Shown here piece after piece: positions 1 to 64,000 of a DNA stretch of 64,000 nucleotides. A program made the position numbers and the translations under genes. Every line of letters begins with the position of its first letter. The first letter of the stretch is position 1. The stretch lies in NCBI RefSeq assembly GCF_014764505.1, contig NZ_JACXWX010000010.1, forward strand, positions 148,001-212,000, given 5' to 3'. Below the pieces are notes generated by a model. It was not told the origin of the DNA. It did not search any database and saw only the letters and a program-made list of their open reading frames with translations. Origin of the DNA: Phormidium tenue FACHB-886 (lineage in GTDB: Bacteria; Cyanobacteriota; Cyanobacteriia; Elainellales; Elainellaceae).

Positions 1-2
1 AG

Positions 3-110
3 GCGGTCATCCTGTTTAGTGATGCGACAAAATTGATAGAACCCCTTAAAGGCGAAAGACTGCCTACAAAAACTGCCTATACGTTTTTCAAGCTGAGATA
101 TGCTCGTTAG
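3..110 (+). CDS. possible 3' end of an ORF cut by the window edge
   Basis: Frame 3 is open from the window edge for 35 codons to a TAG at 108-110, while the other two plus frames stop within about 40 bases. The reading would end in ...FKLRYAR. I do not recognise a family. An open stretch this short can occur by chance, so this is only a candidate partial gene; sequence to the left is needed to judge it. Bases 111-288 contain no gene that I can support. Confidence 0.2.
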   Translation, partial: AVILFSDATKLIEPLKGERLPTKTAYTFFKLRYAR

Positions 111-288
111 AGTCGCGAACAGCCGTTTGCTCCCACAGGCATATTGCACCTGATAGAAAACAGTCTTCTAAAACCTATGGGCTTCTGCGAAGAAATACGC
201 AAAGCTCGACCGATTGGATTGCGTTTGACTTATCAGAATCTTGTGTTTGAATGATGCAGATTTCTGCGGAGGCTGCTGAGCCGCCAAA

Positions 289-1455
289 TTATCTGTTTGC
301 TGTCTTGGTTTGCCGCAGCGATCGCACCGTTTCCACCACGGCTGCCCCGACCCGATCGATCTCTTCTAAGGTGTTGAACCGTCCAATGCCAAACCGAAGT
401 GAAGCATACGCCAAATCAACCGACCGCCCCAATGCCTGCAGCACATGCGACGGTGCAACTTTAGCAGTGGTGCAGGCAGAGCCAGAAGAAACGGCAGCGA
501 TCGGCTGGATGCCCAAAAGTAGTGCCTGCCCATCTACATTCTCAAAGCTGACATTGAGATTGCCAGGAAGCCGCTCGGTGAGGGAGCCGTTCAGGTGTAT
601 GCCAGGAATGGGGTGCAGAATTGTCCAGAGGCGATCGCGTAGTTCTTTAACCCGCTGCGATTCGGATACCAGGTCTGTTAGGCTTAGCTGCACCGCTTCC
701 GCAAAACCCACAATTTGGGGTGGGTAGAGTGTGCCCGATCGCAGCCCCCGCTCTTGTCCGCCCCCGTGAAGCTGAGGGGCAAGCTGCACTCTTGGATTGC
801 GCCGCCGCACATATAGTGCGCCAATGCCTTTAGGACCGTAAACCTTGTGTGCCGTCAGCGAGAGCAGATCGATTTGCATTGCCTGCACATTTAGAGAAAT
901 TTTGCCGATTGCCTGGGCTGCATCGGTGTGGAAAAGCACCTGATGCTGATGGCATATGGCGCCAATTTCTGCGAGGGGCTGCAAAACACCAATTTCATTG
1001 TTGGCTGCCATCACCGATACCAGCACTGTATCAGGGCGAATCGCTTTCTCCAGACAATTGAGATCGAGTAGTCCGTCGGGCTGTACCGGCAGGAAAGTGA
1101 CTTCAAACCCCAATGACTGCAAATAGCGATAAGGATCGAGAACAGCGCTATGCTCCGTTTCTAGGGTAATTAGGTGCCGCCCTTTGCCAAAATATGCCTC
1201 TGCTATACCCTTGATGGCTAGATTGTTGGCTTCTGTAGCTCCGCTGGTAAAGATGATTTCTTCTGGGAGGGCGTGGATAGCCTCTGCAAGAATCTGACGC
1301 GATCGTTTTACGGCTGCTTCTGCCTCCCAGCCATACTGATGAGCGCTGGCAGAATTACCAAAATGCTCTGTGAAGTAGGGCAACATCGCCGCTAGCACCC
1401 GCGAATCGATTGGGGTTGTGGCGTGGCAGTCCAGGTAAATAGGACGTTGGGTCAT
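289..1455 (-). CDS. cysteine desulfurase, NifS/IscS family
   Basis: PLP enzyme that takes sulfur from L-cysteine as an enzyme-bound persulfide, for Fe-S clusters or thio-modified tRNA; cytosolic. The 388-residue length is normal. The N-terminal YLDCHATTP start is typical. The PLP lysine is K204 in SLTAHKVYGPKG, and the catalytic cysteine is C328 in SSGSACTT, on the short loop of class I (NifS/IscS) enzymes rather than SufS. It is divergent from accA. No iscU, nifU or suf gene is adjacent, so which sulfur route it feeds cannot be told from context. Confidence 0.9.
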   Translation of the reverse strand: MTQRPIYLDCHATTPIDSRVLAAMLPYFTEHFGNSASAHQYGWEAEAAVKRSRQILAEAIHALPEEIIFTSGATEANNLAIKGIAEAYFGKGRHLITLETEHSAVLDPYRYLQSLGFEVTFLPVQPDGLLDLNCLEKAIRPDTVLVSVMAANNEIGVLQPLAEIGAICHQHQVLFHTDAAQAIGKISLNVQAMQIDLLSLTAHKVYGPKGIGALYVRRRNPRVQLAPQLHGGGQERGLRSGTLYPPQIVGFAEAVQLSLTDLVSESQRVKELRDRLWTILHPIPGIHLNGSLTERLPGNLNVSFENVDGQALLLGIQPIAAVSSGSACTTAKVAPSHVLQALGRSVDLAYASLRFGIGRFNTLEEIDRVGAAVVETVRSLRQTKTANR

Positions 1456-1637
1456 AGGTGTCGATCCGGGTGCAATTCCAGAAGTGCTAGTTTCATGGTA
1501 AGCATTGAGGCAAGCAGTTTGAATTTGGCTGTGTAATTAAACAACTATCAATCTACCGTCTCTATCAAGATTGCCCCGTCGGGATATTATAGAGAACGGC
1601 TAGTGCAAGGCATGACTCGGTGCAAACAGGCGTAAAC

Positions 1638-2621
1638 ATGGCAAACTCCGATCGCAAACCCATCCTCCTTGATTTTGAAAAACCCCTTGCCGAGCTTGAC
1701 GTTCGGATCGCTCAGGTACGCGAACTTGCCGAAGAAAACGACGTCGATGTATCTGACCAGATCTCGCAACTGGAGGCTCGCGCCGTGCAGCTTCGCCAAG
1801 AAATTTTTGGAAGTTTGACTCCTGCCCAGCGGCTACAGGTTGCCCGTCATCCTCGCCGTCCTAGCACTTTGGATTATATTCAGGCAATTAGCGATGAATG
1901 GCTGGAGCTACACGGCGATCGCAGTACAGGCATAGATGATCTGGCGCTGGTTGGCGGTGTGGGTCGGCTGGAGGGGCGGCCAGTGGTGATGCTGGGCAAC
2001 CAGAAGGGGCGAGACACGAAAGACAATGTGAGACGCAACTTTGGGCTGGCTTCACCGGGCGGCTACCGCAAAGCGATGCGGCTGATGAACCACGCCAACC
2101 GCTTCAAGATGCCGATCCTTACTTTTATTGATACTTCGGGGGCTTATCCAGGCATTGAGGGAGAGCGCTTAGGGCAGGGGGAGGCGATCGCTTACAATCT
2201 GCGGGAAATGTTTCGGCTGGAAGTCCCAATCCTTTGTACCGTCATTGGCGAGGGTGGATCGGGAGGGGCGCTGGGAATTGGCGTAGGCGATCGGCTAATG
2301 ATGTTTGAACACTCGGTGTATTACGTTGCCAGCCCGGAAGCCTGCGCCGCTATCTTGTGGAAGGATGCCGCTAAAGCGCCTCAAATGGCTGAGGCACTCC
2401 GGATCACCGCTACTGACCTCAAGGAGTTAGGCATCCTTGATCAAATCCTGCCGGAGCCTGCGGGCGGTGCTCATGCTGATCCACTGCAGGCAGCTGCTAC
2501 GCTAAAACAGGCGTTACTCAGCAATCTAGAGCTGTTGGTTCGGCTGTCTCCTACAGAGCTGCGCGAGCTGCGATATCAAAAGTTTCGGAATATTGGAAAA
2601 TTTACTGAGGTCGCGGTTTAG
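1638..2621 (+). CDS. accA: acetyl-CoA carboxylase carboxyltransferase subunit alpha
   Basis: Alpha subunit of the carboxyltransferase half of acetyl-CoA carboxylase; with AccD it moves CO2 from carboxybiotin to acetyl-CoA to make malonyl-CoA, the first step of fatty-acid synthesis. About 327 residues, the usual length. The N-terminus [12 protein letters not shown] and the stretch [15 protein letters not shown] are typical of AccA, as is the glycine-rich [15 protein letters not shown]. An in-frame GTG lies 18 bases upstream (1620), but the ATG at 1638 gives the family-like MANSDRKP start. As usual in cyanobacteria the other acc genes are not adjacent. Confidence 0.95.
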
Positions 2622-3144
2622 CCTCAGAGCTGCAGATTCAAGTGGGTTCAGGGGTTAGGATCGTTTGATTTGACAGCTTATTGAGCAAAAAATGGATAGC
2701 TGATACGGTTTTTTCGACTGTAAGCCTGGGCTTACCACCTCAGAAGCGCAATGAACAGTGGTATAATCAGCGAGTAACATTTATTTACAATTACCTCATT
2801 TCGCTGAATTCGCCAATTGCCCGTACTTTCACCCCTGAAAGCGCTTTAAGTATTCATTCTGGAGCAGCCACTTGACGTTGACGTAAATATTGTTGCCTCT
2901 GTCTTATTTTTCGCCTAGCTTTGTCTCTCGCCTAGCAAAGTTTCCCGTACTGCTTAATAGGCTCCTTCAAAACGGCTAATGCTTTAGAGCGGACAAACCG
3001 TCAGCGCAACCTAAATATGAGTTTTAGCAGCGTTGCTTTGCCAAATTTGCCCAGGTAAGCAGTTAGATCGCTTAGTAGCTGCCTTTGTATCCTTTGTTTG
3101 ATTGCTCTCCATTTCCCGAAAGCAAAGTTCATTCGAAAAGCTTC
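2622..3144. other. intergenic region without a clear gene
   Basis: The space between accA and the SDR gene is 523 bases. A short perfect inverted repeat, GTAAGCC-TG-GGCTTAC, lies at 2720-2735 about 100 bases past accA and may be part of its terminator, but no T-tract follows. A 64-codon TTG-started frame at 2681-2875 has no recognisable features and no ribosome site that I can see. The rest shows nothing I can name; the SDR promoter should lie near the right end. Confidence 0.5.
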
Positions 3145-3861
3145 ATGACTTCAAATCACCGTGCCCTTATCACAGGAGCAAGCAGCGGTATTGGCAGAGC
3201 AACTGCCTTAGCGTTTGCCGAAGCTGGAATCCATTTGGCGCTTGTCAGCCGCTCCCATGACAAGCTAAAAGCGGTGGCGCAAGCAGTCGCCCATACTGGT
3301 GTTGAAGTAGAGCTTTACCCGCTTGATTTGTCCATTGTAGAACAGGTGAAGCCGCAGATAGAGGCGATCGCCGCTCAGTTTCAACCCACTTTACTAGTTA
3401 ACAACGCTGGAATGGGCTACACCGGGGATCTGTCTGCAACTTCTTTGGCAGATTGGCAGCAGGTGATGGCGCTTAACCTTACTAGCGTCCTGCAATGCAT
3501 TCAGGCAGTTGTACCAGGAATGCGTGCTCGTCGGCAGGGAATAATTATCAATATTGCCTCGATTGCTGCCCACAATGCTTTTCCGGGCTGGGGGGCGTAT
3601 AGCGTCAGCAAAGCCGGGTTGGTCACGCTCTCTAAAATTCTGGCGGCAGAAGAGCGGGACAATGGAATTCGCGTGACGCTTATTACACCCGGTTCCACGA
3701 ATACCTCTATTTGGGATACTGACACAGTTCAGGCAAATTTCGATCGCTCTAAAATGTTGACGCCAGAAGCGATCGCCCAATCCATTCTTCATGCCGCACT
3801 GCTTCCACCCCAGGCGGTGATCGAAGAACTCATTGTTATGCCTAGCGCTGGTGCATTGTGA
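3145..3861 (+). CDS. short-chain dehydrogenase/reductase (SDR)
   Basis: Classical SDR oxidoreductase, about 238 residues, with a Rossmann fold. The cofactor loop is TGASSGIGRA near the N-terminus, followed by the NNAGMG motif. The catalytic Tyr/Lys pair is in YSVSK, with a serine about 13 residues before it (NIASIAAHN). The residues after the second strand (SRSHDK) favour NADP(H), as an inference. Substrate unknown; similar cyanobacterial proteins are often labelled 3-ketoacyl-ACP reductase-like. I chose ATG 3145 because it gives a normal SDR N-terminus; a TTG at 3085 would add 20 unlikely residues. It stands upstream of folE on the same strand with about 100 bases between. Confidence 0.88.
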   Translation: MTSNHRALITGASSGIGRATALAFAEAGIHLALVSRSHDKLKAVAQAVAHTGVEVELYPLDLSIVEQVKPQIEAIAAQFQPTLLVNNAGMGYTGDLSATSLADWQQVMALNLTSVLQCIQAVVPGMRARRQGIIINIASIAAHNAFPGWGAYSVSKAGLVTLSKILAAEERDNGIRVTLITPGSTNTSIWDTDTVQANFDRSKMLTPEAIAQSILHAALLPPQAVIEELIVMPSAGAL

Positions 3862-3962
3862 TATCTAATGCAGCTGTATTGTAGATATCTGGCACGAGTT
3901 TATAGCAGGCATTGCTTGTTCCTAACTTCCTCTTGAATGATTTTTGGAGTTTCATTCGCGTT

Positions 3963-4667
3963 ATGACTATTGCTTCTTCTAATGGTCTCGGTAGCCCCAA
4001 AGGCAACCCATCTGAGAACTCTCCTAACATTGAAACGCGCCCCGATCGCACCACAACCCATGGGCGTGAATCTAAACCGCAGACACCGCCCCCGATCGAT
4101 TCAACAGAAATGGCGAATGCTGTCCGCACAATGCTGCTAGGTGTTGGCGAAGACCCAGAGCGCGAAGGTTTGCTAAAAACGCCTAAGCGTGTAGCTGAGG
4201 CAATGCGCTTCCTGACCAGCGGCTACGATCTATCGCTCGAAGAACTAGTCAATGGGGCAATCTTCGATGAAGGGCACAATGAAATGGTGCTGGTGCGCGA
4301 TATTGATGTATTTAGCCTCTGCGAACATCACATGCTGCCGTTTATGGGCAAAGCGCATGTTGCTTATATTCCCAACCAAAAAGTAGTGGGACTTAGTAAG
4401 CTAGCGCGGATTGTGGAAATGTATTCCCGTCGTTTGCAGGTGCAAGAGCGCCTCACACGCCAGATTGCAGAAGCGGTTCAGGAGATTCTGGAGCCGCAAG
4501 GGGTTGCCGTGGTGATGGAAGCAACTCACATGTGCATGGTCATGCGTGGTGTTCAGAAGCCAGGATCTTGGACGGTCACAAGTGCGATGCTCGGCGCATT
4601 TCAGGAAGATTCTCGCACTCGTGAAGAATTCCTGAGCCTAATCCGCCATCGCCCTGCTTTCTTCTAG
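3963..4667 (+). CDS. folE: GTP cyclohydrolase I
   Basis: Converts GTP to 7,8-dihydroneopterin triphosphate, the first step of tetrahydrofolate and pterin synthesis. About 234 residues from ATG 3963; an in-frame TTG at 3912 is less likely. The zinc site is visible in CEHHMLPF (Cys and His ligands) and a later [12 protein letters not shown] stretch holds the conserved active-site region. [21 protein letters not shown] is the family signature, quoted here in part. The first 45 residues are a low-complexity Ser/Pro/Arg extension outside the fold, common in cyanobacterial FolE. A hairpin at 4832-4875 ends the transcript. Confidence 0.95.
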
Positions 4668-4831
4668 AGCGGCTCTAGCGCTATTGATTCATATCTTTGA
4701 ATGCCTGGAACGTAGTTTTGATAGTGCTATAGGCAGGCATCCTGTTTAGGCATTTCTTTTGTGTAAAAGTCCCTCTGCAGGGGATTTTCTACACAAGAAT
4801 CTGGAGTGATGCACGTAGCCATCAAGAATGC

Positions 4832-4875
4832 AATAGACCTGCTTTGAAAGTCAATCTTGAAGCGGGTCTATTTTT
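4832..4875. terminator. bidirectional terminator between folE and the AI-2E permease gene
   Basis: A 14-bp stem (AATAGACCTGCTTT pairing with GAAGCGGGTCTATT, three G-T wobbles) is followed by TTT on the plus strand. On the minus strand it overlaps the stop codon of the permease gene at 4868-4870, so it can serve both convergent genes. A second, imperfect hairpin at about 4759-4797 (TTGTGTAAAA... TTTTCTACACAA) lies just upstream. Confidence 0.7.
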
Positions 4876-6007
4876 CAAATGGATCATCTGGCAGATCCGA
4901 GGCAGGAAAAGCAGCGGCTTCCACAGCATTAGGTTCTCTGGTGGCTACCATTTCTGGCGGATCAACTGGCTCTTTATAAGAGGATTGATTCCAGTTATTC
5001 ATGATGTCTTTAATGACGATCTCCTGGATTAGGGTTTTGGCAACTACCGTCAAAGGCAACGCCAGCAATAGCCCCATAAACCCAAACAGGCTAGCAAACA
5101 ATAGCTGAGCAGCGAGCGTCATAGCAGGCAGAAGCGATACCTGGTTTGCCATAATCGTAGGCGTGATCAAATACGCCTCTAGATTCTGGATTACCAGGTA
5201 GAGGACGATCACCGCTACGACTTTCCAAGGGGCATCTAAGGCTGCTACCGTCAGCGGAAACACCATGCTGAGTGTGGGTCCAATGTTGGGAATAAAATTT
5301 AGCAGTCCTGCCAGCAGTGCTTGTGCCAACACAAACTGAATCTGCAGTGCCCACAGCCCGATCGCGCTCAAAATTGCCACAACACTGGAGCTGATCAGGG
5401 CTCCGCCCATCCAGTTGGTGAGTGCCACTTCACATTCCCGCAAAATCGTAAAGGCACGACGACGGTAAAACGATGGAAATAGCTGAAGGAGAGCATTGCG
5501 ATAGGCAATTGGATTTGCCAGCAGCATCAGCGTCAGGATGACCAGCAGCAACAGCTGCACAGCGGCAGAAAGCGTGCCTGAGAAAAAATCGAAGAAGTTG
5601 GGCACGATTGCCCTCAAGAAGGGCTGAATTTCGGCAAGCAGATCTGAAGGAACGGGCAGGTCGACATTCTCTAGCCAAGCAGGGCGATTGTTCAGCAGCC
5701 CCTCAATATCATTCACAACTCGATTTAAGCCGCGCGGCACCAAAACAATTAGCTTCCAGAGCTGGCTCGCAAACGGCGGCACAATCAGATAAACCACAAG
5801 TACTGCGACCAAGAGAGCGATCGTCAGCGTTAGCATCATTGCCTGCCTACGTTGCAGTCCCGATCGCTGCAGTCGATCAACAACAGCATTCAACGCAGTT
5901 GCCAATATCACTGCCGTAAATACCAATAGCAAAATCTGCCGCGCCTGCCACAGAAGCATCAGAACGATGAGGATGCACAAAAAGCTAAGGAGCTGACCAA
6001 GTTTCAC
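4868..6007 (-). CDS. AI-2E family transporter (PerM-type permease)
   Basis: Integral membrane protein of 379 residues. Two hydrophobic segments lie in the first 80 residues (LLSFLCILIVLMLLWQARQI, then LTLTIALLVAVLVVYLIVPP). A soluble stretch follows, and five or so more helices fill the second half, including the conserved NFIPNIGPTLS region and the final LLLALPLTVVAKTLIQE. This is the AI-2E transporter/PerM architecture. Substrates in the family are diverse (autoinducer-2, ions), so none is assigned. The charged C-terminal tail is cytoplasmic-looking. Its stop codon sits inside the terminator it shares with folE. Confidence 0.85.
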   Translation of the reverse strand: MKLGQLLSFLCILIVLMLLWQARQILLLVFTAVILATALNAVVDRLQRSGLQRRQAMMLTLTIALLVAVLVVYLIVPPFASQLWKLIVLVPRGLNRVVNDIEGLLNNRPAWLENVDLPVPSDLLAEIQPFLRAIVPNFFDFFSGTLSAAVQLLLLVILTLMLLANPIAYRNALLQLFPSFYRRRAFTILRECEVALTNWMGGALISSSVVAILSAIGLWALQIQFVLAQALLAGLLNFIPNIGPTLSMVFPLTVAALDAPWKVVAVIVLYLVIQNLEAYLITPTIMANQVSLLPAMTLAAQLLFASLFGFMGLLLALPLTVVAKTLIQEIVIKDIMNNWNQSSYKEPVDPPEMVATREPNAVEAAAFPASDLPDDPFEK

Positions 6008-6125
6008 CGTTCTTCCTCCTGTCTACCGTGTATACCGTGATACGACAGGCTTATTTTACTGGGTTGTGGAAAATTTTGAATCAATCGGCGGGAGAGGGCT
6101 ACGGTTCAGAAACGGTATTGGCTAT

Positions 6126-6752
6126 CTACTGGCTTAACCAGGCGATCGCTTCACGAATCCATTCTTCGGCGTTAGCGGTTTTAGAAAGGGCAGTTTTTTG
6201 CCCTACAGCACGGAGGGCTTGGGTAATTTCGCTGTTGGTGTAGCCGAGGGCAAGCAGCGTCATTTCTGCGTCTTCCTGGACAGAAGAAACAGGAGCAGCA
6301 TCAGGCAGCGGGGTCAACCCAGACTGCAGCCGCCATTCAGAAAGTTTGCTTTTCAGCTCTAGGGCAATCCGTTCGGCAGTTTTAGCACCAACGCCGGGAG
6401 TGCGAGACAGCTGGCGTGTGTTGCCAGAAACGATCGCCTGCACCAGTTCCTGCAGTCCTAGTGAATCAAGCAGCGCCATTGCCATCTGCGGACCAATGCC
6501 GCTCACCCCAATGAGCTGACGAAATAGATCGCGTTCTGCCATTGAAGCAAAACCAAACAGAACGATCTGGTCTTCGCGCACCTGCTGATGGGTAAATACC
6601 TGCACAGGTTCACCGCCTGTAGGTAACTGCTGGACGAAGCGCGAGGTCACCTGTAGATCGTAGCCAACTTGGTTTACGTCTAGCGTTAGGATGACCCGAT
6701 TGTTGGCGGGTTTCTGCAACCCAGCGATCGCGCCTTTGAGGTAGCTGATCAT
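6126..6752 (-). CDS. ruvA: Holliday junction ATP-dependent helicase subunit RuvA
   Basis: DNA-binding subunit of the RuvAB branch-migration complex. Normal length at 208 residues. The N-terminal OB-fold begins MISYLKG and contains GYDLQVT. The tandem helix-hairpin-helix motifs are visible as LIGVSGIGPQMAMALLDSLG and RTPGVGAKTAERIALELK. The last 50 residues form the small C-terminal domain that contacts RuvB (LLALGYTNSEITQAL). It begins 36 bases after the end of the adenylate cyclase gene, so the two are probably co-transcribed. No ruvB or ruvC is nearby, as is usual in cyanobacteria. Confidence 0.95.
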   Translation of the reverse strand: MISYLKGAIAGLQKPANNRVILTLDVNQVGYDLQVTSRFVQQLPTGGEPVQVFTHQQVREDQIVLFGFASMAERDLFRQLIGVSGIGPQMAMALLDSLGLQELVQAIVSGNTRQLSRTPGVGAKTAERIALELKSKLSEWRLQSGLTPLPDAAPVSSVQEDAEMTLLALGYTNSEITQALRAVGQKTALSKTANAEEWIREAIAWLSQ

Positions 6753-6788
6753 GAATCTTGACTGGGAGTATTGACGGATAGAGAAGCG

Positions 6789-9218
6789 TTATTTCGTCGT
6801 CATTGTATACACACCGTCCCAATCTTCCGGGGGTGGATTAAAGATGTAATTGGTGGCGCGTTCGATGTGAGTAGCGACCGCTAAATCATTTGCTCTTAAT
6901 CGCTGTGCGCTCTGGAAATGGCGAATTGCCCGCTGAAAGTCCCGGGTGCTGTATGCCTCGCGTCCGGCATGGTAAAGGTCGAGGAATTCTTGCATGAAAT
7001 CTGTGAGCGGAGTTTGGCAATCGCCAATTAACTCATAGATGCGGATAGGACGGGTTTTGCCTTTGACACGGATGCGATCGAGTTCGCGCACCCAGATTTT
7101 GTCACGGCAGAGTTCGTAGGTATATTCGCTCAGCACGATGTCGCAGCCGTACTCTTTGGTAACCCCTTCTAATCGAGAGCTGATGTCTACGCCATCGCCG
7201 ATCACGGTGTAATCCATCCGCTTTTGGGAGCCGATGTTGCCAGAAACCACTTCACCAGAGCTAAGTCCGATTCCTACGCGAATTTGCGGCTGTGAGGCGA
7301 TCTGTCTTCTGTGATTAAATTCTGCTAAACGCTGCCGCATGTCCAATGCTGATTGAACTGCCATCCAGGCATGGTTCTCCAGCGGCAGGGGTGCACCAAA
7401 TACCGCCATCAGCGCATCCCCAATGAATTTATCTAGAGTGCCTTCAAAGTTGAAGACCGCTTCCACCATTGTCTCAAAGTAGTTGTTAAGCAGGGAAACG
7501 ACTTCGGTAGCTCCCATTTTTTCGGTGAGGGAGGTGTAGCTGCGGATGTCGGAGAACAGAATGCTGACTTCTTTGCGTTCGCCCTCCATCAGCGCATCGT
7601 CTCGTAGCGCCATGACTCGCTCTGCCACGCCGGGGGTCATGTAGCGATACATCGTGGCTTTCATCCGCTTTTCCTGGCTGATATCTTCTAGAACCACTAA
7701 CCCACCCCGCACGCCTCCCTCTGGGTTGGTGAGGGGGTTCACCGTTAAGTTAATGCTGCGCTCGATGACATGCTGCCCTTTGATACCCGCTTCACCCGCT
7801 CCAATCACCAAGCTTTGTTCTGGAACATAAGATTTAGCCGCGTGCTTGAGGCTGTCTTCTAGACGCATTTGCAGATTTTCGATCGGCACGATCTCCCATA
7901 CCAGCTGACCGATCACCTCAGTGCCCTTCGCCTGCGGTGCGCCAGCAGACTGAGGGCAGTTGAGCAGAGCGAGCGCAGCATCATTGATCGTCACAATTCT
8001 GCCTTGCATGTCCGTAGAGATGACCGCATCCGAGAGACTTTGCAGAATGTCCTTTTGATATTGCTTTTCCAGCAGGACGCGCTCAAAAAGCTGTGCATTT
8101 TCCAGAGCGATGCCTGCTTGGATATTAAAAGCACACATAAATTCTTCGTCTGAAGGCGTGAACGTGCCTTGCTGCTTGTTGATCAGCTGCGTCACCCCAA
8201 TCAGCGCTCCCGCGGAGTTGTAGACGGGCATACACAGAATCGTGCGGGTACAGTAGCCAGTTTGCTCGTCTACTGTGGGGTCAAAGCGGGGATCTTCGTA
8301 AGCGTTGGTGATGTTGAGGATTTGGCGGGTAGAGGCAACATAGCCAGCGATCCCGCGATCGACCGGAATCCGCAAATCCATTAGGGTTGTGCCATCAGCC
8401 TTGGCAACTTTTGACCAGAGTTCATTGCCATCATCGCTCAGGAGAAACAGGGTGCTGCGGTCGGCTTGCATCAAATTTTGTGCCTCAGTCATAACGGCGC
8501 TGAGGGTTTTCTCCAGGTCGAGGCTTTGCCCCAGCGAGGCAGTTGCCTTCAGCAGGGCTGCCGCACCCCGCTGATTACGAGCGGCAATATAAAAGGAATT
8601 GCAGCTCTCCAAAATAATGCCCATCGATTCGGCAAAGTCCCGGAATAGCTGCTCATCGGTCTGGTCAAACGGCTGCTCGCCGCACTTGTTGAGGAGCTGC
8701 ACTACAGCAACCACACGATTCTTGGTGCTAAACACCGGCATACACAAAACATTGCGGGTGCGGTAGCCCGTCTGCTGATCGACCTCCCGGTTTAGCAGAG
8801 GATGGCTGTAAGCATCAGGAATGTTGAGGCACTTGCCCGTAGCAGCCACATGTCCCGCGATGCCAACATTGAGCGGTAGGCGAATTTCTAAAGGCTTCTC
8901 ACCGTCATCCTGTGCCACTTTTGACCAGAGCTGCCCTTTTTCTTCATCCACTAAATAGATCGTTGTGCGATCGGCTTGGAGGATCTGCCCAATTTTGAGG
9001 GTAAATGCCTCTAAGATCTGCTCCAACATCGTTTCTAGTGTTTCGTTGTTGATCATGTCGATCGCCCGCAAGAATTGCTCAAACTCGCGGGTGATTTGAT
9101 CTAGCAGATCAATAAATTGAGAAATTGGCAAATCGCGCACTCGGTTCGTTAGATCACCTCTGCGATTTGCCTGGGTCAAAGCTGCCAACGTGCCGTTGGG
9201 AGAAGATGCAAGTGTCAT
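6789..9218 (-). CDS. cyaB: CyaB-type adenylate cyclase (GAF-GAF-PAS-cyclase-TPR)
   Basis: 809-residue class III nucleotidyl cyclase. Order: GAF-A (about 60-205), GAF-B (about 228-380), PAS (about 390-515), catalytic domain (about 548-735) and a short TPR-like tail. Both GAF domains carry the NKxnFx3DE signature (N177-E189 and N347-E358), the cyclic-nucleotide-binding mark of the CyaB1/CyaB2 family. Metal-binding aspartates are D557 in LFSDIRS and D601 in FIGDALM. K597 before FIGD points to ATP rather than GTP. The architecture matches Anabaena CyaB1/CyaB2, which are activated by cAMP through a GAF domain. Likely cytosolic; no membrane segment seen. ruvA follows after 36 bases. Confidence 0.9.
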   Translation of the reverse strand: MTLASSPNGTLAALTQANRRGDLTNRVRDLPISQFIDLLDQITREFEQFLRAIDMINNETLETMLEQILEAFTLKIGQILQADRTTIYLVDEEKGQLWSKVAQDDGEKPLEIRLPLNVGIAGHVAATGKCLNIPDAYSHPLLNREVDQQTGYRTRNVLCMPVFSTKNRVVAVVQLLNKCGEQPFDQTDEQLFRDFAESMGIILESCNSFYIAARNQRGAAALLKATASLGQSLDLEKTLSAVMTEAQNLMQADRSTLFLLSDDGNELWSKVAKADGTTLMDLRIPVDRGIAGYVASTRQILNITNAYEDPRFDPTVDEQTGYCTRTILCMPVYNSAGALIGVTQLINKQQGTFTPSDEEFMCAFNIQAGIALENAQLFERVLLEKQYQKDILQSLSDAVISTDMQGRIVTINDAALALLNCPQSAGAPQAKGTEVIGQLVWEIVPIENLQMRLEDSLKHAAKSYVPEQSLVIGAGEAGIKGQHVIERSINLTVNPLTNPEGGVRGGLVVLEDISQEKRMKATMYRYMTPGVAERVMALRDDALMEGERKEVSILFSDIRSYTSLTEKMGATEVVSLLNNYFETMVEAVFNFEGTLDKFIGDALMAVFGAPLPLENHAWMAVQSALDMRQRLAEFNHRRQIASQPQIRVGIGLSSGEVVSGNIGSQKRMDYTVIGDGVDISSRLEGVTKEYGCDIVLSEYTYELCRDKIWVRELDRIRVKGKTRPIRIYELIGDCQTPLTDFMQEFLDLYHAGREAYSTRDFQRAIRHFQSAQRLRANDLAVATHIERATNYIFNPPPEDWDGVYTMTTK

Positions 9219-9584
9219 GGCGCGGAGAGGAGAAGGGGATACTGCAAGCGCCAGCGAATCTTTAGAATAGCAAGCGCTTACGAGGCGGATTGAATGGGCA
9301 GGATTAGTGGGCTACTAACTCCTACTAGAGTAATGCTTCATGCAAAGAAAAGCTTGGAAAGTGCTACCTGCAATACTTTCTGATGGAAGTTTGTATCAAC
9401 GCATAAACGATACACCTTACAGCCAGAATATCTTACTCTTGCTCCGTTGTAGTCATGAGGAATACAGCGATCCCTACGATTTTCCAATTTCAGCGGTTGT
9501 TGAGGCAACTCTCAGTCGTTTTTCATCTTGGAGCTGCGAAATCTTTATGATCTCAAGGAATAAAACGTCCTGACACCCTATACC
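9219..9584. other. intergenic region upstream of cyaB
   Basis: Divergent space between cyaB (minus) and the broken lipoprotein gene (plus). It should hold the cyaB promoter. A 77-codon plus frame at 9340-9573 has an ATG but no recognisable family or domain, and I do not call it. Nothing else stands out. Confidence 0.4.
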
Positions 9585-9892
9585 ATGCATCTAAAGCAAC
9601 TCCTACTCGTTGGCATTGCTGCAATTCTTGTGGGTTGCGCTGGGGCAAATTCGATCAATCGGGCACCGCTTCCCGCCGATCAGTGGTTAACCCAGCAAAA
9701 ACTGGTCCTTCGGCTGAAACAACACAGTCCGATCCTTCACCTGAGATCGCTACTGTCAATGGTGCAACTGCTGCGGAAGCAGGCATGTTTGCCAGCGGTG
9801 AGCATCCCGTAGAACTGCTAGCATCGTGCAACAAGAAGGGCAACTCAATGCCACTTTTGGCGCGGCTGCTCTAAAGTGAATTGCCCTCAACG
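9585..9892 (+). pseudogene. decayed DM13-domain lipoprotein gene
   Basis: The frame from ATG 9585 encodes a clean lipoprotein signal (LLLVGIAAILVGC, lipobox at C18). After about 25 codons the sensible reading moves to another frame (NPAKTGPSAETTQSDPSPEI, then EAGMFASGEHP). That second part is a Ser/Thr/Pro linker followed by the start of a DM13-like domain, which typically opens with a G-x-F-x-x-x-E-H-P pattern. After EHP the sensible frame shifts again (RTASIVQQEGQ, a plausible next DM13 strand), and the rest of the domain is missing before the stop at 9890-9892. I infer two frameshifts plus a 3' truncation. DM13 is named from memory of family patterns, so confidence is moderate. Confidence 0.5.
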
Positions 9893-10906
9893 TCGATATT
9901 CATCCCCACAGTCGCCAATTACTTGAAACAGATCGCGCGATTGAGCGCCGATCGCCTCCAACTGAGCATAATCTTCTGCATCCAGCGTCAGGTCAAACAC
10001 TCTGGCATTGTCCTGCAGATGTTCCGCAATCCCAAGACGAGCGCCCACAATCACCCCTCCCACAGCAGGCTGATCGAGAACATAGCGGACAGCCACATTG
10101 GCGATCGAAACATTGTGCCTTTGGGCGATCGAATTAAGTGCAGCCAGCAAAGCTTGAAAAAGCTGCCAGCCGCCCCATGTGTCGATCATCTGCTTGTATT
10201 TCTTCTGCGAAACCGTTTCCAAATCCCATCGTCCGGGAGCGGGTTGCCCCAAATATTTTTCCGAGAGCAAACCACCGCACAGGCTGCCATAAGCAAATAG
10301 TTTAATGTCATGGTCTTGGCAGAATTTTGCCATCTGCACCTGAGGGCGGCGATCGACCAAAGAGTATTGCACCTGATTAGAAACGATGCGGATACCGTTG
10401 TCCAAAATGATCTTTAGATGCTCAGTGTCAAAATTGGTGAGTGCCAGATGCTTGATCTTGCCTTCTGCCTGAAGATCTGCCATGTGCTTCAGGGCATCGA
10501 GATAGTTACTGTCACGATAGTCCCACCAGTGAAACTGCATCAGATCTAGGCAAGCTGTATCCATGCGGCGCAGCGAAATATTGATGTTATCTTCCACAAT
10601 CCGGCGTGTCATCCGACCAGGACGCGGCACCCATTTTGTAAAAGCTTGGATCTGTGCCAGCGCTGCCTCGCCGCGTTTGGCTTTAAGCTGGCGGCGAAAT
10701 TTACCAATGAAATCTTCGGCAGGTCCATAATGATCGGCAAGATCCCAGGTAATATACCCAGCATCTATATAGTCAAACATGCGCGAGATAGCGCTGCGTG
10801 GGTCAATTGTCCCATGGGCACCTGATACCTGCCACATGCCGTTGAGAATGCGGCAAATTTCTAAGTCAGGCGTAAACTGGAGTCTGCTGGAGGGGGATAA
10901 GCTCAT
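9887..10906 (-). CDS. aldo/keto reductase family protein
   Basis: NAD(P)H-dependent oxidoreductase of 339 residues with the TIM-barrel AKR pattern. Of the catalytic tetrad I can see D and Y in WDLADHYGPAEDF, a candidate K in QAFTKW, and H in LMQFHWWDY. The NQVQYSLVDRR stretch is the usual AKR strand, and the cofactor-phosphate region near the end reads PAVGGVIVGAR. The substrate is not predictable; members reduce aldehydes, ketones or sugars. The 3' end overlaps the relic of the DM13 gene on the other strand by a few bases. Confidence 0.88.
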   Translation of the reverse strand: MSLSPSSRLQFTPDLEICRILNGMWQVSGAHGTIDPRSAISRMFDYIDAGYITWDLADHYGPAEDFIGKFRRQLKAKRGEAALAQIQAFTKWVPRPGRMTRRIVEDNINISLRRMDTACLDLMQFHWWDYRDSNYLDALKHMADLQAEGKIKHLALTNFDTEHLKIILDNGIRIVSNQVQYSLVDRRPQVQMAKFCQDHDIKLFAYGSLCGGLLSEKYLGQPAPGRWDLETVSQKKYKQMIDTWGGWQLFQALLAALNSIAQRHNVSIANVAVRYVLDQPAVGGVIVGARLGIAEHLQDNARVFDLTLDAEDYAQLEAIGAQSRDLFQVIGDCGDEYRR

Positions 10907-11427
10907 GCTGCCAAGCTGGAAAGACTATACTTCAATAATTTCTACGGTTGGGAAGGTGATCGAACTTTGCTAAAGCCTGGACTGTGCCAGTATTGTTAAG
11001 GCATATTAAATAAAGTTAACAGAATCTCTAGTACATCTGCCCAAAGACTCGATTATTCTTGGTGATTAGCCTAAGTTCAAATTTTTTAGCATTGCTTGAA
11101 TCAAGATGTGATATTGGCTTTGGGGACTACTGACTCAGGTCAATAATTCACATTAGGAGCCAGCAAAACCCGTTCTTGAGTTGGGCGCTAGGTTAATCGG
11201 GCAATTCATTCACTGGACGCTAGCTCGTTAAGCACTGTTTACATAAGTCCTCTGTTTTGAAACACAGACTGTTTTGCAGCATAAACTGGTTGGAAATGCG
11301 TCTACTTTAGGGGAGACATTTTTGCTGTCGCATCGTCTCCGATTGGAGGGTGATGGGGCGATCGATCTGTGGCTCTTTCTGCCCTTGCTCAATCTGTGAG
11401 GAAATTAAACTGAATCTGCTATCCGTG
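10907..11427. other. intergenic region without a clear gene
   Basis: Divergent space of about 520 bases between the aldo/keto reductase and the M23 peptidase genes. It is AT-rich around 10990-11100. I see no hairpin, repeat or small gene that I can support. Promoters for both flanking genes are expected here. Confidence 0.4.
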
Positions 11428-12300
11428 ATGAAACGAAATTTTGGGAACCTAGAGAAAGGTCTGCTGCTGCTGGCAGGAGTTGGGCTATGTGGCTTAGTAG
11501 TTCTGGAAGCTAGCCAGCAAATGGTCAAAGCATTTGACCTGAAGAATGTACCGATTGCAGAAACCCAAACGGCTGTTGCTCCACCCGCTGCCCCGCCCGT
11601 TGCTCGATCCACTCAGTCAAGTACTTCTCAGTCAAGTACTCCGCAGACAGGGGCGAGCGGCTCAACACGGTCGCTTGACTTTGGAGTTACCCAGCAAAAG
11701 GAGCAGCAGATGCTGGCGCTTAATGCAGGCAATGCAAATGATCCTCAACAGCCAATTTCACAGGCTTCTGCCCAGCAGATCGCAGCAGTCGGTAATGGTT
11801 GGACGGGGGCATCCTTTCCATTGGAAGGCTTTCAGGCATATACGTCACCGTTTGGCTATCGCCAATCGCCCGATGGTAGCTATTCTCAAGAGTTTCATTA
11901 TGGGTTGGATATGGCCGCTCCAGAGGGCAGCTATATCCGTAACTGGTGGGGCGGCACGGTGGTAGAAGTCACTGATGATACAAACTGTGGAACTTCAGTC
12001 GTGCTGGAGTCGGGCAACTGGACACACATCTACTGTCATATGCAGGGGCATGTTCAGGAAGATGCCAACGGTCGCTTCCTGATCGATCGAGAAGGCGGCA
12101 TTCAGATCTATATGGGTCAACAAGTTCCGGCAGGCTCACGAATCGGGCGAGTAGGGATGACTGGGCGTACCACCGGACCTCATCTGCACTGGGGCTTAAA
12201 GTTTAACGGAAACTGGGTTGATCCTGCGTATGTGCTGCAGGCAATGTATTTTAGCCAGCAGGAGACAGCTACTCGAGCAGGGGCTAATCGCGTTCAGTAG
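11428..12300 (+). CDS. exported M23 (LytM-like) peptidase
   Basis: Probable cell-wall endopeptidase or division/envelope regulator, 290 residues from ATG 11428; a GTG 26 codons upstream is less likely. A single hydrophobic segment near the N-terminus (LLLLAGVGLCGLVVLEAS) anchors or exports it. A Ser/Thr/Gln/Pro-rich linker follows, containing a duplicated STSQSST-type unit. The peptidase domain fills the C-terminal half. The zinc ligands of the HxxxD and HxH motifs are visible in FHYGLDMAAPEG and GPHLHWGLKF, so the site looks complete and active. It acts outside the plasma membrane on peptidoglycan. The next gene, DUF1517, lies about 200 bases downstream. Confidence 0.88.
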   Translation: MKRNFGNLEKGLLLLAGVGLCGLVVLEASQQMVKAFDLKNVPIAETQTAVAPPAAPPVARSTQSSTSQSSTPQTGASGSTRSLDFGVTQQKEQQMLALNAGNANDPQQPISQASAQQIAAVGNGWTGASFPLEGFQAYTSPFGYRQSPDGSYSQEFHYGLDMAAPEGSYIRNWWGGTVVEVTDDTNCGTSVVLESGNWTHIYCHMQGHVQEDANGRFLIDREGGIQIYMGQQVPAGSRIGRVGMTGRTTGPHLHWGLKFNGNWVDPAYVLQAMYFSQQETATRAGANRVQ

Positions 12301-12496
12301 GCTAACCCTCTACCGCTATCATTACTCCTTACTCTAAAGAATCCCACCTGCCGACATAACGCAATTGCCTTACTCTATCGGTAAGCTATAGTCAAGCCGT
12401 CAGGGTTGCTCTAGCTCAAGGTTTATGTCTCGCTGAGAAAGTAGCCCTTGAACATCACCCAATCCGGTCGCTGCTGTTGAGTAAGCCTGTGAAGTT

Positions 12497-13618
12497 ATGG
12501 GAACTTTTGCAAAACTCCGATCCTTCGGTGCAACTGCCTTAGCGCTAGCCTTGGTGAATGCGTTGGGCCTTGAAATTCAGCCTGTTCATCAAGCTGGGGG
12601 ACTGGAAGCCCAACTGGTGCTGCAGGGCGATCGCACTGAGGCTCGCACTTCTGGAGGGCGATCGCGAGGTGGTTCCTTCAGCAGACCCTCTAGTCCATCG
12701 CGCTCGGATCCTTCTTACAGTAACCCTGCTCCTTCATACAATAACGATCCTTACTATCCACGCTCTGCTCCCGTTCCTGTCCCTATTCCAGCTCCAGGCT
12801 ATGGCTACGGCTATGGTGGCGGTGGCGGTGGCTTAGGTTTGCTGCTGCTCTTGCTGTTGGGAGGTGGTAGTATTCTGCCGATCGTCCTGTTCTACCTGAT
12901 GCGGTCGCGCATCTCTGCAGGCGGGCAAGGCTATGGGGGCTACACCAATGGCTACAGCAACGGTTACAACGGCGGACATAGCAATGGCGGATATAGCAAT
13001 GGCTATGACGGCTACGATAGCTATGGCTACACGGGCAATCGGGAAATCGACAACGATACGGTGACTGTGACCCGGCTGCAAGTCGCGCTATTGTCGCAAG
13101 CCCGACATATCCAAGACAGCCTCACAGAATACACTCTAAATGCAGACACTGACACAACAGAGGGTCTGACGGAGCTGCTGCAAGAGTCTGTTTTGGCGTT
13201 GCTGCGATCGCCCGAAAACTGGTCGCATGTGCGCGTCAATTCTCAGACGGTCAAAAGCCGGGAACAAGCTACCCAATTGTTTGAGCAAATCTCGATTGAA
13301 GAACGAAGTAAATTCAGTGCAGAGACGCTTGCCAACGTGGGCGGACGAGTTCGACGGCAAGCGATGCCCAAGAATGAAGACGATGCACCTGCCTCTTACA
13401 TTGTGGTGACTTTAGTGCTAGGTACAGCAGACGATCGTCCCTTGTTCGATGAGAAGATTCGCACGACTCAAGAACTCCAAGCTGCGCTGCAGCGCCTTGG
13501 CAGCATTACGCCAGAGTATTTACTAGTCTTTGAATTGCTCTGGAGCCCGCAAGATGCTTCTGACAGCCTCACCTATGATGAGCTGTTAACCGAGTATCCT
13601 GGACTGATTCAAATTTAA
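12497..13618 (+). CDS. DUF1517 family protein
   Basis: Membrane-associated protein of 373 residues, from a family shared by cyanobacteria and plastids; function unknown. An N-terminal hydrophobic segment (ATALALALVNALGLEI) is followed by a Ser/Arg/Pro-rich stretch and a Gly run with the segment LGLLLLLLLGGGSILPIVLF at about residues 112-131. A low-complexity Gly/Tyr/Asn/Ser tract comes next (repeated SNGY/GGYSNGY units, about 145-180). The conserved globular C-terminal half begins near NREIDNDTVTVTRLQVALLS and ends at YPGLIQI. Naming follows the family pattern; activity cannot be inferred. Confidence 0.82.
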   Translation: MGTFAKLRSFGATALALALVNALGLEIQPVHQAGGLEAQLVLQGDRTEARTSGGRSRGGSFSRPSSPSRSDPSYSNPAPSYNNDPYYPRSAPVPVPIPAPGYGYGYGGGGGGLGLLLLLLLGGGSILPIVLFYLMRSRISAGGQGYGGYTNGYSNGYNGGHSNGGYSNGYDGYDSYGYTGNREIDNDTVTVTRLQVALLSQARHIQDSLTEYTLNADTDTTEGLTELLQESVLALLRSPENWSHVRVNSQTVKSREQATQLFEQISIEERSKFSAETLANVGGRVRRQAMPKNEDDAPASYIVVTLVLGTADDRPLFDEKIRTTQELQAALQRLGSITPEYLLVFELLWSPQDASDSLTYDELLTEYPGLIQI

Positions 13619-13746
13619 TTAACTCAAATTTGGTGCAGATGATTGAGCTGAAGTGGATAGCTTAGCAAAGTATTGGCTGGCAGTACGATAGCTAATCTCC
13701 TCATCAGCTTGGCATTACAGCAGAATCTATCCCACCGCTCTATACG

Positions 13747-13786
13747 CCTGTAGAAACCAAGAATCTTGCGTTTCTACAGGTTCTTT
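13747..13786 (+). terminator. terminator after the DUF1517 gene
   Basis: A perfect 11-bp stem, CCTGTAGAAAC (13747-13757) with GTTTCTACAGG (13770-13780), has a 12-base loop and is followed by TTCTTT. It lies about 130 bases past the DUF1517 stop codon. The rest of the 13619-14009 interval shows no gene that I can support. Confidence 0.7.
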
Positions 13787-14009
13787 ATCCGGCGGATAAA
13801 CATTGCCATTCACATCTGTATCTATTTACCGATCTCAAAAAGCATGACAAATAATACCGATGAGCTACAGAACACAATAAATACAAGGCTTTGAGCCAGG
13901 AGATTAAAGAATGTAACAAATATGCCGTCATGCTGTTCTGCTGGCTTGACAGTACTAGAGAAGAAGCGTTACTCTACATCCATACCCGGGTATTAACCAT
14001 GTAGTCGTT

Positions 14010-14360
14010 ATGCAAGATAAGCACAAAGTCACTCTCTACCTCCCTCCAGAGCTGCACCGCCAACTAAAAATTCGCTCCGCAGTAGAACTGGAACCGATGT
14101 CTGCAATTGCTGAACGCGCAATTGAGTTTTATCTCCTGCACTCAGATGTTGTAGATGAGGTTGAGGCATCCCACGGGCAAGTTCACCGGGTCTACAATTG
14201 CCCTGAATGTGCAAACTCACTATTGCTACGAGCTGGAGAGATAATTTCTATCCGAGAGCAGGTTGGCATTGTGGATGATGTAGATGATGCTGAAGTGGTG
14301 CGCGATCGGGAACACGTCAGTCCGGGTCAGCAGGGCGAAGAGGAATTAGTTCCTTGCTAG
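14010..14360 (+). CDS. ribbon-helix-helix protein with C-terminal Cys pair
   Basis: Small protein of 116 residues, probably a DNA-binding regulator. The N-terminus (HKVTLYLPPELHRQLKIRSA, then MSAIAERAIEFYL) reads as a ribbon-helix-helix fold: one beta strand and two helices, as in CopG/Arc-type proteins. The next part holds YNCPEC, half of a possible zinc site; a second CxxC is absent, though a lone Cys ends the protein. The C-terminal third is acidic (VDDVDDAEVV). It sits 111 bases upstream of the Ycf46 ATPase on the same strand. Regulation of that neighbour is an inference from position only. Confidence 0.7.
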   Translation: MQDKHKVTLYLPPELHRQLKIRSAVELEPMSAIAERAIEFYLLHSDVVDEVEASHGQVHRVYNCPECANSLLLRAGEIISIREQVGIVDDVDDAEVVRDREHVSPGQQGEEELVPC

Positions 14361-14471
14361 GTAAAGCCTTGTTCGGTTGATGAGGGTGTCAGTGGTGTGT
14401 GATTGGGGTGCCTAGCCTAAATCTTTGCAGTTGAGCAATTTAGCGTCTGCACGAGTCTCTATCTAGGTCTG

Positions 14472-15986
14472 ATGGTCATGAAAGAAGAGCTTAGTATCCT
14501 AGTTCAAGCTCAATATCCCCTGATTTACCTCGTTACATCCGAGGAAGAGCGGGCTGAGCAGACGATTACAGCGATCGCCCAGTCTAAGCCGCAGCGGCGA
14601 GTCTTCATCTGGACGGTAACGCATGGGATTGTTGAGTACGGGCAACCCCGGAATATCACCCAGCACAATACAGTTTCACCTGAAGCGGCCGTGGAGTGGG
14701 TCATCCGTCAGCGAGAGCCTGGTCTTTTCGTTTTCAAAGATTTACATCCTTTTATCGATTCTCCTGCGGTAACGCGCTGGCTGCGAGATGCAATTTCTTC
14801 ATTCAAAGAGACAAACAAGACAATTATCTTGATGTCGCCAGTTCAGACCATTCCTATCGAACTGGAGAAGGAAGTTGCAGTTCTAGACTATCCCTTACCG
14901 GATATGTCTGAGCTTAATCAGGTCTTGTCTCAACAGCTGGAGCAGTCCCGTAATCGTCGTCCTACAACCGAGACTCGTGAGAAGCTCCTCAAAGCAGCGC
15001 TTGGGTTGACTCGTGACGAGGCTGAAAAAGTCTATCGCAAGGCACAGGTCACAACGGGCAGATTGACGGAAGCTGAAGTTGATATTGTTTTATCTGAAAA
15101 GCAGCAGCTTATTCGACGCAACGGAATTCTGGAGTACATTGAGGAAGATGAAACTCTGGATTCTGTGGGTGGCTTGGAGGAGCTGAAGCGCTGGCTCAGA
15201 CAACGATCGAATGCTTTTACTGAGCGTGCTAGGGAGTACGGGCTACCTCAGCCGAAAGGGATGCTAATTCTGGGAGTGCCTGGCTGCGGTAAATCCCTAA
15301 TTGCCAAAACGACTTCTCGATTGTGGGGCTTGCCGCTGCTGCGATTAGATATGGGTCGCGTCTATGATGGCTCTATGGTAGGGCGGTCAGAAGCCAACCT
15401 CCGTAATGCGCTAAAAACTGCTGAATCCATTTCTCCGGTGATCCTCTTCATTGATGAGATCGATAAAGCCTTTGCAGGCAGCGCAGGGTCAGCTGATTCA
15501 GATGGTGGAACGTCTAGCCGTATTTTTGGCTCGTTCTTGACCTGGATGCAGGAAAAAACTTCGCCAGTGTTTGTGATGGCGACTGCGAACCGTGTGGAAC
15601 GTCTGCCTAGCGAGTTTTTGCGGAAGGGTCGATTTGATGAAATTTTCTTTGTGGATCTGCCCACCCCAGAAGAACGCAAAGATATCTTCCGAATTCATCT
15701 TAGTAAGCGCAATCGAGAGCTGAGTCGCTTCGATCTCGATCAGCTAGTAAGAGTATGTGAAGGTTTCTCGGGAGCGGAAATTGAGCAAGCGCTAGTTGCA
15801 GCAATGTACGATGCATTTGCCCAGGATCGGGAGTTTACCCAACTGGACATTATTGCTGCAATGCGTGCTACCCTACCGCTTTCCAAGACAATGAGCGAGC
15901 AGGTGACTGCCCTACGCGATTGGGCAAGTCAGCGAGCAAGACCTGCCGCCGCCTCTGTCGCTGAGTACCAGCGATTAGAGTTCTAA
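14472..15986 (+). CDS. ycf46: AAA+ ATPase, Ycf46 family
   Basis: 504-residue AAA ATPase of the Ycf46 type, conserved in cyanobacteria and some plastids. The N-terminal domain (about 1-220) is helical with a degenerate NTPase-like fold (IYLVTSEEERA). The AAA module holds Walker A GVPGCGKSLIA, Walker B ILFIDEIDKAF, sensor ATANRVERLP and arginine fingers in RKGRFDE, all intact. A second ATG lies two codons in. Known work links Ycf46 to photosynthesis or CO2-use regulation in Synechocystis; I do not claim more. Preceded by the RHH gene and followed by ycf35, all on the plus strand. Confidence 0.92.
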   Translation: MVMKEELSILVQAQYPLIYLVTSEEERAEQTITAIAQSKPQRRVFIWTVTHGIVEYGQPRNITQHNTVSPEAAVEWVIRQREPGLFVFKDLHPFIDSPAVTRWLRDAISSFKETNKTIILMSPVQTIPIELEKEVAVLDYPLPDMSELNQVLSQQLEQSRNRRPTTETREKLLKAALGLTRDEAEKVYRKAQVTTGRLTEAEVDIVLSEKQQLIRRNGILEYIEEDETLDSVGGLEELKRWLRQRSNAFTERAREYGLPQPKGMLILGVPGCGKSLIAKTTSRLWGLPLLRLDMGRVYDGSMVGRSEANLRNALKTAESISPVILFIDEIDKAFAGSAGSADSDGGTSSRIFGSFLTWMQEKTSPVFVMATANRVERLPSEFLRKGRFDEIFFVDLPTPEERKDIFRIHLSKRNRELSRFDLDQLVRVCEGFSGAEIEQALVAAMYDAFAQDREFTQLDIIAAMRATLPLSKTMSEQVTALRDWASQRARPAAASVAEYQRLEF

Positions 15987-15990
15987 CAGG

Positions 15991-16021
15991 CTTTCTCCCC
16001 TGCTCCCAACAGGGGGAAAGG
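15991..16021 (+). terminator. hairpin between ycf46 and ycf35
   Basis: CTTTCTCCCCTG pairs with CAGGGGGAAAGG around a seven-base loop (one mismatch, two wobbles), five bases after the ycf46 stop codon. No T-tract follows, so it may attenuate transcription, protect the ycf46 3' end, or form part of a processing site rather than fully terminate. Confidence 0.5.
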
Positions 16022-16151
16022 CTAGCAATATGCTAGCAGCATGGACGAAAGGCAGCCGTATCCGTTGGCATTCCAACCGCTGACCTGTGCGGCATATCTA
16101 CTCTCAATACGTTGTCGTTTCTCTCAACTTCTCTACTGGAGGAAATCCGAA

Positions 16152-16505
16152 ATGTCTCACTTTAGCACTCTGCGTACCAAAATCACCGACGCTGAAATCC
16201 TCAAGGCTTCTCTGCGTGACCTGGGTATCTCCGTGAAGACCGAAGCTGATGTTCGGGGCTACAACGGTCAGCGTGTTCGCTCCGACATCGTAGCTGTTCT
16301 GGAAGGCGAATACGATCTGGGCTGGTCTCGCAATGCTGATGGTTCTTTCGACCTGATCGCTGACCTGTGGGGTGTTGCTAAGAAGCACAACCAAACTGAG
16401 CTGATCAACTCGATCAACCAGAAGTATGCTGTGAACAAGACCCTGGCAGAAGTCAAGCGCCCTGGCTTGCAGAACGCAAACGTGAAGCTGGTGCTGCAAA
16501 AATAG
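16152..16505 (+). CDS. ycf35: Ycf35 family protein (DUF1257)
   Basis: Small conserved protein of 117 residues found in cyanobacteria and red-lineage plastids; function unknown. I place the start at ATG 16152 (MSHFSTLRTKITDAEILK, the family N-terminus), with a GGAGG ribosome site about eight bases upstream; a longer frame from 16041 has no family support. The sequence shows the conserved LGWSRNADGSFDLIADLWGV stretch. Unusually rich in preferred codons such as CTG, AAC and GAA compared with its neighbours, which suggests high expression (inference). Two hairpins at 16530-16556 and 16587-16616 follow. Confidence 0.92.
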   Translation: MSHFSTLRTKITDAEILKASLRDLGISVKTEADVRGYNGQRVRSDIVAVLEGEYDLGWSRNADGSFDLIADLWGVAKKHNQTELINSINQKYAVNKTLAEVKRPGLQNANVKLVLQK

Positions 16506-16529
16506 TTCCTCTCAGCGTTCCCAAATCGG

Positions 16530-16616
16530 CGGGTTAATCCGGAGCGGGTTAGCCCGTTTCCTACTATGAACCATTGAGAACTATTGAAAAAGCGCGTCTA
16601 TAAGACGCGCTTTTTT
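16530..16616. terminator. tandem terminators after ycf35, second one bidirectional
   Basis: The first hairpin (CGGGTTAATCC with GGTTAGCCCG, 16530-16556) is followed by TTTC. The second is perfect: AAAAAGCGCGTCT (16587-16599), a three-base ATA loop, and AGACGCGCTTTTT (16603-16615), flanked by A-run and T-run. It can stop transcription from ycf35 on the plus strand and from the convergent gene at 16642-17235. Confidence 0.85.
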
Positions 16617-16641
16617 ACACTTTTTCAAAACTATTTTGTTT

Positions 16642-17235
16642 CTAAGACTCATCTGCTTCCAAAATTTCTGTGGATAGAAACTCCTCGGCGCTCAGAAATT
16701 CATCGAGCAAATTGTCTTCTGGTTCAAAAACGGTTTGAGTCACAAACGGCAGAAATGCACCTTGCAAACCTCGCTTAATTCGTTCAGGCGTTTCTGGAAA
16801 CAGGACAAACAAAGCATAAATTTCATCAGATCCTTCGCTAAGAATATGACGATAACGATCGGGCATTATCCACTCATACCCCTTGTCTAAATGGATCTGG
16901 GTTTGCCGCCAGCGACCCAGCAAATCCGAAAAATCTTCATCGGCGCGGTGAATAAAGACAAAAATCTCAACACCCGTCTTAATCTTCCACTCTGGATCGC
17001 ACATAAGAATTGCTGTATCACAGGGTAGGCAGAGAATCTCACTGGATGGCGTACCTGCAGCTACAGAGCGAATGCGAATCAACGGGAGCGGAATAGTAAT
17101 GACGCTCTCGCTGGGGCGACGCATGCTCGGAATCATTTCGAGATACGGACGATGTTGCTTCAGGAGCGCGATTGCTCCCATGTAATCGCTACAGGTTGCC
17201 AAAACTTCTTCGTAGTGCCATCGTTTAATCGTCAT
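16642..17235 (-). CDS. hypothetical protein
   Basis: Soluble-looking protein of 197 residues that I do not recognise. It has no signal peptide and no long hydrophobic segment. The middle has a mixed alpha/beta pattern with two Cys residues close together (ILCLPCDTAILMCDPEW). The C-terminus is strongly acidic (EFLSAEEFLSTEILEADES). It is convergent with ycf35 and separated from it by a bidirectional terminator, so it is not part of that unit. Upstream lies a 53-base palindrome. Coding potential is supported by its uninterrupted frame and base use like its neighbours. Confidence 0.65.
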   Translation of the reverse strand: MTIKRWHYEEVLATCSDYMGAIALLKQHRPYLEMIPSMRRPSESVITIPLPLIRIRSVAAGTPSSEILCLPCDTAILMCDPEWKIKTGVEIFVFIHRADEDFSDLLGRWRQTQIHLDKGYEWIMPDRYRHILSEGSDEIYALFVLFPETPERIKRGLQGAFLPFVTQTVFEPEDNLLDEFLSAEEFLSTEILEADES

Positions 17236-17557
17236 AGCTCGATATGTTGCTTCAAATCGGTTGCAAATCTCAATTGGGTGAAGTACAGGTTATTTTTAGC
17301 TGCGTAGAGGGCAACTAATACAGTTTGATTTTATTGAAGTGCTAAGGGCTGCTTGCTTCTCTGGCATTATAGGCAGGGTGAACTTAAAACTGCCAATTAA
17401 ACGATCAAATAAATACCCCCGACAATTGGGGGCATGTTGGTACTTACAGTGTTTTTGAGTTTATTAATAATTGCACCAGGTGCAACTATTAATAAACTCA
17501 AAAATAGATCTAAGCATTGCATTGAGGTGCAAATTCTGAGTGGCAAAACAACCTGGG
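17236..17557. other. intergenic region with hairpins, downstream of pilC
   Basis: The interval lies between two minus-strand genes. It contains a 53-base near-perfect palindrome at 17452-17504 (listed separately) and a small CCCCC-GACAATT-GGGGG hairpin at 17416-17432. The promoter of the gene at 16642-17235 should also lie here. Confidence 0.5.
17452..17504. terminator. 53-base palindrome, probable pilBTC operon terminator
   Basis: Symmetric about base 17478. An 18-bp outer stem (17452-17469 with 17487-17504, starting TTTTTGAGTTTATTAATA) and a 7-bp inner stem (TTGCACC with GGTGCAA) are separated by one mismatch (A17470 and C17486), with a single central base. In RNA the tip would open slightly. 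It starts 54 bases past the pilC stop codon. An operator function is also possible. Confidence 0.55.
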
Positions 17558-18790
17558 TTACTTAATTGCATCCATGATTGAGAAGATAGGCAAGTACATC
17601 GCCACCAAAATCGAACCAACCATACCGCCAAGAACCACAATCATTATTGGTTCCAATACGCTTGTGAGTGCCTTCACGGCTTGTTCGACTTCATCCTCGT
17701 AGAAGTCTGCTACCTTCATCATCATCGTATCGATTTCTCCAGTTTCTTCCCCAATGCTAATCATCTGAATCGCCATTACCGGGAAGACTTGTTCCTTCTG
17801 TAAAGCAAGGCTAATCATGCCACCCGTCTGGACTTCCTTACGGGCTTCGTCAATTGCATTCGCAATAACCTGGTTACCAGATGTATCTCGCACAATCTCC
17901 AGTGCTGTTAGAATCGGCACGCCAGAGCGAGACAGCGCTCCAAAGGTACGGCAAAAGCGAGCAGTTGCAGTTTTTTGAATTAGATCGCCAAACAAAGGCA
18001 TTTTTAGGAAAAAGCGATCCATTGTTTCCCGACCTACACGGGTGCTGTAGAAGCGGTTGTAAGCAAAAGCAGCAACGATGATCGCAATAACCAGAAATAC
18101 TACGTAGAAGCTACGCAGAAACTTACTGATTTGGATCATAAGCTGGGTAAAAGCGGGCAAGGGCGCGTTCAGCTTATCGAAGATATCCGCAAAGATCGGC
18201 AGTAGGAACATCGTCATACCCAAAAATATCAAGATGGCGATCGACCCCACTACAACCGGGTAAGTCATTGCAGACTTGATTTGGTTTTGCAGTCTGGCAA
18301 TGTCTTCTAAAAGCTTTGCCAATCGGTTCATTACCTCATCCAATACACCACCAACCTCGCCTGCCTGCACCATGCTGGTATACAGTCCGTCAAAGCACTT
18401 CGGATGCTTCCGCATCGCGTCTGAGAGGTTGGTTCCTTGCTGCACGTCAGCGCTAATTTCTTGCAGTGCTTTCTTCAGCTTTGGGTTCGGGCACTGATCA
18501 GACAAAATACCTAGACCCCGCACCATTGCCACCCCAGCATTGATTAGCACGGCAAACTGGCGAGAGAAAACCGCTTTATCTTTGACGGTAACATTAGTGA
18601 GTGCAGTCGAGATTTCTTTAATGTCGAATGAATTTAAGCGCTCGACAAGCCCTTTATCTTCTGTAATTTCTTGAACAAATAAGCCCTGCTCGCGCAGCGT
18701 GGTGCGGGCTTCAGATGGAGTCTCAGCGGTAATGCGCTCCCTACGAGCATTGCCTTTGGTGTCTCTGGCACGAATAAGATAAGTCGGCAT
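17558..18790 (-). CDS. pilC: type IV pilus inner-membrane platform protein PilC
   Basis: GspF-family protein, 410 residues from the ATG at 18788-18790 (MPTYLIRARD). An upstream in-frame start at 18814 is less like the family. It has two T2SSF domains: FSRQFAVLINAGVAMVRGLG opens the first (about 70-195), and FCRTFGALSRSGVPILTALE opens the second (about 275-400). Membrane segments lie after the first domain (VVVGSIAILIFLGMTMFLLP), in the middle (FYVVFLVIAIIVAAFAY) and at the end (IMIVVLGGMVGSILVAMYLP). It forms the pilus base that the PilB and PilT motors drive. It is the last gene of pilB-pilT-pilC. Confidence 0.95.
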   Translation of the reverse strand: MPTYLIRARDTKGNARRERITAETPSEARTTLREQGLFVQEITEDKGLVERLNSFDIKEISTALTNVTVKDKAVFSRQFAVLINAGVAMVRGLGILSDQCPNPKLKKALQEISADVQQGTNLSDAMRKHPKCFDGLYTSMVQAGEVGGVLDEVMNRLAKLLEDIARLQNQIKSAMTYPVVVGSIAILIFLGMTMFLLPIFADIFDKLNAPLPAFTQLMIQISKFLRSFYVVFLVIAIIVAAFAYNRFYSTRVGRETMDRFFLKMPLFGDLIQKTATARFCRTFGALSRSGVPILTALEIVRDTSGNQVIANAIDEARKEVQTGGMISLALQKEQVFPVMAIQMISIGEETGEIDTMMMKVADFYEDEVEQAVKALTSVLEPIMIVVLGGMVGSILVAMYLPIFSIMDAIK

Positions 18791-18919
18791 ACTTAAACTT
18801 GATGGAGAGAACAATGATGTCCTAGAGGGGCGAGATGGTGCTCATCCTGTCTCAACTAGAACAGAGTAGCGTGTTGAGCTAAGCGATCGGCTATTGCTTA
18901 ATCGCCTAGCTGAAGTTAT

Positions 18920-20035
18920 TTAGCGAGCGGCAGCTGCACCCGGCTTGCCTTGGGGCACAACCGCACCCCCAATCAAGCGCTGTAGCTCATCCGGGCGAGA
19001 AGTTTTGGACATTGCCGCTTCAAAAGAAATGGTTCCAGCTTTGTAAAGATCAGCTAACACCTTTTCCAGCGTCTGCATGCCCAGCTTGCCGCCTGTCTGA
19101 ATTGCAGAGTAGATCTGCGAAGTTTTGCCTTCTCGAATCAGGTTAGAAATAGCAGGGGTCACCACCATAATCTCCTGTGCCATCACTCGCCCATACTCAC
19201 CGGGCTTAGGATTCTTCTTAGACACTAGGGTTTGACTAAACACTGCCGCCAGCGAGTTAGAGAGTTGCACCCGCACCTGCGTCTGCCGCTCTGAAGGAAA
19301 TACGTCAATAATCCGGTCAACAGTTTGCGCTGCCGAGCTAGTGTGCAGTGTTCCAAAGACCAAGTGACCCGTTTCAGCAGCTGTGATTGCCAACGAGATT
19401 GTTTCAAGGTCGCGCATCTCACCCACTAGAATGATGTCTGGATCTTCCCGGAGAGCCGCTTTCAGCGCATTGGCAAAGCTCTTAGTATCTTCGCCCAACT
19501 GCCGCTGGTGGATCAGGCTCTTGATCGGCTCGTAGACAAATTCGATCGGATCTTCCACAGTCAGAATATGCTCAGCTCTGGTGCGGTTGATTAAATCGAT
19601 CATTGCCGCCAGTGTCGTTGTTTTGCCAGAACCTGTGGGGCCTGTCACTAGAATCAAACCTCTTGGCTTCTCTGACATTTCTCGTACTACATCCGGTAGA
19701 CCCAATTTATCAAAGCTAGGGATCTTGGAGCTGAGCGCTCGCAAGCAGGCAGCATAGGTGCCCCGATCTTTGTAGACATTGACTCGGAACCGGGCCAAGC
19801 CCTTTACGCCGTAAGAGCAATCGAGCTCCCAGTTCTGCTCTAGGTTTTTGCGCTGGGTGTTGTTCAGCATGCTGAAGATCAAGCGCTGACATTGCTCTGA
19901 GGTCATTGGTTCATCGCCAATCGGCGTCAGGTGACCACTGATTCGGAAGTAGGGTGGCAATCCGGCAGACAGGTGCAGGTCAGACCCACCCATTTCGATC
20001 AGCTGTTCCATCAGGTCTTCGATCATCAACTCCAT
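18920..20035 (-). CDS. pilT: type IV pilus retraction ATPase PilT
   Basis: Hexameric ATPase that powers pilus retraction and twitching motility, on the cytoplasmic face. 371 residues, as expected. Visible motifs: Walker A GPTGSGKTTTLA, Asp box EHILTVEDPIEFVY, Walker B-like DPDIILVGEMRD and the His box TGHLVFGTLHTSSAA. The PilT-specific C-terminal region appears as LIREGKTSQIYSAIQTG, equivalent to the AIRNLIRE motif needed for retraction. The C-terminal tail is Ala/Gly-rich. It lies between pilB (about 70 bases upstream) and pilC (about 130 bases downstream) and is very likely co-transcribed. Confidence 0.96.
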   Translation of the reverse strand: MELMIEDLMEQLIEMGGSDLHLSAGLPPYFRISGHLTPIGDEPMTSEQCQRLIFSMLNNTQRKNLEQNWELDCSYGVKGLARFRVNVYKDRGTYAACLRALSSKIPSFDKLGLPDVVREMSEKPRGLILVTGPTGSGKTTTLAAMIDLINRTRAEHILTVEDPIEFVYEPIKSLIHQRQLGEDTKSFANALKAALREDPDIILVGEMRDLETISLAITAAETGHLVFGTLHTSSAAQTVDRIIDVFPSERQTQVRVQLSNSLAAVFSQTLVSKKNPKPGEYGRVMAQEIMVVTPAISNLIREGKTSQIYSAIQTGGKLGMQTLEKVLADLYKAGTISFEAAMSKTSRPDELQRLIGGAVVPQGKPGAAAAR

Positions 20036-20108
20036 GTAGGTTTCTCCTTAGCGATAGTGAATCTTGCGGGATTGCTCTGGCAATGTTGCTGATAACGGGC
20101 TGAGAGCA

Positions 20109-22109
20109 TCAATCTTGGAAGCGTGGTGTAGTGCAGTAGGGGCAGTCTAGCCATTCTTGCTTCAGCTCTGCGCCGCAGCAGCGGCAGGTGAGCGAGGTTT
20201 TACGACGGGCTTTGAGTTCGGCTTCCAAGCCGGTATCGGTGAATGTGACGCGTTCGACTTCCTCTAGCGTGGTTGCACCTTGACGCACAAGGTTGAGGCT
20301 GTAGGCAAGCAGCGTCTTCATGCCTTCCTCAACGGCAGCTTCCTTAATCCGTTCAGTGGGTGCGCCTTCGGTGATCAAAGTCTGCAATCGTTCTGTAACC
20401 CGCATTACTTCGTAAACTCCACAGCGCCCCTTATAGCCCACCCCTTTGCAGGCAGGACAAAGCGTCCCATCTTTCTGAGCAAATTGAACTTGCTCATTTG
20501 TGAGCATGTTGGATTTGTAGAAGGTGACTTCGGCTTCTCTAGCGATAGAGAGACCAAACCGGGCTAGCTCGTCTGAGGTGGGATAGTAGGGGATGCGGCA
20601 ATCGACGCAAACGCGGCGCATCAGACGCTGAGCCAAGACCCCAATTAGTGAGCTAGACACCATGAAAGATTCCACGCCCATTTCATCTAGGCGAGCAACA
20701 GCGCTAGCGGCGTCATTGGTGTGTAGCGTGGTCAAAACCAAGTGCCCGGTGAGGGCAGCTTCGATCGCCGTCTTTGCCGTCTCCTTGTCACGTGTCTCAC
20801 CCACTAGAATCACATCAGGGTCTTGCCGCAGAAACGCTCGCAGAATTGAGGCAAAGTCCATGCCTTTTTCGCGGATCACCTGCACCTGAGTCAAACCAGG
20901 GAGTGAATATTCGATTGGGTCTTCGGCAGTGCTGATGTTGATGCCAGGATCATTGCGTTCTGCTAGCGCGGAGTACAGGGTTGTGGTTTTGCCCGATCCG
21001 GTTGGACCTGTGACCAGAATTAGCCCAAAGGGACGCGCCACCATATCTTGCACAATTTGCAGCGTTTCTGGATCGGTGATTAGCTTATCTAAGCCGAGCT
21101 GAGTGGCGGAGTTGTCTAGAATACGCAGCACCACCTTTTCGCCGTAGCGGCTGGGCAGCGTGTTTACCCGAAAGTCGACCTTGCGATTATCAAATAGGCG
21201 GCGAATCCGCCCGTCTTGTGGCAACCGTCGCTCAGCGATGTCGAGGTTTGCCATGATTTTGAAGCGAGCCGTGATGGCAGGAATGATTTTTTTGGGTAGA
21301 GCCTCCAGCCCTTCTCGCAGAACGCCATCTTTGCGGAAGCGGATGCGAAGATATTCCTCTTGTGGCTCGATATGAATATCGGAGATGCCGTCTTGCAGTG
21401 CCTTGGCAAGGACTTTGTTGGCGAGGGCGACGATCGGCGCAGCATCGGCATCCTGGAGTGCAGCATCCAGGTTGGCTTCAATGTCTTCTGTTTCTTCCTC
21501 TAGCTCTAGATATTCTAGGTTTTCAATATCAGAGGTGACATCAACTTTTGCCTCTTGTTCGGCTTGCTTTTGACGCTCGACTTGGTCGTCTAGGTATTGG
21601 GAAATAAGACGCTGATAGTCTTCTGCGGTAATCACCATGCGTTGAAGCGACAGCCGCTGGGGACGCAGAATGCGATTTAGGTCATCCTGTGCTGCTAGAT
21701 CGTCTGGATCGACCATTGCTACCAAGACAAAGGGTGGCTCCGTTTCGGTCTTGGACAGCGGCAACAGGCGATAGCGACGGCAGATATCAACAGGAATCAG
21801 CGTTTCGATCAGCTGGTTCAGATGATGCCCATTGATTTCGCTAATTTCTGGATCGAGGGATTCTACGCCATAAAGAATTTTTAGCTCAAACAGCTGCTGC
21901 TTTTTGTATTGGCGAATTAGGTCTGGCGGAAGCTGTTGCCCCGTGATCATCGCCAGCACATCTATGAGGGGTCTGCCAGTTTTGCGGCTTTCAATGAGCG
22001 CCTGTTGCATCTGCTCGACGTTGACGATGCCAGCCTGAATCAACTTATTGCTGAAAGGAGAAAAGTTATTTTGGACGACTAAGGCGCGTCTGGACGAGGA
22101 GTTTGCCAT
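20109..22109 (-). CDS. pilB: type IV pilus extension ATPase PilB
   Basis: GspE-type motor that powers pilus assembly, 666 residues from the ATG at 22107-22109 (MANSSSRRALV); an in-frame start 17 codons earlier is less likely. The N-terminal MshEN-type domain covers about residues 15-150, followed by an acidic linker (EYLELEEETEDIE). The ATPase holds Walker A GPTGSGKTTTLYSAL, Asp box STAEDPIEY, Walker B DPDVILVGETRD and the zinc-binding tetracysteine CVDC ... CPACKGVG. The last 25 residues add a second likely zinc knuckle, CRCC ... CPYC. It is the first gene of the pilB-pilT-pilC operon. Confidence 0.95.
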   Translation of the reverse strand: MANSSSRRALVVQNNFSPFSNKLIQAGIVNVEQMQQALIESRKTGRPLIDVLAMITGQQLPPDLIRQYKKQQLFELKILYGVESLDPEISEINGHHLNQLIETLIPVDICRRYRLLPLSKTETEPPFVLVAMVDPDDLAAQDDLNRILRPQRLSLQRMVITAEDYQRLISQYLDDQVERQKQAEQEAKVDVTSDIENLEYLELEEETEDIEANLDAALQDADAAPIVALANKVLAKALQDGISDIHIEPQEEYLRIRFRKDGVLREGLEALPKKIIPAITARFKIMANLDIAERRLPQDGRIRRLFDNRKVDFRVNTLPSRYGEKVVLRILDNSATQLGLDKLITDPETLQIVQDMVARPFGLILVTGPTGSGKTTTLYSALAERNDPGINISTAEDPIEYSLPGLTQVQVIREKGMDFASILRAFLRQDPDVILVGETRDKETAKTAIEAALTGHLVLTTLHTNDAASAVARLDEMGVESFMVSSSLIGVLAQRLMRRVCVDCRIPYYPTSDELARFGLSIAREAEVTFYKSNMLTNEQVQFAQKDGTLCPACKGVGYKGRCGVYEVMRVTERLQTLITEGAPTERIKEAAVEEGMKTLLAYSLNLVRQGATTLEEVERVTFTDTGLEAELKARRKTSLTCRCCGAELKQEWLDCPYCTTPRFQD

Positions 22110-22816
22110 GGCGATGCGGAGTATTTCCTTACAACGTAGAGTGTTCCCAGATTGCAGCACGAAGTTTACTTTGCACTTTTCTGTGCTTTGCAGATTATGC
22201 CCTGCAGGCTGACCGATGCGGTCAGGAGTGAGGGATAAGTATCTAGCGGCGCTGCATGTAGGGATGATTTCCTGGTCTGGGTAGCATTTGTATTGACCGC
22301 AAGCGGTTTGGGCAACTCCGGGATAGCCAAGTCATTTCCTCCAAGAACTTGAACCGTAATTCATGTACTGCTTCCAGAGACATTGTGGCTGCTGTAGCAA
22401 GCGCTAGTAGAGGTTGAACCAGGGAACAAACGTGTAAGTTGATTTCGCAGAGCACTAGGTGTTGAGCCAGCATAAGTGCTGTAACACCTATCAGACCGTA
22501 TAATAACCTGCAACGTGAGACTTGCTAGTATCCTTTGATGTCAAAGTGCTGAATCTCCACCGCATCCAGTGAACTCAGCGACTTTTTTAGAATGAGCATG
22601 GAGGCAATATTCTAAAAAGCCGCTGCAGGTTGACGGCTGTGTGACGGCACTTTACCGCGAGGTGGGGCTGAGACCCGTACAAATTTATGAGTTGGGCTGG
22701 CGGTGGATAGAGTTGCGGAAACCAAAAGATTTTCTGGTAGCGATCGCGCCACTCCCAAGGAGTCCCTTATTCTAAGGTATTAAAGGTATGTAAGAGTCTA
22801 TGAGTGCGGTAGAAGT
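22110..22816. other. intergenic region upstream of pilB
   Basis: Divergent space of about 700 bases. It holds a hairpin at 22582-22620 (CTTTTTTAGAAT ... ATTCTAAAAAG) and, just after it, a 44-codon GTG-started frame at 22641-22775. That frame's translation (LYREVGLRPVQIYELGWRW) looks protein-like, but I do not recognise it. A separate 76-codon minus frame at 22243-22473 has no support. Promoters for pilB and for the gene at 22817 are expected here. Confidence 0.4.
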
Positions 22817-23410
22817 ATGCTGTCACAAATTGTGCGCCCAATGGTTCGCACCCAACTGCGGTTATTGGCAAACAGTCAGGCAACACGAACGACCCTGATT
22901 ACGACGATCGCCCAGTGGCTGAGTTTTTTGGGGGTGCAGGCAAAAGTTACCCACCTTGATACGGCTGCCAATGAGATTCAGGTGTCACTAACGGTGAGCC
23001 GACCTGATGCCTGTGACACTCGGGATTGGCAGCAGATTTTGCATAACCTGGAGCAGACGGAAGCCGCTAGCTCCACTCAGCCGAGTGAGCTACCCTTATC
23101 TGCTTCGCAGGAACGCAAACTGCAGCGACTGCTTGCGTACGTGGTGCAGGTGGGCGACCCAAACACACCTGTAGACTGGGAAAGATTGTATCCGCAGCTG
23201 CAGTCATTGGGCTTTACCGAAGACATGCTGTTGGGCATCAAAGCCGCAGCCAAGGTTCCTCAGACGCTAGAGCAATTAGTCGATGGATTGGATGCCGATG
23301 TTGCGGCAATCGCGCTTTCCAAAGCAGTGGGGATTGCATTGCTCGATCGACAGGTGAATCCTTTGGAGGACAAAGCATTGGTGACGCTGCTAGAGGCGAT
23401 GAAGCATTGA
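22817..23410 (+). CDS. hypothetical protein, possibly TerB-like C-terminus
   Basis: Protein of 197 residues that I do not recognise by name. The N-terminal half carries basic, mostly hydrophilic sequence (MVRTQLRLLANSQATRTTLI, then a strand-rich part ending EIQVSLTVS). The C-terminal half is all-helical, with a pattern reminiscent of TerB/DUF533-like folds: LSASQERKLQRLLAYVVQVG, then LALSKAVGIALLD-like helices. This likeness is a weak inference. No signal peptide or membrane segment. Convergent with the sialidase-like gene, with a perfect 30-bp palindrome between them. Confidence 0.6.
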   Translation: MLSQIVRPMVRTQLRLLANSQATRTTLITTIAQWLSFLGVQAKVTHLDTAANEIQVSLTVSRPDACDTRDWQQILHNLEQTEAASSTQPSELPLSASQERKLQRLLAYVVQVGDPNTPVDWERLYPQLQSLGFTEDMLLGIKAAAKVPQTLEQLVDGLDADVAAIALSKAVGIALLDRQVNPLEDKALVTLLEAMKH

Positions 23411-23485
23411 GAAATGAGATGGGAATGTCATAGCTTGGAAACGTCATAGCTAAGGAGGGTAGCCTGGCTATGCTTCCTGGTAATC

Positions 23486-23548
23486 ATCTTTCAACACATT
23501 AAGTGAGGAGTGGACTTCGTCCACTCCTCACTTAATGTGTTGAAAGAT
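23486..23548. terminator. perfect 30-bp inverted repeat, bidirectional terminator
   Basis: The left arm at 23486-23515 (ATCTTTCAACACATTAAGTG...) and right arm at 23519-23548 match without a mismatch around a TTC loop. It lies 75 bases past one convergent stop codon and 34 bases from the other. No long T-tract follows, but the position between two gene ends supports a terminator or 3'-end stabiliser. Confidence 0.7.
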
Positions 23549-23582
23549 GCATCAAGAATCGAGAACTTGTGGAAGTTTGGAA

Positions 23583-24788
23583 TCATTTAATTGAGCTGAT
23601 CGAAAGCTGCGCCGGATTCCATAGCGTTGCTTCGATCTGCCGCTCAGCCCGCGGATTGGTGTTGTAGTAATAGACGGTGACGACTGTTCCATCTGGTTTG
23701 ACGGTATCTCTGGTGTATCCCAGGTCAAAATTGCCGCCGTCTGTCCGCAAAACGATTTCGTTGCTCCAGGTTTTTCCTTCATCATCGCTGAGTCTTGCCC
23801 GAATCCCAAAAGGCTGAGAGCGGTAGCCATAGCTCAGAACAAGTCTTCCTGTAGGCAACTTCACTACGCTGGGTGGGGTAGAGGTGTTGTTGGTGCTAAT
23901 GCGGGAGAGAAATTTCCAGGTATTGCCATTGTCATTGGAGTCCCAAGCTTCTATCCAGCCTTCTTCTGCCTCACTGCCATCCCATTCGCGATGGAGTGAG
24001 ATGAGCTTGGTGGGCGAAAGTCGAGTGAGTGTTCCCATGATGGACGAGTTTGAGGCTTCACGCCCTTTTAAGGCGGGGGTTCTACCTGCATTTGCGACCA
24101 CACGCCAAGTTAAACCGCCATCTGTTGTCTGAATTAATACATTCCGCAGTCCATCGCTATTGTGATCGCTAACCTCGCCCACCGTAACCATGAGCATCAT
24201 GTCTTTGTCGCTATTGATGATGTAGTTGGTGCGGGCATTAACTGTGGCAAAGCCGAGATCTGGAAATTGAAACGATCCCTGCCAGGTTTTGCCGCGATCG
24301 GTGCTGTACCAGAAGCGCGAAAACCCGAACTCATGGTGCTGCATTTCTACATGGAAGGCAAAGTTGGGATCAGCAAAATTCATTGGCGTTTCCAACGGTT
24401 TGGGGGGTGTGCCGTTGTTACCCATCTCTTCCCAGCTTGCGCCACCCGGTCTAATCGTTTTGCCTTTTTCGATCGTCCAAGTTCTGCCGCCGTCTAAGCT
24501 GCGTGCCTGTTCATTGTCGATCGGCTGGTCATAGTTAATTGCATGTTTTTCAGGGTCTTCGATCAGCAGATTGCCGTCGGTATACATCACTAAGATTTCA
24601 TCCCCCCAACTCCAGATGCCACCGTTTGCAGGCCAACCTTTGAACCGACCCGGTTCTGCTGCCACAGTGACCTGCTTGTACGTCTCTGCTGCTAAGGTGA
24701 CTTGTTCAAATGAGTGAGTAGAAAATAGTACCGCTGCAAGCATGGCAGCGAAAAATAGGATTGCGATCGTTATGCGCTTGGACTTCAT
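23583..24788 (-). CDS. exported sialidase-like (BNR/Asp-box) protein
   Basis: 401 residues with a signal peptide (ITIAILFFAAMLAAVLFSTH) and a predicted beta-propeller. Five Asp boxes of the S/T-x-D-x-G-x-T-W type are visible: SLDGGRTW, STDRGKTW, TTDGGLTW, SNDNGNTW and SDDEGKTW. This is the fold of exo-alpha-sialidases (GH33) and related glycan-binding propellers. A C-terminal YTRDTVKPDG ... YYYNT stretch could hold the active-site tyrosine, but I cannot confirm a full catalytic set (Arg triad, Asp, Tyr/Glu). Probably periplasmic or secreted. Substrate unknown; it may act on non-sialic glycans or only bind them. Confidence 0.8.
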   Translation of the reverse strand: MKSKRITIAILFFAAMLAAVLFSTHSFEQVTLAAETYKQVTVAAEPGRFKGWPANGGIWSWGDEILVMYTDGNLLIEDPEKHAINYDQPIDNEQARSLDGGRTWTIEKGKTIRPGGASWEEMGNNGTPPKPLETPMNFADPNFAFHVEMQHHEFGFSRFWYSTDRGKTWQGSFQFPDLGFATVNARTNYIINSDKDMMLMVTVGEVSDHNSDGLRNVLIQTTDGGLTWRVVANAGRTPALKGREASNSSIMGTLTRLSPTKLISLHREWDGSEAEEGWIEAWDSNDNGNTWKFLSRISTNNTSTPPSVVKLPTGRLVLSYGYRSQPFGIRARLSDDEGKTWSNEIVLRTDGGNFDLGYTRDTVKPDGTVVTVYYYNTNPRAERQIEATLWNPAQLSISSIK

Positions 24789-25200
24789 GTCTCAGATCCT
24801 CAGAAATGCCAGTTTGATGATCTGCTATTGACAGGTGAACTAGGCGCGCGTTGAGGTTGGGTGAGTTTGCTAACTTACCCAGACGCTAAAAAGCAAGCAC
24901 TGCTCGATCCGAGCTATAAATTTTTGTTTGAGAGGCAAACAAAAAATCGTGCCCAAAATTAGCAATACCAAAACTCAAAAGGAGAACACGCACCCGCTGA
25001 ACTCTCACTAGAGCTATTTCGTTTTACAGCGAAGATCTTTGCAATCCGTAATATATTTGGCGCTTCAAAAGCTCAATTTTCGCTGAAAGGTGCGACAGTG
25101 AAGTCATTTAGCAATTTTCTATTAATTTTTATCTTTATGGTGCTACGTGCCTTACAGGTTTGCGCCAATCTAGCTGCCGTCGTGCGGCTCGATCGACAGA
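24789..25200. other. intergenic region with two hairpins
   Basis: Between two minus-strand genes. One hairpin is TGGGTGAGTT with AACTTACCCA (24858-24881, one mismatch); another is perfect, TTTTTGTTTG-AGAGG-CAAACAAAAA (24921-24945). The second could terminate the mutS2-to-hydrolase transcript. A 67-codon GTG-started plus frame at 25098-25301 overlaps the hydrolase gene and is not supported. Confidence 0.45.
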
Positions 25201-26421
25201 TCACTGTGATGGGGCGGGCTTCAAGCCTGCGATCAAAGCGCTATAGAGTAAGGAGAACTGAGTTTCATCTAGGGGAGCCATGGAATTATTCCACGTCGTA
25301 GAAACACAGTAGGTTGTGCCATCGGGTGCTTGTAGCCAGTGAGTTAGGTTCAGAACACCCGCTTCGGAGCCACCTTTATAAGCAATCCGCGACCACCCTG
25401 TGGGATTAATTCCGGGAGTGACGCTCATCAGCGGTAGATCTTCAACCTGTTGCATTAGCGTACAAAGCTCACGGGAGGTGAAGAACCATTCGGCACTGTC
25501 GATCGCTACAGGCTGAGTTGCGGTACCGAAGTCAGCCCGATTGGGCAACGGCAGCTGAGCAAGCTCTGCCAGAATTTGGCGACGCTGAGCGGTATCTGCC
25601 GACTGGTAGCGTTGCAGCAGGGCAGAACTTTGGGGGGCTTTGAGGATCAACAGTTCTCGCGTGGTTAACAACGGTTGATTGTGAGGTGCGAGGAATTCGA
25701 TCGCCTCACGCCCCACTTGATTAATCAATACATCTGTGGCAGTGTTGTCGCTTTGAGAAATCATCAGCGTCGCAAGCGATTGCAGCGTCAGCAGCGCTCC
25801 GTCGTACCAGGTGTCTAGGATGCCGCCGAATAAGCTTCTATCCTGGGGGCGCAACTCTACCACGTCCGCCCAAGATCGCTTGCCTTGATCAATCTGTTGC
25901 CGCAGCGCCAGCAGAACTGCCAACTTGAAGCTTGAGCCGACCGCTAAAGGCTGATCAGCATTGTAAGCCGCTAGCTCCTGTCCATTTTTGAGAATGAGCA
26001 AGCTGGTTTGACCTGGCAAGGCTTTGAGTTGAGTGATCGCCTCCGCAGCTGAGATTGCATTTAGCTCTGGCGGGCTAAAGAACAATCCTGCAATCCGGCC
26101 CTCGGCATCTAGAGCAATCTGGGTTGAAACTTTGCCGCCTGCGAACACAGCCGAGTAGCTAGAACCATTTGGCTGAATCTGTTGGTACTCCCCTAAAGAC
26201 TGTCGCAAACCAGCAATAATTTGTTCTAGCTGCGCTACCGGCACCTGCTGAAGGAACGAATCGGTAAACCACTCTGACTCAACCCGAGGGGTAGTGAAGA
26301 GGCGATCGAGGGCAGCGCTCGGCGAAACAGGGGAAGCAGGCGGAAGCTGAGCCATTGTAGAAAAAGAAATAAGGGGAGATACAAAAAGTATAGAGATTGC
26401 CGGAAGCTCCAAACTGAGCAT
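25201..26421 (-). CDS. serine hydrolase, class A beta-lactamase-like
   Basis: 406 residues with a hydrophobic N-terminus that could act as a signal peptide (ISILFVSPLISFS). Residues about 35-120 form a separate N-terminal domain of the DUF3887/LpqF type (inference). The penicillin-binding-type triad is in order: SxxK as S163-S-F-K166, SDN at 224-226, and KGG at 349-351 in place of KTG/KSG. It may be a carboxypeptidase, esterase or lactamase-like enzyme in the periplasm; resistance is not implied. A GAGGTAAGG ribosome site precedes ATG 26421, ten bases after the pentapeptide gene, so the two are co-transcribed. Confidence 0.82.
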   Translation of the reverse strand: MLSLELPAISILFVSPLISFSTMAQLPPASPVSPSAALDRLFTTPRVESEWFTDSFLQQVPVAQLEQIIAGLRQSLGEYQQIQPNGSSYSAVFAGGKVSTQIALDAEGRIAGLFFSPPELNAISAAEAITQLKALPGQTSLLILKNGQELAAYNADQPLAVGSSFKLAVLLALRQQIDQGKRSWADVVELRPQDRSLFGGILDTWYDGALLTLQSLATLMISQSDNTATDVLINQVGREAIEFLAPHNQPLLTTRELLILKAPQSSALLQRYQSADTAQRRQILAELAQLPLPNRADFGTATQPVAIDSAEWFFTSRELCTLMQQVEDLPLMSVTPGINPTGWSRIAYKGGSEAGVLNLTHWLQAPDGTTYCVSTTWNNSMAPLDETQFSLLYSALIAGLKPAPSQ

Positions 26422-26431
26422 AGACCTTACC

Positions 26432-28570
26432 TCACTTAAAATAAATTAGCAGATTGAGTCCGGGAATTGTTCGGGAGAGCGTCCAGAGCAGCAGTGCAAA
26501 ATAAAGTAAACCGATCGTCCACTGATACCAGACTAGCGCAGTGATAAATCCTGGAATATGTTTGTCGCGCAAGCGGATGTCATTAAAACCAATGCGAAAT
26601 AAATTATTGAGACTAAAATCAAAATAGTTGAGCCAGCTCCAGCGGCGATTCCAAACGATGGAGCTATAGCGTGCCCGAAAGTCGGGATAGGCAGGAATAT
26701 TCGGCAATCTGCCAATCAGAAACCGGAGCTGACGGAGGCTGGCATCTTCAACAAAATAGCTGACGGTCATCAAGTCATGATACCGTCCGCGCCAGTACAT
26801 TAACCCAGTGAGAACAGCAGGAATGGGTACGATCACCAGCGCAAGACATCCCAGCGTAAACCAGGGATGTTCGCCGTTGCGAAAAATAGCCAGCAGTCCC
26901 AGCAGCGTAATTAGAGCAAATCCACCGCTTGTCCATGCTAATTCAGGAGCAGTCGGCACAATCGGCTGCGGCACAAGCCGTCGAAATCGATCGACTAGCC
27001 AGAACAAGACGCCAAAGTGAGCGATCGCCACCAGCCCCACGCCAAACACCAGCCAAAAATTTGTCCCGTAATGGGTTAACAGCAGCAAGAGGCTGAGCCC
27101 CACCCAGTAGAGTGCATCTAACAGCCAGCTTGCCAGCGAAAAAGGTTCGCGAGCTACGATGCGATCGCGCACTTTCACGTAGGTGGCGAGGTCAATACCA
27201 TCGACTCGCAGAATGTCATTGGGGTTGCGGAAAGTTTGCTGCAGGCGGAGAGTGGCGATCGCATCAGCTTGTGCCTCCGAAAAACCCACCCGCATCAGCT
27301 CACGACGAGTAGCGCTATTAAGGTTGACCCCTAGCAGCTGACGGCGGAGCTGCTGCAGCCGCAACTTTTGGGCAGTGTACTCAACTTGATTGGCATCAGC
27401 TACCTGCTGGAGCTGGCGAAAATTCTGCACGAGCTTTCGAAATAGCGCTTCGTTGCCTCGCAAACTGGGCACCGAGAGAACACGCCCAATCTGCCCTGGA
27501 TTGCCCAAAAAAGTCGCTTGCTTTGGATCAAATTGGAGATTAGAAATATTTAGATAGGCAGTCGGCGCGAACCCGGCATCTGCAAAGTCGGCTTGGTTGA
27601 GGAGGCTAGCACCCCGCAGATTCACAGGCTGATCAAACTGGGTCTGCCAGAAGCTGACAGCTTTTTCAAATACAGCTTCTGTTAAAAACAGCGCTTGGGT
27701 AAACTTGCTGCGATCGAACTGCACGGTAGCCTGCCAGCGGGTTTGAGCAAAGTCGGCTTTGTCACGCCACTGAATGCGGCTAAAGTTGGCGCTTTGCTGA
27801 AAAATAGCCTGGTGAAAGCTGGCATTTGCCTGAAATTCGCTGCTCTGAAAGTTGACTGCACTCTCGAACTGCACCTGATTAAACTTGGCACGATCGAAGA
27901 AAATGGCGCTGCGCCAGCGGCTATCTCGCTGAAAGCTAGCGCTGGTAAAGCTAGCAGGTTGGCTGAAGCGGGCTTCTGACCAATCTGCCTCTTGGCTAAA
28001 GACGGCACCCTGAGCCTCTACTCGCCCCAAGAAAAAGGTATTGGTGAAATTGGCAAATCCTTCAAAGTGAGTTTGTAGCAGCGTCAGCGGCGCATTGAGC
28101 ACGGTGATCTGCAGCGGTGTCACTTGGCTTTGCGTCAGCAGCGATCGAGAAAGCTGATTGAGTTGGAACAAACGACGGCGATCGCGGGCGAGTTGCGCCT
28201 GCTCTGCGGGGCTAAAGATGGGTGGTAGCTGCCCATACAAAGGAGTGCGTTGCGCCAGCGCGCTAATTTTGAACTCGCCCTGAATCAACGAGTTGCTGAA
28301 ATCGAGCCCTAATGGTGTGGGCGATCGCTGAATCTGCGTTTGGATCAACCGATAGAATTGGTCACGGAATTCGCTGTTTTCGGGGCGGAGGTCAATTGTC
28401 AGGCGGCGAAGATCGATCGTGCGGATCCCCTGATCGACCATCGGCGACTTGAGGCGAGCTTGCAGCAGATCGAGCGTGAGGGGTGCTCGCGTGCCGATCG
28501 GGGCAGCCTGAGCTGGGGGAGTGATAACCAGCCAAACGCAAAGGAATAGCAAGAAGAAGATGGATCGCAT
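26432..28570 (-). CDS. pentapeptide-repeat protein with HhH and membrane domains
   Basis: 712 residues from ATG 28570, with a signal peptide (IFFLLFLCVWLVITPPAQA). A GTG at 28591 would add seven residues. About 168-338 is a run of divergent pentapeptide repeats (FTNTFF, SFTSASF, KFNQVQF, NFQSSEF, SFHQAIF units), which form a right-handed beta helix. About 416-472 reads as a ComEA-type helix-hairpin-helix (LNSATRRELMRVGFSEAQ). The last 230 residues hold about five hydrophobic segments. Such a combination suggests a membrane scaffold; its role is unknown. It lies between mutS2 and the hydrolase gene in one operon-like run. Confidence 0.8.
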   Translation of the reverse strand: MRSIFFLLFLCVWLVITPPAQAAPIGTRAPLTLDLLQARLKSPMVDQGIRTIDLRRLTIDLRPENSEFRDQFYRLIQTQIQRSPTPLGLDFSNSLIQGEFKISALAQRTPLYGQLPPIFSPAEQAQLARDRRRLFQLNQLSRSLLTQSQVTPLQITVLNAPLTLLQTHFEGFANFTNTFFLGRVEAQGAVFSQEADWSEARFSQPASFTSASFQRDSRWRSAIFFDRAKFNQVQFESAVNFQSSEFQANASFHQAIFQQSANFSRIQWRDKADFAQTRWQATVQFDRSKFTQALFLTEAVFEKAVSFWQTQFDQPVNLRGASLLNQADFADAGFAPTAYLNISNLQFDPKQATFLGNPGQIGRVLSVPSLRGNEALFRKLVQNFRQLQQVADANQVEYTAQKLRLQQLRRQLLGVNLNSATRRELMRVGFSEAQADAIATLRLQQTFRNPNDILRVDGIDLATYVKVRDRIVAREPFSLASWLLDALYWVGLSLLLLLTHYGTNFWLVFGVGLVAIAHFGVLFWLVDRFRRLVPQPIVPTAPELAWTSGGFALITLLGLLAIFRNGEHPWFTLGCLALVIVPIPAVLTGLMYWRGRYHDLMTVSYFVEDASLRQLRFLIGRLPNIPAYPDFRARYSSIVWNRRWSWLNYFDFSLNNLFRIGFNDIRLRDKHIPGFITALVWYQWTIGLLYFALLLWTLSRTIPGLNLLIYFK

Positions 28571-28599
28571 GAAGCCAAAACGGTAGCCCACCCTACATC

Positions 28600-31095
28600 C
28601 TAGTCGAGATAGGCAATCGTGACTCCAGTCCCGCCGTCATTTTGTTCGGCATACTCAAAGCGCGACACATGCGGATGCTGCTTCAAAAACTCGTGAACAC
28701 CCTGCCGCAGCTTCCCTGTGCCATGCCCATGAATAATCCACAGGGCACGGTTGGCTTTAGCAATTTCCCTTTCTAACACTGCCTCAGCATCAGCAACGCG
28801 GCTTCCCCGCAGATCGATCGTATTGCTAGAGGTGCGGATTAGAGGCGGGGGAGCAGCGGGGGCTGGAGGCGGTTCAATGGGTTTAGGCTTTGGCGGGATT
28901 TCGATTTTTTCGCCTTGCAGAGACTCCACGTCCGCCAGAGAGACTGTCATTTTCATCAAGCCGAAGCGAACGCTGAGTTCACCATCTGTATCCGGATTTG
29001 TCAACACCTCTGCCGTTTGCCCTAGACGGGGAATGCGGACACGATCGCCCACCTTTGGCATGAAGCCGGGTTTAGGTTTGGGCTGCTGGCGCGAGGGCAG
29101 CCGTTCAGAAATGTGGTTGAGTGCGTCTGTGGCCTGTTGGGCATCTTGCGCGGTGGGTGTGCCTTTCTGCAGGCGACGGATGACCTGGGCAATTTCTGAC
29201 TTCGCTTGGGTAATCGCCTGCTGAATGGCTTGCTCCTGCTGCTGCTGGAGGTCTCGCTCGCGATCGCGTAGGAAATCTGCTCGGCGCGACACCTCCTGAT
29301 ATAGCCGTTCGGTTTCCTTCACTAGATTCTCGGCAGCTTTGGCTTTTTCCTCCTGCTGCCGTCGCTGTGCCTCCAATCCTGCAATCACCTGATTTACATC
29401 TTGATCAGACCCAACGCCAACGTAGCCCTGCGCCTGTTGCACGATCTCCTGGCTCAAGCCCAACCGCTGAGCAATAGTCAGCGCATTCGATCGCCCTGGA
29501 ATTCCCCAAAGCAGACGGTATGTGGGCGACAGCGTCACATCGTTGAATTCCACCGAGGCATTCTCAAACCGCTCATCCTGGTATTTCAGTGCCTTTAGCT
29601 CGCCAAAGTGAGTCGTGGCAATTGTCAAAGCGGCATGGTCTGCAAGGTACTGGAGGAGAGCGATCGCCAAAGCACTACCTTCCGAGGGGTCAGTTCCAGC
29701 ACCCACTTCGTCCAGCAGGACAAGAGCATTGGCGACACTGATCTGATCTGTTTCTGCCGGGGTTTTTGGAGCGATCGCCGTTAAAATTCGGCTAATCCGG
29801 CGGATATGTCCTGAAAAAGTAGACAAACTTTGCTGTAACGATTGCTCATCGCCAATGTCAGCTAAAACTTGGTCAAACCAGGGTATCTCAACGGGTTCAC
29901 GAGCGGGGACAAACAGCCCCACTTTTGCCATTAGCACTGCCAAGCCAAACGTCTTGAGCGTCACGGTTTTGCCGCCTGTGTTCGGTCCAGTAATGGCAAC
30001 CACGCGGATATGCGGTTGGATGACCAAATCGATCGGCACGACGGCTGTCCCTTGCTCATGCTGATGCTGCCAAACTAAGAGAGGATGGCGTAACTGCCGC
30101 ACGGTAACTTGCTCGACTGACGATGTATTAGTTGTTGATGTATTGGTTGTTGATGTATTGGTTGTTGATGTATTGGTTGTTGATGTATCAGCCGCCGAAC
30201 CTCCACTGGTAAACCGGACGAATCGAGGCGGATTGGCATTTAGCCAAAGCGAATAACGGGCGCGAGCAGTGGCGAGATCCAAAATCGTGGCGGTCGCCAG
30301 CAGCCGTTCCAAATCTGGCTTGACGGCAGCCACCTGTTCTGTCAGGGCACGGCGGACTGCCTCTTCTTCCGCTTGTTCTTGCCGTACGAGCTGCCGGAGC
30401 TGGTTCCCATGGTTGACGATCGCATGTGGCTCTACGTAAAGCGTTGCTCCACTAGTAGAAGTATCATGCACAATGCCAGGAATTGCGTCTTTGTGGGTCG
30501 CTTTCACCGGAATCACAAATCGATCGCCCCGCTGGGTAATCAACGATTCCTGCACAGCATTCGATTGACGCTGCAGCAAGTTTTGCAGCATTTGGTAGAT
30601 GCGATCGCGCACTTCTTTCAAACGGACGCGGATGCCTTCTAGCTTGACGCTAGCGCGGTTCTCAACCTGACCGCGATCGTCGATACAGCGATGAATCTCT
30701 TGCTCAAGTTCTGGGTAGGTTCGCAGTTCAGCGACGAGTTCTGTAAGAACAGTCAAATCAGGCTGGTTGTCGATCGTGCGGCGAATCTGACGTGCCCCTG
30801 CCAGCGTGGTTGCAATATCTAATAGCTCTGTGCCTGCCAACACACCCTGCAGCTCTGCTCGCTCCAGCGAATCGCCAATATCATGGATGCCCTCAAACGA
30901 GAGTCCAGTGGTGAGGGTGCTTTCTAGCTGGTAGACCTCTCGCGTTTGCGCGAGCAGAGCAAGACTATCTTCCAGACGAGAGGGGATGCTGAGCGATCGA
31001 GCTGCCGTTGCGCCGAGCTTGGTTGCGGCAAACGTGGCGAGGTGCTGGCAGAGGCGAGACCATTCTAAAAGTTCGAGGGTTTCGGCTTGAATCAA
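28600..31095 (-). CDS. mutS2: endonuclease MutS2
   Basis: 831-residue MutS homologue lacking the mismatch-recognition domain. It suppresses homologous recombination and, in some bacteria, acts in ribosome rescue. Core and clamp helices cover about residues 1-300. The ATPase has Walker A GPNTGGKTVTLK and Walker B LVLLDEVGAGTDPSEGSALA. A coiled-coil, charged linker follows (RRQQEEKAKAAENLVKETER). The C-terminal Smr nuclease domain is IDLRGSRVADAE ... HGHGTGKLRQGV. A Thr/Ser/Asn insertion built from five-residue repeats sits just before the ATPase (bases 30122-30189). It starts the operon-like run with the two genes downstream. Confidence 0.94.
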   Translation of the reverse strand: MIQAETLELLEWSRLCQHLATFAATKLGATAARSLSIPSRLEDSLALLAQTREVYQLESTLTTGLSFEGIHDIGDSLERAELQGVLAGTELLDIATTLAGARQIRRTIDNQPDLTVLTELVAELRTYPELEQEIHRCIDDRGQVENRASVKLEGIRVRLKEVRDRIYQMLQNLLQRQSNAVQESLITQRGDRFVIPVKATHKDAIPGIVHDTSTSGATLYVEPHAIVNHGNQLRQLVRQEQAEEEAVRRALTEQVAAVKPDLERLLATATILDLATARARYSLWLNANPPRFVRFTSGGSAADTSTTNTSTTNTSTTNTSTTNTSSVEQVTVRQLRHPLLVWQHQHEQGTAVVPIDLVIQPHIRVVAITGPNTGGKTVTLKTFGLAVLMAKVGLFVPAREPVEIPWFDQVLADIGDEQSLQQSLSTFSGHIRRISRILTAIAPKTPAETDQISVANALVLLDEVGAGTDPSEGSALAIALLQYLADHAALTIATTHFGELKALKYQDERFENASVEFNDVTLSPTYRLLWGIPGRSNALTIAQRLGLSQEIVQQAQGYVGVGSDQDVNQVIAGLEAQRRQQEEKAKAAENLVKETERLYQEVSRRADFLRDRERDLQQQQEQAIQQAITQAKSEIAQVIRRLQKGTPTAQDAQQATDALNHISERLPSRQQPKPKPGFMPKVGDRVRIPRLGQTAEVLTNPDTDGELSVRFGLMKMTVSLADVESLQGEKIEIPPKPKPIEPPPAPAAPPPLIRTSSNTIDLRGSRVADAEAVLEREIAKANRALWIIHGHGTGKLRQGVHEFLKQHPHVSRFEYAEQNDGGTGVTIAYLD
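30122..30189. repeat. 15-bp in-frame tandem repeat inside mutS2
   Basis: Four copies of GATGTATTGGTTGTT (the first with one base changed) plus eight bases of a fifth. On the coding strand each copy encodes a five-residue TSTTN-type unit. Because 15 is a multiple of three, gain or loss of copies would not break the frame, so this is a likely variable-number site. Confidence 0.95.
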
Positions 31096-31214
31096 GGTCG
31101 GGGAGGGCGAGGGATACTACAGGATGAAGTATCTGTATTGTACCGGAGGGACAGAAAGGCGTGGGGACGGCGATCGAGAATCTGTCTGGTGGGGGAGCGG
31201 TTGGGTTTGAGATA

Positions 31215-31242
31215 TTGCTTTTTCTCTAAAAATTGTTATACT
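31215..31242 (+). promoter_or_regulatory. candidate sigma-70 promoter of the NTRC gene
   Basis: A TTGCTT box (31215-31220) and a TATACT box (31237-31242) are 16 bases apart, close to the consensus, and lie 30 bases before ATG 31273. This is a sequence match only; no transcription start is known. Confidence 0.45.
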
Positions 31243-31272
31243 AATACGTAGTCGTTATGAGTTCGCTATGTT

Positions 31273-32661
31273 ATGTCAACCCCAACCGTAGAAAATTTAG
31301 TCATCATTGGCTCTGGTCCGGCTGGCTACACTGCTGCGATCTATGCTGGACGAGCAAACTTGAAACCTTTAGTGTTTGAAGGATATCAAGCAGGCGGACT
31401 TCCGGGCGGGCAGCTCATGACTACCACCGAAGTTGAAAACTTCCCTGGCTTTCCAGAAGGAATTATGGGTCCGGCGTTGATGGACCGCATGAAGGAGCAA
31501 GCCATCCGCTGGGGTGCAGAGCTTTATACCGAAGATGTCATTTCGGTAGACTTTAGCCAGCGTCCATTTGTCATCCGCTCGGAGGAGCGCGAGGTTAAAG
31601 CACACAGCGTTGTCATTGCTACAGGCGCAACGGCACGACGGTTAGGCTTACCCAGCGAATCGCTGTTCTGGAGCCGAGGCATTTCTGCCTGTGCAATTTG
31701 TGATGGCGCAACGCCGATCTTCCGCAAAGCTGAGATCGTGGTGATCGGCGGTGGCGATTCGGCAGCCGAAGAAGCAATGTACCTCACTAAATATGGCGAC
31801 CAAGTGCATCTGCTGGTGCGGACTGAGAGAATGCGAGCCAGCAAAGCAATGCAAGATCGCGTCCTAAGCAATCCGAGAATTACTGTTCACTGGAACACTG
31901 AGGCGATCGATGTTCACGGTGGCGAAGGCTGGATGGCAGGTGTTCGCGTCCGCAATACTCAAACAGGCGAGGTAAGCGAGATTCCTGCTAAAGGTCTGTT
32001 CTACGCGATCGGGCATACGCCCAACACTAGCCTCTTCCAGGGGCAGATTGAGCTGGATGATGTTGGCTATGTTGTGACTAAGAATCATGTTGAAACCAAT
32101 GTGGAAGGCGTGTATGCTGCAGGCGATGTGCAGGATCATGAATTCCGCCAAGGTATCACTGCTGCAGGGACGGGCTGTATGGCGGCAATGCTGGCAGAGC
32201 GCTATCTGGCAGTGAATGGGCTGGCGCAGGAATTTCATCAGGCAGAAGAAGCCGAAGAAAAACCCAATCACTCGGAAGCTACGCCCAAATCTGACGAGGA
32301 ATTGGCGGCTGATTTTGATGTTGCTAAAACGCGCCATGTGGGTGGGTATGCCCTGCGGAAGCTCTACCACGATAGCGATCGCTTAATCATGGTGAAGTAT
32401 GCCTCACCGACCTGTGGTCCTTGTCATACCTTAAAGCCAATCTTGAGCAAGATTGTGGACGAATTTGAGGGGCAAGTTCACTACATTGAGATCGACATTG
32501 AGCAAGACCCAGAGATTGCTGAATCTGCAGGTGTAGTGGGCACACCGACCGTCCAGTTCTTCCGCGACAAAGCGCTGGTTAGCGAGATGAAGGGTGTGAA
32601 ACCCAAGAGCCAATATCGAGAAACGATCCAGCAGCACCTCCCTGTGGGTGCAGCGAAATAG
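31273..32661 (+). CDS. trxB: NADPH-thioredoxin reductase/thioredoxin fusion (NTRC)
   Basis: 462-residue two-domain redox enzyme. The FAD-binding motif is [14 protein letters not shown] at the N-terminus, the reductase redox pair is C140/C143 in SACAICDG, and the NADPH motif is [11 protein letters not shown] charged linker ([16 protein letters not shown]) leads to a thioredoxin domain with C381-G-P-C384. This is the NTRC fusion of cyanobacteria and chloroplasts, which passes NADPH electrons to 2-Cys peroxiredoxin and plastid-type targets in the dark and under oxidative stress. Complete active sites. A promoter-like element precedes it and a hairpin terminator follows at 32685-32708. Confidence 0.94.
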
Positions 32662-32684
32662 AGATTCAATCCATCCAAAAGAGT

Positions 32685-32708
32685 CGGGCAGCAATGCTGC
32701 CCGTTTTT
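32685..32708 (+). terminator. terminator after the NTRC gene
   Basis: Perfect 8-bp stem CGGGCAGC / GCTGCCCG with an AAT loop, followed by TTTTT, 24 bases past the stop codon: a textbook intrinsic terminator. Confidence 0.9.
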
Positions 32709-33340
32709 ACTTTAAATGGCTTCTTGAAGGTGTCCCAATTCAGAATAATTCTTTAGACTGAATAATCAAGCTTCTTTGCAAAGTACGGCGACAAGCAAAA
32801 TAGCCGTGAGAACAACTAAGAAAAACTATTGGGATAATCCAAGATACGCTATCGGAAATCACGCTATCGCCGTTCGACGTGAAGTAGGAAGAAGTAGAAC
32901 GAGCGATGCAGCCTAGACACGTCTAGAAACGCACGTAAAAAAATAAAAGGATAAAGAGGGATAGCATAAGACTTATCCTCAGAGGAACGCTTGAAATCTG
33001 CTGGTGGCTTATAAAAACTACAATGAACTATCACTTTTGCAGCTGGTTTAAGTCTAATGTTCCGCTAAAGCAAAGCCGAGTCCAGCTAAAGCAGAGCTAG
33101 CTTCGCCCCGAACTGAGCTTATCCAAAGTTGCTTGAGGCTAATTTAGACTTGACTTAGAGCGCACTCTAAGTTCTATGGTGATAACGATAGATGATGAAC
33201 TGAGGATTCAACAAGTGGCAATCGGCTCACCTAAAGTGATCCGTATTGGAATTCCATGGCAATTAGTTAAACAACTTGATAACCTCAGCTCACTAGTCTT
33301 CAAACCACAATTCATCACCGTAAAGCACTGGAGTTATACC
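32709..33340. other. intergenic region without a clear gene
   Basis: About 630 bases between the NTRC terminator and the next start. I see no tRNA, hairpin or convincing small gene. The frame of the following gene is open upstream to 33176, but the extra 55 residues do not resemble its family. The region probably carries a long leader or promoter. Confidence 0.4.
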
Positions 33341-33760
33341 ATGACACTGGCAGAGGAGAATGTACGCTACGATCGCGGCTGGCAAAAGCTAGCAGAGGTA
33401 GACGGTGAAGCCGGACATCGCGTAATTGAAAGCTTGAAAGACATTGCGCCTGACTTGGCGCGCTACATCATTGAGTTTGCCTTTGGTGATGTTTACTCTC
33501 GCCCCGGTCTTGATTTGAAATCCCGAGAAATTGCGACCGTTGCCGCCCTGACTGCGCTTGGTAATGCTCAACCTCAACTCAAGGTGCATCTGCATGGCGC
33601 ACTGAATGTAGGATGTAGCCGTGAGGAAATAATTGAAATCATTCTGCAGCTAGCAGTCTATGCTGGATTTCCAGCTGCGCTAAATGGTGTGTTTGCTGCC
33701 AAAGAAGTCTTTGCTGAACGCGATGCTCAAGGATTCAAGGATGAAATTGGAAAGGCTTAA
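33341..33760 (+). CDS. carboxymuconolactone decarboxylase family protein
   Basis: 139 residues from ATG 33341, preceded by a TGGAG ribosome site; the longer open frame from 33176 would exceed the family length. All-helical CMD/AhpD-like fold. Conserved residues include the His and Cys of VHLHGALNVGCSREEI and the closing LAVYAGFPAALNGV motif. The family includes gamma-carboxymuconolactone decarboxylase and many alkylhydroperoxidase-like proteins of unknown substrate. The classical AhpD CxxC pair is absent, so a peroxidase role is not indicated. It is about 680 bases from NTRC, without evidence of co-transcription. Confidence 0.85.
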   Translation: MTLAEENVRYDRGWQKLAEVDGEAGHRVIESLKDIAPDLARYIIEFAFGDVYSRPGLDLKSREIATVAALTALGNAQPQLKVHLHGALNVGCSREEIIEIILQLAVYAGFPAALNGVFAAKEVFAERDAQGFKDEIGKA

Positions 33761-33839
33761 CCTCTAAAAGCTCTTCTGCCTCATTTTCAACCTCTATTGG
33801 AGTCAACCTCTATTTGAAATAGCCACCTAACGCTTTTGC

Positions 33840-33893
33840 AAGAGCCTTGTGCAGCAGGGCTTTTACAAAAAAATCATCCTAACGTATGCGCGT
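33840..33893 (+). repeat. hairpin followed by the ATCCTAACGTATGCGCGT motif, copy 1
   Basis: A stem of CTTTTGCAAGAGCC with GGGCTTTTACAAAA (imperfect, with wobbles) follows the CMD gene and is a likely terminator. It is followed directly by the 18-base motif ATCCTAACGTATGCGCGT at 33876-33893. The same 18 bases follow a different hairpin at 53573-53590. Confidence 0.7.
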
Positions 33894-33975
33894 GGTGTCA
33901 TATCCGAAAGATTCGGGAATGATAGGAGGGATTTTCACTGATCCAGCAACTAGGTGGCATGAGGAGGGGTGCTGC

Positions 33976-34518
33976 ATGAGCAGAAGACGTATGCACAGAT
34001 CGAAGTCAGCTTTACGGTTCTGGCGTCAAAAGAATGCCACAGCAGGCATGACGATCGTTGAACTGCTGGTTGTGGTCATGATCGTTGGAACACTGTCTGC
34101 GATCGCTGCTCCGGGTTGGAAAGCGTTTCATAGCAATCGGGGGCTATCGGCAGCCCAAGACGAAGCCTTTCAAGCAATCCGTCAAACCCAGTCACAAGCT
34201 ATGCAATCTCACAGAGTTTGGCAAGTGTCGTTTCAAGATGTGGGAAATAAGGTGCAGTGGGCAATGTATCCGGTGATTTCCTCGACCAATCCAGTTGTTT
34301 GGCAAACTCTGTTCTCGGAAGTTGATATTGACACGGGGTTGACAACGTTAACCCAGCAAAATGGCATCTATCGATTGCAGTTCGACGGACGAGGAAATGT
34401 AAATGGTGCCTTGGGCAAGCTAACGTTTAGTATGGCTGACAGCAGCTCCAAGCGTTGTATTGTTGCCTCAACGCTACTTGGTGCGCTGAGAAAAGTAGCA
34501 GATCAGGCATGTAATTAA
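33976..34518 (+). CDS. type IV pilin-like/GspH-type pseudopilin
   Basis: 180 residues from ATG 33976, which has a strong GAGGAGGGG ribosome site 6 bases upstream; an in-frame ATG at 33886 is less likely. A basic 24-residue leader ends at a prepilin peptidase site, AG|MTIVELLVVVMIVGTLS, with the glutamate at +5 after the cleavage point. The hydrophobic helix is followed by a GspH/FimT-like head with two late cysteines (C160 and C179 approximately) that could form a disulfide. It probably is a minor pilin or pseudopilin at the pilus tip. It stands alone, 12 kb from pilBTC. Confidence 0.85.
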   Translation: MSRRRMHRSKSALRFWRQKNATAGMTIVELLVVVMIVGTLSAIAAPGWKAFHSNRGLSAAQDEAFQAIRQTQSQAMQSHRVWQVSFQDVGNKVQWAMYPVISSTNPVVWQTLFSEVDIDTGLTTLTQQNGIYRLQFDGRGNVNGALGKLTFSMADSSSKRCIVASTLLGALRKVADQACN

Positions 34519-34537
34519 GCACAGCAGATTGAAAAAC

Positions 34538-34586
34538 AAAAATCTAGTTTTCACTGGGGCAAGCCGCTTGTGAAAACTAGATTTTT
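34538..34586. terminator. bidirectional terminator
   Basis: A perfect 17-bp stem, AAAAATCTAGTTTTCAC (34538-34554) with GTGAAAACTAGATTTTT (34570-34586), around a 15-base loop. It lies between the convergent pseudopilin and response-regulator genes, and each end carries a T-run in its own direction. Confidence 0.85.
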
Positions 34587-34627
34587 GAAGCAATAAGTGC
34601 GGCTCTACGCTCTACAGGGGCTGCATC

Positions 34628-36070
34628 TCATGGTTTTTGCTGGAGCGATCGCGATCGCTCCAGCCGATTGAGCAACCGCATCACTAGCTCAGCAGCATTT
34701 ACAGGTTTTGAGATGAAGTCATCGGCTCCAGCTTTAAAGGCTTGCTGCACTGTTTCGGCATCCTCCTGGGCACTTAGAAAAACGATCGGCAGCCAAGACC
34801 AGCGGCTGTGATTTCGTAAGGTTTGGCAAAGCTGGATTCCGCTAGTACCAGGCAATTGAAGATCTAAAATTAGCAGATCAGGCTCTACAGCCTCTAGCTG
34901 ATCCCAAAACTGTAGCGGATCGCTCAATGTTAAAACCTCAAATCCTTGAGGCTTTAGCATTACCTGGAGCAGGCGTAGCACGAAGCAATCGTCATCCAGG
35001 ATCAGGATTTTGCCATTGGAACCGCTTGCCGCTCGTTGTTTCTGAAGCCTCTGAGCAGTTTGGGAGCCTGCACTAACCGTTTCAATTTGCTGCTGCAGCG
35101 CTGTCACATACGCCAGAATGAGGGGCTGCTCGGATGGGGAGATTGCCGATGCTGATTGCAGCAGCGTTTTAATTTGCTGCACCATTGCCGCGCCTTCTGG
35201 CAAGCCCAACATGCCCAATAGCCCGATCAACTTATGGCACTCGCGCTGTGCCCGCTCCAGCAACTCCTGATCGCCTGTGTTCTGGGCAGCTTGCTGCAAA
35301 ACCGTAATCCGTTCTAGCAGCTTAGACTGATTTTGCTGCCAAAGGTCTGATGAGGAAGGGGCAGGGGATGGGCTAATGAGACGATCGACGAGCTGTGGGT
35401 CTGGGTTGAGCTTGTAGCCTATCCCGTACACCGTTTCGATTAAGTCTGCAGCTCCAATAGCTTTGAGTTTGTGTCGGAGCCGTTTAATGTGAGTGCGGAC
35501 GGCATCTTCGCCGGGGATCTCCTCATCAATTGACCAAAGCTGGTTCAAGATTGTGCTTTGGCTATACACCCGCTGTGGGTTTCGCATCAAGAGTTCCAAC
35601 AGCGCATATTCTTTAACCGTTAGATTGAGCGGCAACCCTGCAAAACTAGCTTCGCAGCTAGCTAGATCAAGCCGCAAATCTCCCCACTTCAACACAGCTG
35701 ATAAGACCATTCGTTGGCGACGCAACAAGGCACGTATCCTGGCTTCTAGCTCTGGCAGAGGCGCTGATTTAATTAGGTAGTCATCGGCTCCAGCATCTAA
35801 ACCAGAAATTCTGTCATCGCAGTCTGCTTTAGCGGTAAATAGCAGGACAGGAACCTGATTTCCTTTTGCCCGCAGCTGACGACAAAAGCTAATGCCATCT
35901 AGCTGCGGCAGCATCACATCTAGCACGACAAGGTCATAAGCAACCGACTGCACCAAGTCCCAGCCTATTTGCCCATCTGTTGCAACATCAATTACATACT
36001 GCTGGGGGGCAAGACGGCTTTTCAGCAGATCAACCAGTTGTTCATCATCTTCCACTAAAAGAATCTTCAT
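34628..36070 (-). CDS. hybrid response regulator REC-wHTH-Hpt-REC
   Basis: 480 residues from the ATG at 36068-36070 (MKILLVEDDEQL); an upstream in-frame start is unlikely. First receiver: about 1-115, phosphoacceptor D51. OmpR/PhoB-type winged helix: about 125-222 (TVKEYALLELLMRNPQRVYS). Hpt-like domain: about 250-330, with candidate phospho-His H279 in ECHKLIGLLG. Second receiver: about 355-475, phosphoacceptor D403 in LLILDLQLPG. A DNA-binding regulator that carries its own phosphotransfer domain can take part in a multistep relay. No histidine kinase is adjacent, so its partner is unknown. Confidence 0.9.
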   Translation of the reverse strand: MKILLVEDDEQLVDLLKSRLAPQQYVIDVATDGQIGWDLVQSVAYDLVVLDVMLPQLDGISFCRQLRAKGNQVPVLLFTAKADCDDRISGLDAGADDYLIKSAPLPELEARIRALLRRQRMVLSAVLKWGDLRLDLASCEASFAGLPLNLTVKEYALLELLMRNPQRVYSQSTILNQLWSIDEEIPGEDAVRTHIKRLRHKLKAIGAADLIETVYGIGYKLNPDPQLVDRLISPSPAPSSSDLWQQNQSKLLERITVLQQAAQNTGDQELLERAQRECHKLIGLLGMLGLPEGAAMVQQIKTLLQSASAISPSEQPLILAYVTALQQQIETVSAGSQTAQRLQKQRAASGSNGKILILDDDCFVLRLLQVMLKPQGFEVLTLSDPLQFWDQLEAVEPDLLILDLQLPGTSGIQLCQTLRNHSRWSWLPIVFLSAQEDAETVQQAFKAGADDFISKPVNAAELVMRLLNRLERSRSLQQKP

Positions 36071-36479
36071 TCTTCTCGCAATTCTCAACTGCGCGAAACC
36101 TAGAGTACTTACCTCTGTAAGCCATGACTTTTGCGGCAATTTACAGCGGTTCTCGATCGCCTCAAGCCCAGAATTTCTGGTTTGCTGCATTGCAAACCCA
36201 AAAAACAGAGCCTTCAGCCAAACTCAAAGCGTCCAAATCTAAGCACTGTTGTTTAGCGCGATACAAACTTGTGTTTGGTATGGACAGCTCGGTTCTAGTA
36301 ATCCCAAAAAGGGAGTGAAAGAGAACTCTTGCAGAAAATTGGTTTGTAAAAGTCAGTCTGGCGATCGTCGCAGGCGATATTCGTTAGGCACTGGGTAGTA
36401 CAGCGCTTTGTGCTGAAACAAAATCAGATAATTTAGCCTATTCAAGTGAATACTGCTGTAGGTATTGAGATAGGAAGCG

Positions 36480-37121
36480 TTACTGTGCCTGCTGTGCAGC
36501 TAAGGCAATCGCGCTAGGAAAAATGCGGTGTTCCTGCACCTGTATCCGCTGATGCAACGTTTCTGCTGTGTCATTCGGCAGGATTGGTACTGCTGCTTGC
36601 ATCAGGATGGGACCGCTATCTACGACCAGCTCGACAATGTGAACCGTGCAGCCTGTAATTTTGACTTTTGCGGCGATCGCCTGCTCAATAGCATGTGCTC
36701 CCGGAAAGCTAGGCAGCAGGCTAGGATGGATGTTGAGGATACGACGGGGAAAAGCGTTGATCAAAACTGCTGTCACAACCCGCATCCAGCCAGCCATGAT
36801 AATCCACTCCACGTCATGCTGCTGCATTGTGTCGATGATCGCTTGATCTAGTGCTTCGCGGCTGGCATACTCGCGATGGTTGAGCAGCACTTTGGGGACA
36901 TTGAGGCGATCGGCACGTTCTGCGACTTTGGCGTTGGGGTTATTGTAGACCAAAACTTGAATTTGAGCGTTGAGTTTTTGATGGGCAATTGCTTGGGCGA
37001 TCGCTTCCATATTGCTACCGCTTCCAGATGCCAAAACGCCTAGCCTCAAGACAGACATAGAATCAGTGGTGGGCAGCGGGAGGTCGGGCGAAACTAAGCT
37101 GGGCGCAGCATCAGAAACCAT
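36480..37121 (-). CDS. purN: phosphoribosylglycinamide formyltransferase
   Basis: Transfers a formyl group from 10-formyl-THF to GAR in purine synthesis. 213 residues. The phosphate-binding stretch ASGSGSNMEAIAQAI, the catalytic NIHPSLLPSFPGAHA and the later GCTVHIVE ... DSGPIL region match PurN. The first 21 residues (before MSVLRLGVLASG) are not part of the fold, so the start could also be 37058; neither site has a strong ribosome-binding sequence. It follows the response regulator by about 400 bases and stands as a single gene. Confidence 0.94.
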   Translation of the reverse strand: MVSDAAPSLVSPDLPLPTTDSMSVLRLGVLASGSGSNMEAIAQAIAHQKLNAQIQVLVYNNPNAKVAERADRLNVPKVLLNHREYASREALDQAIIDTMQQHDVEWIIMAGWMRVVTAVLINAFPRRILNIHPSLLPSFPGAHAIEQAIAAKVKITGCTVHIVELVVDSGPILMQAAVPILPNDTAETLHQRIQVQEHRIFPSAIALAAQQAQ

Positions 37122-37254
37122 GAGAGCAGAAAGATGAATTGCGATTAACTACCCTAACATGTCCTTGAATAAGGAATGCAGCCATTCGCATTGCGCTAAG
37201 TCCAGATTATTTTGACGGTCCCGATCGTTGGATATTTAGTAAATCTACAGAGCC

Positions 37255-38148
37255 ATGACACAAGTAAAACTACAGCAACTCACTCAATCCCAGCGTCAAA
37301 CTCTGACGGCTTGGCTATTTCTGGCTCCGGCGCTTGTGTTGCTGGGAATTTTTGTGGTCTACCCGATCGGCTATCTGATCTACCTCAGCTTCACGTCCGG
37401 CAGTTTTACCCGGGCGGGTCTTCGTTGGGTTGGGTTACGGAACTATTGGCGGCTGCTAGCAGATGCAGATTTTTGGCAGGTGCTAGGCAATACCCTGTAT
37501 TTTACGATCGCAACGGTAGTTCCCAGTTTGGTGATTCCGCTGGGGCTGGCGGTGCTGTTGAATCGGTCGATCGCTCTACGCGGCTTTTTGCGGACGGCTT
37601 ATTTTATTCCGTCGGTGACATCGCTGGTGGCTGTAGGGCTGGGCTTTCGGTGGTTATTTCAAACCAATGGCATTGTAAATGCGGGTTTAAATCTTGTGGG
37701 CATTGCTAGTATTCCTTGGCTGGGGAGTGTCACTTGGGCAATGCCAGTCCTGATTTTACTGAGCATTTGGAAGCAAATTGGCTTCAATCTGGTGGTGTTT
37801 TTGGCAGGGCTCCAAACGATTCCCCAGAATCGCTATGAAGCGGCTGAGCTAGATGGTGCAACCGCATGGCAGCAGTTTTGGCATGTGACGCTGCCCGGAC
37901 TGCGACCCACGCTAGTTTTTGCGGCAATTACAACCGGAATCTTCACGCTCCGCAGCTTTGAGCAACCTTATGTGATGACAGGCGGCGGCCCGCTGAACTC
38001 TACAAACTTGCTAGTGTTCTACATCTACAATCAGGCCTTTGCCCAATTTGATTTGGGCTATGCGGCAGCTGCAACAAGCGTGCTGTTGGCAATTACGCTG
38101 GGGCTAGTTTATCTACAGCTACAAACTTCGCAGGATGAGGAACAGTAA
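37255..38148 (+). CDS. ABC transporter permease, sugar (MalF/UgpA) type
   Basis: Inner-membrane subunit of a carbohydrate-type ABC importer, 297 residues with six predicted helices. The first is LTAWLFLAPALVLLGIFVVY. The EAA loop that contacts the ATPase is intact: EAAELDGATAWQQFWHVTLP. Typical of MalF/UgpA-like subunits. No substrate-binding protein, MalG-like partner permease or ATPase gene is next to it, so the other parts must be encoded elsewhere. The downstream gene is convergent. Confidence 0.9.
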   Translation: MTQVKLQQLTQSQRQTLTAWLFLAPALVLLGIFVVYPIGYLIYLSFTSGSFTRAGLRWVGLRNYWRLLADADFWQVLGNTLYFTIATVVPSLVIPLGLAVLLNRSIALRGFLRTAYFIPSVTSLVAVGLGFRWLFQTNGIVNAGLNLVGIASIPWLGSVTWAMPVLILLSIWKQIGFNLVVFLAGLQTIPQNRYEAAELDGATAWQQFWHVTLPGLRPTLVFAAITTGIFTLRSFEQPYVMTGGGPLNSTNLLVFYIYNQAFAQFDLGYAAAATSVLLAITLGLVYLQLQTSQDEEQ

Positions 38149-38193
38149 ATCTTTTATTGGGTGGCATGATCCGTTCGTTGCCCTTCAACCGCA

Positions 38194-39015
38194 TCAACCC
38201 TCAATTAGTGGCTCGCCTTGAGAGGGCGACAGCGGATACATTCTGACGATCGCGCCTACCACAACCAGTAGCCCAATTAACGCAGCCCCAATTCCAAGCG
38301 GGCTGGGCAACCAAAATACGGCTTGCAGATGGTTGAGTTCTCCCGAATGAAGTTGCCAAATGAGCTGGTGTCCTTTGCTGCGGAGTTGTGGTGGGTTCTC
38401 GGCATTCAGGCTTTTGGCGCTTCCCGGTATGCTGAGACTAAACTTTAGCTGAAGCAGCTTGCTGGGATCGAGCGACAGGGTTTCTGCGGTTAGAGGAGTG
38501 AGCGATCGTAAATCTAACTCGTAGTCCAGTACGAAGCGCTGCCAGAAAATCCAGTTGCCCGACCGCATCTGCAGGTGGGAAGTGGCAGTGGGCAGGTTGG
38601 GCGACTGGGCGGATTTTGGCTGCCACTCGGTCTGAAAAAGTTGGTTGAACTTAGCCTCTAGATCTTTGGCATTGAAGAAGGGCAGGGTGAGGGTTGCTTC
38701 TTGCTGGCCAGCCCAACGGAAAGACCCGCCCAGTTTCTTGCTCTGCTGTTCCAGATTGTCTAGCCAGATTGAGGCGATTGCATTCTCCAAGCCGGTTTTG
38801 CCTGGGTCGATATGGATGTGCTGGACAATTGTGCCATGGTTGGCATCTTGGAAGCGAATGCCAATGTCAGAGCGAACACAGCCCGTCAGCAGGAAAAAGG
38901 CGATTAGAATGAGCCACAGCCGCAGCTTTAGAAAGACTAAGGCGATCGCTTTTAGCTCTCGTAAGGGCAGGGGCGATCGTTTGGATGGAGGTTGCCATCG
39001 TGCCAATTTGCTCAT
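38194..39015 (-). CDS. DUF3153 family lipoprotein
   Basis: 273 residues. A hydrophobic segment ends in a lipobox-like LLTGC (LRLWLILIAFFLLTGC, after a long basic N-terminus of about 30 residues), then a beta-rich domain follows. A single transmembrane helix near the C-terminus (LGIGAALIGLLVVVGAIVRM) gives a second anchor. This is the DUF3153 pattern, mostly cyanobacterial and of unknown function. It may be a membrane-attached protein with its body outside the cytosol. It is convergent with the ABC permease gene. Confidence 0.75.
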   Translation of the reverse strand: MSKLARWQPPSKRSPLPLRELKAIALVFLKLRLWLILIAFFLLTGCVRSDIGIRFQDANHGTIVQHIHIDPGKTGLENAIASIWLDNLEQQSKKLGGSFRWAGQQEATLTLPFFNAKDLEAKFNQLFQTEWQPKSAQSPNLPTATSHLQMRSGNWIFWQRFVLDYELDLRSLTPLTAETLSLDPSKLLQLKFSLSIPGSAKSLNAENPPQLRSKGHQLIWQLHSGELNHLQAVFWLPSPLGIGAALIGLLVVVGAIVRMYPLSPSQGEPLIEG

Positions 39016-39083
39016 TGCTGCCTTGAGAATGCCTGCAAAAATTTAAGTTTGCAGGATAAATTGGGGTTTGGCAACCGCCAGAT

Positions 39084-40394
39084 CTAATTTCGGGCAGCTA
39101 CGCCAAGCTGATTGAACAGCAGGCTGGGGACATAGGCTCCACCCCCCACCCATTCTGGCGTATCGCCTAGATCGGTAAGCTGCTGGAACGCTTCAAAGAT
39201 GCTGCCTGCCACCATTGTGTTTTTGACCCGTCCGACGATTTCTCCCTTTTCTACTTTGTAGCCCAGCGCCAAATTGACTGAAAACTCACCTGCTAGCTGA
39301 TTGGATTGTCCTGCTCCCAGCACCTGATCGACTATTACGCCTTCGTCAATGCTGGCGATCAGATCTGCCGTCGAAGTTTGACCGGGCGCAATGCAGAGAT
39401 TGATTGTATTGGGCAACGGACGGGACAACCCTCCGCGGAAACCGTTGCCTGTAGATACCTGCCCCGCTCGCGCTGCCCAGCGGCGATCCCAATAAAAGCT
39501 TTGCACCGTGCCATTCTCGATAAACGCCTTGTGGCTAGTCGGGGTTCCTTCATCATCAAAGGTGCAGGCGCTAACGCCGAGCGTCGGGTCTTCAAACAGC
39601 GTCAGCCGCTTATCAAATAGCGTTTCGCCCAGCTTGTCGGCTAGCGGCGAAGATTTTTGCACCACTGCCTGACCCGAAAGAATTGCATCAAACAAGCCGC
39701 CGATCGTGCTGACTGCCGATCGGGGCATAAATAGCACTGGGTAAGTGCCACTGCTGATGCTGGCGCTGCGTTCTGCCCAGCGATATTTTTGCAGCAGCGT
39801 TTGCAAGATGCGATCGTAGTCTGGATCGCGATCGCGTCCGACATCGTAGCTATAGATCTGCAGAAAATCTTCGCCCTTGACCAAATTTCCCGATAGGCTA
39901 GCGCTGATCGTTTGGCTCGATCGCTCAGCGTAGACATCGCGGCTGGTAGCGATCTTTACAGTCCCAGAACCCACCCGAAATCCCACATCTACTAGGATCT
40001 CCGGATTGTATTCATGCATCTGTTGAATCAGGCGTTCGCCCACGCTGACCAGCTCTTGGGTGGTGGGGGGTGTGTAGACAGTGCCATTGCCGGTATCCCA
40101 CTGATGGAAATCTGCGGCAAACTCGAATTCGGCGGGGCTACCAATCTCAGCCGTTTGCACTGCCGCATCCACCAGATCGTCCAGTCTGCTCAGGTCGGTT
40201 GAGCTGGCGAAGCCCAACCTGCCGTTAGAAATGACCCGCAGCGCCACTCCCTGCGACGCTTTGGTTTGCAGCAGCTTGAGTCGGTTGTTTTCAAATTCGA
40301 TCGGGGTGCTTTGGCTGGAGGCATAGTAGACCTCGGCTGCATCAGTACGCTGCGCCGCGAGGCTGAGGATCTGTTCGAGGATGGGGTCGGACAT
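39084..40394 (-). CDS. TldD/PmbA family protein
   Basis: 436 residues, PmbA-like. The family includes TldD and TldE/PmbA, whose heterodimer is a metalloprotease. The zinc HExxxH helix of TldD is absent here; the protein has the TldE/PmbA pattern instead, ending in NTMVAGSIFEAFQQL and GAYVPSLLF. Recognised by N-terminal YYASSQSTPIEFENNRLK, GLRFGFA-like SNGRLGFASSTDL and the conserved VLFMPRSAVSTIGGLF. It probably works with a TldD encoded elsewhere. It lies between the DUF3153 gene and the TPR-like gene on the same strand. Confidence 0.88.
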   Translation of the reverse strand: MSDPILEQILSLAAQRTDAAEVYYASSQSTPIEFENNRLKLLQTKASQGVALRVISNGRLGFASSTDLSRLDDLVDAAVQTAEIGSPAEFEFAADFHQWDTGNGTVYTPPTTQELVSVGERLIQQMHEYNPEILVDVGFRVGSGTVKIATSRDVYAERSSQTISASLSGNLVKGEDFLQIYSYDVGRDRDPDYDRILQTLLQKYRWAERSASISSGTYPVLFMPRSAVSTIGGLFDAILSGQAVVQKSSPLADKLGETLFDKRLTLFEDPTLGVSACTFDDEGTPTSHKAFIENGTVQSFYWDRRWAARAGQVSTGNGFRGGLSRPLPNTINLCIAPGQTSTADLIASIDEGVIVDQVLGAGQSNQLAGEFSVNLALGYKVEKGEIVGRVKNTMVAGSIFEAFQQLTDLGDTPEWVGGGAYVPSLLFNQLGVAARN

Positions 40395-40474
40395 GGTTGA
40401 ATTGGGAGGATGGAGAAACGCGAAATTCGATCGTAAGGCAGGAGAATATCCAGGCTGAACTAGCCATCAGACGG

Positions 40475-41005
40475 TTAGCTGAGCCAGATCAACCCTCCCA
40501 ACAGTAGCCCGATCGCTGCCAGAGCAATCCAGACAAAGCCGTTATCTTTAGTGTTGACTTGGCTGAGGTCAACTGGCTCTGGTTCAGACTGGGGGCGTGG
40601 ACGCGGGGGTGCTTTTTTAGCGGTTTCGGCAAAGCGAGACGCCCCTTTGTTATCTGTCTCAGCCGTGTCGATGCTGGACAGATCGGGAATTTGAGTGAGC
40701 CATTCGGGGCGGGTTTGCAGCTTGGGCGCTTTGAGGATGTAGAGCAAGCGGCGACTCTGTTTGCGGGTTCGCAAGTCAGGATGTGCATCTAAAGTTTGGC
40801 AAAGAGCGATCGCCTGCTGGTCTTGCCCTGCTGCCTGATACGCCGTTATCAGCCAGATTTGCATTTCGCCGCCTAGTGGCGTTCCCTTTGCCACTAAGCT
40901 GACTGCTTTTTCCAGCAATTCGATCGACTGACGATACTGCCCTCGTTCAAAAGCAGCTTTTCCGGCTTGATATTGGCGATTAGCGAGATCAAGAGAATCG
41001 GACAT
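40475..41005 (-). CDS. TPR-like membrane-anchored protein
   Basis: 176 residues. The N-terminal half reads as two to three tetratricopeptide-like helices (ANRQYQAGKAAFERGQYRQS, then IWLITAYQAAGQDQQAIALC). A Pro/Arg/Glu-rich linker follows, and a single C-terminal membrane helix (FVWIALAAIGLLLGGLIWLS) ends the protein, so it looks tail-anchored with its TPR region in the cytosol. Conserved in cyanobacteria as far as I recall; no function known. Between PmbA and argB on the same strand. Confidence 0.72.
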   Translation of the reverse strand: MSDSLDLANRQYQAGKAAFERGQYRQSIELLEKAVSLVAKGTPLGGEMQIWLITAYQAAGQDQQAIALCQTLDAHPDLRTRKQSRRLLYILKAPKLQTRPEWLTQIPDLSSIDTAETDNKGASRFAETAKKAPPRPRPQSEPEPVDLSQVNTKDNGFVWIALAAIGLLLGGLIWLS

Positions 41006-41024
41006 GGTAGATCAACGTAATTTC

Positions 41025-41049
41025 TGAAAGGGAGACTGCCTCCCTTTCA
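41025..41049 (-). terminator. terminator after argB
   Basis: Perfect 10-bp stem TGAAAGGGAG / CTCCCTTTCA around ACTGC, 16 bases past the argB stop codon in its direction of transcription. It also lies just upstream of the TPR gene, so that gene may have its own promoter or depend on read-through. Confidence 0.65.
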
Positions 41050-41064
41050 CAAAATAACAAGATT

Positions 41065-41961
41065 CTACGCATGGTAGCCGGATGCCACGATCATTGAGCC
41101 AATCCCGGCATCGGTAAAGGTTTCTAACAGAAGGGCATGAGGAATGCGCCCGTCGATAATGTGGGTGGCGCGGACACCCTGAGCCAGCGATCGGACGCAG
41201 CAGTTAACTTTGGGAATCATGCCGCCTGCAACGATACCTTCCTCAATTAGATTGCGAGCCTCTTGGATATCGAGCTTGGCGATCAGCGTGGAGGGGTCTT
41301 TGTAGTTTCTGAGGATGCCTGCTGTGTCGGTCATCAGGATCAGCTTTTCGGCGCCAAGGGCGGCTGCCAGCTCGCCAGCAACGGTGTCAGCGTTAATGTT
41401 GTATGCCTGTCCGCGATCGTCTGCCGCGACGCTAGAGACGATCGGAATATAGCCATCTCTAACCAGAGACTCCAGCAGCCGCACATCGGTAGCGCTGACT
41501 TCTCCAACAAAGCCAATGCCCAGATCCCCTTGAGGACGGGCTTTAATCAGGTTGCCATCTTTGCCACATAGCCCAACCGCTTTGCCGCCTGCCTGATTAA
41601 TCAACGAGACGATCTCTTTGTTCACCCGACCCACCAGCACCATTTCGACGACATCCATCGTGGCGGCATCGGTGACGCGCAAGCCGTTCTTGAACTGCGC
41701 CTCAATGCCAAGTTTGTCGAGCCAGGAGTTAATTTCAGGTCCGCCGCCATGAACAACGACCGGGCGCAAGCCGACGCATGAAAGAAACACGATGTCTCGC
41801 ATCACGGTTTCCTTGAGTCTGCCGTCTTTCATTGCAGCCCCGCCGTATTTCACGACGATCGTCCGTCCAGCAAACTGTTGAATATAGGGGAGGGCTTCGC
41901 TGAGGACTCGTACCCTTGTGGCTTCGGCTTTCCGAATATATTCGCTGTCTGTCCCAACCAT
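41065..41961 (-). CDS. argB: acetylglutamate kinase
   Basis: Phosphorylates N-acetylglutamate, the controlling step of arginine synthesis. 298 residues. The active-site glycines are in KYGGAAM and [10 protein letters not shown]. An N-terminal helix extension ([20 protein letters not shown]) marks the hexameric, arginine-inhibited type. In cyanobacteria this enzyme binds the PII protein under nitrogen-rich conditions, which relieves arginine inhibition; that is known for the family and inferred here. Other arg genes are not adjacent. A perfect hairpin terminates the gene. Confidence 0.96.
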
Positions 41962-42069
41962 GAGTTGCAGAATGATTTTTAAGGTGCTTGGTTGTAGTGC
42001 AGTTTAGCAGCAGTGAAGTGGAAAGAGTGTTCGTGGTTACGCTTTTGACCAGCAGCAGCGAGAAAAGCT

Positions 42070-43110
42070 TTATTTTCCCTGAAGCTGTCGTTGGATTTGG
42101 CGGAGGGTTTTGTGCATCTCTGGTAAACGGTTAAACACTGCTGATGCTTTCAGGTAAAGATTATAGGGAATTGCTGGCGTCCCTAAAACGGCGGTTCCTG
42201 CCGCAACGGTGCTGTGAATACCCGCCTGTGCGCCTGCCTGCACCCCATTGCCTACCTTTGCCTGATTTGCCACACCAACCTGCCCACCCAAAATCACCCG
42301 CTCCCCTAGCTGTGCCCCGCCTGCCAACCCTACTTGCGCCGCTAGCGCACAATTTTTGCCAATCTGAGAGCCATGCCCGATCTGCACCAAGTTGTCGATC
42401 TTGGTGTTGCACCCTATGCGCGTTTCGCCGACCGCCGGACGATCGACCGCGCTGTTGCAGCCAATCTCTACCCCGTCTTCCAGCACCACCAAGCCAGACT
42501 GCTCCATCTTCAGCCAGCCTTCGGGGATGGGCACAAAGCCAAACCCCTCTGAGCCAATCACTGCACCGCAGTGAATCACACAATCTGCGCCGATTTGGGC
42601 GCGCTCATGCACCACGCTATTGGCATGTAGCGTGGTGCGATCGCCAATCGTTGCGTGAGGGTAGACCACCACATTGGGATGAATACAAACCTGATTGCCA
42701 ATCGATGCGCCCGCCTGAATTACCACATGAGCGCCGATCGACACCTCCTCGCCCAGCCGCGCCGATGGGTCGACCACTGCGGTGGGATGAATGCCCGGAG
42801 CCGGACGAAACGGCTGATAGAACTGGGCGATCGCTTTGGCAAACAGCAGGCGTGGGTGTGGCGTACTGATCCAGGCAATGTTGCGGGCGATCGCTTTTTC
42901 CTGAAGCGCGGCATCCATTGGCAAAATCAGGGCGGCGGCTGCAGTCGTTTCTACCTGCGCTGCAAACTTTTCGCCTTCGATGTAGCTCAAGGCTGTGGCT
43001 GTGGCTCCCTCGATTGCTGCCACGCCTGCCACATTTGGATTAAGGTCGGCGCGGCTAGAGAGACTGCTGGAGGGTGCACCTAATTTCTCAACGAGTTCGC
43101 TGAATTTCAT
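42070..43110 (-). CDS. lpxD: UDP-3-O-acylglucosamine N-acyltransferase
   Basis: Third acylation step of lipid A synthesis, making UDP-2,3-diacylglucosamine. 346 residues. The N-terminal uridine-binding domain (about 1-100) is followed by a left-handed beta helix of hexapeptide repeats (VSIGAHVVIQAGASIGNQVC and many more) and a short helical tail. The conserved IGSEGFGFVP motif holds the region before the active-site histidine (IGHGSQIG). Its presence agrees with a cyanobacterial outer membrane containing lipopolysaccharide. lpxA, lpxB, lpxC and fabZ are not next to it; only lpxD is here. Confidence 0.93.
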   Translation of the reverse strand: MKFSELVEKLGAPSSSLSSRADLNPNVAGVAAIEGATATALSYIEGEKFAAQVETTAAAALILPMDAALQEKAIARNIAWISTPHPRLLFAKAIAQFYQPFRPAPGIHPTAVVDPSARLGEEVSIGAHVVIQAGASIGNQVCIHPNVVVYPHATIGDRTTLHANSVVHERAQIGADCVIHCGAVIGSEGFGFVPIPEGWLKMEQSGLVVLEDGVEIGCNSAVDRPAVGETRIGCNTKIDNLVQIGHGSQIGKNCALAAQVGLAGGAQLGERVILGGQVGVANQAKVGNGVQAGAQAGIHSTVAAGTAVLGTPAIPYNLYLKASAVFNRLPEMHKTLRQIQRQLQGK

Positions 43111-43189
43111 CGCCCGATCGTAGTGCTGAGTGGATATGCTGCATTAAAGCACCGTCATCATATCGAATTGTGGCGCGATCGCAATCTGG

Positions 43190-43924
43190 TTATTTTCCCT
43201 GCGGCTGCATGTGGGGCGGGTAGCCTTTGATGAGTTTGGCGTCGGGGGGTTGGTAGGTCAGGGCTTTGCTGGTTTGTTTCTTTAGCGCCACCAGCGATTC
43301 TGCCAGCTTGACGGCAGCGGCAACGGCATCAATGATGGGAATGCCCAATCGGTGCTCTAGCGCCTGATCTAGTCCGCTCATGCCCGCACAGCCTAAACAC
43401 AACGCTTCAACTTTATCTTCAGCGATCGCCAATTTTCCAATTGCTTCCAGGGCATCGGTCGTTGCCTCTCGGGCAGTCTCGGTTTCAACGACCGCAATCC
43501 CACTGGTGCGGATCGAGACGCAGCGATGGGCGAAGCCCGCTTTGTAAATTGTTTTTTCGATCATGTCGAGCGTCCGATGCTGCGTCGTTACAACTCCCCA
43601 GCGGGCTGCTAGCATATTCGCCATGTACATGCTCGCTTCGGCAATACCAACGACAGGTTTGGTTGTGAGTTCGCGGGCTGCCTCAACCCCCGGATCGCCC
43701 CAGCAGGCAATCACAAAGGCATCAAAATCAGGGGAGAGAATGATTTCTTCGAGAATTCCAGGAATCGCTAGAAATTCATCGTAGTAGCTCTCGACCGACT
43801 CTGGACCCGACTTGGGCTGTGTCGTCACAATTTCTGTCTCTTTAAACCGAGCTGCTTGTGCCGACTCATCGATGCCCTCGGTCATCGGTGTGTAGGTATT
43901 GCCGTTGATCACCTTAATTCTCAT
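43190..43924 (-). CDS. aspartate/glutamate (hydantoin) racemase family protein
   Basis: 244 residues, racemase fold of the hydantoin-racemase branch. The two catalytic cysteines are in VIACWGDPGVEAARELT and EALCLGCAGMSGL. N-terminal MRIKVINGNTYTPMT is typical. Members racemise amino acids or hydantoins; some related proteins are decarboxylases. No hydantoinase or carbamoylase gene is near, so the substrate is open. It is upstream of lpxD on the same strand, about 80 bases away, without a clear functional link. Confidence 0.85.
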   Translation of the reverse strand: MRIKVINGNTYTPMTEGIDESAQAARFKETEIVTTQPKSGPESVESYYDEFLAIPGILEEIILSPDFDAFVIACWGDPGVEAARELTTKPVVGIAEASMYMANMLAARWGVVTTQHRTLDMIEKTIYKAGFAHRCVSIRTSGIAVVETETAREATTDALEAIGKLAIAEDKVEALCLGCAGMSGLDQALEHRLGIPIIDAVAAAVKLAESLVALKKQTSKALTYQPPDAKLIKGYPPHMQPQGK

Positions 43925-44134
43925 GGTTAGGCGCTTAGATAAGTTTTAAGCTTTAGCCTACAGGCAAGACCAGCAATCCTGCGGCCGATCGCCTAATATT
44001 GAGAAAGGTAAAGGATAAGAAAGATAAATAATCAATCGCTTAAAGTCTTACGCTCTTTTACAAGACGCATCAAAACCTTAAGTCTAGGTAAGCGGAACCG
44101 TCATCCGAACAGCGGGTAAGATACTATCTCTTAA

Positions 44135-44527
44135 ATGAGTGTAAGCCAGATTACAAGTCTTATGGAGCAAAACACTACGCCAACGGACTTGCCGACCGAG
44201 GTGATTCTCAATCACCCCCAGCAAACGATCGGCAAGGTCCATTTAGATTGGAATCCGCAGCCTGGTGCCTATCTAGATTTGGAAGGCAAAACCTATGCGG
44301 TACTGGAACGCCGCCACCGTTACCAGTTTAAGTCTGGAAAATATCGCCTTCAAAAAATTGCGCTCTATGTCCAGTCGGCCCAACGCCCCACCGAACTCAA
44401 CCTGGTGGATGGGCAATGGATAATCGGCAATGTCACCTGCCGCTTCAACGCCCGCTCTGTTTTGGTGCGTTGCGCTGTTAACCCCAGCGGGCCTTGCGAC
44501 GGCTGTCGCCACTACGCTCCGTCTTAG
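44135..44527 (+). CDS. DUF6464 family protein
   Basis: 130 residues, cyanobacteria-specific as far as I know, unknown function. A beta-rich core contains the YAVLERRHRYQFKSGKYRL stretch. The C-terminus has a cluster of four cysteines (VTCRFN ... VRCAVNPSGPCDGCRHY), which may bind a metal. No signal peptide or membrane helix. The stop codon lies 7 bases from the end of the convergent fmt gene, leaving no room for a shared terminator. Confidence 0.8.
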   Translation: MSVSQITSLMEQNTTPTDLPTEVILNHPQQTIGKVHLDWNPQPGAYLDLEGKTYAVLERRHRYQFKSGKYRLQKIALYVQSAQRPTELNLVDGQWIIGNVTCRFNARSVLVRCAVNPSGPCDGCRHYAPS

Positions 44528-44533
44528 TGAGCG

Positions 44534-45532
44534 CTAGCTGGACTGCAGCATCTCTCCAAGCTGGAGGCGCGTCCCATTTACAAAATCCCAGCCTGATTGC
44601 GATCGTTTCCCTGCCATCTGCACTTCCTGCAGCAGCAGCACCCCTTCGCCCGTCTGCACCACTGCCCCCTGATTCTTCAATAGCCCGATCACCGTTCCAA
44701 ATGGGGCTAATTCGGCGGGTGCGATCGCTAGCCAATCTTGTTTGATCTGAGCAATCTCAGGCGGCAGGGAAGAATTCGGCAGGCTGAGCGGCAGCGCTGC
44801 GGTGATTTTGAGCGGACTGCCTCGGAAAGTGCTGACGCAGTTGGGATAGAAGCCTCGGATTTGGTTGTGCAGGGCAATCGCTGGCTTTGACCAATCTAGC
44901 TGGTAGTCTGCTTTTTGAATGAGTGGCGCATAGGTAGCTTGCTCGTGATCTTGAGGAATCGGCTGAATTGTGCCTCCTAGTCCGAGCAGCGTCTCTACGA
45001 GTAAATCTGCTGCTGCCACCGAGAGCGTTTTTGCCAGATCCAGCGCGTTATCTGTAAGGGCGATCGGCGTGACAGACTTGAGCAGCATGGCGCCCGTATC
45101 CATGCCTGCATCCATTAGCATGGTGGTGATGCCAGTTTCCGATTCCCCGTGGTAAAGGCTCCACTGGATGGGTGCAGCTCCTCGATATTTGGGCAGCAGC
45201 GAACCGTGCGCATTGATACAGCCCAAGCGCGGCATATCCAAAATTTCCTGCGACAGGATTTGCCCATACGCCACTACCACAAAAGCATCCGCTCCCGTCG
45301 CCCGCAGCTGAGACAGCGCTTCCGCTTCTTTCTTGATGCGGCGCGGCTGCCAGACTGGAATCTGATGCGCGATCGCCACTTGCTTCACCGGAGACGGCAT
45401 CACCTCATTGCCGCGCCCCCGCCGCTTATCTGGCTGTGTCACCACTGCCACTAGCTCAAAAGCCTCATGCTGAATCAACCGCTCCAAGCTGGGAACGGCA
45501 AACTGGGGAGTTCCAAGAAAAACGAGTTTCAT
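44534..45532 (-). CDS. fmt: methionyl-tRNA formyltransferase
   Basis: Formylates initiator Met-tRNA with 10-formyl-THF. 332 residues. The N-terminal Rossmann domain begins [19 protein letters not shown]. The catalytic motif is [20 protein letters not shown] and the [10 protein letters not shown] stretch follows. The C-terminal OB-like tRNA-binding domain starts near residue 205. No def (peptide deformylase) gene is adjacent. Convergent with the DUF6464 gene; the OmpA-like gene lies upstream with a hairpin between. Confidence 0.95.
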
Positions 45533-45556
45533 GAGACTTTAGCTGGCAGAGAATTT

Positions 45557-45582
45557 GGCGGGTACTTTTGTTGGAACCCGCC
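45557..45582 (-). terminator. hairpin after the OmpA-like gene
   Basis: GGCGGGT pairs perfectly with ACCCGCC across 12 bases, 24 bases past the OmpA-like gene's stop codon in its direction. The run after it is A/T-rich but not a T-tract, so its terminator strength is uncertain. Confidence 0.4.
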
Positions 45583-45606
45583 TTTAACAAAATACCAGCT
45601 TGGCTA

Positions 45607-46527
45607 TTACTGTGGCTCGATCGCGATCTCAATCCGCCGATTTCGCTGGCGATCGACTTCGTTGGTTCCGGTGGCGATCGGCTGACTATGCCCATAACCA
45701 GCCACCGTCCAGTGATAGTCTTCGCTCAGCTTGCCAGACAGATACCCCTCGATCGCCGTGGCTTGCTCGAAGGTGCGGGCGCGATCGGTGGACTCGTCGC
45801 CTTGAGCATCGCTATGGGCAGAAATGCGAATGGTGGCACCGGGATAGCGCTGGAGATCGATCAAGATGCTGTCGAGAATCGCCTCAGAGCCGGGCTGCAG
45901 ATTAGTTTGGCTGTTGCTAAACAGCGAATCAGTAGGCAGCGTCACGAGTAGCGTGTCGTTTCCAGAAACTTTACTGGTGGTGGGCGGCACGAGCGGCGTA
46001 GCTGATGCGGCTGGGGCAGCAAAAGCGGTGGGGTTGAGCTGCTGCTGAATAATGCGAATGCGCTCTTGCAACCCTGCAGCTTGCTTGGCACGTTCGTCTT
46101 CTGCAAGGTTGGTCTGTCCACTCACTCTTGCTAGCTCGCTCTGGAGCTGAGTCAGCTGTGCCTGCAGCTTTTGCCGATCGATATCTGAAAGCGGTGGCGT
46201 TTGAGGCGCAGTAGGGGCAGGCTCAGCGGCAGAAGGCGACGGCGATGCCTTCGGCGCAGCCAAACCTAGCGTTTCGGGAATTTGCTGGAGTTCTAACCAG
46301 AGCGATCGCGTCCCTCGTGCTACTTTTTCAACCAGTGGTGGGTCTTGTGTCGGTGAGGCAGGTTGAAACTGGGCGATCGCAATTCCAACTAGCGCTGCCA
46401 CACCACCGCCGACCCCCAGCAGCAGCAGCCGGAAGATCAGCACTAACAAGCCCCAATTTCGCTTAGGAGCATCTGTCGGTGATGTTTGCGGCACAGCAGA
46501 CGGTTGAGGCATCGAGGATTTAGCCAT
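45607..46527 (-). CDS. OmpA-family envelope protein
   Basis: 306 residues. One N-terminal membrane helix (LLVLIFRLLLLGVGGGVAAL) anchors it. A Pro/Ala-rich region and a coiled-coil-like helix (LQAQLTQLQSELARVSGQTN) follow. The C-terminal OmpA domain covers about residues 195-304, and the peptidoglycan-binding residues appear in SAHSDAQGDESTDRARTFEQ and NRRIEIAIE. It most likely holds the plasma membrane or a complex to peptidoglycan in the periplasm. It resembles MotB-like layout but lacks a motor partner. Confidence 0.87.
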   Translation of the reverse strand: MAKSSMPQPSAVPQTSPTDAPKRNWGLLVLIFRLLLLGVGGGVAALVGIAIAQFQPASPTQDPPLVEKVARGTRSLWLELQQIPETLGLAAPKASPSPSAAEPAPTAPQTPPLSDIDRQKLQAQLTQLQSELARVSGQTNLAEDERAKQAAGLQERIRIIQQQLNPTAFAAPAASATPLVPPTTSKVSGNDTLLVTLPTDSLFSNSQTNLQPGSEAILDSILIDLQRYPGATIRISAHSDAQGDESTDRARTFEQATAIEGYLSGKLSEDYHWTVAGYGHSQPIATGTNEVDRQRNRRIEIAIEPQ

Positions 46528-46712
46528 ACACTTTTCCCCTATGTAGTGTCATGTCAAGTAATTGACAGACCAGTAGTCTTGCTGCGATGTTAGCGCAACT
46601 AAGCCGAAAACATAAGCGTATGCGTTTAAACGAAGCTAGACCGATGTGTTGATTAAGACACTAAGGGAAGCTCTCTAATAGCTTATGCCCAGATAAAGAG
46701 ACCAGAAGATAG

Positions 46713-46916
46713 AGAAGACTCAAAGCAATTCGTCGTCTAGACCCAATAGAGATCGTTGAATACCCGCCTTGCCAAGTGCTTTGGGCAGACATGATGGGTG
46801 GCGATCGCGTCAGACATTGCGCTCACTGCCGGCTAAACGTCTACAACTTTGCAGGCATGGCTACCGCTGAAATCTATGACATAATTAACGCGCACGAAGG
46901 CAAACTATGTGCCTAA
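46713..46916 (+). pseudogene. truncated Cys-rich ORF
   Basis: A frame open from 46713 to TAA at 46914-46916 has no in-frame ATG before 46791; GTG 46776 is another option. It contains CQVLWADMMGGDRVRHCAHC followed by RLNVYNFAGM and ends at GKLCA. This resembles a small bacterial domain (about C-x-V-x-W-x-x-M-x-G-D-x-R-x-R-x-C-x-x-C-x-x-x-V-Y-N), which I recall as usually continuing beyond the LC motif. I infer a remnant or shortened gene that may lack its start. It could also be a real 41-46-residue protein. The flanking 46528-46712 and 46917-47082 show nothing I can name. Confidence 0.5.
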
Positions 46917-47082
46917 TTTTACATCCATTCGGACGGAACGGCGATGTTTGCTCTTGCCCTGAGCGAGATCGTTCTGTGGAGCTTGAGAGAGGGGGGCTCC
47001 TCTTAGCAGGTTGGCAGTAAAGGAAGAAGTAATTTAGCCTCCTTTGCTCGACCTGATAAAACAAAGGCATGTTTCAGACTGA

Positions 47083-47829
47083 TTAGACCTTGGTGCTAAG
47101 CACTGAGCAGTTTGCAGACCGCTGAGCAGAAAGTGACCCATAAAAATCGAGAATTCGATTTCGCACTAAATCTGGATAACGATGGTGAAAGAAATAGCGC
47201 CCATGGGGACATTGCCAAATCTGATCGCCTGCCTCCATCCAATTCTGCCAGCCCTGTAGCTCGTGCGAAGAAACGACGCTGTCTTTTTCACCACCACAGA
47301 ATAGCGTAGGAACCTGGGAGCGCTCAGGTGAGACGCAAATTCGACGGAACAAAGTATGCGGGGACAAAGAAGTAATTAGATCCTGTTCCAGAATTTTGAT
47401 TAACGATCGGGTCATGCATTGCGACTGATACCCAAATAGGGTATGCACCATCTGCGCCAGAATCATTTGGCGATCGCACGGCAGCAATTGGCAGTGGACA
47501 TAATAAAAGGCTTGCCAGTCGATCGCTGGATGCACACCCACCGACAGCAGCGCTAGCGATCGAACCCGCTTGGGATAGCGCTGAGTATAGAGCCAAGCCA
47601 GTAAACCGCTGATACCATGACCCATTAAGTGAATGGGGCGATCGCGTTGCTTCAGGTAATCATGCAGCAATACCAGTGCTGTATCCAGAGAGGTGGCTTC
47701 ATCCTGAGTTTGGCTATATTCCCACTGTTTGATGGTGAAATCTGGGGCAAGCGCTTGCAGCAAAGGGCGATCGAATCGTTGCAGGCTGGGGCTAACGTTT
47801 AACCAGAGAAGTTCGGGGAGAGATGCCAT
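47083..47829 (-). CDS. alpha/beta-hydrolase-fold protein lacking the serine
   Basis: 248 residues with an alpha/beta-hydrolase pattern. The nucleophile elbow reads HLMGHGISGLLAWLY: where hydrolases have GHSxGG the serine position (residue 72) is glycine, with a serine two places later. A later candidate acid is in the LFCGGEKDSVVSSHELQGW stretch and a His in the HGRYFFHHR part. It may be inactive as a hydrolase or use a changed elbow. I recall similar GHG-x-SG cyanobacterial proteins, so this may be normal for its branch. No gene close by suggests a substrate. Confidence 0.72.
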   Translation of the reverse strand: MASLPELLWLNVSPSLQRFDRPLLQALAPDFTIKQWEYSQTQDEATSLDTALVLLHDYLKQRDRPIHLMGHGISGLLAWLYTQRYPKRVRSLALLSVGVHPAIDWQAFYYVHCQLLPCDRQMILAQMVHTLFGYQSQCMTRSLIKILEQDLITSLSPHTLFRRICVSPERSQVPTLFCGGEKDSVVSSHELQGWQNWMEAGDQIWQCPHGRYFFHHRYPDLVRNRILDFYGSLSAQRSANCSVLSTKV

Positions 47830-48388
47830 TGATTTTAGATTTTATAGATAAACGTCAAGGACAGAACTTGGGGGTTGGGTGGCGCGAAGGCTTACCCAAC
47901 CTGCGTTAGTTGGAGAGTTCCCAGAAGTCCAAGTAGTTTTAACTTAATGAGAAAGACTATCAAGAAACTCTCACCGAGTTAGCATAGCTCCAAACGAGAT
48001 CTATTGCAAATTACTTTCAACAAGACGTTGAGCAAAATTTCTGCAAAATCCTCTGTAGCGACTACAGCCGCTATAGCGCTTGCCTTACGGTTTTAGTAGC
48101 GCAAAGAGAAATAGGGAGGAATAGTGCTTCTAGAAGAGCAGGCTTGCGTCAACGGATGTGAGGTCGCCAAAACCTCCTTTGGCTATTGACAATTATTGCA
48201 ATATTATTGCCATCCTTGCCCGAGCCCTTAGAACAAAAATTCTATCGAGCGACAGTCGCTATCTTTGCTAGCCCAATGAATAGATCATTCTAGGGCATGG
48301 CAAAAAATTTGCTACTTGCTTGTCAGAGCTTATCAACGCTTGTCCCCTGCACAATCTCTAAACTTACTCACTGAAATCAGGTAAGTCT
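47830..48388. other. intergenic region without a clear gene
   Basis: Divergent space of about 560 bases between the hydrolase-like gene and the sulfotransferase gene. It is AT-rich near the sulfotransferase. A six-base stem GCCAAA / TTTGGC occurs at about 48168-48184. No tRNA, long repeat or small gene that I can support. Confidence 0.4.
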
Positions 48389-49168
48389 ATGTGGGTTTTT
48401 TGTTGCGGTATGTACCGCTCTGCTTCAACACTGCAATTTCAGATTACCGCTCGGCTAGTCAAAGAAAATCAATTGGGTCAACAGGTTGGCTGGATCGATG
48501 CCAATCGCTTTTCGGAAATGCGTGATGCTTATGCGAATGTAGAGGGTTTAAAGGTTATCAAAGTTCATCGCTGCACTCCCTCAATTGCTTCAGAGTTTAT
48601 GCACAATCAAGCGATCGGTATTTATACATTCCGGGATATTCGAGATGTTTATGTTTCCAGCATGTCCCAGAGAATGAAGTCGTTTGAATTTATCTGGGCA
48701 GAAGAATTCATTGAGAGCTGCCTAGAAGAATTCAAACGCTGGACTCAGCCACCGAATGTACTTGTCTCTAAGTATGAAGAAATTATTGCCGATGTACCTA
48801 AAGAAGTGAAGCGGATTGCAAACCATCTCGGAATTCCAATGGAGCCGCACCAGTATATAGCGGTCGCGGCAGATTATTCGCTCCAATCTCAGCAGAGACG
48901 GATTGAGAAGTTCAAACAGCAGTTGCTGCAGCGTGAGCGTGATCCAAACGATCACCGGGAGCTGGTCGACTATCACGACGAAGAGAACTTGCTCCATCTA
49001 AATCATATTGCTTCTGGTAAGACAGAACGCTGGAAAGAATACCTGTCTGCCCAAGAAGTAGAGCTAATAGAGCAGCGCGTTAAAACTTGGTGTGCCGAGA
49101 ATGACTTTTCTCCTGCCCTGTTTTTGCGGGATGTCTTACAGCTAGAGCGCAATCAACTAAATCATTAG
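48389..49168 (+). CDS. sulfotransferase family protein
   Basis: 259 residues. It probably transfers sulfate from PAPS to an unknown acceptor. The 5'-phosphosulfate loop is CGMYRSASTLQFQI near the N-terminus and the 3'-phosphate site is FRDIRDVYVSSM. The C-terminal SGKTERWKEYLSAQEVELIE matches the P-loop-partner region of the family. No signal peptide, so it is cytosolic. Base composition seems lower in GC than nearby genes and it stands alone, which fits an accessory gene of surface polysaccharide or natural-product sulfation (inference). Confidence 0.85.
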   Translation: MWVFCCGMYRSASTLQFQITARLVKENQLGQQVGWIDANRFSEMRDAYANVEGLKVIKVHRCTPSIASEFMHNQAIGIYTFRDIRDVYVSSMSQRMKSFEFIWAEEFIESCLEEFKRWTQPPNVLVSKYEEIIADVPKEVKRIANHLGIPMEPHQYIAVAADYSLQSQQRRIEKFKQQLLQRERDPNDHRELVDYHDEENLLHLNHIASGKTERWKEYLSAQEVELIEQRVKTWCAENDFSPALFLRDVLQLERNQLNH

Positions 49169-49181
49169 TCCAACACAATAA

Positions 49182-49214
49182 CAACAGAGGCAGACAATCT
49201 GTCCGCCCCTGTTG
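49182..49214. terminator. bidirectional terminator
   Basis: CAACAGAGGCAGAC pairs with GTCCGCCCCTGTTG (two mismatches) around five bases. It is 14 bases past the sulfotransferase stop codon and 27 bases from the end of the convergent hli gene. Confidence 0.6.
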
Positions 49215-49240
49215 CTCTATTATTCAATTGATCGAGTCAC

Positions 49241-49489
49241 TTAGTGAAGCAGATGCAGCACATCACGCAGTACGCTATATCCTGCGGCATCCCACAGCAG
49301 GTAAGCCACAAAACCAATCATTGCTAGACGACCGTTCCAAAGCTCCTGCTGAGGCGTCCAGCCAATCAACCAAGCGTTACGATCGACACCATTGTAAGCG
49401 GGTGCAAAACCGCTATATTCTTTTACGTTGTTGTCAATTGCAGATGCATTAGCAGCTGCGCTAGTTGTTTTGGGTGATTCGGTTTGCAT
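49241..49489 (-). CDS. high-light-inducible protein (single-helix CAB-like)
   Basis: 82 residues from ATG 49489 (MQTESPKTTS); the ORF could start three codons earlier. The chlorophyll-binding motif ELWNGRLAMIGFVAYLLWD holds the Glu, Asn and Arg of ExxNGRxAM that define HLIP/ELIP helices. One membrane helix. The N-terminal 50 residues are hydrophilic (NNVKEYSGFAPAYNGVDRNA). Family members bind chlorophyll and carotenoid and protect photosystems and assembly intermediates under high light; this copy is next to psaJ. Confidence 0.93.
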   Translation of the reverse strand: MQTESPKTTSAAANASAIDNNVKEYSGFAPAYNGVDRNAWLIGWTPQQELWNGRLAMIGFVAYLLWDAAGYSVLRDVLHLLH

Positions 49490-49635
49490 GATTTTCAATC
49501 CTCGATTACTTCGCTCTAACCCTATGCTAGTGGTAGATTTGGCGATCGCTGTCTTTCTTCAGAATGACTCTGGGGAAGCTAAGCGACACAAAAGAAGAAA
49601 CAATCTAGGAATTCCTGAAAGCACGCTTCTTGACC

Positions 49636-49779
49636 CTATGGGTAAAACAGCAGGTCAGGGAAGAAAGCATTAATGAAAACCCAGGTTGAGAAGGCAACTG
49701 AGACCGAAAGAACAGCAAGTACTGGGGCTAAGGAAAGATACCGACTGAAAAAACCGGGTTGATTGTTCGATTGCGCCAT
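49636..49779 (-). CDS. psaJ: photosystem I subunit IX (PsaJ)
   Basis: A 47-residue single-helix membrane protein that is easily missed because of its size. The sequence shows the PsaJ pattern: YLSLAPVLAVL at the membrane entry (PsaJ commonly YLSTAPVLA) and the ending FFPDLLFYP (PsaJ commonly FYPDLLFHP). An AGGAG ribosome site lies about nine bases upstream of the start codon at 49777-49779. The N-terminus (MAQSNNQPGFFSR) is a few residues longer than usual. Normally psaJ follows psaF, but here psaF is absent; the gene lies between a DUF4383 gene (79 bases upstream) and hli (146 bases downstream), on the same strand. Confidence 0.85.
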   Translation of the reverse strand: MAQSNNQPGFFSRYLSLAPVLAVLSVSVAFSTWVFINAFFPDLLFYP

Positions 49780-49858
49780 GAGTAGTTCTCCTAAATCTTT
49801 GGAAGCGAAGAAACAGTTGAGAAATGTTGCACCTGAAGGTGCTCTGTGCGGTCCAGCT

Positions 49859-50305
49859 CTAGATGCTGTTTACTCTACCAATTCCTGACTCGAAAGGTGC
49901 CGATTTTACAAAACCGTAGTAGAAAGCAATGACCGCTGTCAATAGATTAAACCAGACATTATTGCCATAGATCGGCATTGTGCTGAACAAAGTATTGGTG
50001 TAAGGGAACAAACCTAAAACGGCAAGCCCAATGTAGAGGACGGCAAAAACTTTGTTGAAAGTGATTGATCCACCCAGGCTAGTGTAGGCGGCAATCCCCC
50101 AAAGCCCAACCAAGACGTGAATTGCATTATGGAAGTGGTTGGTAGGAAAAATGCCAAAAAGATAGCCATGGGCGTAAACCAGAGACAGATCTGGTGGGGA
50201 AGCGACAAAACTAGGCACAAACCCAGCTAGACCAATCAACAGGAACATGACGCCCAAACCAAGGGCGCAGAAGCGAATTTTTATTGCATCAGCAGCGGTT
50301 TGCAT
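49859..50305 (-). CDS. DUF4383 family membrane protein
   Basis: 148 residues from ATG 50305 (MQTAADAIKIRF), with a GGAGC ribosome site; the frame is open further upstream to 50347. Four hydrophobic segments: LGLGVMFLLIGLAGFVPSF, the AIHVLVGLWGIAAYTS helix, VFAVLYIGLAVLGLFPY and LLTAVIAFYYGF. The conserved HNAIHVLVG motif marks DUF4383. The function is unknown. It starts the likely operon DUF4383-psaJ-hli, so a role near photosystem I or under light stress is a reasonable inference. Confidence 0.85.
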   Translation of the reverse strand: MQTAADAIKIRFCALGLGVMFLLIGLAGFVPSFVASPPDLSLVYAHGYLFGIFPTNHFHNAIHVLVGLWGIAAYTSLGGSITFNKVFAVLYIGLAVLGLFPYTNTLFSTMPIYGNNVWFNLLTAVIAFYYGFVKSAPFESGIGRVNSI

Positions 50306-50532
50306 TACAGTACCTTGCTCCAAGAGATGTGCATGATGTATTACCACATATTCAAGATCAGATCGCAGTCTAAGACCTCATCCTTAGAGTGAGTCTGTCG
50401 CCTGCTGCAGCCCTGCTAAAAGGGAGATAGGGCACAAGCTTGAATGTGATCGACAGCACATTCACAAGCTACTCAGGAATTAACTCGATTGCTCTACTGA
50501 AGATTTTGTGCCGTCATACACTTACACCATTT

Positions 50533-50569
50533 GCGAAGCTCAGCAGTGCGTTTGCCTACTGAGCTTCGC
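50533..50569 (-). terminator. terminator after ndhK
   Basis: A perfect 11-bp stem, GCGAAGCTCAG (50533-50543) with CTGAGCTTCGC (50559-50569), 29 bases past the ndhK stop codon in its direction. The stretch after it is A-rich rather than T-rich. Confidence 0.6.
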
Positions 50570-50598
50570 GGGTCAAGGAAGGTAGCAACAATTGAAGC

Positions 50599-51387
50599 CT
50601 ACATGCCTGACGAGTATCCAGGTTCTGTTTCAGAGGCAGGAACATCTAAATTCTTAAGCGGGTTCTCTGCTTCCTTCACCTTAAAGGCAGAAGGTGACAT
50701 GGGGGTTCCTCCCATTGCCTCTAGAACCGCTGCTGGTGGCTCTTGTCGACCTGGAGCCGTTAGATATTTGCCAGTTAAAACAGGGTTTGCAGGCTTAAGT
50801 TTGTGCTGGATGCTGTAGTAGCGATGGCTTTGCCCGATCATGCCGCGTTCCTGTAAAGACTCGTTGGCGATCTTCTTACGCAGCTTGATGATGCCATCAA
50901 TAACCGCTTCTGGACGGGGAGGGCAACCGGGAATGTAAACATCAATTGGGAGAATTTTATCTGCTCCACGAATTGCCGTTGGCGAGTCCGTGCTGAACAT
51001 GCCTCCCGTGATCATGCAGGCTCCCATGGAGATCACATACTTGGGGTCAGGCATTTGCTCATAGAGACGCAGCGTGGGTTGCGCCATCTTCATTGTGAGA
51101 GTGCCTGCCAGGATGATTAGATCGGCTTGACGGGGACTGGCTCGCGGCAGCAAACCGTAGCGATCGAAGTCAAAGCGCGAACCGATTAGCGCTGCAAATT
51201 CAATGAAACAGCAGGCAGTGCCATACAGCAGGGGCCACAAGCTAGAAAGCCTTGCCCAGTTGTAGAGATCGTCAACCGTTGTCAGGATGACATTTTCTGA
51301 TAGCTGCTGAGTGATTAGAGGATGCCCAATTGGATTGCTAATAAAATCCGATGCTGGTTGTTGTCGATCGGGAAAAGCGTTGGTCAT
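50599..51387 (-). CDS. ndhK: NAD(P)H-quinone oxidoreductase subunit K
   Basis: Iron-sulfur subunit (NuoB type) of the NDH-1 complex, which in cyanobacteria takes electrons from ferredoxin into plastoquinone for respiration and cyclic flow. 262 residues from ATG 51387 (MTNAFPDR). The N2 cluster cysteines are in [20 protein letters not shown] and [11 protein letters not shown]. The C-terminal 55 residues after YYSIQHKL are a low-conservation tail. In most cyanobacteria the order is ndhC-ndhK-ndhJ; here ndhK has neither neighbour, which suggests a second copy or a split operon. Confidence 0.93.
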
Positions 51388-51839
51388 AACAGTGTTGGGA
51401 CACAATACAGGCGCTAAATTTAAGCTCGCAGCAAGAAGCTTATAGCAAACGTGCCTCTTTTAGTCAGCCTGTTGTCTACCTTAATAGGTATAAGATGTTT
51501 TTTCCTCGACTATAGGAGGAGATACAAGAGGGTTTGTCTACCTCTTAAAGCAGAAGTGATATTAAGAGCCACTGTCTAGAGAGATACATTAAAACAGCTT
51601 GAGTGCTTAGCGTTTCACAACGGCACTTGAAATACTGAGCTTGAAATAACGTTGTCAGCAAGTCGTCTCCCTATCTCTTCTCTATCTCTAGAGAGGGAAT
51701 TGCAGAATTGAGATGAGGATGCCCCCTGCGTTAGAGGAATCAAATAGCGTGGATCTGTAAGCTGTAATCGTCAAATAGCGATAAGTCGATCCAATTTCTT
51801 TGGATTGCTTTTGTTTCAAAGAATACCCAGGAGTGTTCC
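51388..51839. other. intergenic region without a clear gene
   Basis: Divergent space of 452 bases between ndhK and the lipoprotein gene. The minus-strand reading frames at 51688-51970 look like chance. Only short inverted stretches are present (CTCTAGAGAG at about 51685). The promoters of both genes must lie here. Confidence 0.4.
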
Positions 51840-52391
51840 ATGAAAAAATTAGTTGCTTTTTTGAAAAAGTTGCCGATCGCCAGATTTGCGATCGTTTCTT
51901 TGCTTGGTGCAATGTTGCTGGTGACAACTGCCTGCAACAGCGGTAATGAAGTGGGTGCGCGTCCTAACAATCTGCCTGTGCAAATGGGTGGGCAAAATAA
52001 TCCTCACAAGATGGGCGGAGATGGATATACAAAGTACAACACCTCTCCTAATCCCATCTCAAAACAGGATGCAGACCGGGCGAGCTTACCAGAATCAGCT
52101 CAGTTTCTGATCGCATCAAATGAGCCGAAGACTGAGTCTGATGACTTTGTGCTTTATCCCGCTTCAGGTGAATATCGATCTGCCAAGAGCGCAGATGAGT
52201 TCTTTAGCCCAGAGAAGCAGGCTAAATTAGCCAAAACTAGACAAAACCCGGACGAAGGACAACCCAAAGTTACGGGGAATGCGAATCCCAATGGAGAAGT
52301 TTTAGATAAGGCAGGCGAAACCTTTAAAGACGCCTCTGGTTTCCTAGGAAAACCAGCTGATGATAGCTACAATCGCTCAGGCTTAGAGTAG
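51840..52391 (+). CDS. hypothetical lipoprotein
   Basis: 183 residues from ATG 51840, which follows an AGGAG ribosome site. Lipoprotein signal peptide: basic start MKKLVAFLKKLP, hydrophobic FAIVSLLGAMLLVTTAC, with C32 the lipidated residue. The mature part is hydrophilic, Asn/Gly/Lys-rich (QNNPHKMGGDGYTKYN), with no recognised domain; the middle (SLPESAQFLIASNEP) and FFSPEKQAKLAKTRQ are the only distinct segments. I do not recognise a named function. It faces the periplasm or outer face of a membrane. Confidence 0.72.
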   Translation: MKKLVAFLKKLPIARFAIVSLLGAMLLVTTACNSGNEVGARPNNLPVQMGGQNNPHKMGGDGYTKYNTSPNPISKQDADRASLPESAQFLIASNEPKTESDDFVLYPASGEYRSAKSADEFFSPEKQAKLAKTRQNPDEGQPKVTGNANPNGEVLDKAGETFKDASGFLGKPADDSYNRSGLE

Positions 52392-52623
52392 GTCTGCTGT
52401 TAGAAGCGAGCTGCGCAGGCTCTTAACTGAGTCAAATTGAAAAACGCCAGATGAATGGCAGCGCGTTTCTATAAGGCGCTGATGAATGATGCCTCCCCCA
52501 AATCCAGCCATATCCTTCTGGTGGGGTGGGCATCCCTACTGACCTACTGGTGCGTGTGTACAGGCGGTATCGGGATAAACTGACTCAAAGTGCTATATCT
52601 CACTGGGTCAACCCCGCTTCTTC

Positions 52624-53505
52624 ATGTCTCTTACCTCCTGGATCGCCCAACCCACCCAAGATGGCTCCTTTACTTTTTTCTCAGAAGAATTTGGCGAAGC
52701 GTTTCATAGCCGGCAGGGCGCAAAAGCCGAAGCGTTTCAAAAATTTGCTGAGGCAACACAGCTTGCTAAGCGATCGCTACACTCTCCCCTGCGCCTGCTC
52801 GACGTTTGCTACGGCTTAGGCTACAACACAGCAGCAGCAGTTGAAACTATTTGGACAGCGAACCCAGCTTGTGCTGTGGAAGTGTATGGCTTGGAGCTAG
52901 ATGCAACGGTTCCCCAAGCCGCAATTGCCCCTCCCTTAATCGAAAGCTGGTCTGCTCCAGTACAGGCTATTCTGCGATCGCTGGCGCTTCAGTCTGAGTG
53001 CCAGGACGATCGGCTTTCTGCCAAATTGCTAATTGGTGATGCGCGGCAAACGATTCAACAAGTGATCGGGCTGGGATTCCAGGCCGATGCAATTTTCTTT
53101 GATCCGTTTTCTCCTCGCCGTTGTCCCCAGCTTTGGACGACTGATTTCTTTCAGTTGGTTGCAAAATGTCTGGCGCCGACTGGTAAATTAGCGACTTATT
53201 CTCGCTCGGCATCGGTGCGAGCAGCTTTGCTACAGGCAGGATTGCAGATTGGCTCTATTCCACTCAAGGGAACCTATCACGCGCACGAATGGTCACAGGG
53301 AACGATCGCCAGCTTTGATCCAAACGATCTGCCGCCGCTTTCACAAATGGAACAAGAACATTTGCATACGCGTGCAGCCATTCCATACCGCGATCCGAAT
53401 TTATCTGATGCGGCAGCAGATATCTTAGCAAGACAGCAGCAAGAACAGCAGCAATCCTCTTTAGAATCTACGTCTAGCTGGCGGCGACGATGGGGTGTGC
53501 ACTAG
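52624..53505 (+). CDS. MnmC-like SAM-dependent methyltransferase
   Basis: 293 residues, related to the methyltransferase half of MnmC (DUF752), which methylates aminomethyl-uridine at the tRNA wobble position. The SAM motif is LLDVCYGLGYNTAAA. The conserved DPFSPRRCPQLWT stretch and RSASVRAALLQAG region match the family. The oxidoreductase half of MnmC is absent, as in many cyanobacterial homologues, so the in vivo substrate is uncertain. The start ATG at 52624 is preceded by 230 bases of space. The C-terminus is low-complexity (RQQQEQQQSS). Confidence 0.85.
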   Translation: MSLTSWIAQPTQDGSFTFFSEEFGEAFHSRQGAKAEAFQKFAEATQLAKRSLHSPLRLLDVCYGLGYNTAAAVETIWTANPACAVEVYGLELDATVPQAAIAPPLIESWSAPVQAILRSLALQSECQDDRLSAKLLIGDARQTIQQVIGLGFQADAIFFDPFSPRRCPQLWTTDFFQLVAKCLAPTGKLATYSRSASVRAALLQAGLQIGSIPLKGTYHAHEWSQGTIASFDPNDLPPLSQMEQEHLHTRAAIPYRDPNLSDAAADILARQQQEQQQSSLESTSSWRRRWGVH

Positions 53506-53521
53506 CCGGAGAATAGATTGA

Positions 53522-53590
53522 AATTCTTGTTTGTGAAAGCGCAGCTACACGGCGCTTTCACAAACAAGAATTATCCTAACGTATGCGCGT
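53522..53590. repeat. perfect 21-bp hairpin followed by ATCCTAACGTATGCGCGT motif, copy 2
   Basis: The arms at 53522-53542 (AATTCTTGTTTGTGAAAGCG plus C) and 53552-53572 match perfectly around a nine-base loop. The motif ATCCTAACGTATGCGCGT follows at 53573-53590, one base after the stem. It lies between the MnmC-like gene and the PLP decarboxylase gene (both plus strand), so it may end the first transcript. Copy 1 of the motif is at 33876-33893. Confidence 0.8.
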
Positions 53591-53618
53591 AGCCCTATAG
53601 ACCCAGCCGAGAACCCGA

Positions 53619-55085
53619 ATGACATCGCAGCCTCAAGACCAGGCTCCTCTGCTAGAAGCCCTCCGATCGGCCGCTTGGCGATCAACCGCTGCCTTCCATA
53701 CCCCCGGACATAAAGGTGGACAAGGTATTCCCTCCGCTCTGGCAGATCTGCTCGGCTCCAAAGTCTTCCCAGCGGATTTGCCAGAATTGCCAGAGCTAGA
53801 CAATTTGTTTACGCCAGAAGGTGTCATTTTGAAGGCGCAAGCCTTAGCCGCTGCTGCTTTTGGCGCAGAGCAGACCTGGTTTTTGGCAAACGGCTCGACC
53901 TGCGGCATTCAAGCTGCTGTTCTGGCAACCTGCCAGCCCGGAGAGAAGTTAATCTTGCCCCGTAATGTGCATCAGTCTGCGATCGCTGCTCTAATTCTTT
54001 CAGGAGCCGTTCCCGTTTGGCTGGAACCCGAAGTTGACCCGCTCTGGGGCATTGCTCACAGCGTTGACCCAGCCAGCATTGCAACCGCGCTTGCCCAACA
54101 CCCTGATGCCAAAGCCATTCTGCTGGTGTCACCAACCTACTACGGGGTTTGTGGCAATGTGGTGGCGATCGCCCAACTGGCGCACGCGCACGGCATCCCG
54201 CTGCTCGTTGACGAAGCTCATGGCGCTCATTTCGCCTTTCATGCCGATCTACCCCTGTCCGCCCTGAAAGCCGGAGCCGATCTGACGGTGCAGTCTACTC
54301 ATAAAACCCTGTCTGCCCTCACTCAAGCTGCAATGCTACATGTCCAGCACCAGCGCATTGATCGCGATCGTCTTAGCCGCGCCTTGCAGATAGTTCAGTC
54401 CACCAGTCCGAGCTACCTGCTGCTGGCTTCGCTAGATGCGGCTCGTCAGCAAATGGCAACGCAGGGAGAATCCCTGATGGCTCAAGCGCTAGCGCTAGCG
54501 GCAAGCATCCGTGCTCAGCTTGCCCCACTGCCGATCGCGGTTCTGTCGTCCAGTCGTTCCCCTTCGCCGGGTTTCTTTGCCCTCGATCCGCTCCGCCTCA
54601 CGCTTAGTATTACCGGACTCAGCGGCTTCCAGGCAGATGAACGGCTACATCAGGAATTTGGTGTCACCTGCGAACTTCCCGGACTCCACCATTTAACGTT
54701 TATCCTGACCCACGGCAATACGCCAGAGGAAGCCGATCGCCTAGTCATATCCCTGGAAAAATTAAGCCGAACGCCGCCTGCCTTTTCTTCCTCGCTCCCG
54801 CCTGCGGACTGCCTGACGCCGCCCGCCCGCGTTCCTTCCCTCTCGCCTCGGCAAGCTTTCTTTGCGGCTCACGCAACGGTGCCTGTGCAGGAGGCGATCG
54901 CCCAACCCAGCGCTGAGTTGATCTGCCCCTACCCCCCAGGGATTCCAGTGTTAATTCCTGGGGAAATCATTACTCCCGAAGCTATCTGCTCGCTTCAGCA
55001 AACTCTGCTCGCCGGAGGGATTTTAACGGGCTGTGCCGACTCCACCCTCCAAACTTTAAAGATTGTTAGCTGCGAAAACACATAA
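53619..55085 (+). CDS. Orn/Lys/Arg decarboxylase-family PLP enzyme
   Basis: 488 residues. PLP fold-type I enzyme of the basic amino-acid decarboxylase family (arginine, lysine or ornithine decarboxylase). N-terminal AFHTPGHKGGQG is the family signature; the PLP lysine is in QSTHKTLSALTQAAMLH; the phosphate region is VDEAHGAHFAFH. The C-terminal 110 residues form the small decarboxylase domain (SPRQAFFAAHATVPVQEAIA). Probably a source of polyamine such as agmatine or cadaverine; the exact substrate is not determined from sequence. cbiT follows 99 bases later on the same strand. Confidence 0.85.
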   Translation: MTSQPQDQAPLLEALRSAAWRSTAAFHTPGHKGGQGIPSALADLLGSKVFPADLPELPELDNLFTPEGVILKAQALAAAAFGAEQTWFLANGSTCGIQAAVLATCQPGEKLILPRNVHQSAIAALILSGAVPVWLEPEVDPLWGIAHSVDPASIATALAQHPDAKAILLVSPTYYGVCGNVVAIAQLAHAHGIPLLVDEAHGAHFAFHADLPLSALKAGADLTVQSTHKTLSALTQAAMLHVQHQRIDRDRLSRALQIVQSTSPSYLLLASLDAARQQMATQGESLMAQALALAASIRAQLAPLPIAVLSSSRSPSPGFFALDPLRLTLSITGLSGFQADERLHQEFGVTCELPGLHHLTFILTHGNTPEEADRLVISLEKLSRTPPAFSSSLPPADCLTPPARVPSLSPRQAFFAAHATVPVQEAIAQPSAELICPYPPGIPVLIPGEIITPEAICSLQQTLLAGGILTGCADSTLQTLKIVSCENT

Positions 55086-55184
55086 GCCCTTAATAATAAA
55101 ACTATTATTTCCCAATCTACTCAGGTAGGGCAGCAGCAGGATAAGGCGTTAGGGTAATTACTAAGCCCTCATCCTTCATTGCCC

Positions 55185-55784
55185 ATGCCTTCTCCCCTCT
55201 GGAAATATGTTTCTCCCGGCATCCCCGATCCTTTGTTTGAACGGCTTCCTGGCATTCCACTGACGAAGCGGGAGATTCGCGTATTGCTAATTTCGTCTCT
55301 GCGGCTGAAGCCAGATTCAGTGCTGTGGGATATTGGCGCGGGAACTGGCACAGTAAGCGTTGAGGCTGGTTTGCTCTGTCCGGCAGGGCGAGTGATCGCA
55401 ATCGAGCGGGATGAAGATGTGGCAAGTTTAATTCGGCGCAACTGCGATCGCTTTGGCATTAAAAATGTGGAGATCGTTGAAGGTAGTGCTCCAGACTGCC
55501 TTCAAGAACTCACCCCGCCTGACTGTATTTATGTGGGCGGGGGTCGCCCCATCAAAACTATTCTGAAAGCCGCATGGGAACGGCTACAGCCTAATGGACG
55601 CCTGGTAGCAACGGCAACGAATTTAGAAAGTCTCTATGCTATTTCTGAGGCACTCGCAGAGCTGCAGATGCGAAATATTGAAGTGATTCAGTCTGCTGTC
55701 AACCGCTTAGAAATGCGGGGGACTCACCAGGTTTTTGCTGCCCTTGATCCCACCTTTGTCTTAAGTGGAGAGAAGTTAGATTGA
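55185..55784 (+). CDS. cbiT: precorrin-6Y C15-methyltransferase/decarboxylase CbiT
   Basis: 199 residues from ATG 55185; a TTG two codons earlier is possible. It performs methylation at C15 with decarboxylation in cobalamin synthesis, the C-terminal half of CobL in other bacteria. The SAM-binding motif is LWDIGAGTGTVSVEAG. The GSAPDCLQELTPPDCIYVGG stretch is typical of CbiT. The paired C5-methylase CbiE is not adjacent. I saw no cobalamin riboswitch upstream. Its neighbours, a decarboxylase gene and cdsA, are not B12 genes. Confidence 0.9.
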   Translation: MPSPLWKYVSPGIPDPLFERLPGIPLTKREIRVLLISSLRLKPDSVLWDIGAGTGTVSVEAGLLCPAGRVIAIERDEDVASLIRRNCDRFGIKNVEIVEGSAPDCLQELTPPDCIYVGGGRPIKTILKAAWERLQPNGRLVATATNLESLYAISEALAELQMRNIEVIQSAVNRLEMRGTHQVFAALDPTFVLSGEKLD

Positions 55785-55948
55785 GAGCGCTTTCAGGTCG
55801 CAACTATCCAGGGATTGATATACGATCGCGATAGATGCGGCAACCGTCGTAAATTCTGTTAATGTAAGCCAAAGAAGTTTTTAATTCCTTCTTAAAGGAA
55901 TGATCCCTTCACTCTGCCTGTTCTTCTGCCCTCTCTCTCCCGCTCCTT

Positions 55949-56821
55949 ATGTCTCCTGCACGCCTCATTAGCGCCATTGTCGCGATCGTCCTAGCGTTCG
56001 GGGTGATTGTCTTAGGCGGATGGTATTTTGCTCTATTCTTCGGCATTGTAGTAGTTTTGGGGCTGCGAGAGTATTTCGATCTGGCACGTGCTAAAGGTAT
56101 CGTCCCTGCGAGCAAAACTACGATTGCGATGAGCCTGCTGCTATTGACGGCAGGAGCAATCTCCCCGACTTTAGCCGATGTGATGATGCCGCTCGTCGGA
56201 ACGGTTATTTGCTTTTACCTACTGTTTCAGCCTAAGCCTGCCACGATCGCTGACCTCTCTTCTTCAATCTTGGGGCTGTTTTATGGGGGTTATTTACCCA
56301 GCTTTTGGGTACGGCTGCGATCGCTGGGCAGCCCCGAACTTAACAACCTGCCGCTGGACGGCTACTTTCCTCACTGGTCAACTTTGAGTTTGCAAACGAT
56401 TCCAGAGGGGTTGAAGCTGACCTTACTGGCGTTTGCCTGCATCTGGGCGGCAGACATCGGCGCATATATCATTGGCAAAATTTTTGGTAGAACCCGTCTC
56501 ACCGATATCAGCCCCAAGAAAACGGTTGAAGGGGCTGTGTTTGGGGTGTTAGGCAGCGTAATCGTTGCTACAGTTGGCTCTTGGTATTTGGGTTGGGCAG
56601 GTGCGCCCCTGAGCGGGACAGCGCTAGGGCTATTGATTGGAGTGGCTAGCCTGCTGGGAGACCTCACAGAGTCGATGATGAAGCGCGATGCAGGCGTAAA
56701 AGACTCGGGACAATTGATTCCGGGACATGGTGGCATTCTCGATCGCACCGACAGCTACGTCTTTATTGCGCCGCTTGTCTACTACTTCGTCACCCTTTTG
56801 CTGCCGCTGCTGCCTGCTTAG
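55949..56821 (+). CDS. cdsA: phosphatidate cytidylyltransferase
   Basis: Makes CDP-diacylglycerol from phosphatidate and CTP, the precursor of phosphatidylglycerol, needed for photosystem assembly. 290 residues, with about seven hydrophobic segments. The signature KRDAGVKDSGQLIPGHGGIL near the C-terminus, followed by DRTDSY, is complete and holds the catalytic Asp residues. ISPKKTVEGA is the other conserved loop. Inner-membrane enzyme. The next gene starts 90 bases after it on the same strand. Confidence 0.95.
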   Translation: MSPARLISAIVAIVLAFGVIVLGGWYFALFFGIVVVLGLREYFDLARAKGIVPASKTTIAMSLLLLTAGAISPTLADVMMPLVGTVICFYLLFQPKPATIADLSSSILGLFYGGYLPSFWVRLRSLGSPELNNLPLDGYFPHWSTLSLQTIPEGLKLTLLAFACIWAADIGAYIIGKIFGRTRLTDISPKKTVEGAVFGVLGSVIVATVGSWYLGWAGAPLSGTALGLLIGVASLLGDLTESMMKRDAGVKDSGQLIPGHGGILDRTDSYVFIAPLVYYFVTLLLPLLPA

Positions 56822-56910
56822 GTGACCACAGCGCTCAGCCCTGTTGTCGCGCTAAAGTAAAAGCATACGAAATAAGTGCTTTTTGCTCCCTTTTTTGCTT
56901 CCTTTGTCCA

Positions 56911-57366
56911 ATGCCGTCCCAGATCTTTGAGCAGTCTATCCAAATTCGCGCAAGCTCTACTGCCGTTGAAAAGTGCATTACTGATCTCACACTGATGCAT
57001 CGCTGGCTTAACCCTGCCCTGCGCTGCCAGCCCATTGGCGATTGGAGTACAGTGTTGGGAAGCCGCAGCCGCTTTGTGATTCAAGTACCGCTGTTGCAGC
57101 CGACGTTGAGAAGCACCGTAGTTGAACGAGAACCAGGACTAATCGTCTGGGAGTTCAATGGGTTTTTTAAGGGTCGCGATCGCTGGGAATGCCAGCCCAA
57201 TGAGAAAGGAACGCATTTAATCAATCGCTTTGAGTTTCGCATCCCCAATCCGATCGTCCGCTACGGCTTCAACGCCTTTGCCGCCAAATGGACAGAGCAA
57301 GACATGCAGGCACAGCTCCGCCGCCTCAAGCGGGTCGCCGAAGAAGTTTACCTCAGCTTAGGGTGA
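56911..57366 (+). CDS. SRPBCC family protein
   Basis: 151 residues, START/Bet v1-like lipid- or ligand-binding fold. Start IFEQSIQIRASSTAVEKCIT and TLRSTVVEREPGLIVWEFNG form the first strands; the C-terminal helix (KWTEQDMQAQLRRLKRVAEE) closes the cavity. No signal peptide or membrane segment. Ligand unknown. It follows cdsA by 90 bases and could share its transcript; a hairpin ends the transcript. Confidence 0.8.
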   Translation: MPSQIFEQSIQIRASSTAVEKCITDLTLMHRWLNPALRCQPIGDWSTVLGSRSRFVIQVPLLQPTLRSTVVEREPGLIVWEFNGFFKGRDRWECQPNEKGTHLINRFEFRIPNPIVRYGFNAFAAKWTEQDMQAQLRRLKRVAEEVYLSLG

Positions 57367-57405
57367 AACCCTGATCAGCATGGAGCAGCCGTGCCGATCA
57401 GAGTT
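57367..57405. terminator. bidirectional terminator
   Basis: AACCCTGATCAGCATGG pairs with CCGTGCCGATCAGAGTT (two mismatches, one wobble) around five bases, then TTG. It stands between the convergent SRPBCC and lipoprotein genes. Confidence 0.65.
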
Positions 57406-57428
57406 TTGTCAATCTTTTACTGAGCCTG

Positions 57429-57833
57429 TTACTGAGCAACCTGAGCTACCGTTGCCTTCAGCGTTTTGAGGCTTGTCATTGCCTTTACTCGATCGTTGCT
57501 TTGCAGGGCGGTTGCCAGCTGCTGCTTTTGAGTTTCGATCGTGCTGTATGCATCTGGCGACTTTGTTTGTACCTCTGCTTGCACCTTTGTCCACTGCGTA
57601 TTGAACTTGTCAAATTCAGTTTGTGCAGTTGCAAAATCTTCCGCTCTAACTGCTCTGCGAGTGCTATTGACCAGACGACCCAAATGTTTGAGACTGGCAG
57701 TGGATTGCTGAACGGCAGCAGGGCTGGAATCAGCCGCCGGAGCACTCGTTTGGGGTTGTGAAGTGCTGCATCCTGCCAGTGTCAAAAATCCAACGAGGCT
57801 GGTGGCAACTAAAATGCGGTGTTTTGCATTCAT
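57429..57833 (-). CDS. small helical lipoprotein
   Basis: 134 residues from the ATG at 57831-57833. Signal peptide LVATSLVGFLTLAGC with a clean lipobox (LAGC). A Ser/Ala/Pro linker follows, then a helical domain of about 100 residues (LKHLGRLVNSTRRAVRAEDF and QKQQLATALQSNDRVKAMTS), which reads as a small helical bundle resembling DUF4363-type proteins. No activity inferred. It probably faces the periplasm. Confidence 0.75.
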   Translation of the reverse strand: MNAKHRILVATSLVGFLTLAGCSTSQPQTSAPAADSSPAAVQQSTASLKHLGRLVNSTRRAVRAEDFATAQTEFDKFNTQWTKVQAEVQTKSPDAYSTIETQKQQLATALQSNDRVKAMTSLKTLKATVAQVAQ

Positions 57834-58005
57834 AATGAGTTCTACTCCAACGTTCAAAAGAATCCAACAAGAAAGTCTAATTCGGTAGTATGACTGAAGC
57901 AGTCGAGAATGAATGCTTTAATACAATACCTTAACTCTCTTCTCCTTAAACGACCTTATCTTGAAGCTCTCCGTTCCCTACAGTTCCCTACAGCGCTGTA
58001 CTTTG

Positions 58006-59526
58006 CTATGCGGCGGAGCCAGCATTCCAGCTTTCAACGTCCTGGACAACGCCAGCCTGTTGGGCGATCGTCTGGCTGTCCGGGTTTAGCCCCACGATCG
58101 TCACCTGTTTTTGAAGTCGTTGGTACTTCTGAATCACCGTTAGAACTGCCTCTGCTGCCGCCCGATCCCATAGATGGGCATCGCTGAAGTCGAGCACGAT
58201 TTGCTGTGGATCACCTGTGTAATCAAATGCCTGGATCAGGTGGCTTGTGGAATGGGCAAATAGCTGACCAGAAAGGTAGTAAAGCTGGATGCCATTTTGC
58301 TGCGCTGAAACAACTTTGAGCTGAGCTGCCCGCCAGCCAAACAGCAGCGTACTTAGCACTACCCCGCCCAAGACCCCTTGCGCTAAGTCATGCGTCCAGA
58401 GGGCGATCGCGGCTGTAAACGGCATCACAAGCGAGTCGGGCAGAGGGGTGGTGCGGAGCGTCTTCAAAGACTTCCAGCTAAAGGTTTCAAATGCCACCAT
58501 GATCATCACCCCCACCAAAGCTGCCATTGGGATTTGCTGCACGGTATCCCGCAGCGCAAAAATTGCAAACAGCAGAAATGCGCCAGCAACGCCCGTTGAA
58601 AGACGGCTCCGTCCGCCAGAGCGAACGTTGATGATCGATTGTCCAACCATGCCACAGCCTGCCATGCCGCCCAGTAAGCCTGTGATGACATTGGCAATTC
58701 CCTGCCCACGCACTTCCTGATTGAGCGAACTTTGAGTGTGTGTTAATTCATCTACAATACCAGCCGTCAGCAATGACTCTAGCAGCCCAACAATCGCAAG
58801 TGCCAAAGCATAGGGCAAGATAATTGTCAGTGTTTCTAGGGAGAAGCTGACTGCAGGCAGATGGAAGCTGGGAAGCGCTCGGCTAATCTCTCCAATATCT
58901 CCTACGCGGCGAATTGGTAAACTCATTAGATTTGCAGCCGCAGTCATCGTAACAATAGCCACGAGCGGCGCAGGAATCTGCTGGCTGAAGCGCGGTAAGA
59001 GATAAACGATCGCCAGCGTTACAGCTACCATAACAGGCATTTGCCAGGGTTCTCCAGCAAACTGCTGCAATTGCGCCAGAAAAATCAAAGATCCTAATGC
59101 ATTAATGAATCCGGCAATTACAGAAGAAGGAATGAAATGAAAGAAGCGATCAAACCGAAAAACGCCAATTAGAAATTGAATAATTCCGGTCAAGACAGTG
59201 GCAGCAAACAGATACTCAACGCCATGCTTTGCAACCAGCGTCACCATCAACAACGCCATTGAACCCGTAGCGGCAGAAATCATTGCCGGACGACCCCCTG
59301 CAATAGCAGTGACAACCGCCATGCAGAAGGAAGTATATAGCGCCACCATAGGGCTGACGTTGGCGATCGCTGCAAACGCCAATGATTCTGGAATTAATGC
59401 GAGTGCAACGGTAATTCCTGCAAGCAGCTCAGTTTGAAGATTTGCAAGCTGAAGCGGTTGCTTTTTCCGAAGACGATGAATACCTTGGACTTTGGCAACC
59501 CTAATAAATTTACTGCGTAAAGCCAT
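58006..59526 (-). CDS. SulP family inorganic anion transporter
   Basis: 506 residues. Multi-pass protein of the SLC26/SulP family; members carry sulfate or bicarbonate. N-terminal NLQTELLAGITVALALIPES is the family start, with about ten to twelve helices. A STAS domain occupies about residues 395-500 (IVLDFSDAHLWDRAAAEAVL). The family includes BicA, a Na+-dependent bicarbonate transporter in cyanobacteria; I cannot separate BicA from sulfate carriers by eye. It is followed on its 3' side by the lipoprotein gene and preceded by an 800-base gap. Confidence 0.88.
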   Translation of the reverse strand: MALRSKFIRVAKVQGIHRLRKKQPLQLANLQTELLAGITVALALIPESLAFAAIANVSPMVALYTSFCMAVVTAIAGGRPAMISAATGSMALLMVTLVAKHGVEYLFAATVLTGIIQFLIGVFRFDRFFHFIPSSVIAGFINALGSLIFLAQLQQFAGEPWQMPVMVAVTLAIVYLLPRFSQQIPAPLVAIVTMTAAANLMSLPIRRVGDIGEISRALPSFHLPAVSFSLETLTIILPYALALAIVGLLESLLTAGIVDELTHTQSSLNQEVRGQGIANVITGLLGGMAGCGMVGQSIINVRSGGRSRLSTGVAGAFLLFAIFALRDTVQQIPMAALVGVMIMVAFETFSWKSLKTLRTTPLPDSLVMPFTAAIALWTHDLAQGVLGGVVLSTLLFGWRAAQLKVVSAQQNGIQLYYLSGQLFAHSTSHLIQAFDYTGDPQQIVLDFSDAHLWDRAAAEAVLTVIQKYQRLQKQVTIVGLNPDSQTIAQQAGVVQDVESWNAGSAA

Positions 59527-60323
59527 GCTGGTTCCTACTGATGAGTGAATGATTGAACTTGAGCCAAATCAAAATTTGTCACAGCTATTTCAGCACTTGC
59601 CCAAGGTTGTGCTGCATCAAAGAATTAAGCAGGTTAGAGTGCTCGAACTACTCTAGAGGGTGGGAAGCAACACCAGTAGTTGATCTCCCTAGCCCTTGAA
59701 AATAGGAAATCATTTGCGTAGCGTGCGCGGAGCTGATCACCTCAAACATTCTCTTAGGCTAACGAACGCTTAAAATGCTGTATTGAATCGAGTCAGTGGA
59801 CAAGCTCAGGGTGGAGTAATACCACTCGGAATTCTCACCGCAAACACAGGTTGCAGCACTTGTTCAGGTTTAGTACAGAGTACACCCTTTAGCATGGGCT
59901 GCTGTGCTTGAACTAGAAGCGTTAATTTCAAGGGTGCTAGCTGAAACATAAAACTTGTAAAGCGCTCAGTTGAAGAGTGACAACCTGGCTAGAAGCCATC
60001 ATTTGCCTCGTTATGGCAAACAATAGCACTACTGCCTCTCGTCTCCTACAAATTTCTCTTCGCTTCTCGCAACTTTTATAAATTATTCGATCGCACTTTA
60101 CAAAGCTTTTGTCCTGCCTCCATGCATCTATTATTCTTTGAATCTACTCTGTGGAGTCATAGTGTCTGTAGAGGCTAATTATGAATGAGGACTTTGGGTG
60201 TACGCTGAGCGCTTTCAATCATATCTCTAGAGTATTAGAACGTAGATAATCAGGTATTAGACAAGTACAGCGGTTCTCTCTACTGTGGTAATCATCTAAT
60301 CAACCGTAGAGATTACCTATAGT
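59527..60323. other. large intergenic region between SulP and methyltransferase genes
   Basis: The largest gene-free stretch (797 bases). Two ATG-started frames of 22 codons each, at 60013-60081 (MANNSTTASRLLQISLRF) and 60181-60249 (MNEDFGCTLSAFNHISRVL), have no family match that I recognise; the second has a GAGG about ten bases upstream. No tRNA-like, riboswitch-like or long hairpin structure seen. Regulatory DNA for the SulP and methyltransferase genes is expected. Confidence 0.4.
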
Positions 60324-61088
60324 ATGGCAAACGTCTCGAATCACTGGAATGCTGCTCGATATGAAACCCAACATGCTTTTGTCTGGCAGTATGGCAAATC
60401 GCTGATTGAATTGCTCTCGCCTCAATCGAGCGAACGCATACTTGACCTTGGCTGTGGTACAGGACAGCTTACCGCAGAGCTAGCGGCAATCGGGGCTCAA
60501 GTTGAAGGCATTGATGCTTCTTCTGCCATGATCGAGCAGGCGACCCAGAACTATCCCCATCTTTCCTTTTCTGTTGCCGATGCTCGAACCTTTCAGGTAG
60601 CTCAGCCATTTGATGCTGTATTCTCTAATGCGGTGTTGCACTGGATCACTGAGCCAGATACCGTAATTCATCAGGTGAGGCAATCCCTGAAAATAGGCGG
60701 ACGATTTGTGGCGGAGTTTGGCGGACGGGGCAACATTGAAGGAATTCAGCAAGCGCTCCAGCAGGCAATCGCTCCCTACGTTGCTTCAATGCCCAATCCC
60801 TGGTTTTTTCCCAGCCTGAGCGAGTATGCGTCTCGGCTGGAGCGGCAAGGTTTCGAGGTAGTGTATGCGGTGCTATTCGATCGCCCTACTCTGCTACAGG
60901 GGGGCGAGGAGGGACTGGCAAACTGGCTACAAACCTTTGCCAATGCTTTCCTAACGGCTCTGCCTGCTGAGACGCAACATCAGGTGATTCAAACGATCGA
61001 GGCGCAGCTGCGAGCGACGCACTACACAGACGGCAGCTGGACAGCCGACTATCGGCGACTGCGAGTGGCAGCGATCCAACGGGATTAA
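60324..61088 (+). CDS. class I SAM-dependent methyltransferase
   Basis: 254 residues, similar to trans-aconitate 2-methyltransferase (Tam) and related small-molecule methyltransferases. The SAM motif is ILDLGCGTGQLTAELA; motif II region is GIDASSAMIEQA; post-II stretch DAVFSNAVLHWITEP is typical of the Tam branch. The GGRFVAEFGGRGNIEGI strand follows. Substrate unknown; Tam likeness is from pattern only. No operon partner; leuC starts about 200 bases downstream. Confidence 0.85.
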   Translation: MANVSNHWNAARYETQHAFVWQYGKSLIELLSPQSSERILDLGCGTGQLTAELAAIGAQVEGIDASSAMIEQATQNYPHLSFSVADARTFQVAQPFDAVFSNAVLHWITEPDTVIHQVRQSLKIGGRFVAEFGGRGNIEGIQQALQQAIAPYVASMPNPWFFPSLSEYASRLERQGFEVVYAVLFDRPTLLQGGEEGLANWLQTFANAFLTALPAETQHQVIQTIEAQLRATHYTDGSWTADYRRLRVAAIQRD

Positions 61089-61290
61089 GATCCAGCAATT
61101 AAGATCTAAGAAGTCTTAAAACACAGAGAAAGATATATTGGACACTCGTGCTATTGTTTTCTACTGTGTTATTTATGGCTCGATCGCAGTCTAGCTCTTA
61201 TCGAGCTTCTAGAGGGTAAGGCACTTAGTGCTGCCATAAGATGCTTGCATAAAATATCTGTACTTCACGTAATTGGGAATGGCTGAGACC

Positions 61291-62694
61291 ATGAGCAAAG
61301 GCACTCTGTTTGACAAAGTTTGGGAATTACATACAGTTGGGACGCTGCCTTCGGGGCAAACTCAACTTTTCATTGGGCTGCATTTAATTCACGAAGTCAC
61401 TAGCCCGCAAGCCTTTGCCATGCTGAGAGAGCGGGGCTTAAAAGTGCTATTTCCAGATCGCACCGTTGCCACGGTCGATCACATTGTGCCAACCGACAAT
61501 CAGCTGCGCCCGTTTGCCGATGCGATGGCGGAAGAAATGATGCAGGCGATCGAGCAAAATACCCAAACCAACGGCATTACGTTTCACAATATTGGGTCGG
61601 GCAATCAGGGGGTGGTACATGTGATCGCGCCAGAACAAGGCTTGACCCAGCCAGGAATGACGATCGCCTGTGGGGATAGCCACACCTCGACGCACGGCGC
61701 GTTTGGGGCGATTGCCTTTGGCATTGGCACAAGCCAAGTCCGGGATGTGCTAGCATCCCAAACCTTGGCGCTCTCAAAGCTGAAAGTCCGCAGGGTTGAA
61801 GTAAACGGGCAACTGCAGCCAGGGGTTTATGCCAAAGACGTGATTCTGCATATCATCCGCACCTTAGGCGTAACGGGTGGCGTGGGCTATGCCTATGAAT
61901 TTGCCGGCACTACAATCGAGCAGATGAGCATGGAAGAACGGATGACCGTTTGCAACATGGCGATCGAGGGCGGCGCTCGCTGTGGCTATATTAATCCGGA
62001 TGCGGTCACGTTCGAGTACATCAAGGGGCGCGACTTTGCCCCCCAGGGTGAAGCGTGGGAGCAGGCGGTCAACTGGTGGCAGTCGATCCGCAGTGATGCA
62101 GACGCCCAGTATGATGATGTGGTGGTGTTTGATGCGGCTGATATTGCGCCAACTGTGACTTGGGGCATCACGCCGGGTCAGGGCATTGGGGTTAATCAAA
62201 CCATTCCCACCCCCGAAACGCTGTCGGATGCCGATCGAGAAATTGCCGCCGAAGCCTACCGCTACATGGCTTTGGCTCCTGGTGCGCAGATCGCTGGCAC
62301 AAAAGTAGATGTATGTTTCATCGGCAGCTGCACCAACGGACGGATCAGCGATCTGCGTGAAGCTGCAAAGGTGGCGAAGGGTCGTCAAGTGGCAGAGGGC
62401 ATCAAAGCCTTTGTGGTTCCTGGCTCTGAGCGAGTGAAACAGCAAGCCGAAGCCGAAGGACTCGATCAAATTTTTGAGGCGGCAGGCTTTGAATGGCGCG
62501 AGGCGGGCTGCTCGATGTGCCTTGCCATGAACCCCGATAAGCTACAGGGACGGCAGATTAGTGCTTCTTCTTCCAACCGCAACTTTAAAGGACGGCAAGG
62601 CTCATCTTCAGGGCGGACACTGTTAATGAGTCCGGCGATGGTGGCAGCGGCGGCGATCGCCGGAGAGGTGACAGATGTGCGGGAATTGCTATAG
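61291..62694 (+). CDS. leuC: 3-isopropylmalate dehydratase large subunit
   Basis: Isomerises 2-isopropylmalate to 3-isopropylmalate in leucine synthesis, with LeuD. 467 residues from ATG 61291 ([14 protein letters not shown]); an ATG at 61279 is also possible. The [4Fe-4S] ligands are C of [15 protein letters not shown] and the CxxC pair in [10 protein letters not shown]. The aconitase-type loops [20 protein letters not shown] and [12 protein letters not shown] are intact. leuD lies 217 bases downstream on the same strand. Confidence 0.96.
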
Positions 62695-62911
62695 CGCTGA
62701 AGAAATTAAAACGCTGGGCGAGGTCAATCATGAGGGTGCTGCGTCGGAAGACATTGCCGTCTACAGCTAATACTCAAAGCACTCAGTAAAACACTCAATG
62801 TCTTGGTGAACTGGGAGAACGGCTCTTAAATCTGCTCAGAAATCCCTCCTTTCTGAGGCGTAACCAGGATGAATTTTGTAAAAGCTGAGTCACTTAATTA
62901 AGGAGATTCTT

Positions 62912-63526
62912 ATGAGCCAATTTAAATCTGTTTCGGAACGGGCAGTTCCCTTAATTGGGAACGATATTGATACCGATCGCATTATTCCGGCTCGGTTCTT
63001 GCGCTGCGTCACATTTGATGGATTAGGCGCACAGGCATTTGCTGACGATCGCACTCAAGCGCAGGGGCAGCATCCCTTTGATCAGCCACAGTATCAGGGG
63101 GCGAAAATTCTGGTGGTTAACCGTAATTTTGGCTGTGGTTCATCACGGGAACATGCACCGCAAGCGATCTCCAAGTGGGGAATTCAGGCGTTGGTGGGCG
63201 AAAGCTTTGCCGAAATCTTTCTTGGCAACTGCGTAGCAATGGGCATTCCTTGTGTGACGGCAGAACCAACAGCAGTGCAAAAGCTGCAAGACTGGATTGC
63301 TGCCAATCCTCAGCGCTCAATCGTACTCGATTTAGAATCAATGCAGGTTCAGTTTGGCGAAGAGGCAATCCCGGTTCAGATGGGCGAAGGAGCCAGAAAT
63401 ATGTTTCTCAGCGGCACTTGGGATGCCTGTGGGCAGTTGGTTGCTCAAGCTGAACAGGTGAAGCAGACAGCGGCTCGTTTGCCATACGTTGCATGGAGTC
63501 AGTCCACGCGTAGTGCAGCCGTCTAG
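62912..63526 (+). CDS. leuD: 3-isopropylmalate dehydratase small subunit
   Basis: Small subunit of isopropylmalate isomerase, 204 residues. The start is set by an AAGGAGA ribosome site about ten bases upstream of ATG 62912. Motifs: [14 protein letters not shown] near the N-terminus and [18 protein letters not shown]. Complete swivel-domain protein. The 217-base gap from leuC contains no gene and no terminator that I can see, so both may share a transcript. It overlaps the end of the convergent gene by four bases. Confidence 0.95.
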
Positions 63527-63888
63527 TTCACAGGGGGCGATCGCCAAATCACTGTGCGTTGATTGGGCGTAAGGCGATCGCTTTCTGCTTGCATTACTTC
63601 GGTTGCTTTGTTTGGATCAAACAAGTAGTTGAGGTTTGCCTGTAGCCGATCGACTCGCCCTCTGAGTGCTACAACTTCTGCCTGAAGTTCTTGCAAATTA
63701 TCCTGCTGGGCAAAATTGTAGGGAACGAGTTTGACCAGAGTAGAGATCGCTACAGCGGCTAACATGACATTCACCCCTAGCTTAAATCCTGTTTCAATTG
63801 AGCTGCTCCAAGGGCGCTTGCGGCGCGATCGACTTCGTATCCGGTGAGAAGAAGGTGAAGAAAAGCGATCGGTTGAACGTGCGTTCAT
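63523..63888 (-). CDS. conserved hypothetical membrane protein
   Basis: 121 residues from ATG 63888. Basic, Arg/Ser-rich N-terminus ([12 protein letters not shown]), one transmembrane helix ([20 protein letters not shown]) and a coiled-coil-like segment with heptad pattern ([20 protein letters not shown]), then a Pro/Arg end. This is the layout of small bitopic proteins such as septum- or envelope-associated ones; the function is unknown. The stop codon overlaps leuD by four bases, so the genes are tightly convergent. Confidence 0.75.
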
Positions 63889-64000
63889 CATGGTTCGAGC
63901 CTAATTTCAATCTCTTACTTTCTATAGCTAGCTATGGATTGTGAATGAATTTCTGCTTCTAAGAAAAGTTCAATTTTCTCGTTTAAAAAACGAGAAAATT

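Follow-up and report, generated by a model that had tools for sequence, protein, structure and literature searches.

A second, divergent PsaJ encoded apart from psaF as a candidate subunit of an alternative, non-far-red photosystem I

The analyses of the window, which is the whole 64,000-nucleotide stretch of Phormidium tenue FACHB-886 DNA, and of the genome containing it (G000; 8.93 Mb in 255 contigs) identified a second psaJ gene that is encoded apart from psaF. Its product belongs to a separate clade of PsaJ proteins, for which we coined the name PsaJ', and has lost the residues that interact with the PsaJ chlorophylls. We propose, with a probability of about 0.55, that psaJ' encodes an alternative subunit IX of photosystem I (PSI) within a dispersed, non-far-red set of PSI and NDH isoform and photoprotection genes, and that its product would reduce the number of chlorophylls at the PsaF/PsaJ edge of PSI, lowering excitation pressure under stress.

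The psaJ' gene, its surroundings and its genome

The psaJ' gene occupies 47 codons on the minus strand (49636–49779), with an AGGAGA ribosome-binding site read from the sequence 7 bases 5' of its ATG (49787–49792, minus strand). Its product, MAQSNNQPGFFSRYLSLAPVLAVLSVSVAFSTWVFINAFFPDLLFYP, matched the Pfam profile PSI_PsaJ (PF01701) at 33.8 bits (E 5e-8; curated cut-off 22.4 bits), bearing out the original prediction that this short frame encodes a PsaJ. Against the NCBIfam equivalog for PSI subunit IX (NF002743) it scored 29.1 bits, well under the cut-off of 69 bits. Compared with 16 relatives, the window gene differed mostly at the third codon position (e.g., 7/2/22 and 8/5/26 at positions 1/2/3), and because of this concentration we regard the frame as that of a protein under purifying selection. 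Genes of 47 codons are often omitted from annotation, and yet they can encode isoforms of a major complex.

The neighbours named in the original prediction were both confirmed by Pfam on the strand of psaJ'. A DUF4383 membrane protein gene (49859–50305; 111.9 bits) is located about 80 bases upstream, and hli, for a single-helix chlorophyll a/b-binding-like protein (49241–49489; 24.3 bits over the cut-off), is 147 bases downstream. One strong terminator-like hairpin of 17 pairs (49180–49216, minus strand) follows hli and closes this run of same-strand, photoprotection-type genes. Because the hairpin comes after hli, DUF4383, psaJ' and hli may be a single transcription unit. Upstream of DUF4383, across a gap of 294 bases, is ndhK2 (50599–51387, minus strand), which encodes an NdhK paralogue, and we are unsure whether it is a member of this unit. 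Two genes on the plus strand that were unseen beside psaJ' at other loci flank the unit, a sulfotransferase-like gene (48389–49168) and a DUF6658 gene (51840–52391). Phage and plasmid collections held no match indicating carriage of psaJ'.

No psaF directly precedes psaJ', and none was found anywhere near it in the window. The original prediction that psaF is missing therefore held for the neighbourhood and not for the genome, as an ordinary psaF-psaJ pair is present at 789.5–790.1 kb of contig C1, its psaJ scoring 78.7 bits. The count of psaJ genes and the search for a psaF-psaJ pair, which had been suggested as checks, returned exactly two PsaJ and one PsaF by profile matching, with one canonical pair. 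Since G000 also holds this ordinary pair, the window gene is a second psaJ, and a displaced single psaJ was ruled out. PsaA and full PsaB were each identified once, both on C112. In a search covering psaA, psaB, psaF and psaJ, the far-red gene set was not seen in G000, which had one psaA, one full psaB, one psaF and no PsaJ2.

A separate clade without the usual chlorophyll ligands

The window protein was used to search 388 genomes of the class, and 22 loci, including the window's own, scored 51–93 bits, the next best match being at 37. When 84,980 species genomes were scanned with the alignment of those loci, 52 loci were obtained, 50 of which were of the PsaJ' type. The approximately 50 named members are in Nostocales, Leptolyngbyales and Chroococcidiopsidales, and their carriers include Nostoc, Calothrix, Scytonema, Brasilonema, Fischerella, Chlorogloeopsis, Leptolyngbya, Oculatella, Aliterella and Gloeocapsa, among others. 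The window copy is 56–80% identical to clade members of other genera. In a careful tree, PsaJ' was set apart from canonical, far-red and TS-821-like PsaJ with 100/97 support, and the comparison with canonical PsaJ thus upheld the suggestion of a second PsaJ, which proved to be divergent. A quick tree with all rows gave the clade a support of 99, with six long-branched odd sequences joining it. The alignment has 49 columns only, and inside the clade taxa were mixed and no firm branching order emerged.

Eight genomes of the Chroococcidiopsidales type, among them Aliterella, Chlorogloea and Gloeocapsa, had PsaJ' as their only PsaJ match, situated within psaF-psaJ-psaL; in Aliterella the flanking PsaF and PsaL were confirmed by Pfam. 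Because it is the sole psaJ of these genomes and sits between psaF and psaL, the PsaJ' type is very probably a working structural subunit of their PSI. In 38 of 39 other genomes examined, PsaJ' stands alone and a further PsaJ is present, nearly always beside psaF where this was checked. We consider use in PSI to be very likely for the clade and likely for the window copy.

Canonical PsaJ (PSI subunit IX, PF01701) is a one-helix protein whose core, YLS..PV(L/I)A ... N..FPDLLF.P, is common to the window PsaJ'. The three PsaJ chlorophylls interact with Thr22, Glu28 and His39 in the structure from T. elongatus, and all three pigments are missing from far-red PSI, in which PsaJ2 is without Thr22 and Glu28 (PMC7002129). 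The three ligand residues are typical of PsaJ, though missing from some accepted members, and the canonical proteins in our alignment had Thr22 in 58/64, Glu28 in 63/64, Arg31 in 62/64 and His39 in 59/64. By contrast, Ala22 was found in 46/46 stand-alone PsaJ', Glu28 and Arg31 in 0/46 each, Trp26 in 44/46 and His39 in 41/46. The window copy has Ala22, Phe28, Ala31 and Tyr39, such that all three ligand residues are replaced, its loss of His39 being rare among stand-alone PsaJ'. Thus, where canonical PsaJ is usually, though not necessarily, encoded directly after psaF and has Thr22, Leu26, Glu28 and Arg31, the window PsaJ' is encoded alone, lacks Thr22, Glu28, Arg31 and His39, has Trp26 and belongs to a separate clade, sharing with its members Ala22, the absence of Glu28 and Arg31, Trp26, the N-terminal extension and its placement in the tree. 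Based on the replaced residues, we infer that PsaJ' would leave fewer chlorophylls at the PsaF/PsaJ edge.

The N-terminal extension, with DQ or NQ and an aromatic residue, is common to Nostocales PsaJ and absent from the ordinary PsaJ of G000. Because of this match, transfer of psaJ' from a Nostocales or Chroococcidiopsidales donor is likely, though not proven.

The lost ligands, together with the hli and DUF4383 genes adjoining psaJ', would also suit a role outside PSI for PsaJ' of stand-alone loci, which would be a single-helix protein cooperating with Hli or DUF4383 to handle chlorophyll or to assemble or repair PSI. We find such a role improbable, because the remaining PsaJ sequence is kept, including Asn30 and FPDLLF, and stand-alone and psaF-linked PsaJ' have the same residues.

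A second PsaJ isoform without chlorophyll-ligand residues, serving an alternative PSI, has a precedent in PsaJ2 of far-red light photoacclimation (FaRLiP) (PMC7002129, PMC10694217), and the loss of Thr22 and Glu28, as in F. thermalis PsaJ2 (PMC7002129), might suggest that psaJ' is itself a far-red psaJ2 or belongs to a disrupted far-red cluster. We give this virtually no credence, and for G000 it is already refuted. PsaJ2 is encoded in the far-red cluster and has a C-terminal insertion with Tyr40, ending PGLQYGT.FH, whereas the window PsaJ' has no insertion, ends PDLLFYP, lies outside any such cluster and falls in a separate clade. In addition, far-red PsaA2, PsaB2 and PsaF2 are absent from G000, and some genomes (e.g., G409 and G422) have both types together.

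By sequence, the solved structure closest to Chroococcidiopsidales-type PsaJ' was the PsaJ of PDB 7QCO (48.9 bits). It resembles PsaJ' in its N-terminal extension and in the replacement of Glu28 (by Val28), but it has both Thr22 and Leu26, and in the tree its place is outside PsaJ', among the psaF-linked PsaJ proteins of Scytonema, Brasilonema and Calothrix. We take this entry to represent the tetrameric PSI of Chroococcidiopsis TS-821 (PMC8760143).

Other unusual PsaJ genes were observed. Four genomes (G019, G026, G032 and G017; L042, L044–L047), from two genera of the window's family, have a third odd PsaJ type with Ile22 and Asn28 or Tyr28 and without Asn30, and one of them, G026, has four PsaJ genes. 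At L078 (G081:C7:103380-103865), two different psaJ are in tandem, one canonical and one ending INWVSPDLLFLAE. A cyanobacterial psaF-psaJ-psaL (L135; JACCVJ010000193.1) is present in a metagenome-assembled genome named Tatlockia (Legionellaceae), a record that is mislabelled or contaminated.

Recurrent neighbours of psaJ'

The order and identity of the genes around psaJ' differ among genera, which ruled out one fixed psaJ' operon. DUF4383 was found within 8 kb of psaJ' at 11/43 stand-alone loci and in 0/40 control regions of 16 kb, drawn at random from the same genomes or from related ones (p 5e-4, Fisher), a test that, like the other Fisher tests here, ignores shared ancestry, the psaJ' loci spanning several genera in at least two orders. 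The gene was mostly directly upstream and on the same strand, and it is sparse, at about one per genome (54 copies in 36 of 48 genomes, the other 12 having none). Further recurrent neighbours, all absent from the controls, were one particular short-chain dehydrogenase (8 loci; p 0.006) and CrtW (4), Hli (4), NdhK2 (3) and Mn-catalase (2), the last four not being significant singly. At least one of DUF4383, Hli, NdhK, NdhI, CrtW and Mn-catalase was nearby at 16/43 stand-alone psaJ' loci and at 0/40 controls, all six families being absent from the remaining 27/43. The identities of the neighbours were verified by Pfam and NCBIfam. In other genomes, several of the Hli proteins most closely related to that of the window are encoded beside psaJ' or DUF4383. 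The NdhK proteins encoded at psaJ' and PsaB2 loci, including that of the window, fell outside the ndhC-linked NdhK clade (100/100) and have kept their cysteine motifs.

The proposed light-stress unit is favoured by this gene order, in which DUF4383, hli, crtW, Mn-catalase and the NdhK paralogue recur, and by the hairpin after hli, but not by promoter motifs. The HLR1 high-light motif was absent upstream of 43 psaJ' genes, the window having matches only at chance level; NtcA-like sites, in 4/43, were not notable.

The variability of the neighbourhoods bears on a simpler explanation, that PsaJ' is a surplus copy with no role of its own, horizontally spread or an old duplicate, interchangeable with the ordinary protein and kept in general stress islands or insertion hot-spots by chance and gene traffic. 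Such a history would fit the mixing of taxa in the poorly resolved interior of the clade, the ordinary job that PsaJ' does alone in Chroococcidiopsidales and the loss of Glu28 from the ordinary PsaJ of some Nostocales as well. We judge it unlikely, given that the clade consistently has Ala22 and Trp26 and lacks Glu28 over dozens of species, that psaJ' has a third-position bias and that DUF4383 adjacency is far above the control, all of which speak for a specific role that has been preserved.

Similar islands with a second NdhI and NdhK, Hli and DUF4383 and without psaJ' were seen at L188 (G394:C68), which also has CrtW, and at L189 (G422:C121). In FACHB-502, a bacteriorhodopsin-like gene, recognised by eye, is two genes from psaJ' (L033 1985–2791; G005:C34).

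Second PsaB genes and the proposed PSI isoform

A search with a PsaB tail from G000 exposed full-length second PsaB genes in relatives. An alternative PsaB2 has been known in Nostoc since 2011 (alr5314; Magnuson 2011, reviewed in PMC4582080), with no known condition for its use. Like PsaJ', it is encoded on its own as a second version of a PSI subunit and is unconnected with FaRLiP, PsaB2 being a core subunit and PsaJ' a small one. D577Q, which adjoins an FX-ligand cysteine, and R714W were present in 22/22 PsaB2 compared (eight from the window's group and Pantanalinema, 14 from Nostocales), and Y563F (20/22), I578T (20/22) and D582E (18/22) were nearly fixed. The reported changes in PsaB2 surround FX and phylloquinone (PMC4582080), and the residues that we identified fit them. 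A single clade of all second PsaB was not recovered, as a quick tree kept f1-family and Nostocales PsaB2 apart despite the same diagnostic residues; either an older duplication with gene conversion or convergence may explain this likeness.

Several PsaB2 genes are close to members of the psaJ' set. In CCP2, PsaB2 is 5 kb from psaJ' in a stretch that also holds NdhK2, DUF4383, CrtW, a glycosyltransferase and Hli, and in Pantanalinema the distance from psaJ' to PsaB2 is 0.9 kb. In G009 and G030, NdhK comes within 0.5 kb after PsaB2, NdhI is 0.8 kb from PsaB2 in G424, and Hli is 2 kb from it in G421. Overall, set members were within 6 kb of 6/19 PsaB2 loci and 0/21 canonical psaB loci (p 0.007, Fisher). 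In the window's family, PsaB2 co-occurred with an alternative PsaJ, either PsaJ' or a second odd type (7/2 versus 1/11; p 0.002, Fisher), by counts read by hand from the tables, genomes with incomplete PsaB, including G000, being left out. The literature searched contained no report of a link between PsaB2 and PsaJ', NdhK2, CrtW or Hli and, within its partial coverage, no paper describing a second PsaJ other than the far-red one or connecting DUF4383 with photosynthesis.

PsaB2 is intact in G005, G006, G009, G011 and G023, and G000 has no intact copy. The PsaB tail used in the search is a 77-codon frame (G000:C46:76328-76558; L217 4329–4562; L335) with no PsaB sequence upstream, and it is 89% identical to the tail of CCP2 PsaB2. 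Because it carries the R714W mark, we assign it, from its sequence, as a PsaB2 remnant. With PsaB2 decayed to this remnant, PsaJ' of G000 would have only ordinary PsaB to work with, seemingly also its partner in Chroococcidiopsidales.

Based on these observations, our preferred reading is that psaJ', which is separate from psaF, is probably transcribed as one unit with DUF4383 and hli, downstream of an NdhK paralogue gene, and that its product most likely substitutes for ordinary PsaJ next to PsaF in part of the PSI complexes. This exchange would remove the chlorophyll sites served in ordinary PsaJ by Thr22 and Glu28 and, for the window copy, His39. Chlorophylls would thus be thinned at the PsaF/PsaJ edge, where outer antennae may feed PSI, and excitation pressure would be lowered under oxidative or light stress. 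Together with hli, DUF4383, crtW, Mn-catalase and NdhK2/NdhI2, as well as PsaB2 as an alternative core subunit, PsaJ' would belong to a loosely clustered gene set. The dependence on stress or light and the coordination of an alternative PSI/NDH kit are hypotheses that the gene order supports.

The original prediction was thus partly supported as a whole. Its modified PSI is made plausible by the genomes in which PsaJ' is the sole PsaJ within psaF-psaJ-psaL, by the lost ligands and by the link to and co-occurrence with an alternative PsaB, the far-red form being excluded for G000. Only the far-red programme of PSI subunit swapping is well described, and the PsaJ' set suggests a modified PSI unrelated to it.

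More tentatively, and at rather less than even odds, we speculate that several orders share a second, non-far-red PSI/NDH-1 kit that is dispersed and has been repeatedly re-clustered. Its components would be PsaB2, changed beside FX and in the last helix; PsaJ', which lacks ligands for peripheral chlorophylls; paralogues of NdhK and NdhI, which are iron-sulfur subunits; Hli; DUF4383; and CrtW. Such a kit could provide a PSI with an altered acceptor side and a smaller antenna, linked to cyclic electron flow and used during desiccation, oxidative stress or oxygen shortage, with PsaJ' as a missing small-subunit partner of PsaB2. The PsaJ isoform, the NdhK/NdhI paralogues and the photoprotection genes would be concrete partners for the unexplained PsaB2, and the set gives a testable prediction that relates cyclic electron flow to stress from light or oxidation.

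The only PsaB detected in the relative G019 (G019:C24:33918-36131; L280) carries the PsaB2 diagnostic residues, and the only PsaJ of this relative (G019:C3:130252; L042) is of another odd type (...IAVLLSYFVYFVPDRLFFPA). This genome is perhaps that of a cyanobacterium running wholly on an alternative PSI.
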